From positions 1 through 44,845 of the forward strand of contig JACPYA010000076.1 in assembly GCA_016196295.1 (NCBI GenBank): 44,845 bases of DNA, written 5' to 3'. The translations under genes and the position numbers were made by a program. The notes under the pieces were generated by a model, which saw only the letters and a program-made list of their open reading frames with translations, ran no database searches and was not told where the DNA came from. This document shows, piece after piece, positions 1 through 44,845 of the stretch (position 1 is its first letter; every line of letters begins with the position of its first letter). The DNA is from Candidatus Peregrinibacteria bacterium (GTDB taxonomy: Bacteria; Patescibacteriota; Gracilibacteria; Peribacterales; Peribacteraceae).

Positions 1-725
1 GAACGTTCAACATCCGCAGTTCTTACATATAAGTTTTTTCTGTGGAACAAATTATAAGGTCGCTTGATGATGCAAGCTTGGGCGATTGCAAAAAAGGCGA
101 TTGCAAATTTGTACGCACTGTCCAAATGACGCATGTTTGAAAATGTGCGATCGATCCATCTGTTTTCTTCATTAGTAAAATAGATGTCAGGGAAAATGCG
201 CTCGATCAAATTCGTGTATTTGATTTCCCCATGTTCGGATACCAACCAGTTTACTTCTTCGTCTGAAAGCTTCTCTGTACTGTTTTCGATGAGAGCAGAT
301 GCCATCAAGTGATTGAACTGCAAATAATCGTTATAAGTTACCTGCCTGCCTTCCTGTTTCAGACGATACGCAACGGCACCTGTGCCTCCAAATACGTCCA
401 AACATGTATGAAAATCTAAATTGGAAATTTGATGCCAAATCCAATCGAGTAATTTTGCCTTGCTACCTTGGTATCTTGTTTGTGGAAAAATCGGTTTAAT
501 TGCGATGGCTTCTGCCGGAAACAACGTTAGATTTGCCACTTCCGAATTATAGTGCTGAATGGGGAATATGCCAATTTTTGATCCACCGACCGTCTTGCCC
601 AAAAGCTGCTCAATAATTCTCCTCGAATTCCCTTGCCAGGATTCAAAATCAAAAGTTCTATTCCCTCCTGTTCTGCCATCCGGCTTCGTCCGCCTTCGGC
701 GGACTACGCCGAGATTGGCTTTCAT
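1..725 (-). CDS. D12-class DNA adenine methyltransferase, truncated by the window edge; start uncertain
   Basis: Open minus frame with ...IFPQTRYQGSKAKLLDWIW..CLDVFGGTGAVAYRLKQEGRQVTYNDY.. (SAM-binding FGGTG motif and RYQGSK). Absent from the ORF track because it runs off the edge. Visibly AT-richer than the rest of the window. Confidence 0.72.
   Translation of the reverse strand, partial: MKANLGVVRRRRTKPDGRTGGNRTFDFESWQGNSRRIIEQLLGKTVGGSKIGIFPIQHYNSEVANLTLFPAEAIAIKPIFPQTRYQGSKAKLLDWIWHQISNLDFHTCLDVFGGTGAVAYRLKQEGRQVTYNDYLQFNHLMASALIENSTEKLSDEEVNWLVSEHGEIKYTNLIERIFPDIYFTNEENRWIDRTFSNMRHLDSAYKFAIAFFAIAQACIIKRPYNLFHRKNLYVRTADVER
682..711. repeat. Dispersed hairpin element (CTTCGTCCGC-cttc-GGCGGACTACGCC)
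   Basis: Inverted repeat TCCGCCttcgGCGGA with flanks shared by the copies near 9384, 10713, 16213 and 20452. Confidence 0.7.
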
Positions 726-906
726 GTGCAATTTTTCGGGGTTCGACAAAGCCTCGGCGAAGTTCCCAGAGGAACGGAGCCGGGTTCCCCGTGGGGCTGC
801 CACGTAAAAACGCTCGCAGTGCGCTGCTCGCGTTCACATGGCGCTGCCGCGAGCTTGCGCGAGAAAAACATATAAGCGCACGAGAAGCTTTTCTACTTGG
901 CCCGTG

Positions 907-969
907 AAGCCGCAGCGCGTTCCACACATGCTCCGGCGCGTTCGATTGCAGGATGATGCCGAGTTTCAT
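907..969 (-). pseudogene. N-terminal remnant of a DsrE-family protein
   Basis: MKLGIILQSNAPEHVWNALRL resembles the DsrE/F N-terminus (MKLGIxxxSNDPExVWNAxRF); similarity stops abruptly. Confidence 0.5.
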
Positions 970-975
970 GTGTGA

Positions 976-1677
976 TCAGGAGAGATCCTTCTTGCGCTCA
1001 TCGAACTCTTTCTTGTCGATCTCCCCCTTGGCGTAGCGCTCTTTCAGGATGTCGAGCGCGGAGTTTCCTCCCGCCGTACCGGAGGTGCGCGAGATCCATT
1101 TCACGAGCGCGACGATCCCGGCGATGATGAGCACCCACCAGAGGAGCATGAAGAGGAAGCCGAAGGGCGCGAAGCCCGATCCAAATCCCATCATGGATGA
1201 CATCGTATCAGGAGCAGTGCCGTTTGACCACCCTCCCATCATCGGGAATGCATTGTTCCAGCCTCCCCCCATCATGCCGTTGCCCATCATCATCCCCATC
1301 ATGGGCATCATCATTCCCGCGTTCCCCATAGGAAGCGTCCCGTCCCCTCCGCATCCGCTCATGCGCTTTCCCATGACGATGTGCATCTGTTCTTCGCCCT
1401 CCTCGCCCATCATCCGCGTCATCATGGTGTTCATTGCCTCGTGGGCGTCGCCCGTCATCTCTCCCATAAAATACTCACCCAGCATAGCGAACTGCTCGTC
1501 AGTGAGATCCTTGCACCCTACTTCCTTCCGTTCCATCTTCTGCCAGATTTCTTTCCCCTCCGCTTCCTCGCGTGCGGTGTGATCATCGGAAGGCATGCCG
1601 CCCGTTTCCTGCGCGAAGGCGATGGGCGAGAGGAAAAGTGTGCCGGTGATGAGCGCGACGGAGAGGCGGTGGAGCAT
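976..1677 (-). CDS. Secreted/membrane Met- and Gly-rich protein with C-terminal SHOCT domain
   Basis: Signal peptide, GMMMPMMGMMMGNGMMGGG region, TM helix, SHOCT-like ALDILKERYAKGEIDKKEFDERKKDL. Confidence 0.8.
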   Translation of the reverse strand: MLHRLSVALITGTLFLSPIAFAQETGGMPSDDHTAREEAEGKEIWQKMERKEVGCKDLTDEQFAMLGEYFMGEMTGDAHEAMNTMMTRMMGEEGEEQMHIVMGKRMSGCGGDGTLPMGNAGMMMPMMGMMMGNGMMGGGWNNAFPMMGGWSNGTAPDTMSSMMGFGSGFAPFGFLFMLLWWVLIIAGIVALVKWISRTSGTAGGNSALDILKERYAKGEIDKKEFDERKKDLS

Positions 1678-1711
1678 AGTGTGAGGGGGAAATATCTGGC
1701 ATTATACGCCC
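1678..1711. promoter_or_regulatory. Compact divergent promoter with symmetric -10 (ATTATA/TATAAT)
   Basis: 34-bp gap between divergent ATGs; TATAAT on the minus strand at 1701-1706, overlapped by plus-strand CATTAT. Confidence 0.5.
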
Positions 1712-2101
1712 ATGGATTTCGAGTACACGGTCATCACGGGCAAAGACTTCGCTGCCGCGCTCGCGAACGTGCAGGAGGAGATCGCGAAGGCTGGAATGCG
1801 CGTCCTTCACGTCCACGACGTGCAGGCGACCCTTGCGGAGAAGGGCATCCAGCGCGATCCGTACAGGATCGTGGAGTTCTGCAACGCGAAGTACGCGAGC
1901 GAGTTCCTTCGCGCCGACCCCAAGATCGGTCTCTGCATGCCCTGCAAGATCAACGTGTACGTCCATGAAGGGAAAGTTCTTCTCTCCGGCATGCGTCCCA
2001 TCGTCCTCCCGCAGTTCTTCCCGCACGTCGATCTGGGCGATATGCCGCAGGAAGTCGATGCCGTCGTGCGGTCGATCATCGACAAGGCGAAGGGGGAATG
2101 A
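1712..2101 (+). CDS. DUF302 domain protein
   Basis: DUF302-like sequence ..YRIVEFCNAKYASEFLRADPKIGLCMPCKINVYVHEGKVLLSGMRP.. Confidence 0.8.
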   Translation: MDFEYTVITGKDFAAALANVQEEIAKAGMRVLHVHDVQATLAEKGIQRDPYRIVEFCNAKYASEFLRADPKIGLCMPCKINVYVHEGKVLLSGMRPIVLPQFFPHVDLGDMPQEVDAVVRSIIDKAKGE

Positions 2102-2128
2102 GAGGAGGGGTAAGGCAAGATGCTGGGG

Positions 2129-2845
2129 TTACATATAACGTTCGGTGTGAATATTCTGCTCCGGGATACCGAGTATATGGCAGAGATTCTGCACGTTGTT
2201 GACCATCTCGGTCGCCCCGCAGATGTAGACGCTCACGTTGGAAGGATCCTTTACTATACGTCGGATTCTCTCCTGCACCGATCCGGTTTCCACGTGCCAA
2301 TCGGGCTCACCGCTGAGGAAGGAAGCATGGGCGTGAAGATTTGGATATTCCGCTTCCAGCGCTTTCCATTGGTCCTCCCAAAAGAAATCCCGTCTCTTTA
2401 CGACGCCGGCGATGAGATGCATCGGACGGGTGTCATGCGATTCTTCGAGCGACCAGAGAATGTGCGAACGGAACGGCGCAATCCCCGTCCCTGTCGCGAT
2501 GAAGAGATACGGCTTATCGGTCTTCCGATCCAGCAGGAGTGCGCCGAACGGTCCCTTGAACGAGATAGTCATGCCGGGTTCCACCCTCTCTTCTATCCAC
2601 ATACTCGCTCTCCCGCGCGGGACAAGTTTGATGACGAAGAGGAGATCCTCTTCGGAGGGGGCGGAAGCGATGGAGTACGCACGCGTTTGCACGTCCTGCG
2701 GATTCCCCGATGCGGGCACGTCGAACAGCACGAACTGCCCCGGCAGGAATGTGAATCCTTCCGGTTTCTGCAAGCGGAGTTCGTACACGCCGGGAGCGAT
2801 GAGCCGCTTGTTGAGGCAGCGAGCGAAGAATGCGGGAATGGACAT
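2129..2845 (-). CDS. FAD/NAD-binding oxidoreductase (ferredoxin-NADP reductase-like)
   Basis: RAYSIASAP (FAD), GPFGALLLD, FIATGTGIAPFRS (NAD), CGATEMVNNV; start chosen at MSIPAFFARC. Confidence 0.85.
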   Translation of the reverse strand: MSIPAFFARCLNKRLIAPGVYELRLQKPEGFTFLPGQFVLFDVPASGNPQDVQTRAYSIASAPSEEDLLFVIKLVPRGRASMWIEERVEPGMTISFKGPFGALLLDRKTDKPYLFIATGTGIAPFRSHILWSLEESHDTRPMHLIAGVVKRRDFFWEDQWKALEAEYPNLHAHASFLSGEPDWHVETGSVQERIRRIVKDPSNVSVYICGATEMVNNVQNLCHILGIPEQNIHTERYM

Positions 2846-2862
2846 AGGTCGCGGAGGGGATG

Positions 2863-3120
2863 TCACTCGCTCATCCTGTTCCAGATCACGCTGAACGCCC
2901 AGCCGACGACATACCCGGTCACGAATGTCACGACGATGAGGCCGACGGCAAGCACCAGCGAAAATTGCCCGACCGTGTACGGCGGAGTGATGAAATGCAA
3001 CCGGAACACCCGATCGATCACGAACTGCGCCCACCCGGCGAGGACGAGCAAGGACCAGAGGAGATGCCAAGCAGCGATCGTGCCGCCGAGCGCGAGGCCG
3101 GTTTTGTGGGGATTGATCAT
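2863..3120 (-). CDS. Small membrane protein, unknown function
   Basis: 85 aa with two hydrophobic segments; pyrimidine-rich leader. Confidence 0.65.
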   Translation of the reverse strand: MINPHKTGLALGGTIAAWHLLWSLLVLAGWAQFVIDRVFRLHFITPPYTVGQFSLVLAVGLIVVTFVTGYVVGWAFSVIWNRMSE

Positions 3121-3165
3121 GGAATGGAAGGGGAAAGAAATGAAAATAAGAAATGGAGTACGCGT

Positions 3166-3933
3166 TCATGCGGCAAGCCAGCCGCCATCGACGTAGAGCG
3201 TCGCACCCGTGACGTAGCTGGCTTCTTCGGATGCGAGGAAGACGACGGCTGCGGAGATTTCTTCGGGCTTTCCCAACCTCTTGAGCGGGATGTGAGCGAG
3301 TGTGGCCTGCATCGCTTTCTTGGACATGTGTGCGGCATCCACCATCGGTGTATCAATTGCGCCGGGGGCGATAGCGTTTACGGTGATCCCATACTCCGCC
3401 CATTCATCCGCGAGCGTCTCCGTCATTCCAAGGATTCCGCCCTTTGAAGCTGTGTAGTGGGCAGCGCCTGAGAATCCAATGCCTGCTCCGCCGGAGGCGA
3501 TAGAAGAGATGTTGATGATGCGGCCCCAATTGTTCTTCTTCATCTCCTTCGCGGCTCTCTGGGCGCAGAAGAACTGTCCTCGAAGGTTGATGGAGAGCAT
3601 TTCATCCCACTCAGCTTCGGTGATATCCAGCGCGGGCTTCGGCTTGAAGATTCCCGCGTTGTTCACAAGGATATCGATACGTCCAAAGCGCTTCATGACT
3701 TTGTCGAAGATCACATCGATTTGCTCTTTCTTCGAAACATCCATCGCGTAGGCGTACGATTCGCCGCCCTGCGAGCCGATCTCTTCTGCGACGCGGTCGC
3801 AATCGCCCTCCTTTCTTCCGGTGAGGATGACTTTCGCGCCTTGTGAAGCGAGAGACAGCGCATCCATGCGGCCCATGCCGCTGCCGCTGCCCGTGATGAG
3901 TGCCACTTTACCGTAGAGGTTGAACATGGTCAT
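3166..3933 (-). CDS. SDR-family oxidoreductase (FabG-like)
   Basis: TGSGSGMGR, NNAG, YTASKGG motifs. Confidence 0.9.
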   Translation of the reverse strand: MTMFNLYGKVALITGSGSGMGRMDALSLASQGAKVILTGRKEGDCDRVAEEIGSQGGESYAYAMDVSKKEQIDVIFDKVMKRFGRIDILVNNAGIFKPKPALDITEAEWDEMLSINLRGQFFCAQRAAKEMKKNNWGRIINISSIASGGAGIGFSGAAHYTASKGGILGMTETLADEWAEYGITVNAIAPGAIDTPMVDAAHMSKKAMQATLAHIPLKRLGKPEEISAAVVFLASEEASYVTGATLYVDGGWLAA

Positions 3934-3951
3934 AGGAGGAAGGAGAAAGAA

Positions 3952-4557
3952 TTAACAACCGAATTGCCCCTCGGTGCAGGGAGTGGTGGACGGCGTACCT
4001 TTGAAAGAGCCGGGTTCCTTGCCGGATGCGACGTACTCCTCAACGTTCGTCCGGCTCCACTCATGCTCGTGATTCCAGAGCGTCCAGAAGTGCCGCCACT
4101 CATTCCAGCCGATGCCGAGGTGCTGAACGTAGATCCCGTGCTCCGTGAGCATCTGCCCGATCTTCCGGCCCGTCATGCAGGGCATGGAATAGCAGTACAC
4201 GATGATGTTTTTGTCCTTCGGGAATTCTCGGAAAGCAGCAACGATCCTGTCTACCGCGCCGTAGTCCGACGTATCTCTGTCCTTGTAGGCGGGGATGCTG
4301 ACCGCTCCGACGATGTGCTCCTTCTCATACTCTTCCTGGCTTCGCAGATCGACGAGGATGAAGTCCTGCGCCCCTTCCGCAATCTTTTTGCGGATGCTGT
4401 GGGGGCTCACATGGACGGCATTCTCGGTGTCGTAGAATTCACGGATGAGCGCTTCCTTGCTCGGCTGGTAGGTCAATATCGAGAGATATCCTCCGCCAAC
4501 CCCGGCGAGGAGTGAAAATGGGAGCATGAGCACGATGACTGTGGTGACGGGTTTCAT
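3952..4557 (-). CDS. Rhodanese-like domain protein with N-terminal TM/signal
   Basis: DFILVDLRSQEEYEKEHIVGAVSIPAY ... IIVYCYSMPCMTGRKIGQML. Confidence 0.85.
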   Translation of the reverse strand: MKPVTTVIVLMLPFSLLAGVGGGYLSILTYQPSKEALIREFYDTENAVHVSPHSIRKKIAEGAQDFILVDLRSQEEYEKEHIVGAVSIPAYKDRDTSDYGAVDRIVAAFREFPKDKNIIVYCYSMPCMTGRKIGQMLTEHGIYVQHLGIGWNEWRHFWTLWNHEHEWSRTNVEEYVASGKEPGSFKGTPSTTPCTEGQFGC

Positions 4558-5030
4558 GGGAGTGAAAGGGTGAGGGAGGAGAGGAGTTTCTTGCCCCACT
4601 TGTGGATTTTTTCTTCCTGCCCGTAGGGCTCGTTCACGATGACGAGTGGCGGGAGGAGCTGCTTGCCGTTGTGGGTGCGCAGAAACCGCTGGAAGTGCTC
4701 GGTGCAGCGGGTCGTGAAGTAGTAGCGGTCATCTCCGAGGCTGACGAATGCAAGAGGCTTGCCGTGAAGATCTGCATCTGCAGCCCGCTCAAGGAGAAGT
4801 GCATACATGTGCGGATTGAGCTGGCCCTCCGTGCCTCCCGTGTTCCACGTTCCGGAACCGAGGATGACGGCGTCGCCGCGCAGGAGATCGAGGCTCTCCG
4901 CCCTCTCCGCCCGCTGCACCTCGATCTTGAGATCGGGCGATTGCTCACGCAGGAATGTGGTGAGCGTGTCCACGACGTACTCGGTGTTGCCGCTCGTGGA
5001 AGCATAGATGATGTGGAGGGAAAGGGGCAT
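4554..5030 (-). CDS. Flavodoxin-like protein
   Basis: HIIYASTSGNTEYVV phosphate loop, GSGTWNTGGTEGQ, LGDDRYYF. Confidence 0.82.
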   Translation of the reverse strand: MPLSLHIIYASTSGNTEYVVDTLTTFLREQSPDLKIEVQRAERAESLDLLRGDAVILGSGTWNTGGTEGQLNPHMYALLLERAADADLHGKPLAFVSLGDDRYYFTTRCTEHFQRFLRTHNGKQLLPPLVIVNEPYGQEEKIHKWGKKLLSSLTLSLP

Positions 5031-5038
5031 GGATGCAT

Positions 5039-5560
5039 TCAGGTTGAGTGGAGTGGTTCTTCCACGATTGCAGGACGTTTGCGCAGATGCGCGGGTTTCA
5101 GTTGATGAAGAATGTGTGTGAGGAGCTTGTCCGCCCACAGGCGAATTTCTTTCTCATATGCATAGAGATCCTCGCCCGTGAGCAGCAAAGGATGAATGAA
5201 GAGCCGTCCGTTGTGCTGCTCGATGAACTGCCGGAACTCCGCATCAATTGCTTTCTCCGCATCTTCGCTCAGGCTGAGCCCGGCGAACGCCAGGAAACGT
5301 TCTTCAAGATCGATGTCCTTTGCCCGGTCGAGGAGCGCCTTCATGTCCGCATGGACGTGCTCTTCCCCATGCGCATCCGCCGCGACAAGCACGATCACGT
5401 CGCCCTGTAGAAGATGCTTTCGCGTCGCCGTCTGAGCCGATTGCTTGTTCACGACGATCCGCGCCGACTCCGGGGATGCCGTGAGCACTTCTGTCAGGGT
5501 GTCGGCCACGTGCTTCGCGTGGCCGCCGGTGGATGCGTAGATGATGTGGATGGATGGCAT
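5039..5560 (-). CDS. Divergent flavodoxin-like paralogue
   Basis: HIIYASTGGHAKHVADTL aligned with the neighbouring flavodoxin; FMN-loop residues degenerate. Confidence 0.7.
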   Translation of the reverse strand: MPSIHIIYASTGGHAKHVADTLTEVLTASPESARIVVNKQSAQTATRKHLLQGDVIVLVAADAHGEEHVHADMKALLDRAKDIDLEERFLAFAGLSLSEDAEKAIDAEFRQFIEQHNGRLFIHPLLLTGEDLYAYEKEIRLWADKLLTHILHQLKPAHLRKRPAIVEEPLHST

Positions 5561-5609
5561 AGTCTGAAATTAAGAGAATCGGGAAAGATCAGACAGACGA
5601 TGACTCCGC

Positions 5610-5897
5610 TCAAGGAAACCACCGCTGGCAGTGATTGAGGCATGCCGCGAGAATCCATCCCGCGAGAAGACCGCCGATGTAACTAACGATGATCCCTGCG
5701 ATGAACGTAAGGAAGTTCAACCCCACGAATTCAGCATCTAGGAACAGGATTCGGAGGCCATTCATATGCAGTTCCTGCAAAGCGGGATTCGTGAGCAGGA
5801 AACCCCAGAGGAAGCAGACGACGAAACCGATGCCAGAAACCAGGCCGACGGCGGGCCCCCAGTGCGCGAACCGGTAGGGTGAAGGTGAAGAGAACAT
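5610..5897 (-). CDS. Small membrane protein, unknown function
   Basis: 95 aa with three hydrophobic segments; pyrimidine-rich leader. Confidence 0.65.
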   Translation of the reverse strand: MFSSPSPYRFAHWGPAVGLVSGIGFVVCFLWGFLLTNPALQELHMNGLRILFLDAEFVGLNFLTFIAGIIVSYIGGLLAGWILAACLNHCQRWFP

Positions 5898-5934
5898 GGG
5901 AAGAAGGAAAGAAATGGAAGAAGAAAGAATGAAA

Positions 5935-6174
5935 TTACATGATGTGATGGGTATGCCCAGAGTCGTCATCCGAATTTTTCTTCCGGCTTCCATGCCCTTC
6001 ACGGTTTCCATGTCCTCCATGCATGCCGATCATCATCAGCGGACAGAGCAGGAGGAAGAAAAACGGCAAAATGGAGTACAGAGACTGCCACTGAGATGCG
6101 TAGGCGAAGATCAGGAGGACGATGAGTCCGGCGATGATGCAGTAGAGCCAGAAGGCGGGAATGGGAGATTTCAT
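5935..6174 (-). CDS. Small membrane protein, DUF2933-like, His-rich tail
   Basis: LPFFFLLLCPLMMIGMHGGHGNREGHG...HTHHIM. Confidence 0.6.
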   Translation of the reverse strand: MKSPIPAFWLYCIIAGLIVLLIFAYASQWQSLYSILPFFFLLLCPLMMIGMHGGHGNREGHGSRKKNSDDDSGHTHHIM

Positions 6175-6178
6175 GGTG

Positions 6179-7282
6179 CTATGTCACAGGAAATTGATTA
6201 AGCAGCCAGCCTAGCAGAACAACTTGAGGAACGGTCACGAGCGGAAGGAACAGCGGGATTTTCCAGGACTTCGTTGTTTCTCGGAGGATCAGGATCTCTG
6301 TGTAGTCCGTTGATACCCCTGTCATGAGGAACGCGAAGGAATTCCCGGCCGCCCCTGCACGGGTGAGGATGTCCGTTGCCACGGGCATCGATCCCTCGGA
6401 ACAGACCTCCAGAATCGTCGCGACGATGATGGTGAGGCCCAGTCCCGCGAGAGTTGGTCCAAAGAGCGTGCCGAACATTTCTGTTGGAATGATGGCACGA
6501 ACGAGCGCGGCGAGGATGATGCCGAAGAAGATCCACCGCATGATGAGACGCGATTCGAGGAGTCCAGTCTTGGCAACACTCTTCGTCCACGCTCGAGAAG
6601 GACGGAAGTGCCGCAACCCATCTTTCGCTTCCTTCCAGAACGAATACGTCGGAGGAATGGAGATGGCATTGGGATTCGGCGGCAGGATCTTCCGTCGAAC
6701 GAACATATCGAACAGGAGACCGGCAATCAGACCAACGGTCATGCTCAAGAGGACGAACACGAGCATCCATTGGAATCCCACGAGCTGCCAGAGGAGCAAC
6801 GTGAGGACAATCGAGTTCCACGGACTCGCAATGAGGAAGGCGACGACTTGTCCTACGCTGACGCCGCGCTCATAGAGCTTGCTTCCGACAAAGAGGATGC
6901 CGTGCGAGCAGAGATCGAGAAGGACTCCCGCGAAAACGGCGCGGAGCATGCCGCTGACCGTGCCGCTCCTTCCCATTGCAGAGATCACCATCTCGCGCGG
7001 AACCTGGCCCAACACCCCAACAAAGATCATGCCAACGAGGAGACTCCACCAGATCGTATGGATGAGTTCCACGATGCTCTCCGAAAACGTCGTGAGAGCG
7101 GGCGTTGCGAGCGCAACGGATGGAAGAAGGAAATAGGAGGCATAGGTGGCGATGAGCACGGCACTCGTTCCCCAGAGAAAATAATCCCTACGAACTTGTG
7201 CATGCGCTCCATGTTCATGGTTCTCACCATGTTCATGGGTTGCTCCTGCGGGCCGATGAGCGGAGAGAGCGCTGTTGGTCAT
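6179..7282 (-). CDS. COG0701-type permease (predicted metal/arsenic efflux)
   Basis: Polytopic; His-rich N-terminus HEHGENHEHGAHAH-like; LLDLCSHGILFVGSKLYERG, LEVCSEGSMPVATDIL, ..FAFLMTGVSTDYTEI. Confidence 0.8.
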   Translation of the reverse strand: MTNSALSAHRPAGATHEHGENHEHGAHAQVRRDYFLWGTSAVLIATYASYFLLPSVALATPALTTFSESIVELIHTIWWSLLVGMIFVGVLGQVPREMVISAMGRSGTVSGMLRAVFAGVLLDLCSHGILFVGSKLYERGVSVGQVVAFLIASPWNSIVLTLLLWQLVGFQWMLVFVLLSMTVGLIAGLLFDMFVRRKILPPNPNAISIPPTYSFWKEAKDGLRHFRPSRAWTKSVAKTGLLESRLIMRWIFFGIILAALVRAIIPTEMFGTLFGPTLAGLGLTIIVATILEVCSEGSMPVATDILTRAGAAGNSFAFLMTGVSTDYTEILILRETTKSWKIPLFLPLVTVPQVVLLGWLLNQFPVT

Positions 7283-7293
7283 AGAGGCAAGAA

Positions 7294-7449
7294 TTACTGG
7301 GTATAGCCCCAGTCTCGAAGCCACTGATTCATCTGGTCAATTTCCCGTTGCTGCGCCGAAATGATGTCCCTCGCCATCTGCTTGATCTCCTCATGCTTGG
7401 CGGATGTCAGAGCCTTTCGGGCCATTTCGATCGCTCCCTGGGGAGGCAT
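7294..7449 (-). CDS. C-terminal half of a DUF305 domain (standalone or remnant)
   Basis: MPPQGAIEMARKALTSAKHEEIKQMARDIISAQQREIDQMNQWLRDWG. Confidence 0.55.
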   Translation of the reverse strand: MPPQGAIEMARKALTSAKHEEIKQMARDIISAQQREIDQMNQWLRDWGYTQ

Positions 7450-7471
7450 AGAAGAGAAGGAGAAGAAAAAA

Positions 7472-7846
7472 TTACCGGGCCGCATCTTTATCGAGCCAAT
7501 CATTCTCCTGTTCCTCCTCGAATCCCTCCCATGCACTGCGCTCCGGAACGGCATGTCCCGCCTCCGTCACCTGCTCGCTGTGCTCGATGTCTGCTGCCGT
7601 CTCGTCCCTGTGCCCGATGGCTTCGGGAGTGCCGGTGCCGGGAAAGTCCCTGCGCGGTCGTACCGGTTCGCCATTGTTGTTTCTGTTCCGCGGGCGTTCG
7701 GGGAAGCAATGCTCATGTTCCGGAAGAAATCTGCCGTGCGTATCCCGAGGGGAAGCGTGCACGAACCTGCCGTGGGGATCCCAATGGGAGGGATGCACAT
7801 ACCCTGCGTGAGCCGGTGCCGATGGTGTGAAAGCGTTCTTTGCCAT
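7472..7846 (-). CDS. Hypothetical protein with tandem (D)xHGRF motifs
   Basis: SHWDPHGRFVHASPRDTHGRFLPEHEH; pyrimidine-rich leader before ATG. Confidence 0.55.
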   Translation of the reverse strand: MAKNAFTPSAPAHAGYVHPSHWDPHGRFVHASPRDTHGRFLPEHEHCFPERPRNRNNNGEPVRPRRDFPGTGTPEAIGHRDETAADIEHSEQVTEAGHAVPERSAWEGFEEEQENDWLDKDAAR

Positions 7847-7877
7847 GGGAGAGTGATGGAAAGAGATAAAAGGAAAT

Positions 7878-8135
7878 TCAGAGCTGATCGCGTGTGACGG
7901 AGGATTCCCTCCGCTCGATCTCGTGGTGAGCGCCCTCTTCGTTCACGAGAGGAATCTCGTTGTCCCGCTCTCCTATCGATGGCGGTTCAGGGACAGAAAG
8001 CTCGTGATGCTCATCGAGGAGCGATGCTGCGAATGCAGCGGAACTCGCCGAGCCCCGGTGAGCATGACGCGTCTTCCGTTTTCGCGTCGCATGCGCCTTT
8101 TTCTTGTGCCAACGGCTGAGAAACTGATGGAGCAT
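7878..8135 (-). CDS. Hypothetical small protein
   Basis: 85-aa ORF starting 2 nt after the upstream microORF stop. Confidence 0.4.
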   Translation of the reverse strand: MLHQFLSRWHKKKAHATRKRKTRHAHRGSASSAAFAASLLDEHHELSVPEPPSIGERDNEIPLVNEEGAHHEIERRESSVTRDQL

Positions 8136-8137
8136 GA

Positions 8138-8233
8138 TCAGTGAAGGAGAAAAAGAGTGAGAAGACAGACCATTCCCGCGAATGTGATGAACATTCTCTG
8201 CACGGTGCCGGTGCTGTGAGTGCGAGTGATCAT
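8138..8233 (-). CDS. 31-aa single-TM microprotein (not in ORF track)
   Basis: MITRTHSTGTVQRMFITFAGMVCLLTLFLLH*; leader CTGCTCCCTTTCCAACC before ATG; tightly coupled to the next ORF. Confidence 0.45.
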   Translation of the reverse strand: MITRTHSTGTVQRMFITFAGMVCLLTLFLLH

Positions 8234-8314
8234 GGTTGGAAAGGGAGCAGTGAGGCAGTGAGAGAGCGGTGGGGGCGGCAAGGTTAAGCGGAACCCCGCC
8301 GTCCTGTGGAACGG

Positions 8315-8794
8315 TTACGATTCGATGGCGAGTTTGCGGGCCTTGCTCTCGATGGGCTTCGCTTCCTTCTTCGGGAGCGTGATCGTGAGCGTGCCGTTCT
8401 TGGCTTTGCAGCTCGCCTTCGTCTCATCGACGGGAGGGAGAGCGATCTGCCGGAAAAAGGAACCTGAGCATCGTTCCTGGCGGTAGTACTTGCGCTTCTT
8501 CTCCTCGGTTTCCTTCTCCATTTCTCCTTTGATCGTGAGGACGTTGTCCTCGATTTCGATATCGATGTCCTTGGGCTCGTAGCCCGCGACGTTCGCTGCG
8601 ACTGTTATTTCCTTGTCTGTCTCGGAGACATCGACATCGGGCATCCAGTCTGTCGAGAATGGTGTCATTGCGCGGAAGGGGCTGCGGAAGGAATAATCAT
8701 CCCAGAATCGATTCCAGAAGGAGTCGTCGAGCGGGAACCCGAGGCGGGTGCGGGGAGCAAGGAGAGGCCGTTGGCGTTGGAGGAGTTTGACCAT
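8315..8794 (-). CDS. Small heat shock protein Hsp20
   Basis: PDVDVSETDKEITVAANVAGYEPKDIDIEIEDNVLTIKGE ... alpha-crystallin domain. Confidence 0.93.
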   Translation of the reverse strand: MVKLLQRQRPLLAPRTRLGFPLDDSFWNRFWDDYSFRSPFRAMTPFSTDWMPDVDVSETDKEITVAANVAGYEPKDIDIEIEDNVLTIKGEMEKETEEKKRKYYRQERCSGSFFRQIALPPVDETKASCKAKNGTLTITLPKKEAKPIESKARKLAIES

Positions 8795-8833
8795 GATGAT
8801 GAGATGGGAAAGAAATAGAGAGAAATGATCATT

Positions 8834-9088
8834 CTACCAATGACGACGGACAGGGTGGTAGAACTTCGTGAAGAAAAGCACCACGGCCGCCGCGATGAGG
8901 GCGAAGGAAGCCGATCCCCACAGCCCATAGGGATTGAGTCCGTAATAATCGATGAGATAGCCGCCAGCGAGTGCCGCGACGAGCCCGACGACGATCTCGA
9001 TGGGCATGCTGAAGCCGTAGTCCTTGGCGACTTCTCCGGCGATCCAGCCGGCAATGAGGCCGATGGCGAGAAAGAGGAGGATTTCCAT
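8834..9088 (-). CDS. GlsB/YeaQ/YmgE-family stress membrane protein
   Basis: LLFLAIGLIAGWIAGEVAKDYGFSMPIEIVVGLVAALAGGYL; 84 aa from MEILLF. Confidence 0.7.
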   Translation of the reverse strand: MEILLFLAIGLIAGWIAGEVAKDYGFSMPIEIVVGLVAALAGGYLIDYYGLNPYGLWGSASFALIAAAVVLFFTKFYHPVRRHW

Positions 9089-9383
9089 GATTGGGAAGGG
9101 AAAGAATAATGAAGAGAAGTGCGCGGGAATGGAGACATCTCCGGCTATCTCCACTCCCGATGCGCACGAGAGGCGGGTGATGCCCAGCCCCTTCTGCTGC
9201 CCGTACCGTTTGTCTTTGAGAACTTGGGTACGGGCATGAGAAGGAACTGGGTCGCACGTAAGAAAGAAAAAGAGAATGAACGAGGCCTACCGGTGAGCCG
9301 TCCGCCGAACCGCAGACTCCAACGGGAGTCGTGCGTGGATAGAAGAGGGCTGGCGCGATGCTTGGCGTGCGAGCGGGATGACC

Positions 9384-9414
9384 CGACTTCGTCCGCTGAA
9401 GGGGACTACGCCGG
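9384..9414. repeat. Dispersed hairpin element copy (degenerate)
   Basis: CGACTTCGTCCGCtgaaggGGACTACGCCGG. Confidence 0.6.
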
Positions 9415-9520
9415 GCAAGATCCACGTTCGCAAGCGGATGGAGAATCGCGTGCCTGCACGCCGTAGTGCTGCTGACCGTTCACTGATGACGGCGTTACGG
9501 CACGCAGGCGTGGGAGGCCG

Positions 9521-9553
9521 ACCCTTCGACTCGCTTCGTTCGCTCAGGGTCGT
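9521..9553. repeat. Imperfect hairpin CCCTTCGACTCGCTTCGTTCGCTCAGGGTCG
   Basis: Inverted-repeat content within a non-coding repeat-rich block. Confidence 0.45.
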
Positions 9554-9758
9554 TCGATCGATCATGTGATGGAAAGGAACGGATCGTGAGCGAGCCCCGC
9601 AAGTAGCGGGGCGAGTCGAACGGCAGGAGTGGTGTCCATGCGCGACTCCAACGCTACTCACCACAAAGATTTCCGCAAGGGTATGCGGTATACCTTATGT
9701 TGTCAGGATTTAGGATCTAGGCACGAGACTGGACCGCGTAAAGGCGCGAAAGCAGCCT

Positions 9759-10676
9759 TTACGCGCCACGTGGCCGCGCAGCGGCTTTACGTGGCTCTGT
9801 GTCGCGCCCACGCGGCACAGCCGCATCCAGCTGAATTGTGTCCGCATGCGCCCACGAGACGAGGAAGTCCGCAGGCATGAGTTCCGTGATCTTCAATGCT
9901 TGGGTTTCGGAGGTGAGCAGACGGTTGTTGTACTTCCACTCGAGTTCCTTCAGGTACAGGCCGATGTTGCTCTTCCAGATGCCATGATGCTTCTGCAGCC
10001 GTTCACTCATCCACGCCCACAGTCTCTCCGCTCCATCCTTCAGCCGTTCGTTGTCCGTGAAGCGGTGAAACTTCCCGCGACAGATGAATCCCGCGTACGC
10101 TGAGAATTTCCGCTTCTCGTCTGTGAGCGGAGCATCGAAGCGGAAGCTCGCTTCGTCGTCGGGAAGCGGATCGATGAAGATGCGGTTATCCGCCAGCACT
10201 TTCACTCCGAAGATGGGGCTGTCGCCGCTCTTGCGCCCCTTGCACCCGAAGCGGCTGCGGCAGCGTCGGCAGAAGGCGCTGTCGTGGATTGCATGATCGC
10301 ATGCCTCGGGGGTCTTTAGGAGTTGCAGTTTCCCCGGCGTGAGATTCTGCGAGGCGAGCAGCATCCGGAAGCGGTCGTAGACGGCGGAGGCGAGGCGGTA
10401 GTGGTAACCCGTCATGTCCGATGCCTGCTTCGCGGTGAGGTTAAGGCAGAAGCAGAGGAGGAGGTCTGCATACTGTTTGAGCTTCGTTGCATCGGTCTTT
10501 TTCTCCGGATTGAACTTCGTGCCGCAGGCGCTGCATTTTTTGCGTCCGTCCTTGAGCGTGTAGAGCTTGGTGCGGACACGGCAGGAGGGACAGAGCAGAT
10601 GGCGAGAGCGATCCTGTGCATGGGTCTGCACTTTCTCGGTAAGTTTTGCCAAGAGGGATTCTGACCGGATAATCAC
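9759..10676 (-). CDS. IS1595-like (ISXO2-type) transposase
   Basis: N-terminal zinc ribbon CPSC..CSAC, GDSPIFGVK, TDEKRKFSAYAGF, DGAERLWAWMSERLQKHHGI..YLKELEWKYNNRL; C-terminal tail reads into hairpin DNA. Confidence 0.75.
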   Translation of the reverse strand: MIIRSESLLAKLTEKVQTHAQDRSRHLLCPSCRVRTKLYTLKDGRKKCSACGTKFNPEKKTDATKLKQYADLLLCFCLNLTAKQASDMTGYHYRLASAVYDRFRMLLASQNLTPGKLQLLKTPEACDHAIHDSAFCRRCRSRFGCKGRKSGDSPIFGVKVLADNRIFIDPLPDDEASFRFDAPLTDEKRKFSAYAGFICRGKFHRFTDNERLKDGAERLWAWMSERLQKHHGIWKSNIGLYLKELEWKYNNRLLTSETQALKITELMPADFLVSWAHADTIQLDAAVPRGRDTEPRKAAARPRGA

Positions 10677-10712
10677 GGTTGGAAACCCGATTGTACCACG
10701 GAGTCGGCTCGC

Positions 10713-10744
10713 CGGCCGTAGTCCGCCTGAGGCGGACGAAGGCT
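10713..10744. repeat. Dispersed hairpin element copy, opposite orientation
   Basis: CGGCCGTAGTCCGCCtgaGGCGGACGAAGGC. Confidence 0.7.
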
Positions 10745-10768
10745 GGTCCTATCCTGTGCATAGACACT

Positions 10769-10790
10769 AAAAAAACTCCAAGGAGAGTTC
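10769..10790 (-). terminator. Rho-independent terminator downstream of rtcB
   Basis: Minus strand GAACTC-TCCTTG-GAGTTTTTTT. Confidence 0.6.
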
Positions 10791-10822
10791 GCTTTGACGC
10801 ATTTGTTGCCCATTTCCTGTTG

Positions 10823-12295
10823 CTATCCCTTGATGACTCCGAGCGGCCGGAGCTTGGCGACTTTCAAAGAGATCCCCTCATCATGCATCACCTGCACGAC
10901 CTCGGAGACGTCCTTGTATGCGTGGGGCATCTCTTCGGCAATCGTGCGATACCCGTGAGCGCGTACCTCGACGCCGAAGCGATCCATTTCGTCGCGGAGA
11001 TTCCTCCCTTTGCACGCACGCATCGATGCATGCCTGCTCATGACTCTGCCCGCGCCGTGGCAGCAGCTCCCGAATGTCTCCGTCATCGCCTTCTGCGTGC
11101 CTTTGAGGACGTAGCTCGCCCTCCCCATATCGCCGGGAACGAGAACGGGCTGACCCGTCTCGCGGTAGATCTCCGGCAAGTCGGGATGCCCCGGCGGGCA
11201 TGCGCGGGTGGCACCTTTGCGATGAACGCAGCACATTTGTTTCTTCCCGTTGATCACGTGCTCTTCCTTCTTCGCGATGTTGTGGCAGACGTCATAGACG
11301 AGATCCATGCCGAGCGTGCGATCCGGCATGCGCAGCGTCTCGCGGAACACCTGCCGCACGACATGCATCATCACCTGCCGATTGCTCCACGCGAAATGCG
11401 CGGCAGCAGCCATTGCGGCCCAGTATTGCTCACCTTCGGGCGAATGGAGCGGCACGGAGCAGAGTTCCGGATCGGGCAGCTCGATGCCGTACTTCTCTCG
11501 CCCGATTCTCGTGAATGCATGCACGGCATCGTCGCAGACTTGGTAGCCGAGCCCCCGCGAACCGGAGTGGATGAGGACGGTGATCATGCCTTTTTCGAGA
11601 CTGAATACACGCGCGGCCTCTTCATCGAAGATTTCCTCGACTACCTGTATTTCGAGGAAGTGATTGCCGGATCCGAGAGAGCCAAGCTGCTTGCTGCCTC
11701 TCTGCTTTGCTCTGTCGGATACCGCCGAGGCATCTGCCCACGAGAGGAACCCCTGCTGCTCAATCCGTTCTTGATCTTCGGGTGAGCCGAATCCTTTGCG
11801 AATCACCACGCCGACTCCGCCGTTCAGAATACGATCAACCTCTTCGATACTGAGCGTACCGGCAGCGCCTTCCGAACCGACTCCGGTGGGAATCGCCGCG
11901 AAGAGCGCGACGACGAGGTCGCGCACCTTCGGTTTCACGTCGTCCAGATGCAGATTGCTCCGCATCAACCGCACGCCGCAGTTGATGTCATAGCCGACCC
12001 CTCCCGGCGAGATGACGCCCGTCTCGATATCGGTTGCAGCAACCCCGCCAATCGGGAATCCGTAGCCCCAGTGGATATCCGGCATGCCGAGCGAAACCTC
12101 AAGAATGCCCGGCAAGTACGCGACGTTCTTCACCTGCTCGAGCGCGCGGTCGTGGTCCAGGTCCCCCAGCATTTTTCGGGAAGCGTAGACACGGCCCGGA
12201 ACACGCATCCCGCCTTCCTTGGGGATTTCCCACGAATTTTCCGTGCGTTGTACCAAACGAATACCGCCGATGGCGAGTTCTGAATGTTTCGTCAT
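10823..12295 (-). CDS. rtcB: RtcB RNA ligase
   Basis: DINCGVRL, GSLGSGNHFLEIQ, HSGSRGLGYQV, DVCHNIAKKEEH and SCCHGAGRVMSR all present. Confidence 0.96.
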   Translation of the reverse strand: MTKHSELAIGGIRLVQRTENSWEIPKEGGMRVPGRVYASRKMLGDLDHDRALEQVKNVAYLPGILEVSLGMPDIHWGYGFPIGGVAATDIETGVISPGGVGYDINCGVRLMRSNLHLDDVKPKVRDLVVALFAAIPTGVGSEGAAGTLSIEEVDRILNGGVGVVIRKGFGSPEDQERIEQQGFLSWADASAVSDRAKQRGSKQLGSLGSGNHFLEIQVVEEIFDEEAARVFSLEKGMITVLIHSGSRGLGYQVCDDAVHAFTRIGREKYGIELPDPELCSVPLHSPEGEQYWAAMAAAAHFAWSNRQVMMHVVRQVFRETLRMPDRTLGMDLVYDVCHNIAKKEEHVINGKKQMCCVHRKGATRACPPGHPDLPEIYRETGQPVLVPGDMGRASYVLKGTQKAMTETFGSCCHGAGRVMSRHASMRACKGRNLRDEMDRFGVEVRAHGYRTIAEEMPHAYKDVSEVVQVMHDEGISLKVAKLRPLGVIKG

Positions 12296-12723
12296 AGATC
12301 GAGGGTGAATGTCGCTTTCCAGCCTTCTTGCGTTTGCTTCAACTCCGCCCCGTGGTACGTCACGGCTTTGATCTCGGTTCTGTAGGGATGTTTTTTCCGA
12401 TCGAACCGCTCGCCCGTGAGAGTCGCCTGAATCGAGCAGAGCCAGTCACTGCCGTCGATGCCGAGGAAAGTGATGCGGCAGTCACGCGCGACGAAGCCGT
12501 CATCGTTGAAGAGATCCAGCGCTTTGCGCAGAAAATTGATGAAGAGTTCCTCATCCACTTGACCGAATGCTTCTATCCGCCGCTCGTCCTTCGCCTCCAC
12601 CTTGTCGAGATCCGTGATGGTGGAAAAGAGCGCCTTCGCGGCATCGGCAAAGAGTTCTTCTCTCGTCGCTCCCGTCACGCGGTATCGGATGTCGCCTGTG
12701 TGCGGGAGTTCGGTGAAGGGCAT
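12292..12723 (-). CDS. Archease (RtcB cofactor)
   Basis: FTELPHTGDIRYRVTGATREELFADAAKALF ... VKAVTYHG-like; overlaps rtcB start by 4 nt. Confidence 0.9.
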   Translation of the reverse strand: MPFTELPHTGDIRYRVTGATREELFADAAKALFSTITDLDKVEAKDERRIEAFGQVDEELFINFLRKALDLFNDDGFVARDCRITFLGIDGSDWLCSIQATLTGERFDRKKHPYRTEIKAVTYHGAELKQTQEGWKATFTLDL

Positions 12724-12794
12724 ACGAAATATTCTAGCGGAGATCATGCGGAAAACGTACCCGCGCATGCGCAATGAGCGTACAATGAACTGCA

Positions 12795-13133
12795 ATGCTC
12801 ACATGGACACCTCGCATCCTGGCCATCCTCTACATCGGCTTCATCAGCATCTTCGCGTTCGATGTCTTCGACCAGGGTTACTTCCTATGGGAAACAATTC
12901 TGGCGCTCTTCATGCACCTCATCCCTTCATACATTCTCATAGGTGCGACCGTGCTTGCATGGAAGAGGCCGAAGCTCGGCGGCATAGGGTTTCTCCTTCT
13001 CAGCATTGTCTTCACGCTGTTCTTCAAGACGTATCAAGCTGTCGTGAATTTCACGCTCGTCTCCGTGCCGCTGCTCATCATCGGGGCGCTGTTCCTCGCC
13101 GATGCATCTTTGCGGAGTCGTTTCACGCGTTGA
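12795..13133 (+). CDS. Small polytopic membrane protein, unknown function
   Basis: 112 aa with four hydrophobic segments; TACAAT 8 nt before ATG. Confidence 0.7.
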   Translation: MLTWTPRILAILYIGFISIFAFDVFDQGYFLWETILALFMHLIPSYILIGATVLAWKRPKLGGIGFLLLSIVFTLFFKTYQAVVNFTLVSVPLLIIGALFLADASLRSRFTR

Positions 13134-13358
13134 GCGCTATACCCTTTCTATGGATCCACGCACAGATCGGACAGTGTGCGAAGGAAGGCGTTTCGCGGAC
13201 GATCATCATACACTGCAAATCGCAGATCGTGGAACGAGAGACAAGGGAAAGGGCGTGTCTGCATCGGTTGCTTACGACAGTATGTATCTTGCTTTGTAGG
13301 AAATAATTCACGGAAAAGGCAGGCTCTGGTAGAGTGGAGCTTTGCTTCCCTTCGTCCT

Positions 13359-13556
13359 ATGCTTCCCAACCACGTTTACAACCTCATGGAGCAGCTTGTG
13401 CAGGAGAGCCAGAGCCTCTGGCGGCTCGACCAGTACATTCGCGACGCCAAGAAGTGCAAGGACTGCAGGACGTTCTGGAAGAAGTTGAAGAAGGATAAAG
13501 AAGCGCACATCAAGGAACTCACCGCGATGGTGAAGAAGCACTGCAATGACAAATAA
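13359..13556 (+). CDS. 65-aa Cys/Lys-rich protein of unknown function
   Basis: MLPNHVYNLMEQLVQESQSLWRLDQYIRDAKKCKDCRTFWKKLKKDKEAHI..; pyrimidine-rich leader GCTTCCCTTCGTCCT. Confidence 0.65.
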   Translation: MLPNHVYNLMEQLVQESQSLWRLDQYIRDAKKCKDCRTFWKKLKKDKEAHIKELTAMVKKHCNDK

Positions 13557-13571
13557 TCCTCTCTGCGCTGC

Positions 13572-14270
13572 ATGAATGCTGTTTCGTTCCCAACGGCTCG
13601 CCGACACACCCTGCACGCAGGGACGCTCGTGGCGTTCCGTCACGGGCAATCCGAATGGAACCTCGAGAACCGTTTCACAGGATGGACGGACGTACCGTTG
13701 ACGGAACAAGGAAGAAGGGACGCTGTTCTTCTCGCGGAAGCATTGCGAGATTTTCGTTTTGACAGGGCCTTTGCGTCCAGACTGGAACGCTCGCAGGAAA
13801 CCGTCCGTATCATCCTCCGAACGCTGGGACAAGAAGGCATTCCGATGGAAGTGGATTCGGCTCTCAACGAGCGCCATTACGGCGATCTGCAGGGCATGAA
13901 TAGAGTCGAGATTGCCGCGAAGTACGGCGCGGAGCAAGTGCGACTCTGGCGGCGCACATATACGGCGCGTCCTCCGAACGGCGAAAGCATCGAGGACTGC
14001 GAAGCGCGGACGTGGCGCTATATGCAGCACTATGTCCTGCCGCATGCGGAAGCCGGGAAGACCGTGCTCGTTTCCGCCCACGGCAACAGTCTGCGCCCGA
14101 TCGTCATGCATTTCGAGAATATGAGCGGCGAAGAGGTTGCGGCACTCACGATCGATTCCTGCTGCCCTCATATCTACACTCGGCGAAACGGCATGATGCG
14201 TACGGAAGTGAGGAGAGTGCCGGGCGTGTCGGTCTTCGAAGATCATCTCACCGTTCCCGCACGACGATGA
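13572..14270 (+). CDS. gpmA: 2,3-bisphosphoglycerate-dependent phosphoglycerate mutase
   Basis: RHGQSEWNLENRFTGWTDVPLTEQG, ALNERHYGDLQGMN, VSAHGNSLR. Confidence 0.92.
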   Translation: MNAVSFPTARRHTLHAGTLVAFRHGQSEWNLENRFTGWTDVPLTEQGRRDAVLLAEALRDFRFDRAFASRLERSQETVRIILRTLGQEGIPMEVDSALNERHYGDLQGMNRVEIAAKYGAEQVRLWRRTYTARPPNGESIEDCEARTWRYMQHYVLPHAEAGKTVLVSAHGNSLRPIVMHFENMSGEEVAALTIDSCCPHIYTRRNGMMRTEVRRVPGVSVFEDHLTVPARR

Positions 14271-14917
14271 AGCACAAAAGGAACTCCACCACCGTGCAGA
14301 TTCCCGCGGACGGAGTGGAACTCCCCGGCATTCTGATGATCCCTGGGCATGCGCGAGGACTCGTCATTTTTGCGCATGGCACGGGCAGCAGCCGCTTGAG
14401 TCCGCGCAATCAGTACGTTGCGGGCGTCTTGAACGACGCAGGCATCGCCACCCTGCTCTTCGACCTTCTCACACCGGAGGAGGATCAGACCTATGAGAAT
14501 CGCTTCAACATCGATCTCCTCACCGACAGGCTCGCGGCGGCAACACGCTGGACGATGGGTTTCTCTCAGACAAAAGACCTTCGGCTCGGATACTTCGGCG
14601 CGAGCACCGGCGCGGCATCTGCATTGCGAGATGCGGTGCAATTCCCTGCTGAAATCCGCGCTGTCGTCTCGCGCGGCGGGAGACCGGATCTTGCGATGGA
14701 TGTACTGCAGAACGTCGAGGCGCCGGCCCTGTTGATCGTTGGGGGATGCGATTATGAAGTGATCAAACTCAATCAGAAAGCCTACGACCAACTCCATCGC
14801 GCACGGGAGCGGGAGCTTGCCATCGTCGATGAGGCTACGCATCTCTTTGAGGAACCGGGGACACTTGAGGAGGCTGCACGGTTGGCGAAGGAATGGTTCC
14901 TGAAGTTTTTGCGATGA
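14267..14917 (+). CDS. Alpha/beta hydrolase (dienelactone hydrolase-like)
   Basis: GLVIFAHGTGSSR, LGYFGASTGAASAL, DEATHLFEEPG; ATGA overlap with gpmA. Confidence 0.85.
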   Translation: MKHKRNSTTVQIPADGVELPGILMIPGHARGLVIFAHGTGSSRLSPRNQYVAGVLNDAGIATLLFDLLTPEEDQTYENRFNIDLLTDRLAAATRWTMGFSQTKDLRLGYFGASTGAASALRDAVQFPAEIRAVVSRGGRPDLAMDVLQNVEAPALLIVGGCDYEVIKLNQKAYDQLHRARERELAIVDEATHLFEEPGTLEEAARLAKEWFLKFLR

Positions 14918-14976
14918 AAAGATCAACCCAAGCAACGTGCTTGGATATACCATCCAACAACCATGTTGCTTTCACG

Positions 14977-15474
14977 TCAATGATTGGCCCCTTGAGGTTC
15001 CTTGGCAAACAGCCAAAAACCGAGGAGCAGAAGTGCTGTCGAGAGGACGAGCGGCGTGATGACCGGCCCCGCCCACGGTACGGGCAGGAGGAAGAAAATA
15101 TCGGGATCAAGGACGCTCTTCGGCCAACCGAGCAGGATCCAGAGGAAAAAGTAGTAACCGAGATCCCATACCGCGAACGCGACGAGAAATGCACCAATCC
15201 ATTGACGAAAGGAGTTCGATGCAAGAGCTGCGACTGTCACGAGCATGATGATGGTCGCCGCTTCTCGTACCATTTCCACTGTCGCTACGGTTGCGTTCGG
15301 GAGGATGACGGTACTTGGGGAGAGGAACGCGATGACTCCGAGATTGAGCAAAACGATCGCCTGTGGCGGATCCATCGTATCCATACCAAACCATGAGCGC
15401 AGATACAGCACGACCACCGCTTCGACGAATCCGAAAGCGAGGCCGAAGAGGACAAGGAGGAGCGGACGCTTCAC
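14977..15474 (-). CDS. Membrane protein, unknown function
   Basis: Polytopic; GTG start overlapping the upstream phosphoribosyltransferase stop (GTGA). Confidence 0.7.
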   Translation of the reverse strand: MKRPLLLVLFGLAFGFVEAVVVLYLRSWFGMDTMDPPQAIVLLNLGVIAFLSPSTVILPNATVATVEMVREAATIIMLVTVAALASNSFRQWIGAFLVAFAVWDLGYYFFLWILLGWPKSVLDPDIFFLLPVPWAGPVITPLVLSTALLLLGFWLFAKEPQGANH

Positions 15475-16100
15475 GTTTTGAGAATGCGAATGACTTCCTC
15501 ATCTTCCACCTGCGGGAACTCATCGAAGAACTGTCCGACCGCCATGAACCATGCAGGTGTCTGGAGACAAATCACTTCATCGGCAACTCTCTCCAGACGC
15601 TTGATCGACTCTTGCGGAGCAACGCCAATGGCAACAACGAGCTTCTTCGGCTTTTTCTCTCGAATCGCATGCAACGCCGCGAGCATCGTCGACCCCGTCG
15701 CGATTCCGTCATCCACGACGATGACGGCGCGATCCTTCGGATCGACCGGAGCACGAATGGGCGTATAGAAGGCGCGGCGCTTACGCATCGTGTCCATCTG
15801 CGTCCGCACTTCCTGTTTCAGGTATTCCTCATCGGCAACACCCTCCGCCTCGGGATTGAGCGTCACATGACCGCTCTCATCCACCGATCCGATGGCGTAT
15901 TCGGGATTCCCCGGCGCACCGAGCTTCCGGACGAGGACGACATCAAGTGCTCCGCCGAGCGCGTCCGCGATAATCTTGCCCATGGGCACGGCTCCGCGCG
16001 GGATGGCGAGGACAAGCGGAGCCATCCCTTTGTAGGGAGACAAACGTTCTGCGAGTTTCTGTGCCGCTTCTTCGCGATTGGCAAACGCTATATTGACCAT
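15471..16100 (-). CDS. Phosphoribosyltransferase
   Basis: AVIVVDDGIATGSTMLAAL PRPP loop; LAIPRGAVPMGKIIADALG. Confidence 0.9.
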   Translation of the reverse strand: MVNIAFANREEAAQKLAERLSPYKGMAPLVLAIPRGAVPMGKIIADALGGALDVVLVRKLGAPGNPEYAIGSVDESGHVTLNPEAEGVADEEYLKQEVRTQMDTMRKRRAFYTPIRAPVDPKDRAVIVVDDGIATGSTMLAALHAIREKKPKKLVVAIGVAPQESIKRLERVADEVICLQTPAWFMAVGQFFDEFPQVEDEEVIRILKT

Positions 16101-16212
16101 TATCCCACTTCAGCAACGACAAGGCGATGCGAAGAGCGTACACTGCCGATTCCGGATCCACAGGAGAAATGTGAATGGTGCACTTATGCAAAAGCAATCA
16201 CTGCTTTCAATC

Positions 16213-16394
16213 CGACTTCGTCCCGCAAGTGCGGGACTACGCCGGACAAGGGGTTTTTGTGTTGTGGCATTGCAAGCGAAGCCGATGGTTTGACCCGCCC
16301 GAACGATCTGATCGTTCGGATCGGGCGGGTTCCCCGGAGCTTGCTCCGGAAGAGGAAGTCCAGAGCCCTGCCTGCCGGCAGGCAGGTTGCTCTG
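16213..16394. repeat. Hairpin mosaic, including a dispersed element copy and a 20-bp perfect palindrome
   Basis: TCCCGCAagTGCGGGA; GACCCGCCCGA..TCGGGCGGGTT; CCGGAGCttGCTCCGG; CCTGCCTGCCGGCAGGCAGG nested in CAGAGC..GCTCTG. Confidence 0.75.
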
Positions 16395-16570
16395 GGGTTC
16401 ATACCAATGATTTGAGCCTAAACAGACGCATCTGGGCCACATGGGCGCGTAAAGAACCATTGTTACGGATGGATTGTCGGGCTGGCGGAAAAAGCCGGAA
16501 AAGCTCGTAAGAAGCACTCGAGAGGCTCGTCAGAAAGGGCATCTCACTTTTTTCCTTTTCCACTTTTTTT

Positions 16571-17275
16571 ATGCAGATCCGAAAAGCTTTATCTCTCCTG
16601 GGAGTGGCGGCGGTCATGAGCGCCTTCCTTGTCACAGACAGAAACATCGCGTCTGCAAACCATACCGGGCTTTCCCGGAGGGTCCGCCTGTGTCTCTCCA
16701 TGCACTCTCCCGTCCGGTTCTTGGATGAGAGCCGCGAGGAACGCATGCGCCATCGCCGGCTCCTGCGCCAGTGCATTCGCGCAGCCATTTTTGGAGTCGA
16801 TGTTGGAAGTTCCAGCTCCAGGAGCAGCATGAGCTCGAGCTCACAAAGCAGTGTCAGCAGCAGCTCGCTCAGTTCCGTGAGTTCATCTCGTTCGTCTTCG
16901 CTCTCAAGTTCGTCCGTGAGCAGCGGCCCAAGTTCATCGTCGGTCAGCAGTAGCATCGGTTCTTCTCCGTCGTCATCGTCGATTTCATCTTCGTCTCAGA
17001 GCAGCGCCGGCACCACGCAGGCGACGGCCGCCGTGAATATCACAAACTTCGCGTTCAGCCCCGGCAGCATCACGGTCACGCGGGGTACGCGCATCACGTG
17101 GACCAATAACGACACCGCTCCGCACACGGTGACGCGTGACGGCAGTTCGGGCCCGTACAGCTCTGTCCTCACGGAGGGCGAGTCGTACTCTCGCACATTC
17201 AACGCCGTCGGCACCTTCCCGTACCACTGCGCCATTCATCCCGAGATGACAGGCATGGTGACGGTCACTCCGTAA
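16571..17275 (+). CDS. Secreted cupredoxin (plastocyanin-like) with long Ser-rich linker
   Basis: Signal peptide; about 80-aa Ser-rich stretch; FSPGSITVTRGTRITWTNNDTAPHTVT...GTFPYHCAIHPEMTGMV copper ligands. Confidence 0.88.
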   Translation: MQIRKALSLLGVAAVMSAFLVTDRNIASANHTGLSRRVRLCLSMHSPVRFLDESREERMRHRRLLRQCIRAAIFGVDVGSSSSRSSMSSSSQSSVSSSSLSSVSSSRSSSLSSSSVSSGPSSSSVSSSIGSSPSSSSISSSSQSSAGTTQATAAVNITNFAFSPGSITVTRGTRITWTNNDTAPHTVTRDGSSGPYSSVLTEGESYSRTFNAVGTFPYHCAIHPEMTGMVTVTP

Positions 17276-17298
17276 CAGTCATGCATGCATGCAGAAAG

Positions 17299-17328
17299 AC
17301 CCGGGAGGAAGAGTCCTCTCGGGTTTTT
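17299..17328 (+). terminator. Rho-independent terminator after cupredoxin gene
   Basis: ACCCGGGAGGAagagTCCTCTCGGGTTTTT. Confidence 0.75.
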
Positions 17329-17387
17329 AATACAGAAGGATCATAAAAATTGAAGAGAAGATAATCGCTCAGAATTTTCTCCCTCTC

Positions 17388-17420
17388 CCCCACCCCTCTC
17401 CCGCTGGGAGAGGGGTGGGG
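17388..17420. repeat. 15-bp perfect hairpin, C/T over G/A
   Basis: CCCCACCCCTCTCCC-gct-GGGAGAGGGGTGGGG. Confidence 0.75.
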
Positions 17421-17495
17421 GGTGGGGGTCTCATCGGGAAGGGTTGGGGATAGGGGGCCGTTGGGAGAGGGAGGGTCTTGCAGTATCCTTTCCCC

Positions 17496-18416
17496 ATGAT
17501 CGAGTTTCAGCGTTTACTGATGGGTGACAAGGTGCGCAATGAGGCATTTGCCCGTGCGCTCAAGAACGTGATCGTGCCTGGGAAGTCGGTCGTCTGCGAC
17601 ATCGGGTCCGGGACGGGCTTCCTGAGCTTCCTTGCGTCGAAACTGGGCGCGAAGCACTGCTATCTCTACGAAGTCAGCGATCTCTTGAAGCTGAGCAAGA
17701 AGATCGCCCAGGAGAACGGCATCACAAACTGCACGTTCGTCCAGAAACACTCGACGGAGGTGAAGAGCCCGCCCGAAGCGGACATCGTCCTTGCGGAGAT
17801 GCTGGGCAACCACGCGCTCGAGGAGAACATCATCGAGACGCTTGGGGACGCGAAGCGATTCCTGAAACCCGGTGGCGTGATGATCCCGCAGGCGCTTACG
17901 CAGGTCATCGCTCCCGTCATGAGCAGCCGCCTCTGGATGGAGATCAACGTATGGGATGACATCGGGTTCGCTCTCTCCTTCTCCGCCGCCAAACGTGCCA
18001 CGTTGGAAAATGTGTATGTGCGAGACATCGAGAAAGAGGATTTTCCGGGGAATGCGGTGAAACCCCTCGATCATATCAAGTTTCTCGAGGAGAATGCGAG
18101 CGTGCGCGATGCCAATGTCTCCTGGGACTCCCTTGCAGGACCGGTCTACGGCTTCGCCCTGTGGTGGGATGCGCTGCTCGTGCCAGGCATCACGCTCTCC
18201 ACAAGCCCCCTGAGTGCGCCCACACACTGGAAGCAGATCTTCTTGCCCGCGCTCATGCCGCTCACGCTCCAATCGGGCGATCATTTGGAACTCTCGGTGC
18301 ACAGCGACTCGCGCTACCACGTGAAGATCAACCTCGTGTGGAAAATCACGCAGCGGAGGGGAAAGAAAGTAGTGGCAGAGCAGGAGATGGATATGCGGAG
18401 AGGACAAATAGATTGA
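17496..18416 (+). CDS. Protein arginine methyltransferase-like (PRMT) SAM-dependent methyltransferase
   Basis: VVCDIGSGTGFLSFLASKLGA motif I; AEMLGNHALEE double-E loop; STSPLSAPTHWKQIFLPALMPLTLQSGD THW loop. Confidence 0.75.
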   Translation: MIEFQRLLMGDKVRNEAFARALKNVIVPGKSVVCDIGSGTGFLSFLASKLGAKHCYLYEVSDLLKLSKKIAQENGITNCTFVQKHSTEVKSPPEADIVLAEMLGNHALEENIIETLGDAKRFLKPGGVMIPQALTQVIAPVMSSRLWMEINVWDDIGFALSFSAAKRATLENVYVRDIEKEDFPGNAVKPLDHIKFLEENASVRDANVSWDSLAGPVYGFALWWDALLVPGITLSTSPLSAPTHWKQIFLPALMPLTLQSGDHLELSVHSDSRYHVKINLVWKITQRRGKKVVAEQEMDMRRGQID

Positions 18417-18436
18417 TTGTTCCACCCTCACCCTAG

Positions 18437-18461
18437 CCCTCTCCCTCCTTGAGGGAGAGGG
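18437..18461. repeat. 11-bp perfect hairpin, C/T over G/A
   Basis: CCCTCTCCCTC-ctt-GAGGGAGAGGG. Confidence 0.7.
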
Positions 18462-18484
18462 AAGAGCTCCCCGGGTTAAGGACG

Positions 18485-19702
18485 CTAAAACTCAAACCTC
18501 ATCGGCAACGGCCAGCTGGATCCTTTTGTGAAGAGCACTTGGTAGAGCTGGGCTCTCCCATAGCGAAAAGCCGCCTCGCAGGATTGCAGGTAATAGCTCC
18601 ACATGCGTAAGAACCGCGTGTCGAACGGAGCGCCGAGACCTGCGATCCGCTCGGTGTTTGCTTGAAAGATCTCGTGCCAGCGCCTCAGCGTCTCCGCGTA
18701 GTGCGGTTTCCAATTTTCGACGTGCACGACATTCAGTCCCGCCGCGCGCATTTCTGCTGCGATCTCGCTCAAACGCGGCAAGCGGCCTCCCGGAAAAATG
18801 TAGCGCTGGATCCACGGGTCCGGCCCTCTAGCCGGCGGCTCCGTACTGCCGATCGCATGGAGCAGCCCGGTGCCTCCCTCTCGCAGAAGCTTCTTCACCT
18901 GCCGCATGAACGTTCCGTACTGTCCTTTGCCTACGTGCTCGAACATCCCGATGCTCACGATCTTGTCGAACTCTCCTTGCACCTCCCGATAATCTTTGAG
19001 TGCGACTTCGATGCGTCCCGCGTATCCCGCTTGGCGAAAGACCTCCGTCGCCCAGACCTGCTGATTGTTGCTGAGCGTGACGCCGAGGCCGGAGACGCCG
19101 TGCTTCTCCGCCGCATGGAGGAGCATCGTGCCCCATCCGCAGCCGATATCCAGCAGGCGATCGCCCGGAGCGAGCATCAGTTTCCGCGAGATGCGCTCAT
19201 GCTTCTGGCGCTGCAGGTCGTCGATCGTATCTTTGTCACTCTTCAGGTAGCCGCAGGAGTACGTCATCGACGGTCCCAGGAACGTTCGGTAGAACTCATT
19301 GCCGAGGTCATAATGAAACGACGCGTTCTTGCGACTGCGCCCCTTCGTGAGCGGGAGCGTGCGCAGGTAGAAGAGAGCCGTCCTAAGCATCTGTCCGCGC
19401 GACATCCGGATCTTTTTCCCCAGACGATTCAGAAGCAGGATCCCGATGAAGTCCGTGATGCCGCCCCCGCGGATGTTCCACTCGTTTTCCATGTAGGACT
19501 CGCCGAGCCCGAGCGATGGGTTCTGAAACACGCGTTCGTAGAACGCCGGCGACTCGATGACGAGCTCCGCTTTCGGCAGGCTGCCTGCCTTGCCAAACAT
19601 TTGCCGCAGGCCTCCCGGGTGCTCGACCGTCAGTTCCCCCTGATCGATATGTTTCAACACAGACTCCAGTGCGCGGATGTATTTGGTTTCGTTTTGAGTC
19701 AT
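18485..19702 (-). CDS. cfa: Cyclopropane-fatty-acyl-phospholipid synthase
   Basis: ASFHYDLGNEFYRTFLGPSMTYSCGY, RLLDIGCGWGTMLLHAAEKHG, FDKIVSIGMFEHVG. Confidence 0.92.
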   Translation of the reverse strand: MTQNETKYIRALESVLKHIDQGELTVEHPGGLRQMFGKAGSLPKAELVIESPAFYERVFQNPSLGLGESYMENEWNIRGGGITDFIGILLLNRLGKKIRMSRGQMLRTALFYLRTLPLTKGRSRKNASFHYDLGNEFYRTFLGPSMTYSCGYLKSDKDTIDDLQRQKHERISRKLMLAPGDRLLDIGCGWGTMLLHAAEKHGVSGLGVTLSNNQQVWATEVFRQAGYAGRIEVALKDYREVQGEFDKIVSIGMFEHVGKGQYGTFMRQVKKLLREGGTGLLHAIGSTEPPARGPDPWIQRYIFPGGRLPRLSEIAAEMRAAGLNVVHVENWKPHYAETLRRWHEIFQANTERIAGLGAPFDTRFLRMWSYYLQSCEAAFRYGRAQLYQVLFTKGSSWPLPMRFEF

Positions 19703-19877
19703 GTTCGGTCATTGTACCTCTCGTCTGGTCGAGCTGCCATGATTTCGGCGAGAAAAAGAAACCAGGGAGACCAATGGGACCAAGGAAACCGATGAGACCA
19801 ACGATAAAAAATACATCCTTGGTTTCCTCCTCGGAAACTCCATTGCTCCCACCCGCGTGCGGACTACAATAATTCCC

Positions 19878-20447
19878 ATGCGTCTCTTCGCCCTCGAGAC
19901 CGACATCGACAAGCTTAAGCGTCCGTTCCTCTCGGCCGATGAACAGGAAATCATGACCGTGTACTTCCACGGCTTTCGGTTCTTCATCGCGTTCACGGCA
20001 AATATCCTCTGGACGCTCTTCCTCGTCGGCGTGCTGATCGTACTCGGGTACGCGCGTATCCCGCCGCTGTGGCTCACGACATCGGGCTCTGTCATCTGGT
20101 TCTTCTTCATCTTCATCCCGATCGTGAAGGCGTTTCTTGACTGGCGCTACGACTTCATCCTCGTCACCTCCGACAAAGTGATCGTGGTCGATCAGTCCTC
20201 GTTCTTCCATCAGAAGATCACGCCAATGAACCTCGAGAACTTCGCGAGCGTCAGCACGGAAACGCAATTTTGGAATTTATTCCCGTTTGGCATGCTGCGC
20301 TTCAACCTGAAAGAGGGGACGGGAGAGGGCGTGGATCTGCCGTACATCCCGCATGTCCATCACGTCGCGTCGAAGATCTCCGATGCGATCACTATCTTTC
20401 AGAGGCGGAAGGATTTGAGAAGATACGGATCGGGACAGGAAGGATGA
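19878..20447 (+). CDS. Membrane protein with bacterial PH-like domain
   Basis: Two TM helices then DFILVTSDKVIVVDQSSFFHQKITPMNLENFASVSTE.. Confidence 0.65.
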   Translation: MRLFALETDIDKLKRPFLSADEQEIMTVYFHGFRFFIAFTANILWTLFLVGVLIVLGYARIPPLWLTTSGSVIWFFFIFIPIVKAFLDWRYDFILVTSDKVIVVDQSSFFHQKITPMNLENFASVSTETQFWNLFPFGMLRFNLKEGTGEGVDLPYIPHVHHVASKISDAITIFQRRKDLRRYGSGQEG

Positions 20448-20451
20448 CCCT

Positions 20452-20492
20452 CCTTCGTCCTCCCGCATGTGCGGGACGGGACTTCGGACGGG
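20452..20492. repeat. Dispersed hairpin element, variant copy
   Basis: CTTCGTCCTCCCGCAtgTGCGGGACGGGACTTCGG. Confidence 0.5.
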
Positions 20493-20598
20493 CGGGCAGG
20501 CAAAGAAGACAAGGAAGACAAAGACAATCAAGAGCACACGAGGATTCGTTGTCGTCGTTGCCATCTTTGTCGTCTTATACCATTGACGTCGGCGTATC

Positions 20599-21036
20599 AT
20601 GACACCCGTCCTTCCCCACTTTTCTATGATGAACATGATCAGCTCGCCGGGCGTGTCCGCTTTCGTGTGGTTGTGGATCATCCACTCCATTGCGGTCTTC
20701 CTCTCCGGCGTCGGATTGCTGCTCCTCTTCGTCTGGGCGATCAAAACATTCACGCATCATCAATTGAAGAGCTGGGGGCTCTCGCTGCTGATCAGCGGCA
20801 TTCTCCTCTGCCTCTTCACGGTCGTCATGAAAGGAGGGCCGTGGATCGGCGGAGGGTACGGCTATGGCAGAATGATGCGGGGCAATAACATGGTGATCAA
20901 GAGAGATATGATGGAGCAACTCAGGGATCGGATGATGGACTACAATCCGCGGTCGAATGCTGCGGAGTTCGAGGACATGCGTGAGATGATGGAGGACATC
21001 ATGGATGATCAGGATGGTCGCGGGATGATGCGCTAA
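20599..21036 (+). CDS. Membrane protein with Met/Asp-rich C-terminus
   Basis: Two TM segments; MMRGNNMVIKRDMMEQLRDRMMDY..DMREMMEDIMDDQDGRGMMR; start codon uncertain. Confidence 0.6.
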   Translation: MTPVLPHFSMMNMISSPGVSAFVWLWIIHSIAVFLSGVGLLLLFVWAIKTFTHHQLKSWGLSLLISGILLCLFTVVMKGGPWIGGGYGYGRMMRGNNMVIKRDMMEQLRDRMMDYNPRSNAAEFEDMREMMEDIMDDQDGRGMMR

Positions 21037-21045
21037 ACTCTGTCC

Positions 21046-22050
21046 ATGATCGTTTCTCCCCAGCGAGGCATTCTCTTCCTCGAAGTGGATGCGGAAGATC
21101 GCCCTCTCGTGCTCGAGCGCTTTCCCGAGGCCCAGATTCTCGATCGTCCTCTGGACGGTGATGCCATCCTGAAAGAAGCCAATAAGGCGGAGATCATTTC
21201 CTGCTTCGTCCAGAGTTCGTTCGACGCACAAACCTTGAAAAAGCTTCCACAACTGAAACTGCTCTGCACGCGGTCGGTGGGCTACGATCACATCGACCTT
21301 GAGGCTGCGAAGAAACAGCGTATCACCGTGTGTAATGTTCCAGACTACGGTTCGTACGTCATTGCGGAGCATGTGTTCGCGTTGTTGCTTGGAACCCTGC
21401 GCCACGTCGAAGAAGGGGACAAGCGCGTGGAAGGAGGCACGTTCGATTACCATGGCCTCCGAGGGGTTGCCCTCTTCGGGAAGACGATGGGCATCGTGGG
21501 CACGGGCCGCATCGGGAGGCATGTGGCGAAGATCGCCTGCGGCTTCGGGATGAACATCCTTGCCGTCGATCAGTGCCGCACGAAAGAACTCGAGGAAAAG
21601 TTCGGGGTGCGGTATGTTTCGATGGAAGAGCTGCTTTCTGGAAGCGACGTTGTGACGCTCCATTTGCCCGCGACGAACGAGACGGAGCACATGCTGGATC
21701 GGAAAGCGTTCAAGAACATGAAACAGGGCGTCGTTCTCGTGAATACGGCCCGCGGCACCTTGATCGACTCACAAGCATTGCTTGCGGCATTGAACGATGG
21801 AACGGTGGCTCACGCGCTCCTGGACGTGCTGGAACACGAGAAGAATTTTGAGGAAGATCGCGCGCTCATCGATCATCCGAACGTGGTGACCACTCCTCAT
21901 ATCGCCTTTTTTGCGGATAGCAGCATGCGCAACATGTATTTGGACGCGTTCCAATCAATCAATGAATTCTTGTCCGGAAAAGAGCCCGTGCACATTATCA
22001 AGGCGCCTGCCGTCGTTTGTGATCTGCCACGCATAAAAAAATACACGTAA
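21046..22050 (+). CDS. D-isomer-specific 2-hydroxyacid dehydrogenase
   Basis: GIVGTGRIGRHVAKIA NAD motif; VLVNTARGTLIDSQAL; ALLDVLEHEK. Confidence 0.9.
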   Translation: MIVSPQRGILFLEVDAEDRPLVLERFPEAQILDRPLDGDAILKEANKAEIISCFVQSSFDAQTLKKLPQLKLLCTRSVGYDHIDLEAAKKQRITVCNVPDYGSYVIAEHVFALLLGTLRHVEEGDKRVEGGTFDYHGLRGVALFGKTMGIVGTGRIGRHVAKIACGFGMNILAVDQCRTKELEEKFGVRYVSMEELLSGSDVVTLHLPATNETEHMLDRKAFKNMKQGVVLVNTARGTLIDSQALLAALNDGTVAHALLDVLEHEKNFEEDRALIDHPNVVTTPHIAFFADSSMRNMYLDAFQSINEFLSGKEPVHIIKAPAVVCDLPRIKKYT

Positions 22051-22107
22051 AGCAGATCGTCATTACATTTCGCAGGGGCTTCGTTTACGTGGTGTACAAT
22101 CCAGACG

Positions 22108-22389
22108 ATGCTGAATCTTTTTGCGTCTCCGGCCATGGCTGCAGCCATGGCGATGGTACTCGCTCTCGAATTCTTGTCCGTGGGATTTATGTTCTTGTTG
22201 GTCCTGATATTCCGACGGAGCATGTACAGAGAACAGTCGTTCCTACGTTCGTTTACGGCGCACATTCCACCGCATCTGCTGCAGGAACGGATCACGCAAT
22301 CGTTGCTTCTCTGGATCTACATCATCCTCACCCTGACCATCACATTCGTGACGTGCGGGCTCTTCACCTTCCAGCCACACGTATTGTAA
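22108..22389 (+). CDS. Small membrane protein, unknown function
   Basis: 93 aa with two TM segments; TACAAT 7 nt before ATG. Confidence 0.6.
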   Translation: MLNLFASPAMAAAMAMVLALEFLSVGFMFLLVLIFRRSMYREQSFLRSFTAHIPPHLLQERITQSLLLWIYIILTLTITFVTCGLFTFQPHVL

Positions 22390-22391
22390 CC

Positions 22392-22868
22392 ATGCATCAT
22401 CAATCTGACGAGCGGCTCGTTCGTGTCATGAAGGAACATTGGATGAAGTACGTTCCCTCGGTCATCATCTACATCCTCCTGACCGGCATCAGCGTGCTGC
22501 TGTTCTTCTTCGCGGGAATGGGTGTGCACCATTACATGTGGCTCTCCCACAGCACTTTCCTTATCGCGCTCACTCTCCTCTGCGTGAGCCATCACTGGTT
22601 CTTCTGGACGCTCCTGAACGAAGATTTGGGCTTGATCATCATCACCGATCGTCGAGTGATCTTCATGGAGATACGTTTGCTTTCACAGGATCATATCTAT
22701 GAAATTTCTTTTGAAAAGATGCGCATGGTGCATGCGCGTAAGCAAGGACTGTTTCAAAATATCTTCCGTTACGGAACGGTCTGGTCGGAGGGAGGGTTGA
22801 ACATTCCGCTCGTTCCGCATCCTAACAGCGTCGTTCGAGACATCGAACGGGCGATGGGCATGAAATAA
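22392..22868 (+). CDS. Membrane protein with PH-like domain
   Basis: [44 protein letters not shown] after two TM helices. Confidence 0.6.
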
Positions 22869-22869
22869 T

Positions 22870-23607
22870 ATGACGCATCCACGACCCACGCAGGCAGCCA
22901 TGCGGGCACACCTCGAACAAGAGGCCCACGGCCACGGCATCGGCGCGTTCGTCCAGGATATGGTCTACGGCGGGAATGACGGCATCGTGACGACGTTCGC
23001 AGTCGTCGCGGGAACCGTCGGAGCAGACTTTCCCTTCACGGTCATCATCGTGCTCGGGCTCGCGAACTTGCTCGCGGACGGCGTATCCATGGCGACCGGC
23101 GCGTACCTTTCGACGAAGTCGGAGCGGGACCAGTACGAGCGTCTCTGGAAGGAGGAGAGCCGTGAGATCGCCGATCATCCGGCCTTGGAGAAGGAGGAAG
23201 TCCGCTCGGCGTACGCCGCGAAAGGGTTCTCGGGAAAAGATCTCGATCGTGCGGTGGAAGTCATCACGGCGGATCGCTCCGTGTGGGTGGAGACGATGAT
23301 GGTGGAGGAGCATGGACTCACGAAGGAGCGCTCCTCTCGTCCGGCGGCCCACGGCATCGTCACCTTCTTCTCGTTCGTGTTCTTCGGGGCGATTCCGCTC
23401 CTGCCCTACCTGCTCCAAATCGACGACCGGTTCCTCATCGCGATCGTTGGAGCGCTGACCGCCATGGCGGTGCTCGGCGTTTCCCGCAGCTACATTACCC
23501 GTGAACGGATCTTCCGAGGAATTGTTGAAGTCGTGGGAGTTGGCGCCGCCAGTGCCACCGTCGCGTACGGGGTCGGTCTGTTCCTACGTGGCTGGATCGC
23601 TTTCTAG
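22870..23607 (+). CDS. VIT1/CCC1-family transporter
   Basis: [23 protein letters not shown]...[23 protein letters not shown]. Confidence 0.92.
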
Positions 23608-25034
23608 TACGCCTTCGCAAACAATGCCCACTCTTTGGCTGTCTCTCCGGAAAGCATGTCCTTCTTCCCCTTTGCGTGCTTGGCGTCCCCGAGCAGGCGA
23701 ATCGTCGCTTTCGTTTTATCCTTGATGGCATTCGCGGTCTTCATGGTGCCATCCCACGGCGCCCAGACGAACCCTCCTTCCCCGTCGATATGTTTTTGGA
23801 GGTCTTTCATCGTGTCCGCTTCGTACGTGTGGTCGTCCATGTACTTCTTCGCTTGGGCGTAGAGAGATTCTTGGATGTTCTGGAGTACTGTCTGCAGGAA
23901 GAAGGTCTCGCACGTCGCCATCGGCAAGCTCTCCTTCGCTCCCGTATCGCGGCGGCACGTCATCACCGCTTTCTTCTCGAGGTCTTTGGGGCCGATCTCG
24001 ATCCTGAGCGGCACGCCTTTCACCTCCCACTCGTTGAACTTGAAGCCCGGCGACTTCTCGTCGCGGTCATCGATGCGCACGCGCAGCTCGGAACCGATCT
24101 GCTCCTTAAGCTTCGTGCAGGCATCCTGCACGGCTTTGCGCTCTGCATCGGTCTTGTAGATCGGCACAATGACGATCTGGATCGGCGCGAGGGAAGGGGG
24201 CAGCCGCAGCCCTTTCTCGTCGCCGTGCACGACGATCACGGTTCCGATGAGGCGCGTCGAAACCCCCCAGCTCGTGATCCACGGCCGCTGCGACTTGCCT
24301 GCTTCGTCGAGGAACGAGAGGTCGTAGGCCTCGGAGAACCCTTGGCCGAGGTTGTGGGACGTACCCGCTTGGATCGCCTTGCCGTCCTTCGCGAGCGCTT
24401 CCGTCGTGAGCGTGTAGAGCGCGCCCGCAAACTTGTCGTGGTCGGGCTTGCGTCCCTGCAGCACGGGGAGCGCGAGGAACTCCCGGTCGAAATCGACGTA
24501 CATCTGCAGCGCCGCTTCCGCCATCTCATCCGCTTCGGCCTTCGTCGCGTGCGCGGTGTGTCCTTCCTGCCAGAGGAATTCCAACGTCCGGAGGAACGGG
24601 CGCGTGCGCATCTCCCACCGGACGATGTTCGCCCACTGGTTGATCTTCAGCGGCAGATCCCTGTGGCTTTGGATCCACTTCGCGAACGTCGCATAGATGA
24701 TGGTCTCGCTCGTCGGGCGGACGTAGAGTTTCTCCGTGAGCTCCTTGCCGCCGCCGTGCGTCACGACCGCGCACTCCGGTGCAAATCCCTTCACGTGCGC
24801 CTGCTCCTTCGCCATCACGGACTCCGGGATGAAGAGCGGGAAGTACGCGTTCTGGACCCCAAGCGCCTTGATGCGACTGTCCATGTCGCGCTGCATCGCT
24901 TCCCAAAGGGCGTACCCGTATGGCTTGAAGATGATGCAGCCCTTCACGATCGCATGTTCCGCGAGGCCCGCCTCCGCGATCACGTCCAAGTACCACTGCG
25001 GGAAATCTGTTTTTGGGTCGGCGAGGCGGGGCAT
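23604..25034 (-). CDS. proS: Prolyl-tRNA synthetase (archaeal/eukaryotic-type)
   Basis: [76 protein letters not shown]. Confidence 0.95.
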
Positions 25035-25101
25035 GGGGATATGCTAGCAACGCGGGATGACGTTGTCATTGCTTCCAAATCGGTCGGAGACAGGTTATTG
25101 G

Positions 25102-25182
25102 TTGATTAGTTTTTGGTTTTTCGTTCACATACTCAAGCTTGCCGTGAGCATAACCAAAAACTAAAAACCAAAAACCAATCAA
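25102..25182. repeat. Long inverted repeat of low-complexity words
   Basis: TTGATTAGTTTTTGGTTTTT pairs with AAAAACCAAAAACCAATCAA (19/20). Confidence 0.7.
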
Positions 25183-26501
25183 CGGTCCTTCAGGACCACC
25201 CTCCATATACTGCTTCCTCCCTCCGTCTCGTACCCTCGCACCGTGTGGATGATGTGGCTGTGCGCAGGGATGTGGTCTTCCTCCGTGCCCGGCGGGAGCC
25301 GGGGGCAGACGCCGTGGTCGGTAATGGAGAGGGGATACGTTCCCGTGTAGATGTAGCCATCCGGACCGACGGTCCAATCCACCGTCATCTCCATGTGCGC
25401 CACGTGATCATTGGCATTGAGCGTGCCATTGCCGTCGAAGCGCAGCGCGCGGATCCACCCCGCGCAGAAATCTCCGTAGAGGATCTTGTCCGTGAGCTGC
25501 CCGTGGTAGCGATCGACGGGCGGATCATGATACTCCACGCCCACCCAGCCCGTGCGGTGCTCCGTGAACGCGCCGAATGGATCTTCTTTCCGAAATGCTT
25601 CCTTCAAGTGGTGCCCCCAGGAGAGAATCGGTTGGGTAAATCCGGTGCAATTTCCGCGACAGGGTCCTTCGTGGAGGGGCCAACCGAAGTTCTGCCCCGG
25701 CGCGGTGACGACATTGAGCTCCTCGAAGATGTTCGCGCCGACGTCCCCGACGACATACCATCCTTTGCTGTCGCGGATTCCCCGCCACGGCATCCGAAAG
25801 CCGTACGCATACGTTACGGGACTCTTGCCCGATCCTTCCTCGAAGGGATTTCCTTCCGCGGGCAGGTATCCTCCCGCATTCGGATCGCGATTGGGCATCA
25901 CCCGCAGGAGGGCTCCCAGGTTCTGTGCGGCTCCCTGCACGGCACTCGATACATCTTTTTCCCCGGTGAAGATCCAGAGCGTGCCGTCCGGGTCGAAGCC
26001 GATGGATCCGACCGCGTGGAGCGAGTACACGGCCTCCGGCGTGCCGAAGGAAATGATTTCCCGGGCGGATGCGGGAATCGCGGCATAATTGCCCGGGTCA
26101 AAGGTGATGCGCGTGACCGCAGTAAACTGGGGACTGACACAGTGCGCGAAGTAGACATACTGATTATTCTCAAAATCCGGGTCCACCGCGATCGAGAGGA
26201 GTCCGCAGTCGTGCTTGTGATGCACGGGCAGCGAAAAGCCGCCGAGCTTCTTTGCGCGATTTCCCTCCAAGCGGTAGTGAAGGACCGTGCCGTCTTGGAG
26301 GATTGCGAGGAATTCGGAGCCTCCCCCCTTGGGGGGCAGAAACCGAAAACCGGTGAGGAACATGAGCGATCCCTCCACATCGATCTCCTCGAACGTGAGG
26401 ATGGCGTTTTCGGACGCGGGCAGGGGGTCGCCTGCGCGGCTCTGGATGGAGATGGAACACGCAGCGAGGAAAAAAGCCGAGACAAGGACGGCATAGCGCA
26501 T
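25179..26501 (-). CDS. Glucose/sorbosone dehydrogenase-like beta-propeller lipoprotein (PQQ-type family)
   Basis: Lipobox FFLAAC; LLSIAVDPDFENNQYVYFAH, GEKDVSSAVQGAAQNLGALLRVMPNRDPNAGGY.. YAYGFRMPWRG, GDVGANIFEELNVV..NFGWPLHEG. Confidence 0.88.
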   Translation of the reverse strand: MRYAVLVSAFFLAACSISIQSRAGDPLPASENAILTFEEIDVEGSLMFLTGFRFLPPKGGGSEFLAILQDGTVLHYRLEGNRAKKLGGFSLPVHHKHDCGLLSIAVDPDFENNQYVYFAHCVSPQFTAVTRITFDPGNYAAIPASAREIISFGTPEAVYSLHAVGSIGFDPDGTLWIFTGEKDVSSAVQGAAQNLGALLRVMPNRDPNAGGYLPAEGNPFEEGSGKSPVTYAYGFRMPWRGIRDSKGWYVVGDVGANIFEELNVVTAPGQNFGWPLHEGPCRGNCTGFTQPILSWGHHLKEAFRKEDPFGAFTEHRTGWVGVEYHDPPVDRYHGQLTDKILYGDFCAGWIRALRFDGNGTLNANDHVAHMEMTVDWTVGPDGYIYTGTYPLSITDHGVCPRLPPGTEEDHIPAHSHIIHTVRGYETEGGSSIWRVVLKDR

Positions 26502-26654
26502 GGGGGATAGGGTATCGGTGAATCGATGAGTCTTCAAAACGTTTTTGGTTCTTCGTTCGAAGAATCCGCATTGTCACTACACTGAAAAAACGAATAAACC
26601 AATAAACGAATAAACGAGTCCGCGATCGCATGTGGAGCTTGCTATACTCCCGCA

Positions 26655-27176
26655 ATGATCCGATTCTGGACGTGGTACGAGCGCAACGAGCGGCTGTATC
26701 TGATCCTGGCGACGGCGCTCTTCGCGCTGCAACTGATCCACCTCTATTGGCTGACGACGGATGTCGCGCTCTTCCGGTTGCTTGGGGAGAGCTTTTTCCA
26801 GCCGTCCCGCGCGTGGGAGCTCCTCATCATTGCCGTGGATTACACGGAGATTCCCGCGCTCATCTCCACGTCTCTCATCTACGTGCATGATTTCCAGAAA
26901 GGAAAAAAGCTGCGCAGCATCCTCTTCCTGCTCTTCCTGAACTCTCAGTGGCTGCATATCTTCTGGATCACCGATGAGTTCGTCGTCGCGCACATCACGA
27001 GCGACATGCCAGATACCGTGCTTCCGCACTGGCTCGCGTGGGTGGCCATCTTGATTGACTACCTGGAGCTGCCGGTTATCGTCGATACCATGCGCCGTGT
27101 GATCTACGCGCTCCGGACGAAGAACACGAAGGTGTTGCTGCGAGAGTTCGGGCGAGAATCATTGTGGAGGAGATAA
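26655..27176 (+). CDS. Polytopic membrane protein, unknown function
   Basis: 173 aa, hydrophobic; TATACT 6 nt before ATG. Confidence 0.65.
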   Translation: MIRFWTWYERNERLYLILATALFALQLIHLYWLTTDVALFRLLGESFFQPSRAWELLIIAVDYTEIPALISTSLIYVHDFQKGKKLRSILFLLFLNSQWLHIFWITDEFVVAHITSDMPDTVLPHWLAWVAILIDYLELPVIVDTMRRVIYALRTKNTKVLLREFGRESLWRR

Positions 27177-27192
27177 ACAGACGCAGCAGAAA

Positions 27193-27240
27193 CAAGACGC
27201 AAGAAACGAGAAACAAAACGACGATGTGTCTTGCGTCTTG
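27193..27240. terminator. Putative bidirectional terminator between convergent genes
   Basis: CAAGACGCAAGA ... TCTTGCGTCTTG perfect 12-bp inverted repeat followed by T-rich tract. Confidence 0.55.
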
Positions 27241-27258
27241 CAGCTTGTTTTTTATCGC

Positions 27259-27678
27259 TCAACTCAGCCAGATGCCGACCAACGTCACGGCTGCGCCAAA
27301 AACAATGCCACCCAGGACCTCCAGGAACGAGTGGCCCAGGTTCACCGAGAGCTTCTGCCATTTCTGCAAACGATTGAGCAGCTCCGCCTGGCGGCCGACC
27401 TCGCGCCGCACGCCCATCGCGTCGTACCAGACGATGGCCGCGAAGCAGAATGCGATCGCAAACTCCACGGACTCGATCCCTCGCTTGTGTTCGACGATCA
27501 TGAGGAGCGATGTGACGAACGCACTGTGACTGCTGGGCATGCCGCCACTGCGAAAGAGGCGCTCGTGCCAGTTTCCGGTCCGGATTCCTTCTACGGCAAT
27601 CTTCACGAGCTCGCTCAAAACCAGCACGAAGAGGGGAATGAGGAAGAGGTAGGCTCGCAAGTACTCGTGGAGGAGCAT
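27259..27678 (-). CDS. Divergent PAP2-family protein (DUF212/YuiD-like)
   Basis: SGGMPSSHSAFVTSL ... WYDAMGVRREVGRQAELLN ... LGHSFLEVLGGIVFGAAVT. Confidence 0.9.
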   Translation of the reverse strand: MLLHEYLRAYLFLIPLFVLVLSELVKIAVEGIRTGNWHERLFRSGGMPSSHSAFVTSLLMIVEHKRGIESVEFAIAFCFAAIVWYDAMGVRREVGRQAELLNRLQKWQKLSVNLGHSFLEVLGGIVFGAAVTLVGIWLS

Positions 27679-27699
27679 GGCCTGTATTTTATCTGCACT

Positions 27700-30600
27700 T
27701 CAGGACTTTGCGAGCTCTTTGAATAGTCCTTCGACGGAGAGCAAGTCCGTACGATCTCGATAGAGCGAAATGTTTGGATTCTTGGCAATTCCTCGATTGT
27801 AGAATTCCATGGGTTCCCGCTGCAGTGCCGCGGCCAGACGGGCGAGTCCCTTGTCGTACTGTTCGACGGTGATGTCATCCTCTTGAAGGAGAGCGACACC
27901 GATATCGTCCAAACGGTCTCTCAATTCCTCATAGACTTCGTATCGCGCGAGATCCATCTCGTATCCGTCTGCGATGCCAGGATAATCGGTTGCTTGAAGC
28001 TTCGCTTCCATGCGTTGCAACGGTCCTTGCATGTCACTCAGCAGCATGGCCACCAATTGTTCCAACGCTTGACCTGTTTCCCCGAGCTCGAGTGCCACAT
28101 TGATCTGCAGCACTTTGGCTGCTTGTTCCACGTTGCTCTTGTAATCCTGAAGGAGTTTCCCGCGTTCAAGTTGCTTGTCATCCTTCTTCGGTGGCAAGTC
28201 GGCGTAGATAGCGAGATCAAACTTTTCCGTTTTGCCATCGGCATCCATTCGTCGGTCGATGACCATCGATTCGCCCTTCTCCTGTAATTTTCTGGATACT
28301 GCAATGAGCTCCGCATGACGCAGAGCCGATCGGAATACATCCATGTTCACCGTGTCGAACTGCCCTTGCGTCATCCATCCGATGTACTGGATCTGATCCA
28401 TGACGAGCTGGTCGTACCGATTTTTGAATTGTTGGGGAGTTTCGTCCGGAAGGGCAAGTGGCTTCGTCGTCTTCACCACGTATGCACGACAGAGCTTGTA
28501 TCGTGTCCCGGCATTTTCATTTTCCAGAGCCTTGAAGTTTTCCTCTTCCGCTTTTCTAAATTCATTGCGCGAATAGGTCGCTTTGCGCCAGAGCCATTCT
28601 GCCTGTGTCCCGTATACGATCTTCTGTCCGAATTGATCGAACGTTTTTTCCTGCGAACCCGGTTTCAACTCCATCAGTTTCGCGAGGAGCGCATCCGGAG
28701 ATTTTTTTGCCCAATCTGCCTCCTCCTTCAGCCATCCCCCCGAGGCTTCCTCGAGTTTCTCGTAGTACCAATATGCGACGTAGACCTCTGCGGAGATAGC
28801 GCCGACAGCGAGAGTGGCTCCAGAAGTTACTCCTGTCGCGACCATGGTGCCGATGGTGCCGCCACCAAGCGCCACTTGGGATGCAGATTTGAAATCGCGC
28901 ATGGCATAAAGCTCTTTTAGAGACTCGTTGTCTGTTCCTTCGATACGCGCCCTGTTCATGACGAGCTCGGCCGCGCCCAAGGCAATATCAAAGGAGCCGG
29001 CTGCCGGTCCCAGTGAGCGTCCTGCAAACTTCGCGACGGTTGCCAGTCGCATCATGTATTGAAGGCCGCGCATGCCTCCCGTTCGGATCGCATTGATGAG
29101 CATCTGCAACGCTGGTTTGCACGCATTGAATGCATCCGCCATCCACTGCGGCATGCTGCGGAGCATTCCGGGGATCTCCGGCGCGACATTTTTCACCGCT
29201 CCGAGTACTTCCTGCGTCAGGCGGGTGACGCCGGTGGCATTACTGATAATACGGCCACCTTCAACAGTCATTTTTGCGACATTGTAGGGGGCGATGACGG
29301 GATATTTACCCATCCACAGAGGAAGTCTCGTGTACCATCGATGATGTTGAATGGCGGCGAGGATGCTTTTTTCTGTTCTGAGGGATTGAATGATGCTGGC
29401 AATTTCATGGGGGAGAGCGCCCGAAAGTGTTCGCAGCTCTTTTTCCATTTTTGACAGCTCAGCGAGGTTTCTTGTTGGGCTCTTCAAAAAGTTATGGAGA
29501 ATATCCAAGCCCTGCTGCCCCATTCCTTCTGTAACTATTTTAGCGCGTAACTCGCTGATAAGTGTGCCGGCTCTCTTTTGAATCTCTGCGAGAGCCTGTA
29601 TTTTTGTCAGCTGCTTTCTGAACGTATTAATTTCTCCGGCTGCACTGAGAGATTTTGCAAAATTTTCTGGCAATGTTGCACGTTCATACCAAAATTTCAC
29701 TCCACCAGTCGTTACAAGCAGCGCCAACACAGACGCTGGGATGAATTTATCTGGATTTTCAACTGCCCAATCGAATCCTTCCTGCGCCGTTCCCTTGATA
29801 GCCCCCGCTGTGTTACGAATTCCTTCCGTCGCAACATCCCACACTTTTCCTCCAACCGTTGTGACGATCGTTTCTCCCGCCTGTTGAGCCTCTTGCACCA
29901 CAGCTTCCACCTTTTCGGGGTTTAACTTGTAATACTCTTCTAGCAATTTTCGCACGCCCTCCTTGCCAAGACGTTCTGCGATACGAAATTTTGTCTCCGG
30001 GAACCAGTCGCGTGCTTCTTCGGATGAGACGAAGCGCAGGACCTCCAGCTGCATCATGACGAGACCGATCGGGTTGCCGCTCTGGAGCATCTTGCCATAG
30101 AACGCGAGTCGAACCGCCTGTGCCAGAGGCATTTTTTCAAGGAGGTAGCGGTTTACGGTCTCTCTATTCACCGCTTCGTCCTCTGAAAAGCGGTCATTGG
30201 GGAAAAGTCCGTGGAAGAATGGCAAAATATTCGGAGGATTGTCGCGTATGTGTTCGCAGAGATGGTAGAGCACCTCTTCCGCCGGTTTTGCTGTACCTGA
30301 TGTCATGTGATTTTTTGTTTCTGCATTATTCAAATAACCAAAAGCTGTTCCGGAATAGGTCAGTGAGATGACATCAGCCAAGCTGACATTCTCAAACTGC
30401 GATCGTCCCTTTTTGGTTTTATCGATCACTTTTTGCAGCTCCGCTTTCACAATGGGATCCTGAGTCATCAGGAACTGTTGCTCGATGTTCTTCCACGGTT
30501 CCTCGCTCAAAAACTTCTCACCGTGCAGTTTCGCCTGTTCCAGAATACTTCCAAGCGTCGAGTAGGCTCCGCCTGCTTCTTGCATGAAGCGCTCCAGAGT

Positions 30601-31872
30601 TTCCTCTTCCAGATTTTGCTTCGCGTCCGGACTTCGCTTGTACATCTTCTCCAAATTACTGCGTCTCTGGTGGAAGAATCGCACGACGGCTTCCCCCGCG
30701 ACTAAGTAACTCCGCTGTACTTTGGGATCCGTTGCTTTTTCGTGGAGAGAGAAGAGCCGCGAGAGCGCGTTCTGGTTCACGATGTCGCCATGCATGCAGC
30801 GATAGAGATCGCCGAGCGTCGTCTTCTTGCCGATCATGTCGAAGAGCACATCGGTCACGTATTTGCGTTCCGCCTTGGAGTTTCCCGCAAGAGCGACGAT
30901 GACAGGCGGAAGCATCATGAGTGAGGCGGGCAGCTTTGCTTTCTCCAATTCTTCCTGAGCCCTCTTTGCTGCCCGATTGGCAGGGGTTTGAGGCACTTCT
31001 TGTTCTTTCTTTTCCGCCATTTTCTTCTCGTACATTTCCTGCAGCTTCCGGAGGCCCGCGATCTCTTTCTCGTACGCTTTCTTCTTCCACGCATCCGTCT
31101 CGAGCGCCAGTTTTTGCCGCAGGTCTTCGACGCGAGAGGCGATCGACTGGAGATCCTTGTATTTTTCGGCGAGTTTCCAAATACCAAAGCCGATTCCCGT
31201 CAGCACCGCGCCCGTGAGAACCCACTTGAGGAAAGACCAGGAACTGGAAGCCGCTTCCTTGGTCACCTCTTTCGTTTTCTGCGCGCCCGCCCGCAGCTTC
31301 GAGAGTCCCCATAATGTAAATCCGACGAGAGCGCCGACGCCAGCCACTTTCAAGACGTCACGCACAGTTTCGTTCTTGATGAACGATAGGGTGTTGTCCT
31401 TTGCGACTGTCACCCCCTGCTTCATGACGTCTACACTCTGTCTGACAGCAGAGGATGTCACATCGACGGCAGTGTCCAAGTGCTGTTTTGCTTGATCGAC
31501 GAGTCCTACGGGTGTTTCTGGCCGAATCTTCGTACGAAGTCTTTCGATGTTCGCTTTGGTGCCTGCAATCGTTTGATTCTCTGCCATTGCACGAAGATTT
31601 CTGTCGATCTCCTGACGCTCAATGTCGGGAAGCGTGTTTACGTTCTGCCCGAATTCCTGGAAGAATGCTTCCTGGGCCTTCGGATCAATTCTCTGAATCA
31701 GCGTGGCCAGCTGACGCCCCGTTTCCTGCCGCTGCTCCGGACTTTGTTTTGATTTCTCGGCCTGCAGGATGGTCATCGCTTCTCGCACTTCGGGCGACGG
31801 TCGCAGGTAAGCGAGGCGACGTTCACCAACATGGAAAGGATTGAACCTATGAGGATGAGAGAGGATGAACAT
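27700..31872 (-). CDS. 1390-aa protein of unknown function with multiple membrane-like segments
   Basis: Single long ORF; coiled-coil and Ala/Gly-rich hydrophobic stretches; no family recognised. Confidence 0.8.
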   Translation of the reverse strand: MFILSHPHRFNPFHVGERRLAYLRPSPEVREAMTILQAEKSKQSPEQRQETGRQLATLIQRIDPKAQEAFFQEFGQNVNTLPDIERQEIDRNLRAMAENQTIAGTKANIERLRTKIRPETPVGLVDQAKQHLDTAVDVTSSAVRQSVDVMKQGVTVAKDNTLSFIKNETVRDVLKVAGVGALVGFTLWGLSKLRAGAQKTKEVTKEAASSSWSFLKWVLTGAVLTGIGFGIWKLAEKYKDLQSIASRVEDLRQKLALETDAWKKKAYEKEIAGLRKLQEMYEKKMAEKKEQEVPQTPANRAAKRAQEELEKAKLPASLMMLPPVIVALAGNSKAERKYVTDVLFDMIGKKTTLGDLYRCMHGDIVNQNALSRLFSLHEKATDPKVQRSYLVAGEAVVRFFHQRRSNLEKMYKRSPDAKQNLEEETLERFMQEAGGAYSTLGSILEQAKLHGEKFLSEEPWKNIEQQFLMTQDPIVKAELQKVIDKTKKGRSQFENVSLADVISLTYSGTAFGYLNNAETKNHMTSGTAKPAEEVLYHLCEHIRDNPPNILPFFHGLFPNDRFSEDEAVNRETVNRYLLEKMPLAQAVRLAFYGKMLQSGNPIGLVMMQLEVLRFVSSEEARDWFPETKFRIAERLGKEGVRKLLEEYYKLNPEKVEAVVQEAQQAGETIVTTVGGKVWDVATEGIRNTAGAIKGTAQEGFDWAVENPDKFIPASVLALLVTTGGVKFWYERATLPENFAKSLSAAGEINTFRKQLTKIQALAEIQKRAGTLISELRAKIVTEGMGQQGLDILHNFLKSPTRNLAELSKMEKELRTLSGALPHEIASIIQSLRTEKSILAAIQHHRWYTRLPLWMGKYPVIAPYNVAKMTVEGGRIISNATGVTRLTQEVLGAVKNVAPEIPGMLRSMPQWMADAFNACKPALQMLINAIRTGGMRGLQYMMRLATVAKFAGRSLGPAAGSFDIALGAAELVMNRARIEGTDNESLKELYAMRDFKSASQVALGGGTIGTMVATGVTSGATLAVGAISAEVYVAYWYYEKLEEASGGWLKEEADWAKKSPDALLAKLMELKPGSQEKTFDQFGQKIVYGTQAEWLWRKATYSRNEFRKAEEENFKALENENAGTRYKLCRAYVVKTTKPLALPDETPQQFKNRYDQLVMDQIQYIGWMTQGQFDTVNMDVFRSALRHAELIAVSRKLQEKGESMVIDRRMDADGKTEKFDLAIYADLPPKKDDKQLERGKLLQDYKSNVEQAAKVLQINVALELGETGQALEQLVAMLLSDMQGPLQRMEAKLQATDYPGIADGYEMDLARYEVYEELRDRLDDIGVALLQEDDITVEQYDKGLARLAAALQREPMEFYNRGIAKNPNISLYRDRTDLLSVEGLFKELAKS

Positions 31873-31874
31873 GT

Positions 31875-32075
31875 TTAGTGAGGATTACTAAAAAGAGCGT
31901 TGCCAAACCTCTTGGCAAATCCTGCTGTGCGATTGAGAACAGTCGCACCTGCTGCACCCGCTACATCCGCAACGTCGAAGATGCCGTTGATGCCATCCAC
32001 CGTGTGCGCACGAATAGCTTCGATCCGATTGTGCCGGCCGAAATGTTCCGGTGAGGATGTGGGTGTGAGGGGCAT
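31875..32075 (-). CDS. 66-aa protein of unknown function within the cassette
   Basis: MPLTPTSSPEHFGRHNRIEAIRAHTVDGINGIFDVADVAGAAGATVLNRTAGFAKRFGNALFSNPH; 4 bp after the upstream stop and 2 bp before the downstream ATG. Confidence 0.55.
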   Translation of the reverse strand: MPLTPTSSPEHFGRHNRIEAIRAHTVDGINGIFDVADVAGAAGATVLNRTAGFAKRFGNALFSNPH

Positions 32076-32079
32076 GGCC

Positions 32080-33273
32080 TTATGAAAGGAAGCGCACAAG
32101 ATCGGCGCCGGTATCGTTGCCCTGTTCATCTTTGATCATTTTGGGTTCCTGCGACGTTGCAAGGTGTTCCAAAAATTCACCGACCTTAGAGGCATTGAGA
32201 GATGATTTTTTTGTTTCCGCGAAGATCCAACCACTTCCCGTCACTTCCATTGCTAATTTTTCGCCTGTCCATTCAAGTGCATCGATGGTGATTTTCTTCC
32301 CTGCTGCCTTACCCCGTTTCCCAACGATTGTCCACGTTTTTCCGTTCACGATGATTTTTGCTTTATCTCCATGTGTCTCTATACGATAGGGTTTTCCATT
32401 GAAATTAAAGCTAAATATTCCGCTCAAGAGATCCATGGCAGGCGGGAGATCTTGAGGTTTCTCCGGGGACGCCGCGGGAGGAGGATTCTCGCCTGGCTTG
32501 TTTTGCCCCGCTGTGGCCGGAGCTTTTGGCTGCGGTTTGGGCGCTTCCTGTTTCATGCCATTGACCATCGTGTCAGCCAGAGGAACAAGTTCTTCGACGA
32601 TCAGGTTCGTACGACCGCTTTGATTTTTGATAAATTCAGCGACGAGATCGTTGTAAAAATCCTGCGATTCGTAGCCGGGCCGTTTCGCCTTCGCTTGCTT
32701 CGCATATCCTGTCAGCTTCTCGATCGCAGCGCTGTCGATACTCGGGTCTGCCGGATTGAAGAGCGGCTGGAGCCCGGCATTTTTCAGTGCAGAGCAGAGC
32801 ATCAGCGTATCCATTCCCAGGAACCCCGCGGCCATCGAGACGTAGCTTTCAATACTCTCTTTGAAGAAGGGAATTTTGATTTTCTTCAGTTGATTGACGA
32901 TCGGAGCCAAGTAATAGGATAGCTGATTCTGGAAATAACTCAGCTTTGTGATGAAAGTTTCAAACATTCCCGTAAATCGATCCAAAGTACCCACGACCAG
33001 TCCTGCGGTGGGTCCTGCAACGGTCGAAGCTGTCGCTTCCACTCCAGCTTTCAACGCGGTACCTGCCGCAGTTCCATTCATGCGATTTTCAATGTTCGAA
33101 AGCTGTTGTGCTTGGGTTTTCTTTTCCACCTTTTCACGCTGTCTTCGCGCGTCCGCTTCCACTCGCTCGCGTTCAGCCTCAGCAGGGGGTTTCCGTTGTT
33201 CCTGTGGTGCAACAGATGGCCTTGCGGGAGTGATGTTCGGAGCCTCTGGCGGGGTTTTGTCCGGGGGGGGCAT
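32080..33273 (-). CDS. 397-aa Pro-rich protein of unknown function
   Basis: Pro/Gln/Glu-rich N-terminus, helical hydrophobic middle, Pro-rich linker, small beta-rich C-terminal module. Confidence 0.75.
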   Translation of the reverse strand: MPPPDKTPPEAPNITPARPSVAPQEQRKPPAEAERERVEADARRQREKVEKKTQAQQLSNIENRMNGTAAGTALKAGVEATASTVAGPTAGLVVGTLDRFTGMFETFITKLSYFQNQLSYYLAPIVNQLKKIKIPFFKESIESYVSMAAGFLGMDTLMLCSALKNAGLQPLFNPADPSIDSAAIEKLTGYAKQAKAKRPGYESQDFYNDLVAEFIKNQSGRTNLIVEELVPLADTMVNGMKQEAPKPQPKAPATAGQNKPGENPPPAASPEKPQDLPPAMDLLSGIFSFNFNGKPYRIETHGDKAKIIVNGKTWTIVGKRGKAAGKKITIDALEWTGEKLAMEVTGSGWIFAETKKSSLNASKVGEFLEHLATSQEPKMIKDEQGNDTGADLVRFLS

Positions 33274-33381
33274 TGCGAATCAATAAATCTATGTATTTTA
33301 GCATAGATACGCCATTTTTACAACGTTCGGAGCGGGTGCGATTTATGCTAGGATACGCCATTCCATTCCTCTCTTTTTCAC

Positions 33382-33744
33382 ATGAATGTCCAACACTTTG
33401 AGAAGGGACTGCACTATTCGGACCGCGAGTTTTTGCTTCTGGCGAAGAAAATCGGGCGGCTTGCCACGTACTGCGAGCGTCTCAAGGATGAAGCGTCGTG
33501 GATCCGCATCGATGCGGATCGCCGCCCCACCGAAAAAGCACAAGATCGAATAAAAGTGACGATCACCGTGGAACTTCCGAAGGCGGCATTTCGGGTGGAA
33601 TCGCGCCGATCCACGGCTTTGCGAGCTATCGATCGCTGCATCGAAAAACTCGAACCCCAAATCAAGCGGTACAAAGAGATGCACACGGGCAAAGGGAGAG
33701 CGAGAACGCATTACATGCGAGCGAGGAAAAAGCGCGCCGCATAA
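33382..33744 (+). CDS. hpf: Ribosome hibernation-promoting factor (HPF/RaiA-like)
   Basis: VTITVELPKAAFRVESRRSTALRAIDRCIEKLEPQIKRYKEMHTGKGRAR. Confidence 0.75.
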   Translation: MNVQHFEKGLHYSDREFLLLAKKIGRLATYCERLKDEASWIRIDADRRPTEKAQDRIKVTITVELPKAAFRVESRRSTALRAIDRCIEKLEPQIKRYKEMHTGKGRARTHYMRARKKRAA

Positions 33745-33757
33745 GTGCAAAGTGCTG

Positions 33758-33763
33758 TATAAT
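33758..33763 (+). promoter_or_regulatory. Consensus -10 TATAAT 7 nt before ATG (predicted leaderless start)
   Basis: gtgctgTATAATgccgcgtATGCAG. Confidence 0.6.
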
Positions 33764-33770
33764 GCCGCGT

Positions 33771-35303
33771 ATGCAGAAAACGATCGCCGCGATCGGTCTC
33801 GCGTTCCTCATGCCTCTGCTCGTCTCCGCACAGGAGGCCGACGATCTTCCCGAAGCGGATGTCGTGGAGGAGTCGGGCGCCATCCGCGCCGTCATTCGGG
33901 GCCCGGAAGATATCGCCGTCGGCCGCACCATCATTTTGGATGCCTCAGCCAGCCGCATCGTCGGCGAGAACGTGCAGTACCGGTGGTACGTGGGGAGTTC
34001 CTTCCAGCCGATCAGCCGCACATTGGAGGCCGTCTACACGCCCGAACAGCCCGGAGCGCTCATCTTTCGCCTGGTCATCCACTCGACGATCGACGGGCAA
34101 GTTCAGGAGTCCGAGACGGAACACCAGGTCATCGTATTTGATCGCAAGATCGTCCTCATCGCCGATCCGGCGATCCCGAAAGACAAGCTGGAGCTCCACG
34201 CGAAGTCGGCGGATGCCGCGGGCGTGTACCTGAAAGTCCTGCAGCCACAGGCGGAGACGACGCCGCTCGGGACGGAAGAGGCGCTCTTCAACCTGCTCTC
34301 GGAACGCACGACCGCGCTCGTGGATGCGGAGGCAACCATCATCTGGACGGATGGCATCGCGGGGCTTCAGGCGCTCATGCGATCCGCCGAGGGCAATCCC
34401 GAGCGCCTCACGTCCATTCAGAATCAGTCGATCATGCTCATCACCGAGCAGAGCCTGCAGACCCTCGCGCGCACGGCTCGCGGACCGTTCTCCATCCTCC
34501 GCCCCCGGCAGATCCTCGTCACGCGTCCGGAAGCCATCCATCCGCTTCTGACAGCGGAAAACATGGAGACGTTCCTGCAGGAGTTGATCCAGCGCGACAT
34601 CGGCCACCTCATCGTCGATGCGACGACTGCGGGCGTTCGCCCGTGGAACCTGCTCTCCTCGCTTGTGAACTACATGCTCACGCACGGCGTCTCCAGCCAG
34701 ACCGTCATCCTCCTTCTCGTGCTCCCGATCATCGCGACGATCCTCGCGTTCATGAAACAGGTGATCGGCATCACGACCTTCGGGCTCTTCGCCCCGTCCA
34801 TCGTGGTGCTCAGCTTCCTCGTGCTCGGGTGGTGGGTCGGCGTCATCTTCCTGCTCTTCATCCTCTCGACGGGGTATGTGACGCGCATGTTCATGCGCCG
34901 GTGGCGCCTCCTCTATATACCCAAGGTCGCGATCATCCTGACCGTCGTCAGTATCACGCTCCTCCTGTTGCTCGGCCTCGGCGCGTTCTACGGCATCGCG
35001 TTCAACCGCGACACGGTGTTCGTGCTGCTCATCATGTCTACCCTCGCGGAGAGCTTCTTGAACTTGAAAACGGAGGAAGGGTGGTACACGGCGGTGCTGG
35101 AAGTGGGGGAGACGATCCTCGTCGCGCTCCTCTGCGTGTTCATCATCCAGTGGCCGTCATTCCAATCGATGCTGCTCGCGTATCCGGAGCTGATCCTCCT
35201 CACGATCGTCGCAAACGTCTTCCTCGGACGGTGGACGGGACTGCGGATCGTGGAATATTTCCGATTTAGAGAAGTGTTCCGCCATCTTCAGGAGGAGGAA
35301 TGA
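33771..35303 (+). CDS. Signal-peptide protein with PKD-like N-terminal domain and 7TM_transglut-type membrane domain
   Basis: C-terminal ..FIIQWPSFQSMLLAYPELILLTIVANVFLGRWTGLRIVEYFRFREV matches the 7TM domain usually fused to inactive transglutaminases; N-terminal IILDASASRIVG..YRWYVG. Confidence 0.75.
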   Translation: MQKTIAAIGLAFLMPLLVSAQEADDLPEADVVEESGAIRAVIRGPEDIAVGRTIILDASASRIVGENVQYRWYVGSSFQPISRTLEAVYTPEQPGALIFRLVIHSTIDGQVQESETEHQVIVFDRKIVLIADPAIPKDKLELHAKSADAAGVYLKVLQPQAETTPLGTEEALFNLLSERTTALVDAEATIIWTDGIAGLQALMRSAEGNPERLTSIQNQSIMLITEQSLQTLARTARGPFSILRPRQILVTRPEAIHPLLTAENMETFLQELIQRDIGHLIVDATTAGVRPWNLLSSLVNYMLTHGVSSQTVILLLVLPIIATILAFMKQVIGITTFGLFAPSIVVLSFLVLGWWVGVIFLLFILSTGYVTRMFMRRWRLLYIPKVAIILTVVSITLLLLLGLGAFYGIAFNRDTVFVLLIMSTLAESFLNLKTEEGWYTAVLEVGETILVALLCVFIIQWPSFQSMLLAYPELILLTIVANVFLGRWTGLRIVEYFRFREVFRHLQEEE

Positions 35304-35420
35304 TTTTTGAATTGTTGAATTGTTACATTGGTGCATTGTTCGCAAGCGATTACCAAACTTTATGACATCGATCCTCACAACAGGCTTAGCTAACAATGTA
35401 ACACTGTAGCAATGTAATTT

Positions 35421-37808
35421 ATGCTCCCATTTTTCTCATCACGCGGCGTCCTCGGATTGAATGCGCGCAATCTGCTCTACATCAAGCCGTTCAATCCCCG
35501 CAAAGCGGTCGCGTTCGCGGATGACAAACTGAAAACGAAGGCATTCCTCGCGGCGCGCGGCATTCCGGTTGCGAAAATCTACGCGAAGATCGAGACCCGG
35601 GCACAGCTTCAGGCGTTTGATTTCGCTGCACTCCCCGATGAGTGTGTCCTGAAGCCAAACTACGGTTTCGGCGGCGAGGGGATTTTGATCCTCAAAGGAC
35701 GCAAGGACGGGGAGTTTCTGGTCCAGGGCAAGAAGCCGATCTCCGATCTCGAGCTCCGCGAGCACATCGAGGACATCCTCGACGGAAAATTTTCCATCAG
35801 CGGGCGAGCCGACACCGCCTTCTTCGAAAAAATCCTCGTCGCGGACCCCGCATTCGCGCCCTTTCGACCCACGGGACTGCCCGACATCCGCATCGTCGTC
35901 TTCAATCTCGTGCCGATCATGGCGATGATCCGCATTCCGACCGCGCAGAGCTCGGGCAAGGCCAATGTCCACCTCGGGGGCATTGGCATTGGCATCGATA
36001 TTGCAAAAGGAGTCACCACCCACGCGACGCAGTACAACAAGATCCTCAAGGAGCTGCCGCACGGCGGTTCCCCCGCGGGCATCGCGATTCCCCGCTGGGA
36101 AGAGATGCTTCTTATTTCCTCGCGCATCCAGCAAATCACGAACATCGGCTACCTGGCGGTCGATCTGACCCTCGACGCCGACCAGGGCCCGGCGCTCCTG
36201 GAGGTCAATGCGCGCGCAGGACTGATGCTCCAGGTCGCGAATCTCGCGCCGCTTCGGTCGCGCCTCGAACGGGTGGAAGGATTGAAGGTCAGCTCACCGG
36301 AGAAAGCCGTGCGCATCGCGCAGGATCTTTTCGGCGAGAAAGTGCGTACGCGCAAAGAAGAGGAAGGCGGACAGAAGCCGCTCCTCGGCACGCGCGAAGT
36401 GATCGTCATCTCCGGTGCGGGCGTGACGATCTCCGTGCCGAGCATCATCGCTCCGTACGAAGAGCGTTCCGTTTTCTCACCCGATCTCGTGGAGGAATTG
36501 CGCAAAGCGAACGGGCTCGACGTGGAAGACGAAGAAGAGGGGACATACCGCGTGAAGTTTTCGCTCGCGGGCAAAAAGATCCAGACGCTTGTGCACGAGG
36601 GCACCGTTCCGGTTCCCTCCGCTCGCGCGCTCATCGGGCGCCGGGACCTCTCCGGGTTCCTCATCGATCCCGTGAAGGAGACGAAGCATTCGCTCGTCGG
36701 CCTTGCGGTGCGGGAAGATCTCCGCGCGGTCGATAACGTGCTCGCCATGGCCGACAGGGCGCTTCTGCCGCTGAAGCAATTGAAGCCCACGAACCTGCAG
36801 GAGGAGCGCCAGAAAGCGACGAGCGACCGCGCCTACAACCCCGTCTTCAGCTTCCCGCCGCTCCCCGAAAACATCGACGAGCTCGAACAGCGGCTCTCCG
36901 GCCTCGTGCCGGATGACACGCCGCTCGGGATCCTCTTCCAGAAGAAGAGGCGCGAACTCCTCACGCGCATCTCGCTCTTCCGTGCGCGTGGCAATGCCGT
37001 GCGGTTCACCGAAGCATCGCTCTCGCTCTACGGCTCTCCGAGCGCGGTCCTCCTCTCCCATGCCGCCGCAGTGCTGCGCTCACGGATCGCGTGCGACCTC
37101 CCCGCGAGCGAAGGAAAAGTCCTGGATGCGGCCGCCGCCTCCGTGCGCTTCGAGCAAGCACTGGAGCAGTACGGCCTCCACGAGTGGCAGGTGCAGGTGC
37201 GGCCCGGCGTCGTCTCCGACTGTACCGTGGGGCGCAAGCGCGTGTACCTGCGGCAATCCGCCACCTTCACCCAAGCGCGTCTGGAAGCGCTGATCGCGCA
37301 TGAGATCGAGACGCACGCGCTGACGCAGGTCAATGGAGACCATCAGCCTTTTGAACTCCTGCACATCGGCACCGCGAACTACATGGATACGCAGGAAGGT
37401 CTCGCGATCTATAACCAAAACGCCGTGCTCTCGCCGCATCACGACAAGCGCTACGATCCCGCGAAGAACGTCCTCGCCGTGGCGTACGCGCTTGACCACT
37501 CCTTCGCGGATGTCCGCCGGTACCTGGAAGAAGGGCTCTCCTACGCTCCCGACGCGGCGCTCATGCGCGCGATCCGCCTCAAGCGCGGCATGGGCGACAC
37601 GTCCGAGCCCGGAGCGTTCACGCGTGACATCGTCTACTTCCGCGGGTTCCGCGCGGTCGAACGCTTCGCGGAAGAAGGAGGGGATTTGAAACGTTTGTAT
37701 GTGGGCAAAGTTGCGGTGGAGGATCTTCCTCTTATCGAGCAGATTCCGGGGTTGAAACAACCGCTCGTGCTGCCGGAGTTTTTGAGAATGGCGAAGAAAG
37801 GCAAATAG
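35421..37808 (+). CDS. Fusion: alpha-L-glutamate ligase-like ATP-grasp + degenerate pepsin-like (Zn_protease/RimB-type) domain + QEGLA/DUF1704 metallopeptidase
   Basis: GVLGLNARNLLYIKPFNPRKAVAFADDKLKTKAFLAARGIPV..VLKPNYGFGGEGI..LEVNARAGL; ALIGRRDLSGFLIDP; LIAHEIETHALT (HExxxH) and MDTQEGLAIYNQ. Confidence 0.85.
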   Translation: MLPFFSSRGVLGLNARNLLYIKPFNPRKAVAFADDKLKTKAFLAARGIPVAKIYAKIETRAQLQAFDFAALPDECVLKPNYGFGGEGILILKGRKDGEFLVQGKKPISDLELREHIEDILDGKFSISGRADTAFFEKILVADPAFAPFRPTGLPDIRIVVFNLVPIMAMIRIPTAQSSGKANVHLGGIGIGIDIAKGVTTHATQYNKILKELPHGGSPAGIAIPRWEEMLLISSRIQQITNIGYLAVDLTLDADQGPALLEVNARAGLMLQVANLAPLRSRLERVEGLKVSSPEKAVRIAQDLFGEKVRTRKEEEGGQKPLLGTREVIVISGAGVTISVPSIIAPYEERSVFSPDLVEELRKANGLDVEDEEEGTYRVKFSLAGKKIQTLVHEGTVPVPSARALIGRRDLSGFLIDPVKETKHSLVGLAVREDLRAVDNVLAMADRALLPLKQLKPTNLQEERQKATSDRAYNPVFSFPPLPENIDELEQRLSGLVPDDTPLGILFQKKRRELLTRISLFRARGNAVRFTEASLSLYGSPSAVLLSHAAAVLRSRIACDLPASEGKVLDAAAASVRFEQALEQYGLHEWQVQVRPGVVSDCTVGRKRVYLRQSATFTQARLEALIAHEIETHALTQVNGDHQPFELLHIGTANYMDTQEGLAIYNQNAVLSPHHDKRYDPAKNVLAVAYALDHSFADVRRYLEEGLSYAPDAALMRAIRLKRGMGDTSEPGAFTRDIVYFRGFRAVERFAEEGGDLKRLYVGKVAVEDLPLIEQIPGLKQPLVLPEFLRMAKKGK

Positions 37809-37815
37809 GACGAGG

Positions 37816-37903
37816 AAAATCAGAGTGGGCATACCTGCCCGCGGATCATAAAAAAATCATGAACAATAGAATCCGCGGGGTAGTAACCCCGCTCTGATTT
37901 TTC
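37816..37903. terminator. Cloverleaf-like bidirectional terminator between convergent genes
   Basis: AAAATCAGAG..CTCTGATTTTT outer stem; GGGCAtaccTGCCC; GCGGAT..ATCCGC; GGGGtagtaaCCCC. Confidence 0.65.
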
Positions 37904-37921
37904 GTTGTGTCCTTGTGCTTC

Positions 37922-38959
37922 CTAAAGAGAATCCTCCCACTTCACCCGTTCCAACGTCGGCTGAGCGGTGATCCACGTCAGTCCCTGTGCGAAGACGAGC
38001 GGCTGCCCGTGCTTGTCCTCAAAGGTAAACCACTGATCGGTGGAGCGTTTTTTCCATCGCCCGTGCTGCACCGTGCCGCTGCGAAAGAGGAGCGCCTTGC
38101 CTTCGCCCGTGACCGAGATCTCCAACCGTCCGAAGGAACCGATATTCGTCACGGGGATTTCCAGGAGCAGCACGTTCTTCGGTTGTGCCCGACTGACGGT
38201 GAAGCCATTGGTTCGCTCGTAGGATTGCGTGAAGAAGTCATAGGCGTACGAAATATTATTGGTGATGTTGAGCAGATTGATCGAGATCTTGAGCGCCCCC
38301 GAGCCACTGGGAGCGGCTCCCACGTGGTACGGCGGCCACCGGAGCGTCTTTGCAGTCGCATTCGTCAGGAGGCTTTCGAGCCCCTTGTCGTCGATGAAGA
38401 GGTTATGCGGAGCGGCGATGCCGTCGTCGCGCATAAATTCCTTGTCATGCGCGAGACCATTGACCGCAAAGACGATGCCGATCTCTTGGACCCGGGCAAA
38501 TGCCTCCGGACTGCCGCCCGCATGAATCTGCGGCGGACCCCACGGGAGGAACGCGTCGAGGAAGTACGGGCGCAGCGACCGGACGGGACCGATCAGTTTC
38601 GGGAGCTTCTTCAGATCGTAGAGGACGTTGAAGCGCGTGATGAACCCCTCCACGGGCATTTCGAAAATCATCAGCGCGTCCTCGAGTCCCTGATGGTAGG
38701 GGCGCGCACGTTCGTGATTTTCGATGATGACGGACACGAGAGATCGCTTGCGCCACGCACTGGGGATCAAGCTCAAACGCGAGAGAAATCCGCCCGGATT
38801 TTCGGCTTGGATGCCGGGAAGAGGGGTGTGCGCGGGCTCGGGGCCGAACGAGCGGTATGCGAGGACACTCGCGATGCCAATGCACGCGATAAGCAGCGCG
38901 ATGAAGGGTCGTGAACGAAACATCATGCGGCTACGCGATGAGGGCGTGGGGATGGTCAT
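37922..38959 (-). CDS. DUF3048 (YerB-like) domain protein with N-terminal TM anchor
   Basis: SVIIENHERARPYHQGLEDALMIFEMPVEGFITRFNVLYD..IGPVRSLRPYFLD. Confidence 0.88.
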   Translation of the reverse strand: MTIPTPSSRSRMMFRSRPFIALLIACIGIASVLAYRSFGPEPAHTPLPGIQAENPGGFLSRLSLIPSAWRKRSLVSVIIENHERARPYHQGLEDALMIFEMPVEGFITRFNVLYDLKKLPKLIGPVRSLRPYFLDAFLPWGPPQIHAGGSPEAFARVQEIGIVFAVNGLAHDKEFMRDDGIAAPHNLFIDDKGLESLLTNATAKTLRWPPYHVGAAPSGSGALKISINLLNITNNISYAYDFFTQSYERTNGFTVSRAQPKNVLLLEIPVTNIGSFGRLEISVTGEGKALLFRSGTVQHGRWKKRSTDQWFTFEDKHGQPLVFAQGLTWITAQPTLERVKWEDSL

Positions 38960-39073
38960 TCTCAGAAGATTTTATAGCGGCGTAGCCCCGCATCTTCATT
39001 GAAGAAGATTCATCGAAGCGCCACTGAACGAAACAAAAATATTGCAGGTGGGAAGGTGCGGGGCGAAGCCGTA

Positions 39074-39790
39074 TTACTTCTTCTCCTTGCCGGCAGCTTT
39101 GTCTTTCGCAGGGGCACCGGCCTCCGCAGTCGGCGCGGCACCTTCCTTCGGCGCTTCTCCTTCCGGCGTCGTACCCGCTGCCGCCGCCGCGGCTGCCGCT
39201 TCCTCCGGTGTCGGTGTCGGCGGTGCGATCTCCTCTTCCTTGCGCGGCTCTTGGACGGTCGCGAGCACCGTCTCGGGTCCTTCCATGACCGTCACGCCCT
39301 TCGGCAGCTTCAAAGCCGAGACTTTCACGGTGTCGTGGAACTCCGCGAGGCCGGAGACATCCACTGGGAGATCGTGGGGGAGATCGGCTGGCAGACAGCG
39401 CACGCGCACGTGATCGTGCGAAGCGACGAAGATGGCGCCGAGCTCCTTGACGGCGATCGGCTCGCCCTCGAAGCGAACAGGCACCGTCGTTTCGATCTCT
39501 TTCTTCATATCGACCGCGTAGAAATCGACGTGCGTCTCGCGGCCGGACACGGGATCAAACGTGATGTCCTTGATGAGGACCGGGATCCTCTTGCCCGCGA
39601 CATCGAGCTCGATCAACGTGCTCTCGCCCGCCTTCACGAAGGCTTTGTGGAGCGGCATGATGGGGCACTCGATCTGCAGATTCTTCACTTCGCTGCCGTA
39701 GACGACGCACGGCACGGAGCCGGCCGCACGCAATGTGCGGGGCGTCAGCTTGTCTCTACGGGCCTGTGCGGAGAGTTTGACCATTTCCAT
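39074..39790 (-). CDS. rplY: 50S ribosomal protein L25/Ctc
   Basis: LSAQARRDKLTPRTLRAAGSVPCVVYG ... DITFDPVSGRETHVDFYAVD; Ala/Pro/Lys-rich tail. Confidence 0.9.
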   Translation of the reverse strand: MEMVKLSAQARRDKLTPRTLRAAGSVPCVVYGSEVKNLQIECPIMPLHKAFVKAGESTLIELDVAGKRIPVLIKDITFDPVSGRETHVDFYAVDMKKEIETTVPVRFEGEPIAVKELGAIFVASHDHVRVRCLPADLPHDLPVDVSGLAEFHDTVKVSALKLPKGVTVMEGPETVLATVQEPRKEEEIAPPTPTPEEAAAAAAAAGTTPEGEAPKEGAAPTAEAGAPAKDKAAGKEKK

Positions 39791-39842
39791 CGGCAACCCA
39801 GGGTAAACGGAATTCGGTTATTGGTCAATGGAGTCGCCGGGA

Positions 39843-39905
39843 GTGACCGAGGGGACCGAAGAAGCCGAGGTTGCCGAGGTGTTCCGCACGTCGGTCCCCT
39901 CGGTC
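39843..39905. repeat. 15-bp perfect inverted repeat with internal direct repeat
   Basis: GACCGAGGGGACCGA ... TCGGTCCCCTCGGTC; internal GCCGAGGTTGCCGAGGT. Confidence 0.7.
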
Positions 39906-39912
39906 CCACCGG

Positions 39913-40746
39913 TCACTTCGGTACCCTCAACCCCTTCCACTTCCAGAAGTACCAGAGGGCGCTTTTGAGGTGAATGCGCACCGTTTTCTTGGTGAACAAG
40001 CTGAGGATGCCGCCTTCGCTGAGACGGCCTTTGCGGTCGCCTGCCACGACGTCCGGGAAGTACACCACCCGTTTCCCGGCTGTCCACGTTCGGCGGCACA
40101 GGTCCATGTCTTCGAAGAAGAGGAAAAAGTGCGGGTCGAAGCCCCCCAGCGCCTGAAAGAAATCCTTGCGGATGAGGAAGCACGCTCCCACGACCCAATC
40201 GACGTCTCGCGTGACGCTGGAGTCCGTCTCTTTTTCCAAATACCTGTCTACGCGCTCCGGGAAGAAGGTGATCAAAAATGTCCGCTTGATGAACACGTCC
40301 GGCATGCTCGGGAACTTTCGAAACGACGGGCGGATTGTCCCGTCCGGGTGCACGAGCTTCGGCGCGAGGATGCCGATTCCGGGGTCATTCTCCATCTTCG
40401 CGACCATCTTTTCGAGGCCGGTCGGCTCCAGCTGATTATCCGGGTTGATGATAAGGAAATATTTGCCCCGCGCACCGCGAATCCCGAGTTCATTGCCCTG
40501 TCCGTACCCGCGATTCATCGCCGACTCCACGATCTTCACCTTCGCATTTCCTTTGAATTGATTGCGGATCCATCCGATCGATTCATCGTCGCTGTGATTA
40601 TCCACGACGATGATCTCTATGCGATCGGCGATGGTCTGCGCGAGCAGCGCGCGGATACAACCGAGGGTATCTCGCGGAGATCGGTAATTGAGAATGATGG
40701 CGGAGACACGTCGGTCGCGACCGACCGTGTCGGAGACGAGGGGCAT
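39913..40746 (-). CDS. Glycosyltransferase family 2 (rhamnosyltransferase-like)
   Basis: VSAIILNYRSPRDTLGCIRAL, EIIVVDNHSDD, NRGYGQGNELGI, FEDMDLCRR. Confidence 0.9.
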   Translation of the reverse strand: MPLVSDTVGRDRRVSAIILNYRSPRDTLGCIRALLAQTIADRIEIIVVDNHSDDESIGWIRNQFKGNAKVKIVESAMNRGYGQGNELGIRGARGKYFLIINPDNQLEPTGLEKMVAKMENDPGIGILAPKLVHPDGTIRPSFRKFPSMPDVFIKRTFLITFFPERVDRYLEKETDSSVTRDVDWVVGACFLIRKDFFQALGGFDPHFFLFFEDMDLCRRTWTAGKRVVYFPDVVAGDRKGRLSEGGILSLFTKKTVRIHLKSALWYFWKWKGLRVPK

Positions 40747-40815
40747 CGTGAATATAGAATATAGTATGTTGAATGTTGGGCTTCCAACATTCCATATTCC
40801 ACATTCAACATTCAA

Positions 40816-42891
40816 TTAAATAAAGAGTGCAGCCAATGCCAAGGTCAGTGTCGAGAACAACTTAATCAAGACGTGCAAGCTCGGGCCCGCCGTGTCCTTG
40901 AACGGATCTCCGACCGTATCGCCCGTGACGGCGGCCTGGTGGGCCGGGCTGCGCTTGCCTCCGTGCGCGCCCATTTCGATGAACTTCTTCGCGTTGTCCC
41001 ATGCGCCTCCGGAATTATTGAGGTAGCAGGCGACGAGCACGCCGACGATGGTGCCGACCATCAGGAGCCCCGCGACGGCTTCCGCGCCCAGCGTCACGCC
41101 GATGGCGATCGGCGCGGCGACGGCCAGCACTCCCGGGAGGATCATCTCATGCAGGGCGGACTTTGTGGCGATGTCTACGGCCGCTGCATAGTCCGGCTCT
41201 TCGGTGCCATCCATGATTCCCTTCTTCTCTTTGAATTGGCGGCGCACTTCTTCGACGATCACGCCGGCGGCCTTGCCGACCGCGCGGATGGTGAGCGAGG
41301 TGAAGAAGAAGACGACCATCGCGCCGAGGAACGCTCCGACGAAGACGTTTACGTCCGCGAGGTTCACGACGGTCAGGTCTACTTCTTCCATGTAGGCGGA
41401 GAAGAGAAGGAAGGCGGCGAGAGCCGCGGACCCCACGGCATATCCCTTCGTAAGCGCTTTCGTCGTGTTGCCCGCGGCATCCAGCTCATCGGTGACGCGA
41501 CGCATCTCTTCCGGAGCCTTGCTCATCTCCACGATGCCACCCGCGTTATCCGTGATCGGTCCGAACATGTCCATCGAGAGGACGTAGCCGACGACGGCCA
41601 ACATTCCCATGGTGGCGACGGCCGTGCCGTAGATGCCTCCGCCCTCCAGTCCCGTTTGGTCACCCAACCAGAATGCACCGAACAGAGCGGCGCACACCGC
41701 GAGCACGGAGAGGCCCGTGGATTCCATACCGATAGCGGTGCCGGAGATGATGTTCGTTGCGTGTCCGGTCTTGCTTGCGTTGGCGATCGCCTGCACCGGG
41801 CGGTGATTTTTGCCGGTGTAGTAATCCGTGATGTAGACGAATGCGACGGAGCAGAGCACGCCGACGAGACCAGCGAGAGCGAACATCCACCACGTTTGAC
41901 CGCCATCCGCAGTCTGGGTGTTCAGCATGGTGTAGCAGGTTGCAAAGAGGGCAGCGGTCGTCAGGACCGCCGTCACCCAGAATCCGCGCGTCATCGCTTT
42001 CATCGGGGCTTCGCCATCCTTCGCCTTCACGCTGTAGACGCCGATGATGGCGGCGACGAGTCCGATGGAGCGCAGGATCAACGGGAAGAGGATTCCTTTG
42101 AGGCCGAAGACCGGGAAGAGCGCGACACCGAGGACCATCGCACCGATGTTTTCCGCGGAGATCGATTCAAAAAGATCCGCTCCGCGACCGGCGCAGTCTC
42201 CGACGTTATCTCCGACCAGGTCGGCGATAACGGCAGGGTTCCGTGGGTCATCTTCCGGGATGCCCGCTTCGATCTTTCCAACGAGATCCGCCCCCACGTC
42301 CGCTGCTTTCGTGTAGATGCCTCCGCCGAGCTGGGCGAAGAGCGCGACGAACGACGCGCCGAATCCGTACCCGACGATCAGCTCCGGAATGTCATCGATC
42401 GGCAAATCCAACACGAAACGGTAGAGCAGGTAGAGCCCGCTGATGCCGATGAGAGAGAGCGCCGTGATGACGATCGCCGACACCGCGCCTCCACGCAGAG
42501 CCATCTGCAGCGCCGCATTGAGTCCATTCTTCGCGACCCCCGCCGTCTTCAAGTTCGCTTTTGTCGCAACGATCATCGAGACGATGCCAGAAAGCGCGGA
42601 GAAGAGACACCCAAGCAAGAACGATCCGCCGATCTCAAACCCGTGTTCCCAGCTGCCCAACAGTCCGTAGACGACGATCATGCCGCCGCCGACCACGAGC
42701 GAGAGGACCGCGATGGTCTTGTACTGGCGACGCACGAAGGCGCGTGCACCCGTCGAGATGGCTTTCGCGACTTTCTGCATGGCAGGCGTGCCGTCACCGG
42801 CGTTCTTCACCTGATTCCAGAAGACCAAGCTGTAGAGGAGGCCCGCAATCGCGAGGACCGGGGCGAACAATTCGAGCGAGAGCGTACTCAT
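40816..42891 (-). CDS. hppA: Membrane-bound proton-translocating pyrophosphatase (predicted K+-independent)
   Basis: [86 protein letters not shown]. Confidence 0.95.
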
Positions 42892-42963
42892 ACAAAAAAG
42901 AGGGGACGGATCAAAAAGTGCTGAGAGAGTACTCAAGGATGATGTTTTCGGCAAGGATGAGCT

Positions 42964-43233
42964 CTATAGCCCTTTTATCATTGTTTCCGCGATAGGACTC
43001 ATTTTTTCAGCGAGTACATATTCAACAGTCTTCTTTTGGCGTCGATCGAGAATAATCCCGGCATTGCGAAGTAAACGAAGGTGCTGAGAAGTGGCCTGTA
43101 TGCTGCATCCGAGTTCTTTCGCTATGTCCCCCACAATGGCTTTCCGATTCTTTTTGAGAAATGCCAGCAGACGAATCCTCCGCCATTGAGCGAGAGCTTT
43201 ACATTGCTTTTCGAGGAATCGGATGTCGGCCAT
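42964..43233 (-). CDS. ArsR-family winged-helix regulator
   Basis: RRIRLLAFLKKNRKAIVGDIAKELGCSIQATSQHLRLLRNAGIILDRRQKKTVEYVL. Confidence 0.85.
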   Translation of the reverse strand: MADIRFLEKQCKALAQWRRIRLLAFLKKNRKAIVGDIAKELGCSIQATSQHLRLLRNAGIILDRRQKKTVEYVLAEKMSPIAETMIKGL

Positions 43234-43299
43234 AGCGGATGAGAATACTCTCAGAATGATTTGCGCAAAAGATTGAGATAAGAGAGATAAGAAAATGCG

Positions 43300-43524
43300 C
43301 TATCGCCTTCGTCTCTCCGTTTCCAGGACAATTCCTACAAGCGCCAGATTCGGATCTGCCTGCAGCACTTTATAAATTCGCCGCCTATGTTCTTCGGTGG
43401 CCTTCATGCCTTTCGGGGAACGACCTTCTCGAATGGCTTCTTCTCGGGCCAAAGCATCGGCTGCTCGAGTGACGATCGCCCCCAGGGGATCCTGACGCTC
43501 TTCGATGGCTCCTTTTTTTCTCAT
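43300..43524 (-). CDS. Hypothetical 74-aa basic protein
   Basis: MRKKGAIEERQDPLGAIVTRAADALAREEAIREGRSPKGMKATEEHRRRIYKVLQADPNLALVGIVLETERRRR. Confidence 0.45.
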   Translation of the reverse strand: MRKKGAIEERQDPLGAIVTRAADALAREEAIREGRSPKGMKATEEHRRRIYKVLQADPNLALVGIVLETERRRR

Positions 43525-43580
43525 GATGTCTGCGTTTCTCGATCATATCCCGTGATCTGCACGGTCTGCTGATCCGGATT

Positions 43581-43745
43581 TCATTCTTGCGGACTGGCAT
43601 TCAATGCAATTCTCCGTCGTACGTTCAGAATATGATTTGGCGGAAGAGGCGCGAGTGGTTTCGATGGCGTGTCGTCCAGTGGTAACTCCATGCCGTTGAT
43701 GTGTTCTGGTTTTGTCATGTCTTTAGGATAATCCCCGATGTTCAT
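43581..43745 (-). CDS. Hypothetical 54-aa protein
   Basis: MNIGDYPKDMTKPEHINGMELPLDDTPSKPLAPLPPNHILNVRRRIALNASPQE; fills the gap up to uvrC. Confidence 0.35.
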   Translation of the reverse strand: MNIGDYPKDMTKPEHINGMELPLDDTPSKPLAPLPPNHILNVRRRIALNASPQE

Positions 43746-43771
43746 CGTCACAATCAAAGAAGAGGTACCAT

Positions 43772-44845
43772 ATGGACCGCATGAAGAGGCAAGAATCTCC
43801 CACAGAAGTGCTTCGCAAAAGGATTGCCGAGGTTCCGACCGACCCCGGCATTTACCGCTGGCTGAGTAAGGAGGGGGAAGTGCTCTACGTCGGGAAGGCC
43901 AAGAGCCTCCGGAACCGTGTGCGCAGTTACCTGAATGGAAACGGCAAGGCACAGGGGCCCTGGAAGGAGTCCCTTATCAAGCAGATCGCGGACTTCGACG
44001 TGACCGTCACAACCAGCGAGCTCGAGGCGCTCGTGCTCGAGACCAATCTGATCAAGAAGCTGCGACCCAAGTACAACGTTCTCATGAAGGACGACAAAAA
44101 TTACGTCTACGTCCGGATCACCGTCTATGAAGATTTTCCTCGGATCGAGGTCGTGCGGCGGATCGTGGAGGATGGAGCCAGATACTTTGGACCGTATCTG
44201 AGTGCGTACGACACGCATCGAACGCTGGAAGTTCTTCATCAGATCTACGGCTTCAAAGCGTGCAAGGCATCGCTGGATTTCAAAAATGGCATCACCAAGG
44301 TGGAGCCGCGCGAGTGTCTGGAGCATCAGATCGGCCGCTGCAACGGACTCTGCGTGAACGCGGTCACACAGGAGCAGCATGAAGCTGCGATCGATCAGGT
44401 CATGTCGTTCTTCAAGGGCCATCGCGATCCTGCCATCGCACGCTTGAAGGAGATCATGCGGGAGGTGGCGGCCGCGAAGAAGTTTGAGAAAGCGGGGGAG
44501 CTGCGTGATTCCTTGAAGTTGTTTGAGCATTATCAAGTGGGACAACTCGTTTCGGATCCTTCCGGCGACAATACCGACGTCGTCGGCGTCGCACTCCTCT
44601 CCGGGAGAGCCTCGGTCGTTGTGATGCAACAACGCGGTGGGAAAGTCGCGGGTGAGCAGCAAGTGAATCTCTCCGGTCAGGCGGAAACCATCTGCGACGT
44701 GCTCGAACAATTTCTTCCCCAGTACTACGAAGCGATTACCGATCTGCCCGATACGATCCTCGTTGCGGAGGACTTCGATGAGCGCGAACTCCTGAGCGCC
44801 TACCTGACTCTCCAAAAGGAGAAGAAGGTGACGGTCGCGGTGCCC
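43772..44845 (+). CDS. uvrC: Excinuclease ABC subunit C, truncated by window end
   Basis: VPTDPGIYRWLSKEGEVLYVGKAKSLRNRVRSYL; LETNLIKKLRPKYNVLMKDDKNYVYVRIT; GPYLSAYDTHRTLEVL. Confidence 0.95.
   Translation, partial: MDRMKRQESPTEVLRKRIAEVPTDPGIYRWLSKEGEVLYVGKAKSLRNRVRSYLNGNGKAQGPWKESLIKQIADFDVTVTTSELEALVLETNLIKKLRPKYNVLMKDDKNYVYVRITVYEDFPRIEVVRRIVEDGARYFGPYLSAYDTHRTLEVLHQIYGFKACKASLDFKNGITKVEPRECLEHQIGRCNGLCVNAVTQEQHEAAIDQVMSFFKGHRDPAIARLKEIMREVAAAKKFEKAGELRDSLKLFEHYQVGQLVSDPSGDNTDVVGVALLSGRASVVVMQQRGGKVAGEQQVNLSGQAETICDVLEQFLPQYYEAITDLPDTILVAEDFDERELLSAYLTLQKEKKVTVAVP

Follow-up and report, generated by a model that had tools for sequence, protein, structure and literature searches.

A conserved patescibacterial protein combining an RloC-type ligase, a degenerate retropepsin and a MATCAP-type carboxypeptidase

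Introduction

The rlo operon of Pseudomonas is tied to hypoosmotic stress and affects stress tolerance and antibiotic sensitivity. Its retropepsin, RloA, cleaves runs of at least eight glutamates, is inactivated by the substitution D48N and needs R114 for polyglutamate cleavage (PMC12239564). Deletion of either rloB or rloC rescues the loss of RloA (PMC12239564), implying that the product of RloB and RloC is what RloA takes away or works against.

The Rim system is described in another study (PMC11957791). There, RimK synthesises free poly-alpha-glutamate in vitro and in vivo, and it also lengthens RpsF. RimB cuts poly-alpha-glutamate, raises the ATPase activity of RimK fourfold through direct contact, and is needed for efficient poly-glutamate synthesis by RimK. 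The same study reports that a RimB-RimK hybrid from Desulfotalea is active and cleaves glutamylated RpsF.

Eukaryotic members of a further family, MATCAP, remove the tyrosine of tubulin and also polyglutamate, and relatives of human MATCAP are deglutamylases (PMC10499314). Bacterial QEGLA genes of this family are also found beside other enzymes connected with glutamate. In Photobacterium damselae, a GshB-annotated gene and a QEGLA gene with adjacent tags (A0J47_RS17020 and A0J47_RS17025) are up 38- and 27-fold at low salt, and RimK is also up (PMC10308900). In Shinella, genes for an N-formylglutamate amidohydrolase, a QEGLA protein (TIGR02421) and a glutathione synthetase-like ATP-grasp protein lie in a row, and in Vibrio the amidohydrolase and QEGLA are fused. 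The parallel between QEGLA induction at low salt and the hypoosmotic association of rlo is circumstantial. To our knowledge, neither RloC nor the bacterial QEGLA proteins have a described activity, substrate or acceptor.

Results

The window (the whole stretch of 44,845 nucleotides analysed here) comes from a member of the Peribacteria within the Patescibacteria. At 35421-37808 (+) it contains one uninterrupted open reading frame of 795 amino acids, in which an ATP-grasp ligase, a dead retropepsin and a MATCAP domain follow one another. The AlphaFold model, made with an alignment of 51 relatives, has a mean pLDDT of 87.4; its low-confidence stretches (residues 1-15, 307-317 and 422-431) are the N-terminus and the two domain joints. 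A Foldseek search with the whole model returned human MATCAP as the top match (7z5g, E 1.2e-10), followed by ATP-grasp ligases including RimK (5zct, E 5.3e-8). The initial annotation had placed a ligase and a carboxypeptidase on one chain with a pepsin-like domain between them, and this description stands: profiles and the model recover an ATP-grasp domain, a RimB/RloA-type retropepsin fold and MATCAP, and the catalytic residues of both enzymes are conserved.

The ligase domain (residues 7-307; 35439..36341, +) is of the RloC type. It matches TIGR02291 over its full length (residues 7-307, E 1.1e-76, 257.8 bits, below the equivalog cut-off of 314.2 bits) and PF14397 at residues 16-286 (E 5.6e-59), in agreement with the alpha-L-glutamate-ligase-like ATP-grasp domain originally proposed. 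The ATP and metal ligands, whose integrity had been singled out as decisive, are in place; K40, K78, E136, D155, R157, K180, D248, E261 and N263 are conserved in at least 50 of the 51 relatives. One fused protein on a very long branch (L061:4380-6896, genome G063, family f8) has lost its ATP-grasp ligands, with R, G and S at the positions of K78, E261 and N263; in this case the ligase, not the eraser, seems dead.

The C-terminal domain (residues 448-792; 36762..37796, +) is a predicted zinc metallocarboxypeptidase of the MATCAP/QEGLA (DUF1704) family. It matches PF08014 at residues 469-775 (E 1.1e-51, 176.4 bits against a cut-off of 27) and TIGR02421 at residues 448-792 (E 3.7e-56, below the equivalog cut-off). 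Since the TIGR02291 and TIGR02421 matches both stay below their equivalog cut-offs, the matches settle the families but do not establish orthology with the proteins of Proteobacteria. The HEIETH and QEGLA motifs noted earlier are those of the family: H627, E628 and H632 of the zinc-binding and catalytic HEIETH (residues 627-632; 37299..37316, +) and both the third zinc ligand E659 and G660 of QEGLA (residues 658-662; 37392..37406, +) are invariant in 51/51 relatives. The C-terminal half also aligns residue by residue with human MATCAP (KRGxxDTSxPGxF). With the MATCAP/TMCP tubulin carboxypeptidases (7z5g; PMC10499314) it shares a homologous zinc carboxypeptidase domain, HExxxH and the E-G motif, although the domain in the window is bacterial, ligase-fused and without tubulin. 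Some genomes of the class contain a second, standalone MATCAP-like protein of about 340-490 amino acids (L081-L086, L058 and L060); these are divergent paralogues, and most of their host genomes also hold the fused form.

The middle domain (residues about 318-418; 36372..36674, +) is a retropepsin fold of the RimB/RloA type by homology, as the initial annotation had suspected. The window's own domain has no match in Pfam, where it does not reach the PF05618 cut-off. When its profile was compared with 12 RimB/RloA sequences by hhalign, the match reached 94.7% with 39 rows and 94.2% with 51 rows and the window placed first; as controls, none of 20 column shuffles exceeded 3%, and the reversed profile scored 0.7%. 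Modelled in isolation (pLDDT 83), the domain has RloA of Pseudomonas as its best PDB match (9g58, E 4.9e-5). Another RloA structure (9g59) is among the best, and Ddi1 retropepsins, RloA2 and a Legionella DUF785 protein also match. Relatives outside the class reach the PF05618 cut-off at the same place and join the middle-domain and RimB/RloA profiles at more than 99%. Searched against the sequences of the PDB, the middle-domain profile matched nothing but acetyltransferases at E about 0.1, which we regard as chance, and a match to RNA polymerase was set aside for the same reason.

What marks a working retropepsin is gone from this domain. An alignment of the fused, split and RimB/RloA domains has APYE (residues 344-347; 36450..36461, +) in place of the catalytic DTGA, whose absence from the expected position had been pointed out before. 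The domain also lacks the segment around the conserved Arg-Pro, and neither equivalent of the polyglutamate-binding arginines R114 and R137 of RloA is arginine. These equivalents were placed by spacing, as both D48/R114/R137 in P. aeruginosa RloA and D29/R95/R118 in the Legionella protein lie at +66 and +89 from the Asp. No separate RimB/RloA gene (PF05618) was found in 96 related genomes.

The gene immediately upstream, at 33762..35303 (+), ends 117 bases before the fused gene and encodes an RloB-like membrane protein of about 513 amino acids (PF14402, E 9.7e-25). A signal-like N-terminus and a periplasmic domain without a recognised family precede its 7TM_transglut domain. A consensus scan placed a bidirectional terminator-like hairpin 3' of the fused gene (37875..37892, either strand), consistent with a two-gene unit ending there. 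Further upstream, on the opposite strand, are two large genes of 1390 and 397 amino acids (27700-33273, -), the latter without a Pfam match above cut-off. At 10823-12795 (-), judged by eye, an RtcB RNA ligase gene is followed by an archease-like gene, with an overlap of a few bases.

Among the 96 related genomes, 75 have both MATCAP (PF08014) and RloB (PF14402), 17 have neither, four have MATCAP only and none has RloB only. The pair is hence kept or lost together in 92/96 (Fisher p 1.9e-15, relatedness ignored). Because the 7TM RloB-like gene co-occurs almost without exception, the fused protein is not the self-contained cycle that was first envisaged. A same-strand RloB lies within 600 bp at 44/61 fused and 71/77 split loci, often overlapping. 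The genomes with neither gene are scattered across many genera, and two of them that were re-examined (G023 and G059) have no part of the fused protein at all, as would be expected if the unit was lost whole. On a plasmid of Halobacterium sp. DL1, an unannotated ORF of 584 amino acids (L093:4164-5918) fuses 7TM_transglut (RloB) to an RloC-type ATP-grasp domain, an archaeal sign that RloB and the RloC-type ligase act together.

We also searched other genomes for the architecture, as had been suggested. The order of three domains in about 800 amino acids recurs throughout the class, in dozens of independent genomes and loci, with few exceptions outside it. It extends to code-25 Gracilibacteria, in which TGA is read as glycine, and 79 of the 96 related genomes carry MATCAP, the best of them within frames of about 800 amino acids. 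A frameshift or assembly error joining two genes, raised as a concern in the initial annotation, is excluded by the recurrence of the fusion in unrelated assemblies, dozens of independent genomes in all. At one locus (L049:3654-6345) the fused gene appears as two overlapping frames, probably through an assembly or sequencing frameshift. The fused protein is a real, widely conserved and new arrangement of known parts. We found no description of this three-domain fusion in open-access papers. A 2009 survey of amidoligases reportedly discusses such neighbourhoods, so that an earlier mention is possible. Outside Patescibacteria, the check for the fusion covered plasmids only.

Across the phylum, the full profile was matched in 127/384 Patescibacteria. 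Outside the class, ligase and a complete retropepsin form one protein of 430-500 amino acids, and MATCAP is encoded by its own gene; the four exceptions, which are fused, are G314, G361, G339 and G354. The separate MATCAP gene can overlap or lie close by on the same strand; in family f40 it is on the opposite strand at a distance of a few kb; at other loci it was not found in the stretch read, and some of these genomes have one elsewhere.

The state of the retropepsin follows this arrangement. D[TS]G is intact wherever MATCAP is not a neighbour on the same strand, at 66 of 66 loci sampled: 52 with no MATCAP in the stretch read and 14 with a distant or opposite-strand one. Ten loci have a neighbouring MATCAP on the same strand, leaving out an eleventh row (L049, the fused gene broken by a frameshift); DTGA is retained in five of them and replaced by NTG or NTS in the other five. 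D[TS]GA occurs in none of the 66 fused rows, among which the window is counted two times, and D[TS]G in three. The equivalent of RloA R114 is kept in 50/52 loci without MATCAP in the stretch, vs 3/66 fused rows.

A quick tree search on the ligase domain (113 rows), which left many forks open, has two changes of fusion state and loss of the motif in three lineages: the clade of the class, L139/L140 (DTSR) and f60/f152 (Asn, with MATCAP abutting or overlapping). The Asp-to-Asn change in f60/f152 is the one shown to inactivate RloA (D48N). Each of these lineages has an abutting or fused MATCAP. With only three lineages showing loss, an independent-pairs test cannot reach significance (p 0.25-0.5), and since DTGK and DSGE variants occur inside the class, the motif there decayed gradually or was partly regained. 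The association of MATCAP with retropepsin decay is therefore suggestive rather than proven. Nor is the swap obligatory, as an intact retropepsin persists in at least five lineages with a neighbouring MATCAP.

Set beside the RloABC operon of P. aeruginosa (PMC12239564), the locus in the window has the same components in neighbouring genes: an RloB-type 7TM protein, an RloC-type ATP-grasp ligase and an RloA-type retropepsin, the last only as a dead domain rather than a separate, secreted and active protease. In contrast to Pseudomonas, ligase and retropepsin here form one chain without a signal peptide before the retropepsin, MATCAP has been added, and RloB has no detectable inactive transglutaminase domain. 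RloA of Pseudomonas is periplasmic, whereas the fused domains must share one compartment, so the analogy is not exact. The Desulfotalea RimBK hybrid (PMC11957791) likewise joins a retropepsin and an ATP-grasp glutamate ligase in one polypeptide, but in reversed order, with a ligase of the RimK rather than the RloC type, an active protease, and neither carboxypeptidase nor RloB. The Shinella genes also place a MATCAP-family peptidase next to an ATP-grasp ligase; they and the Vibrio fusion differ in the ATP-grasp family, in the separate ligase gene and in having an amidohydrolase instead of retropepsin and RloB.

Discussion

We propose, at slightly better than even odds, that the locus belongs with the Rlo/Rim poly-alpha-glutamate system as a Patescibacterial variant: the task of removing glutamate would have passed to a carboxypeptidase, with a dead retropepsin left in place. 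Together with the adjoining 7TM protein RloB, the RloC-type ligase would extend an acceptor chain at the membrane by adding amino acids to its end, and these are most likely glutamates. In its ancestral form, the ligase would have come with a RimB/RloA-type retropepsin that was active and cleaved the tail of glutamates. A MATCAP/QEGLA zinc carboxypeptidase then probably became fused and took over removal, residue by residue, after which the retropepsin would have lost its catalytic Asp, a segment of the flap region and the polyglutamate-binding arginines. It could have been kept as a structural or ligase-activating module, retaining the other role of RimB. The use of glutamate, the acceptor, reversal on a single substrate and the role as activator are inferred; addition of glutamate by the ligase, its removal by MATCAP and activation by the dead retropepsin come from the RimK/RimB, RloA and MATCAP literature taken together. 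The binding module suggested in the initial annotation fits: the catalytic motif is gone, and a binding or regulatory role is the most likely one for the middle domain. The stricter form of the proposal, a one-polypeptide writer and eraser of oligoglutamate in which an aspartic endopeptidase was exchanged for a zinc carboxypeptidase and the dead protease activates the writer, is tentative, and we would sooner expect some part of it to fail.

Alternatively, the target of both enzymes could be a free peptide or small molecule rather than a protein, such as an envelope precursor, the tail of a cofactor or free poly-alpha-glutamate; RloB would then export or anchor the product, and MATCAP would trim or recycle it. 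This would suit the free poly-glutamate made by RimK in vitro and in vivo (PMC11957791), the membrane location of RloB and its direct fusion to the ligase in Halobacterium, and the QEGLA genes found with N-formylglutamate amidohydrolase and a GSH-synthetase-like gene in Shinella or fused to the amidohydrolase in Vibrio; no protein acceptor is indicated either. Yet it does not by itself explain a carboxypeptidase on the same chain, and RimB and RimK also modify RpsF, leaving it a possible reading on which we would not rely. It also seems odd, if MATCAP were merely tethered to the ligase and RloB while processing something unrelated, that fusion arose on two branches of the tree, that the genes overlap elsewhere and that the retropepsin decays only beside a fused or abutting MATCAP. 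A mostly structural fusion of this kind would account for family f40, where MATCAP is kilobases away on the other strand, and for the five lineages with an active-looking retropepsin beside MATCAP, but we find it very improbable.

The initial annotation favoured a cycle resembling tubulin tyrosination. In the form considered here, a single amino acid other than glutamate would be put on and taken off the tail of a protein. Human MATCAP does remove the C-terminal tyrosine of tubulin, and the alignment with it covers the C-terminal half. However, the ligase groups with RloC and RimK rather than with TTL, and the ancestral partner belongs to a family of poly-glutamate endopeptidases. The tail of FtsZ, the nearest counterpart of a tubulin tail and the one candidate examined, gave no support as a substrate, the C-termini of 28 FtsZ genes being alike with and without MATCAP. 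With RimK, RimB and RloA acting on poly-alpha-glutamate and eukaryotic members of the C-terminal family removing polyglutamate, an oligoglutamate product is the more economical and, by analogy, more likely one; tyrosine in particular finds no backing here, and tyrosination-like chemistry is, in our view, very unlikely to be correct.

Returning to the poly-alpha-glutamate variant that we prefer, the fusion suggests that the RloB, RloC and MATCAP/QEGLA parts work on the same chemistry, and it names a function to assay, the ATP-dependent addition and removal of glutamate by one protein. It also yields the testable prediction that a dead protease has been kept as an activator. For a family that trims tubulin tails, it provides a bacterial setting. 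If the proposal is true, an eraser was exchanged in the course of evolution, and its replacement is homologous to the tubulin deglutamylases of eukaryotes.
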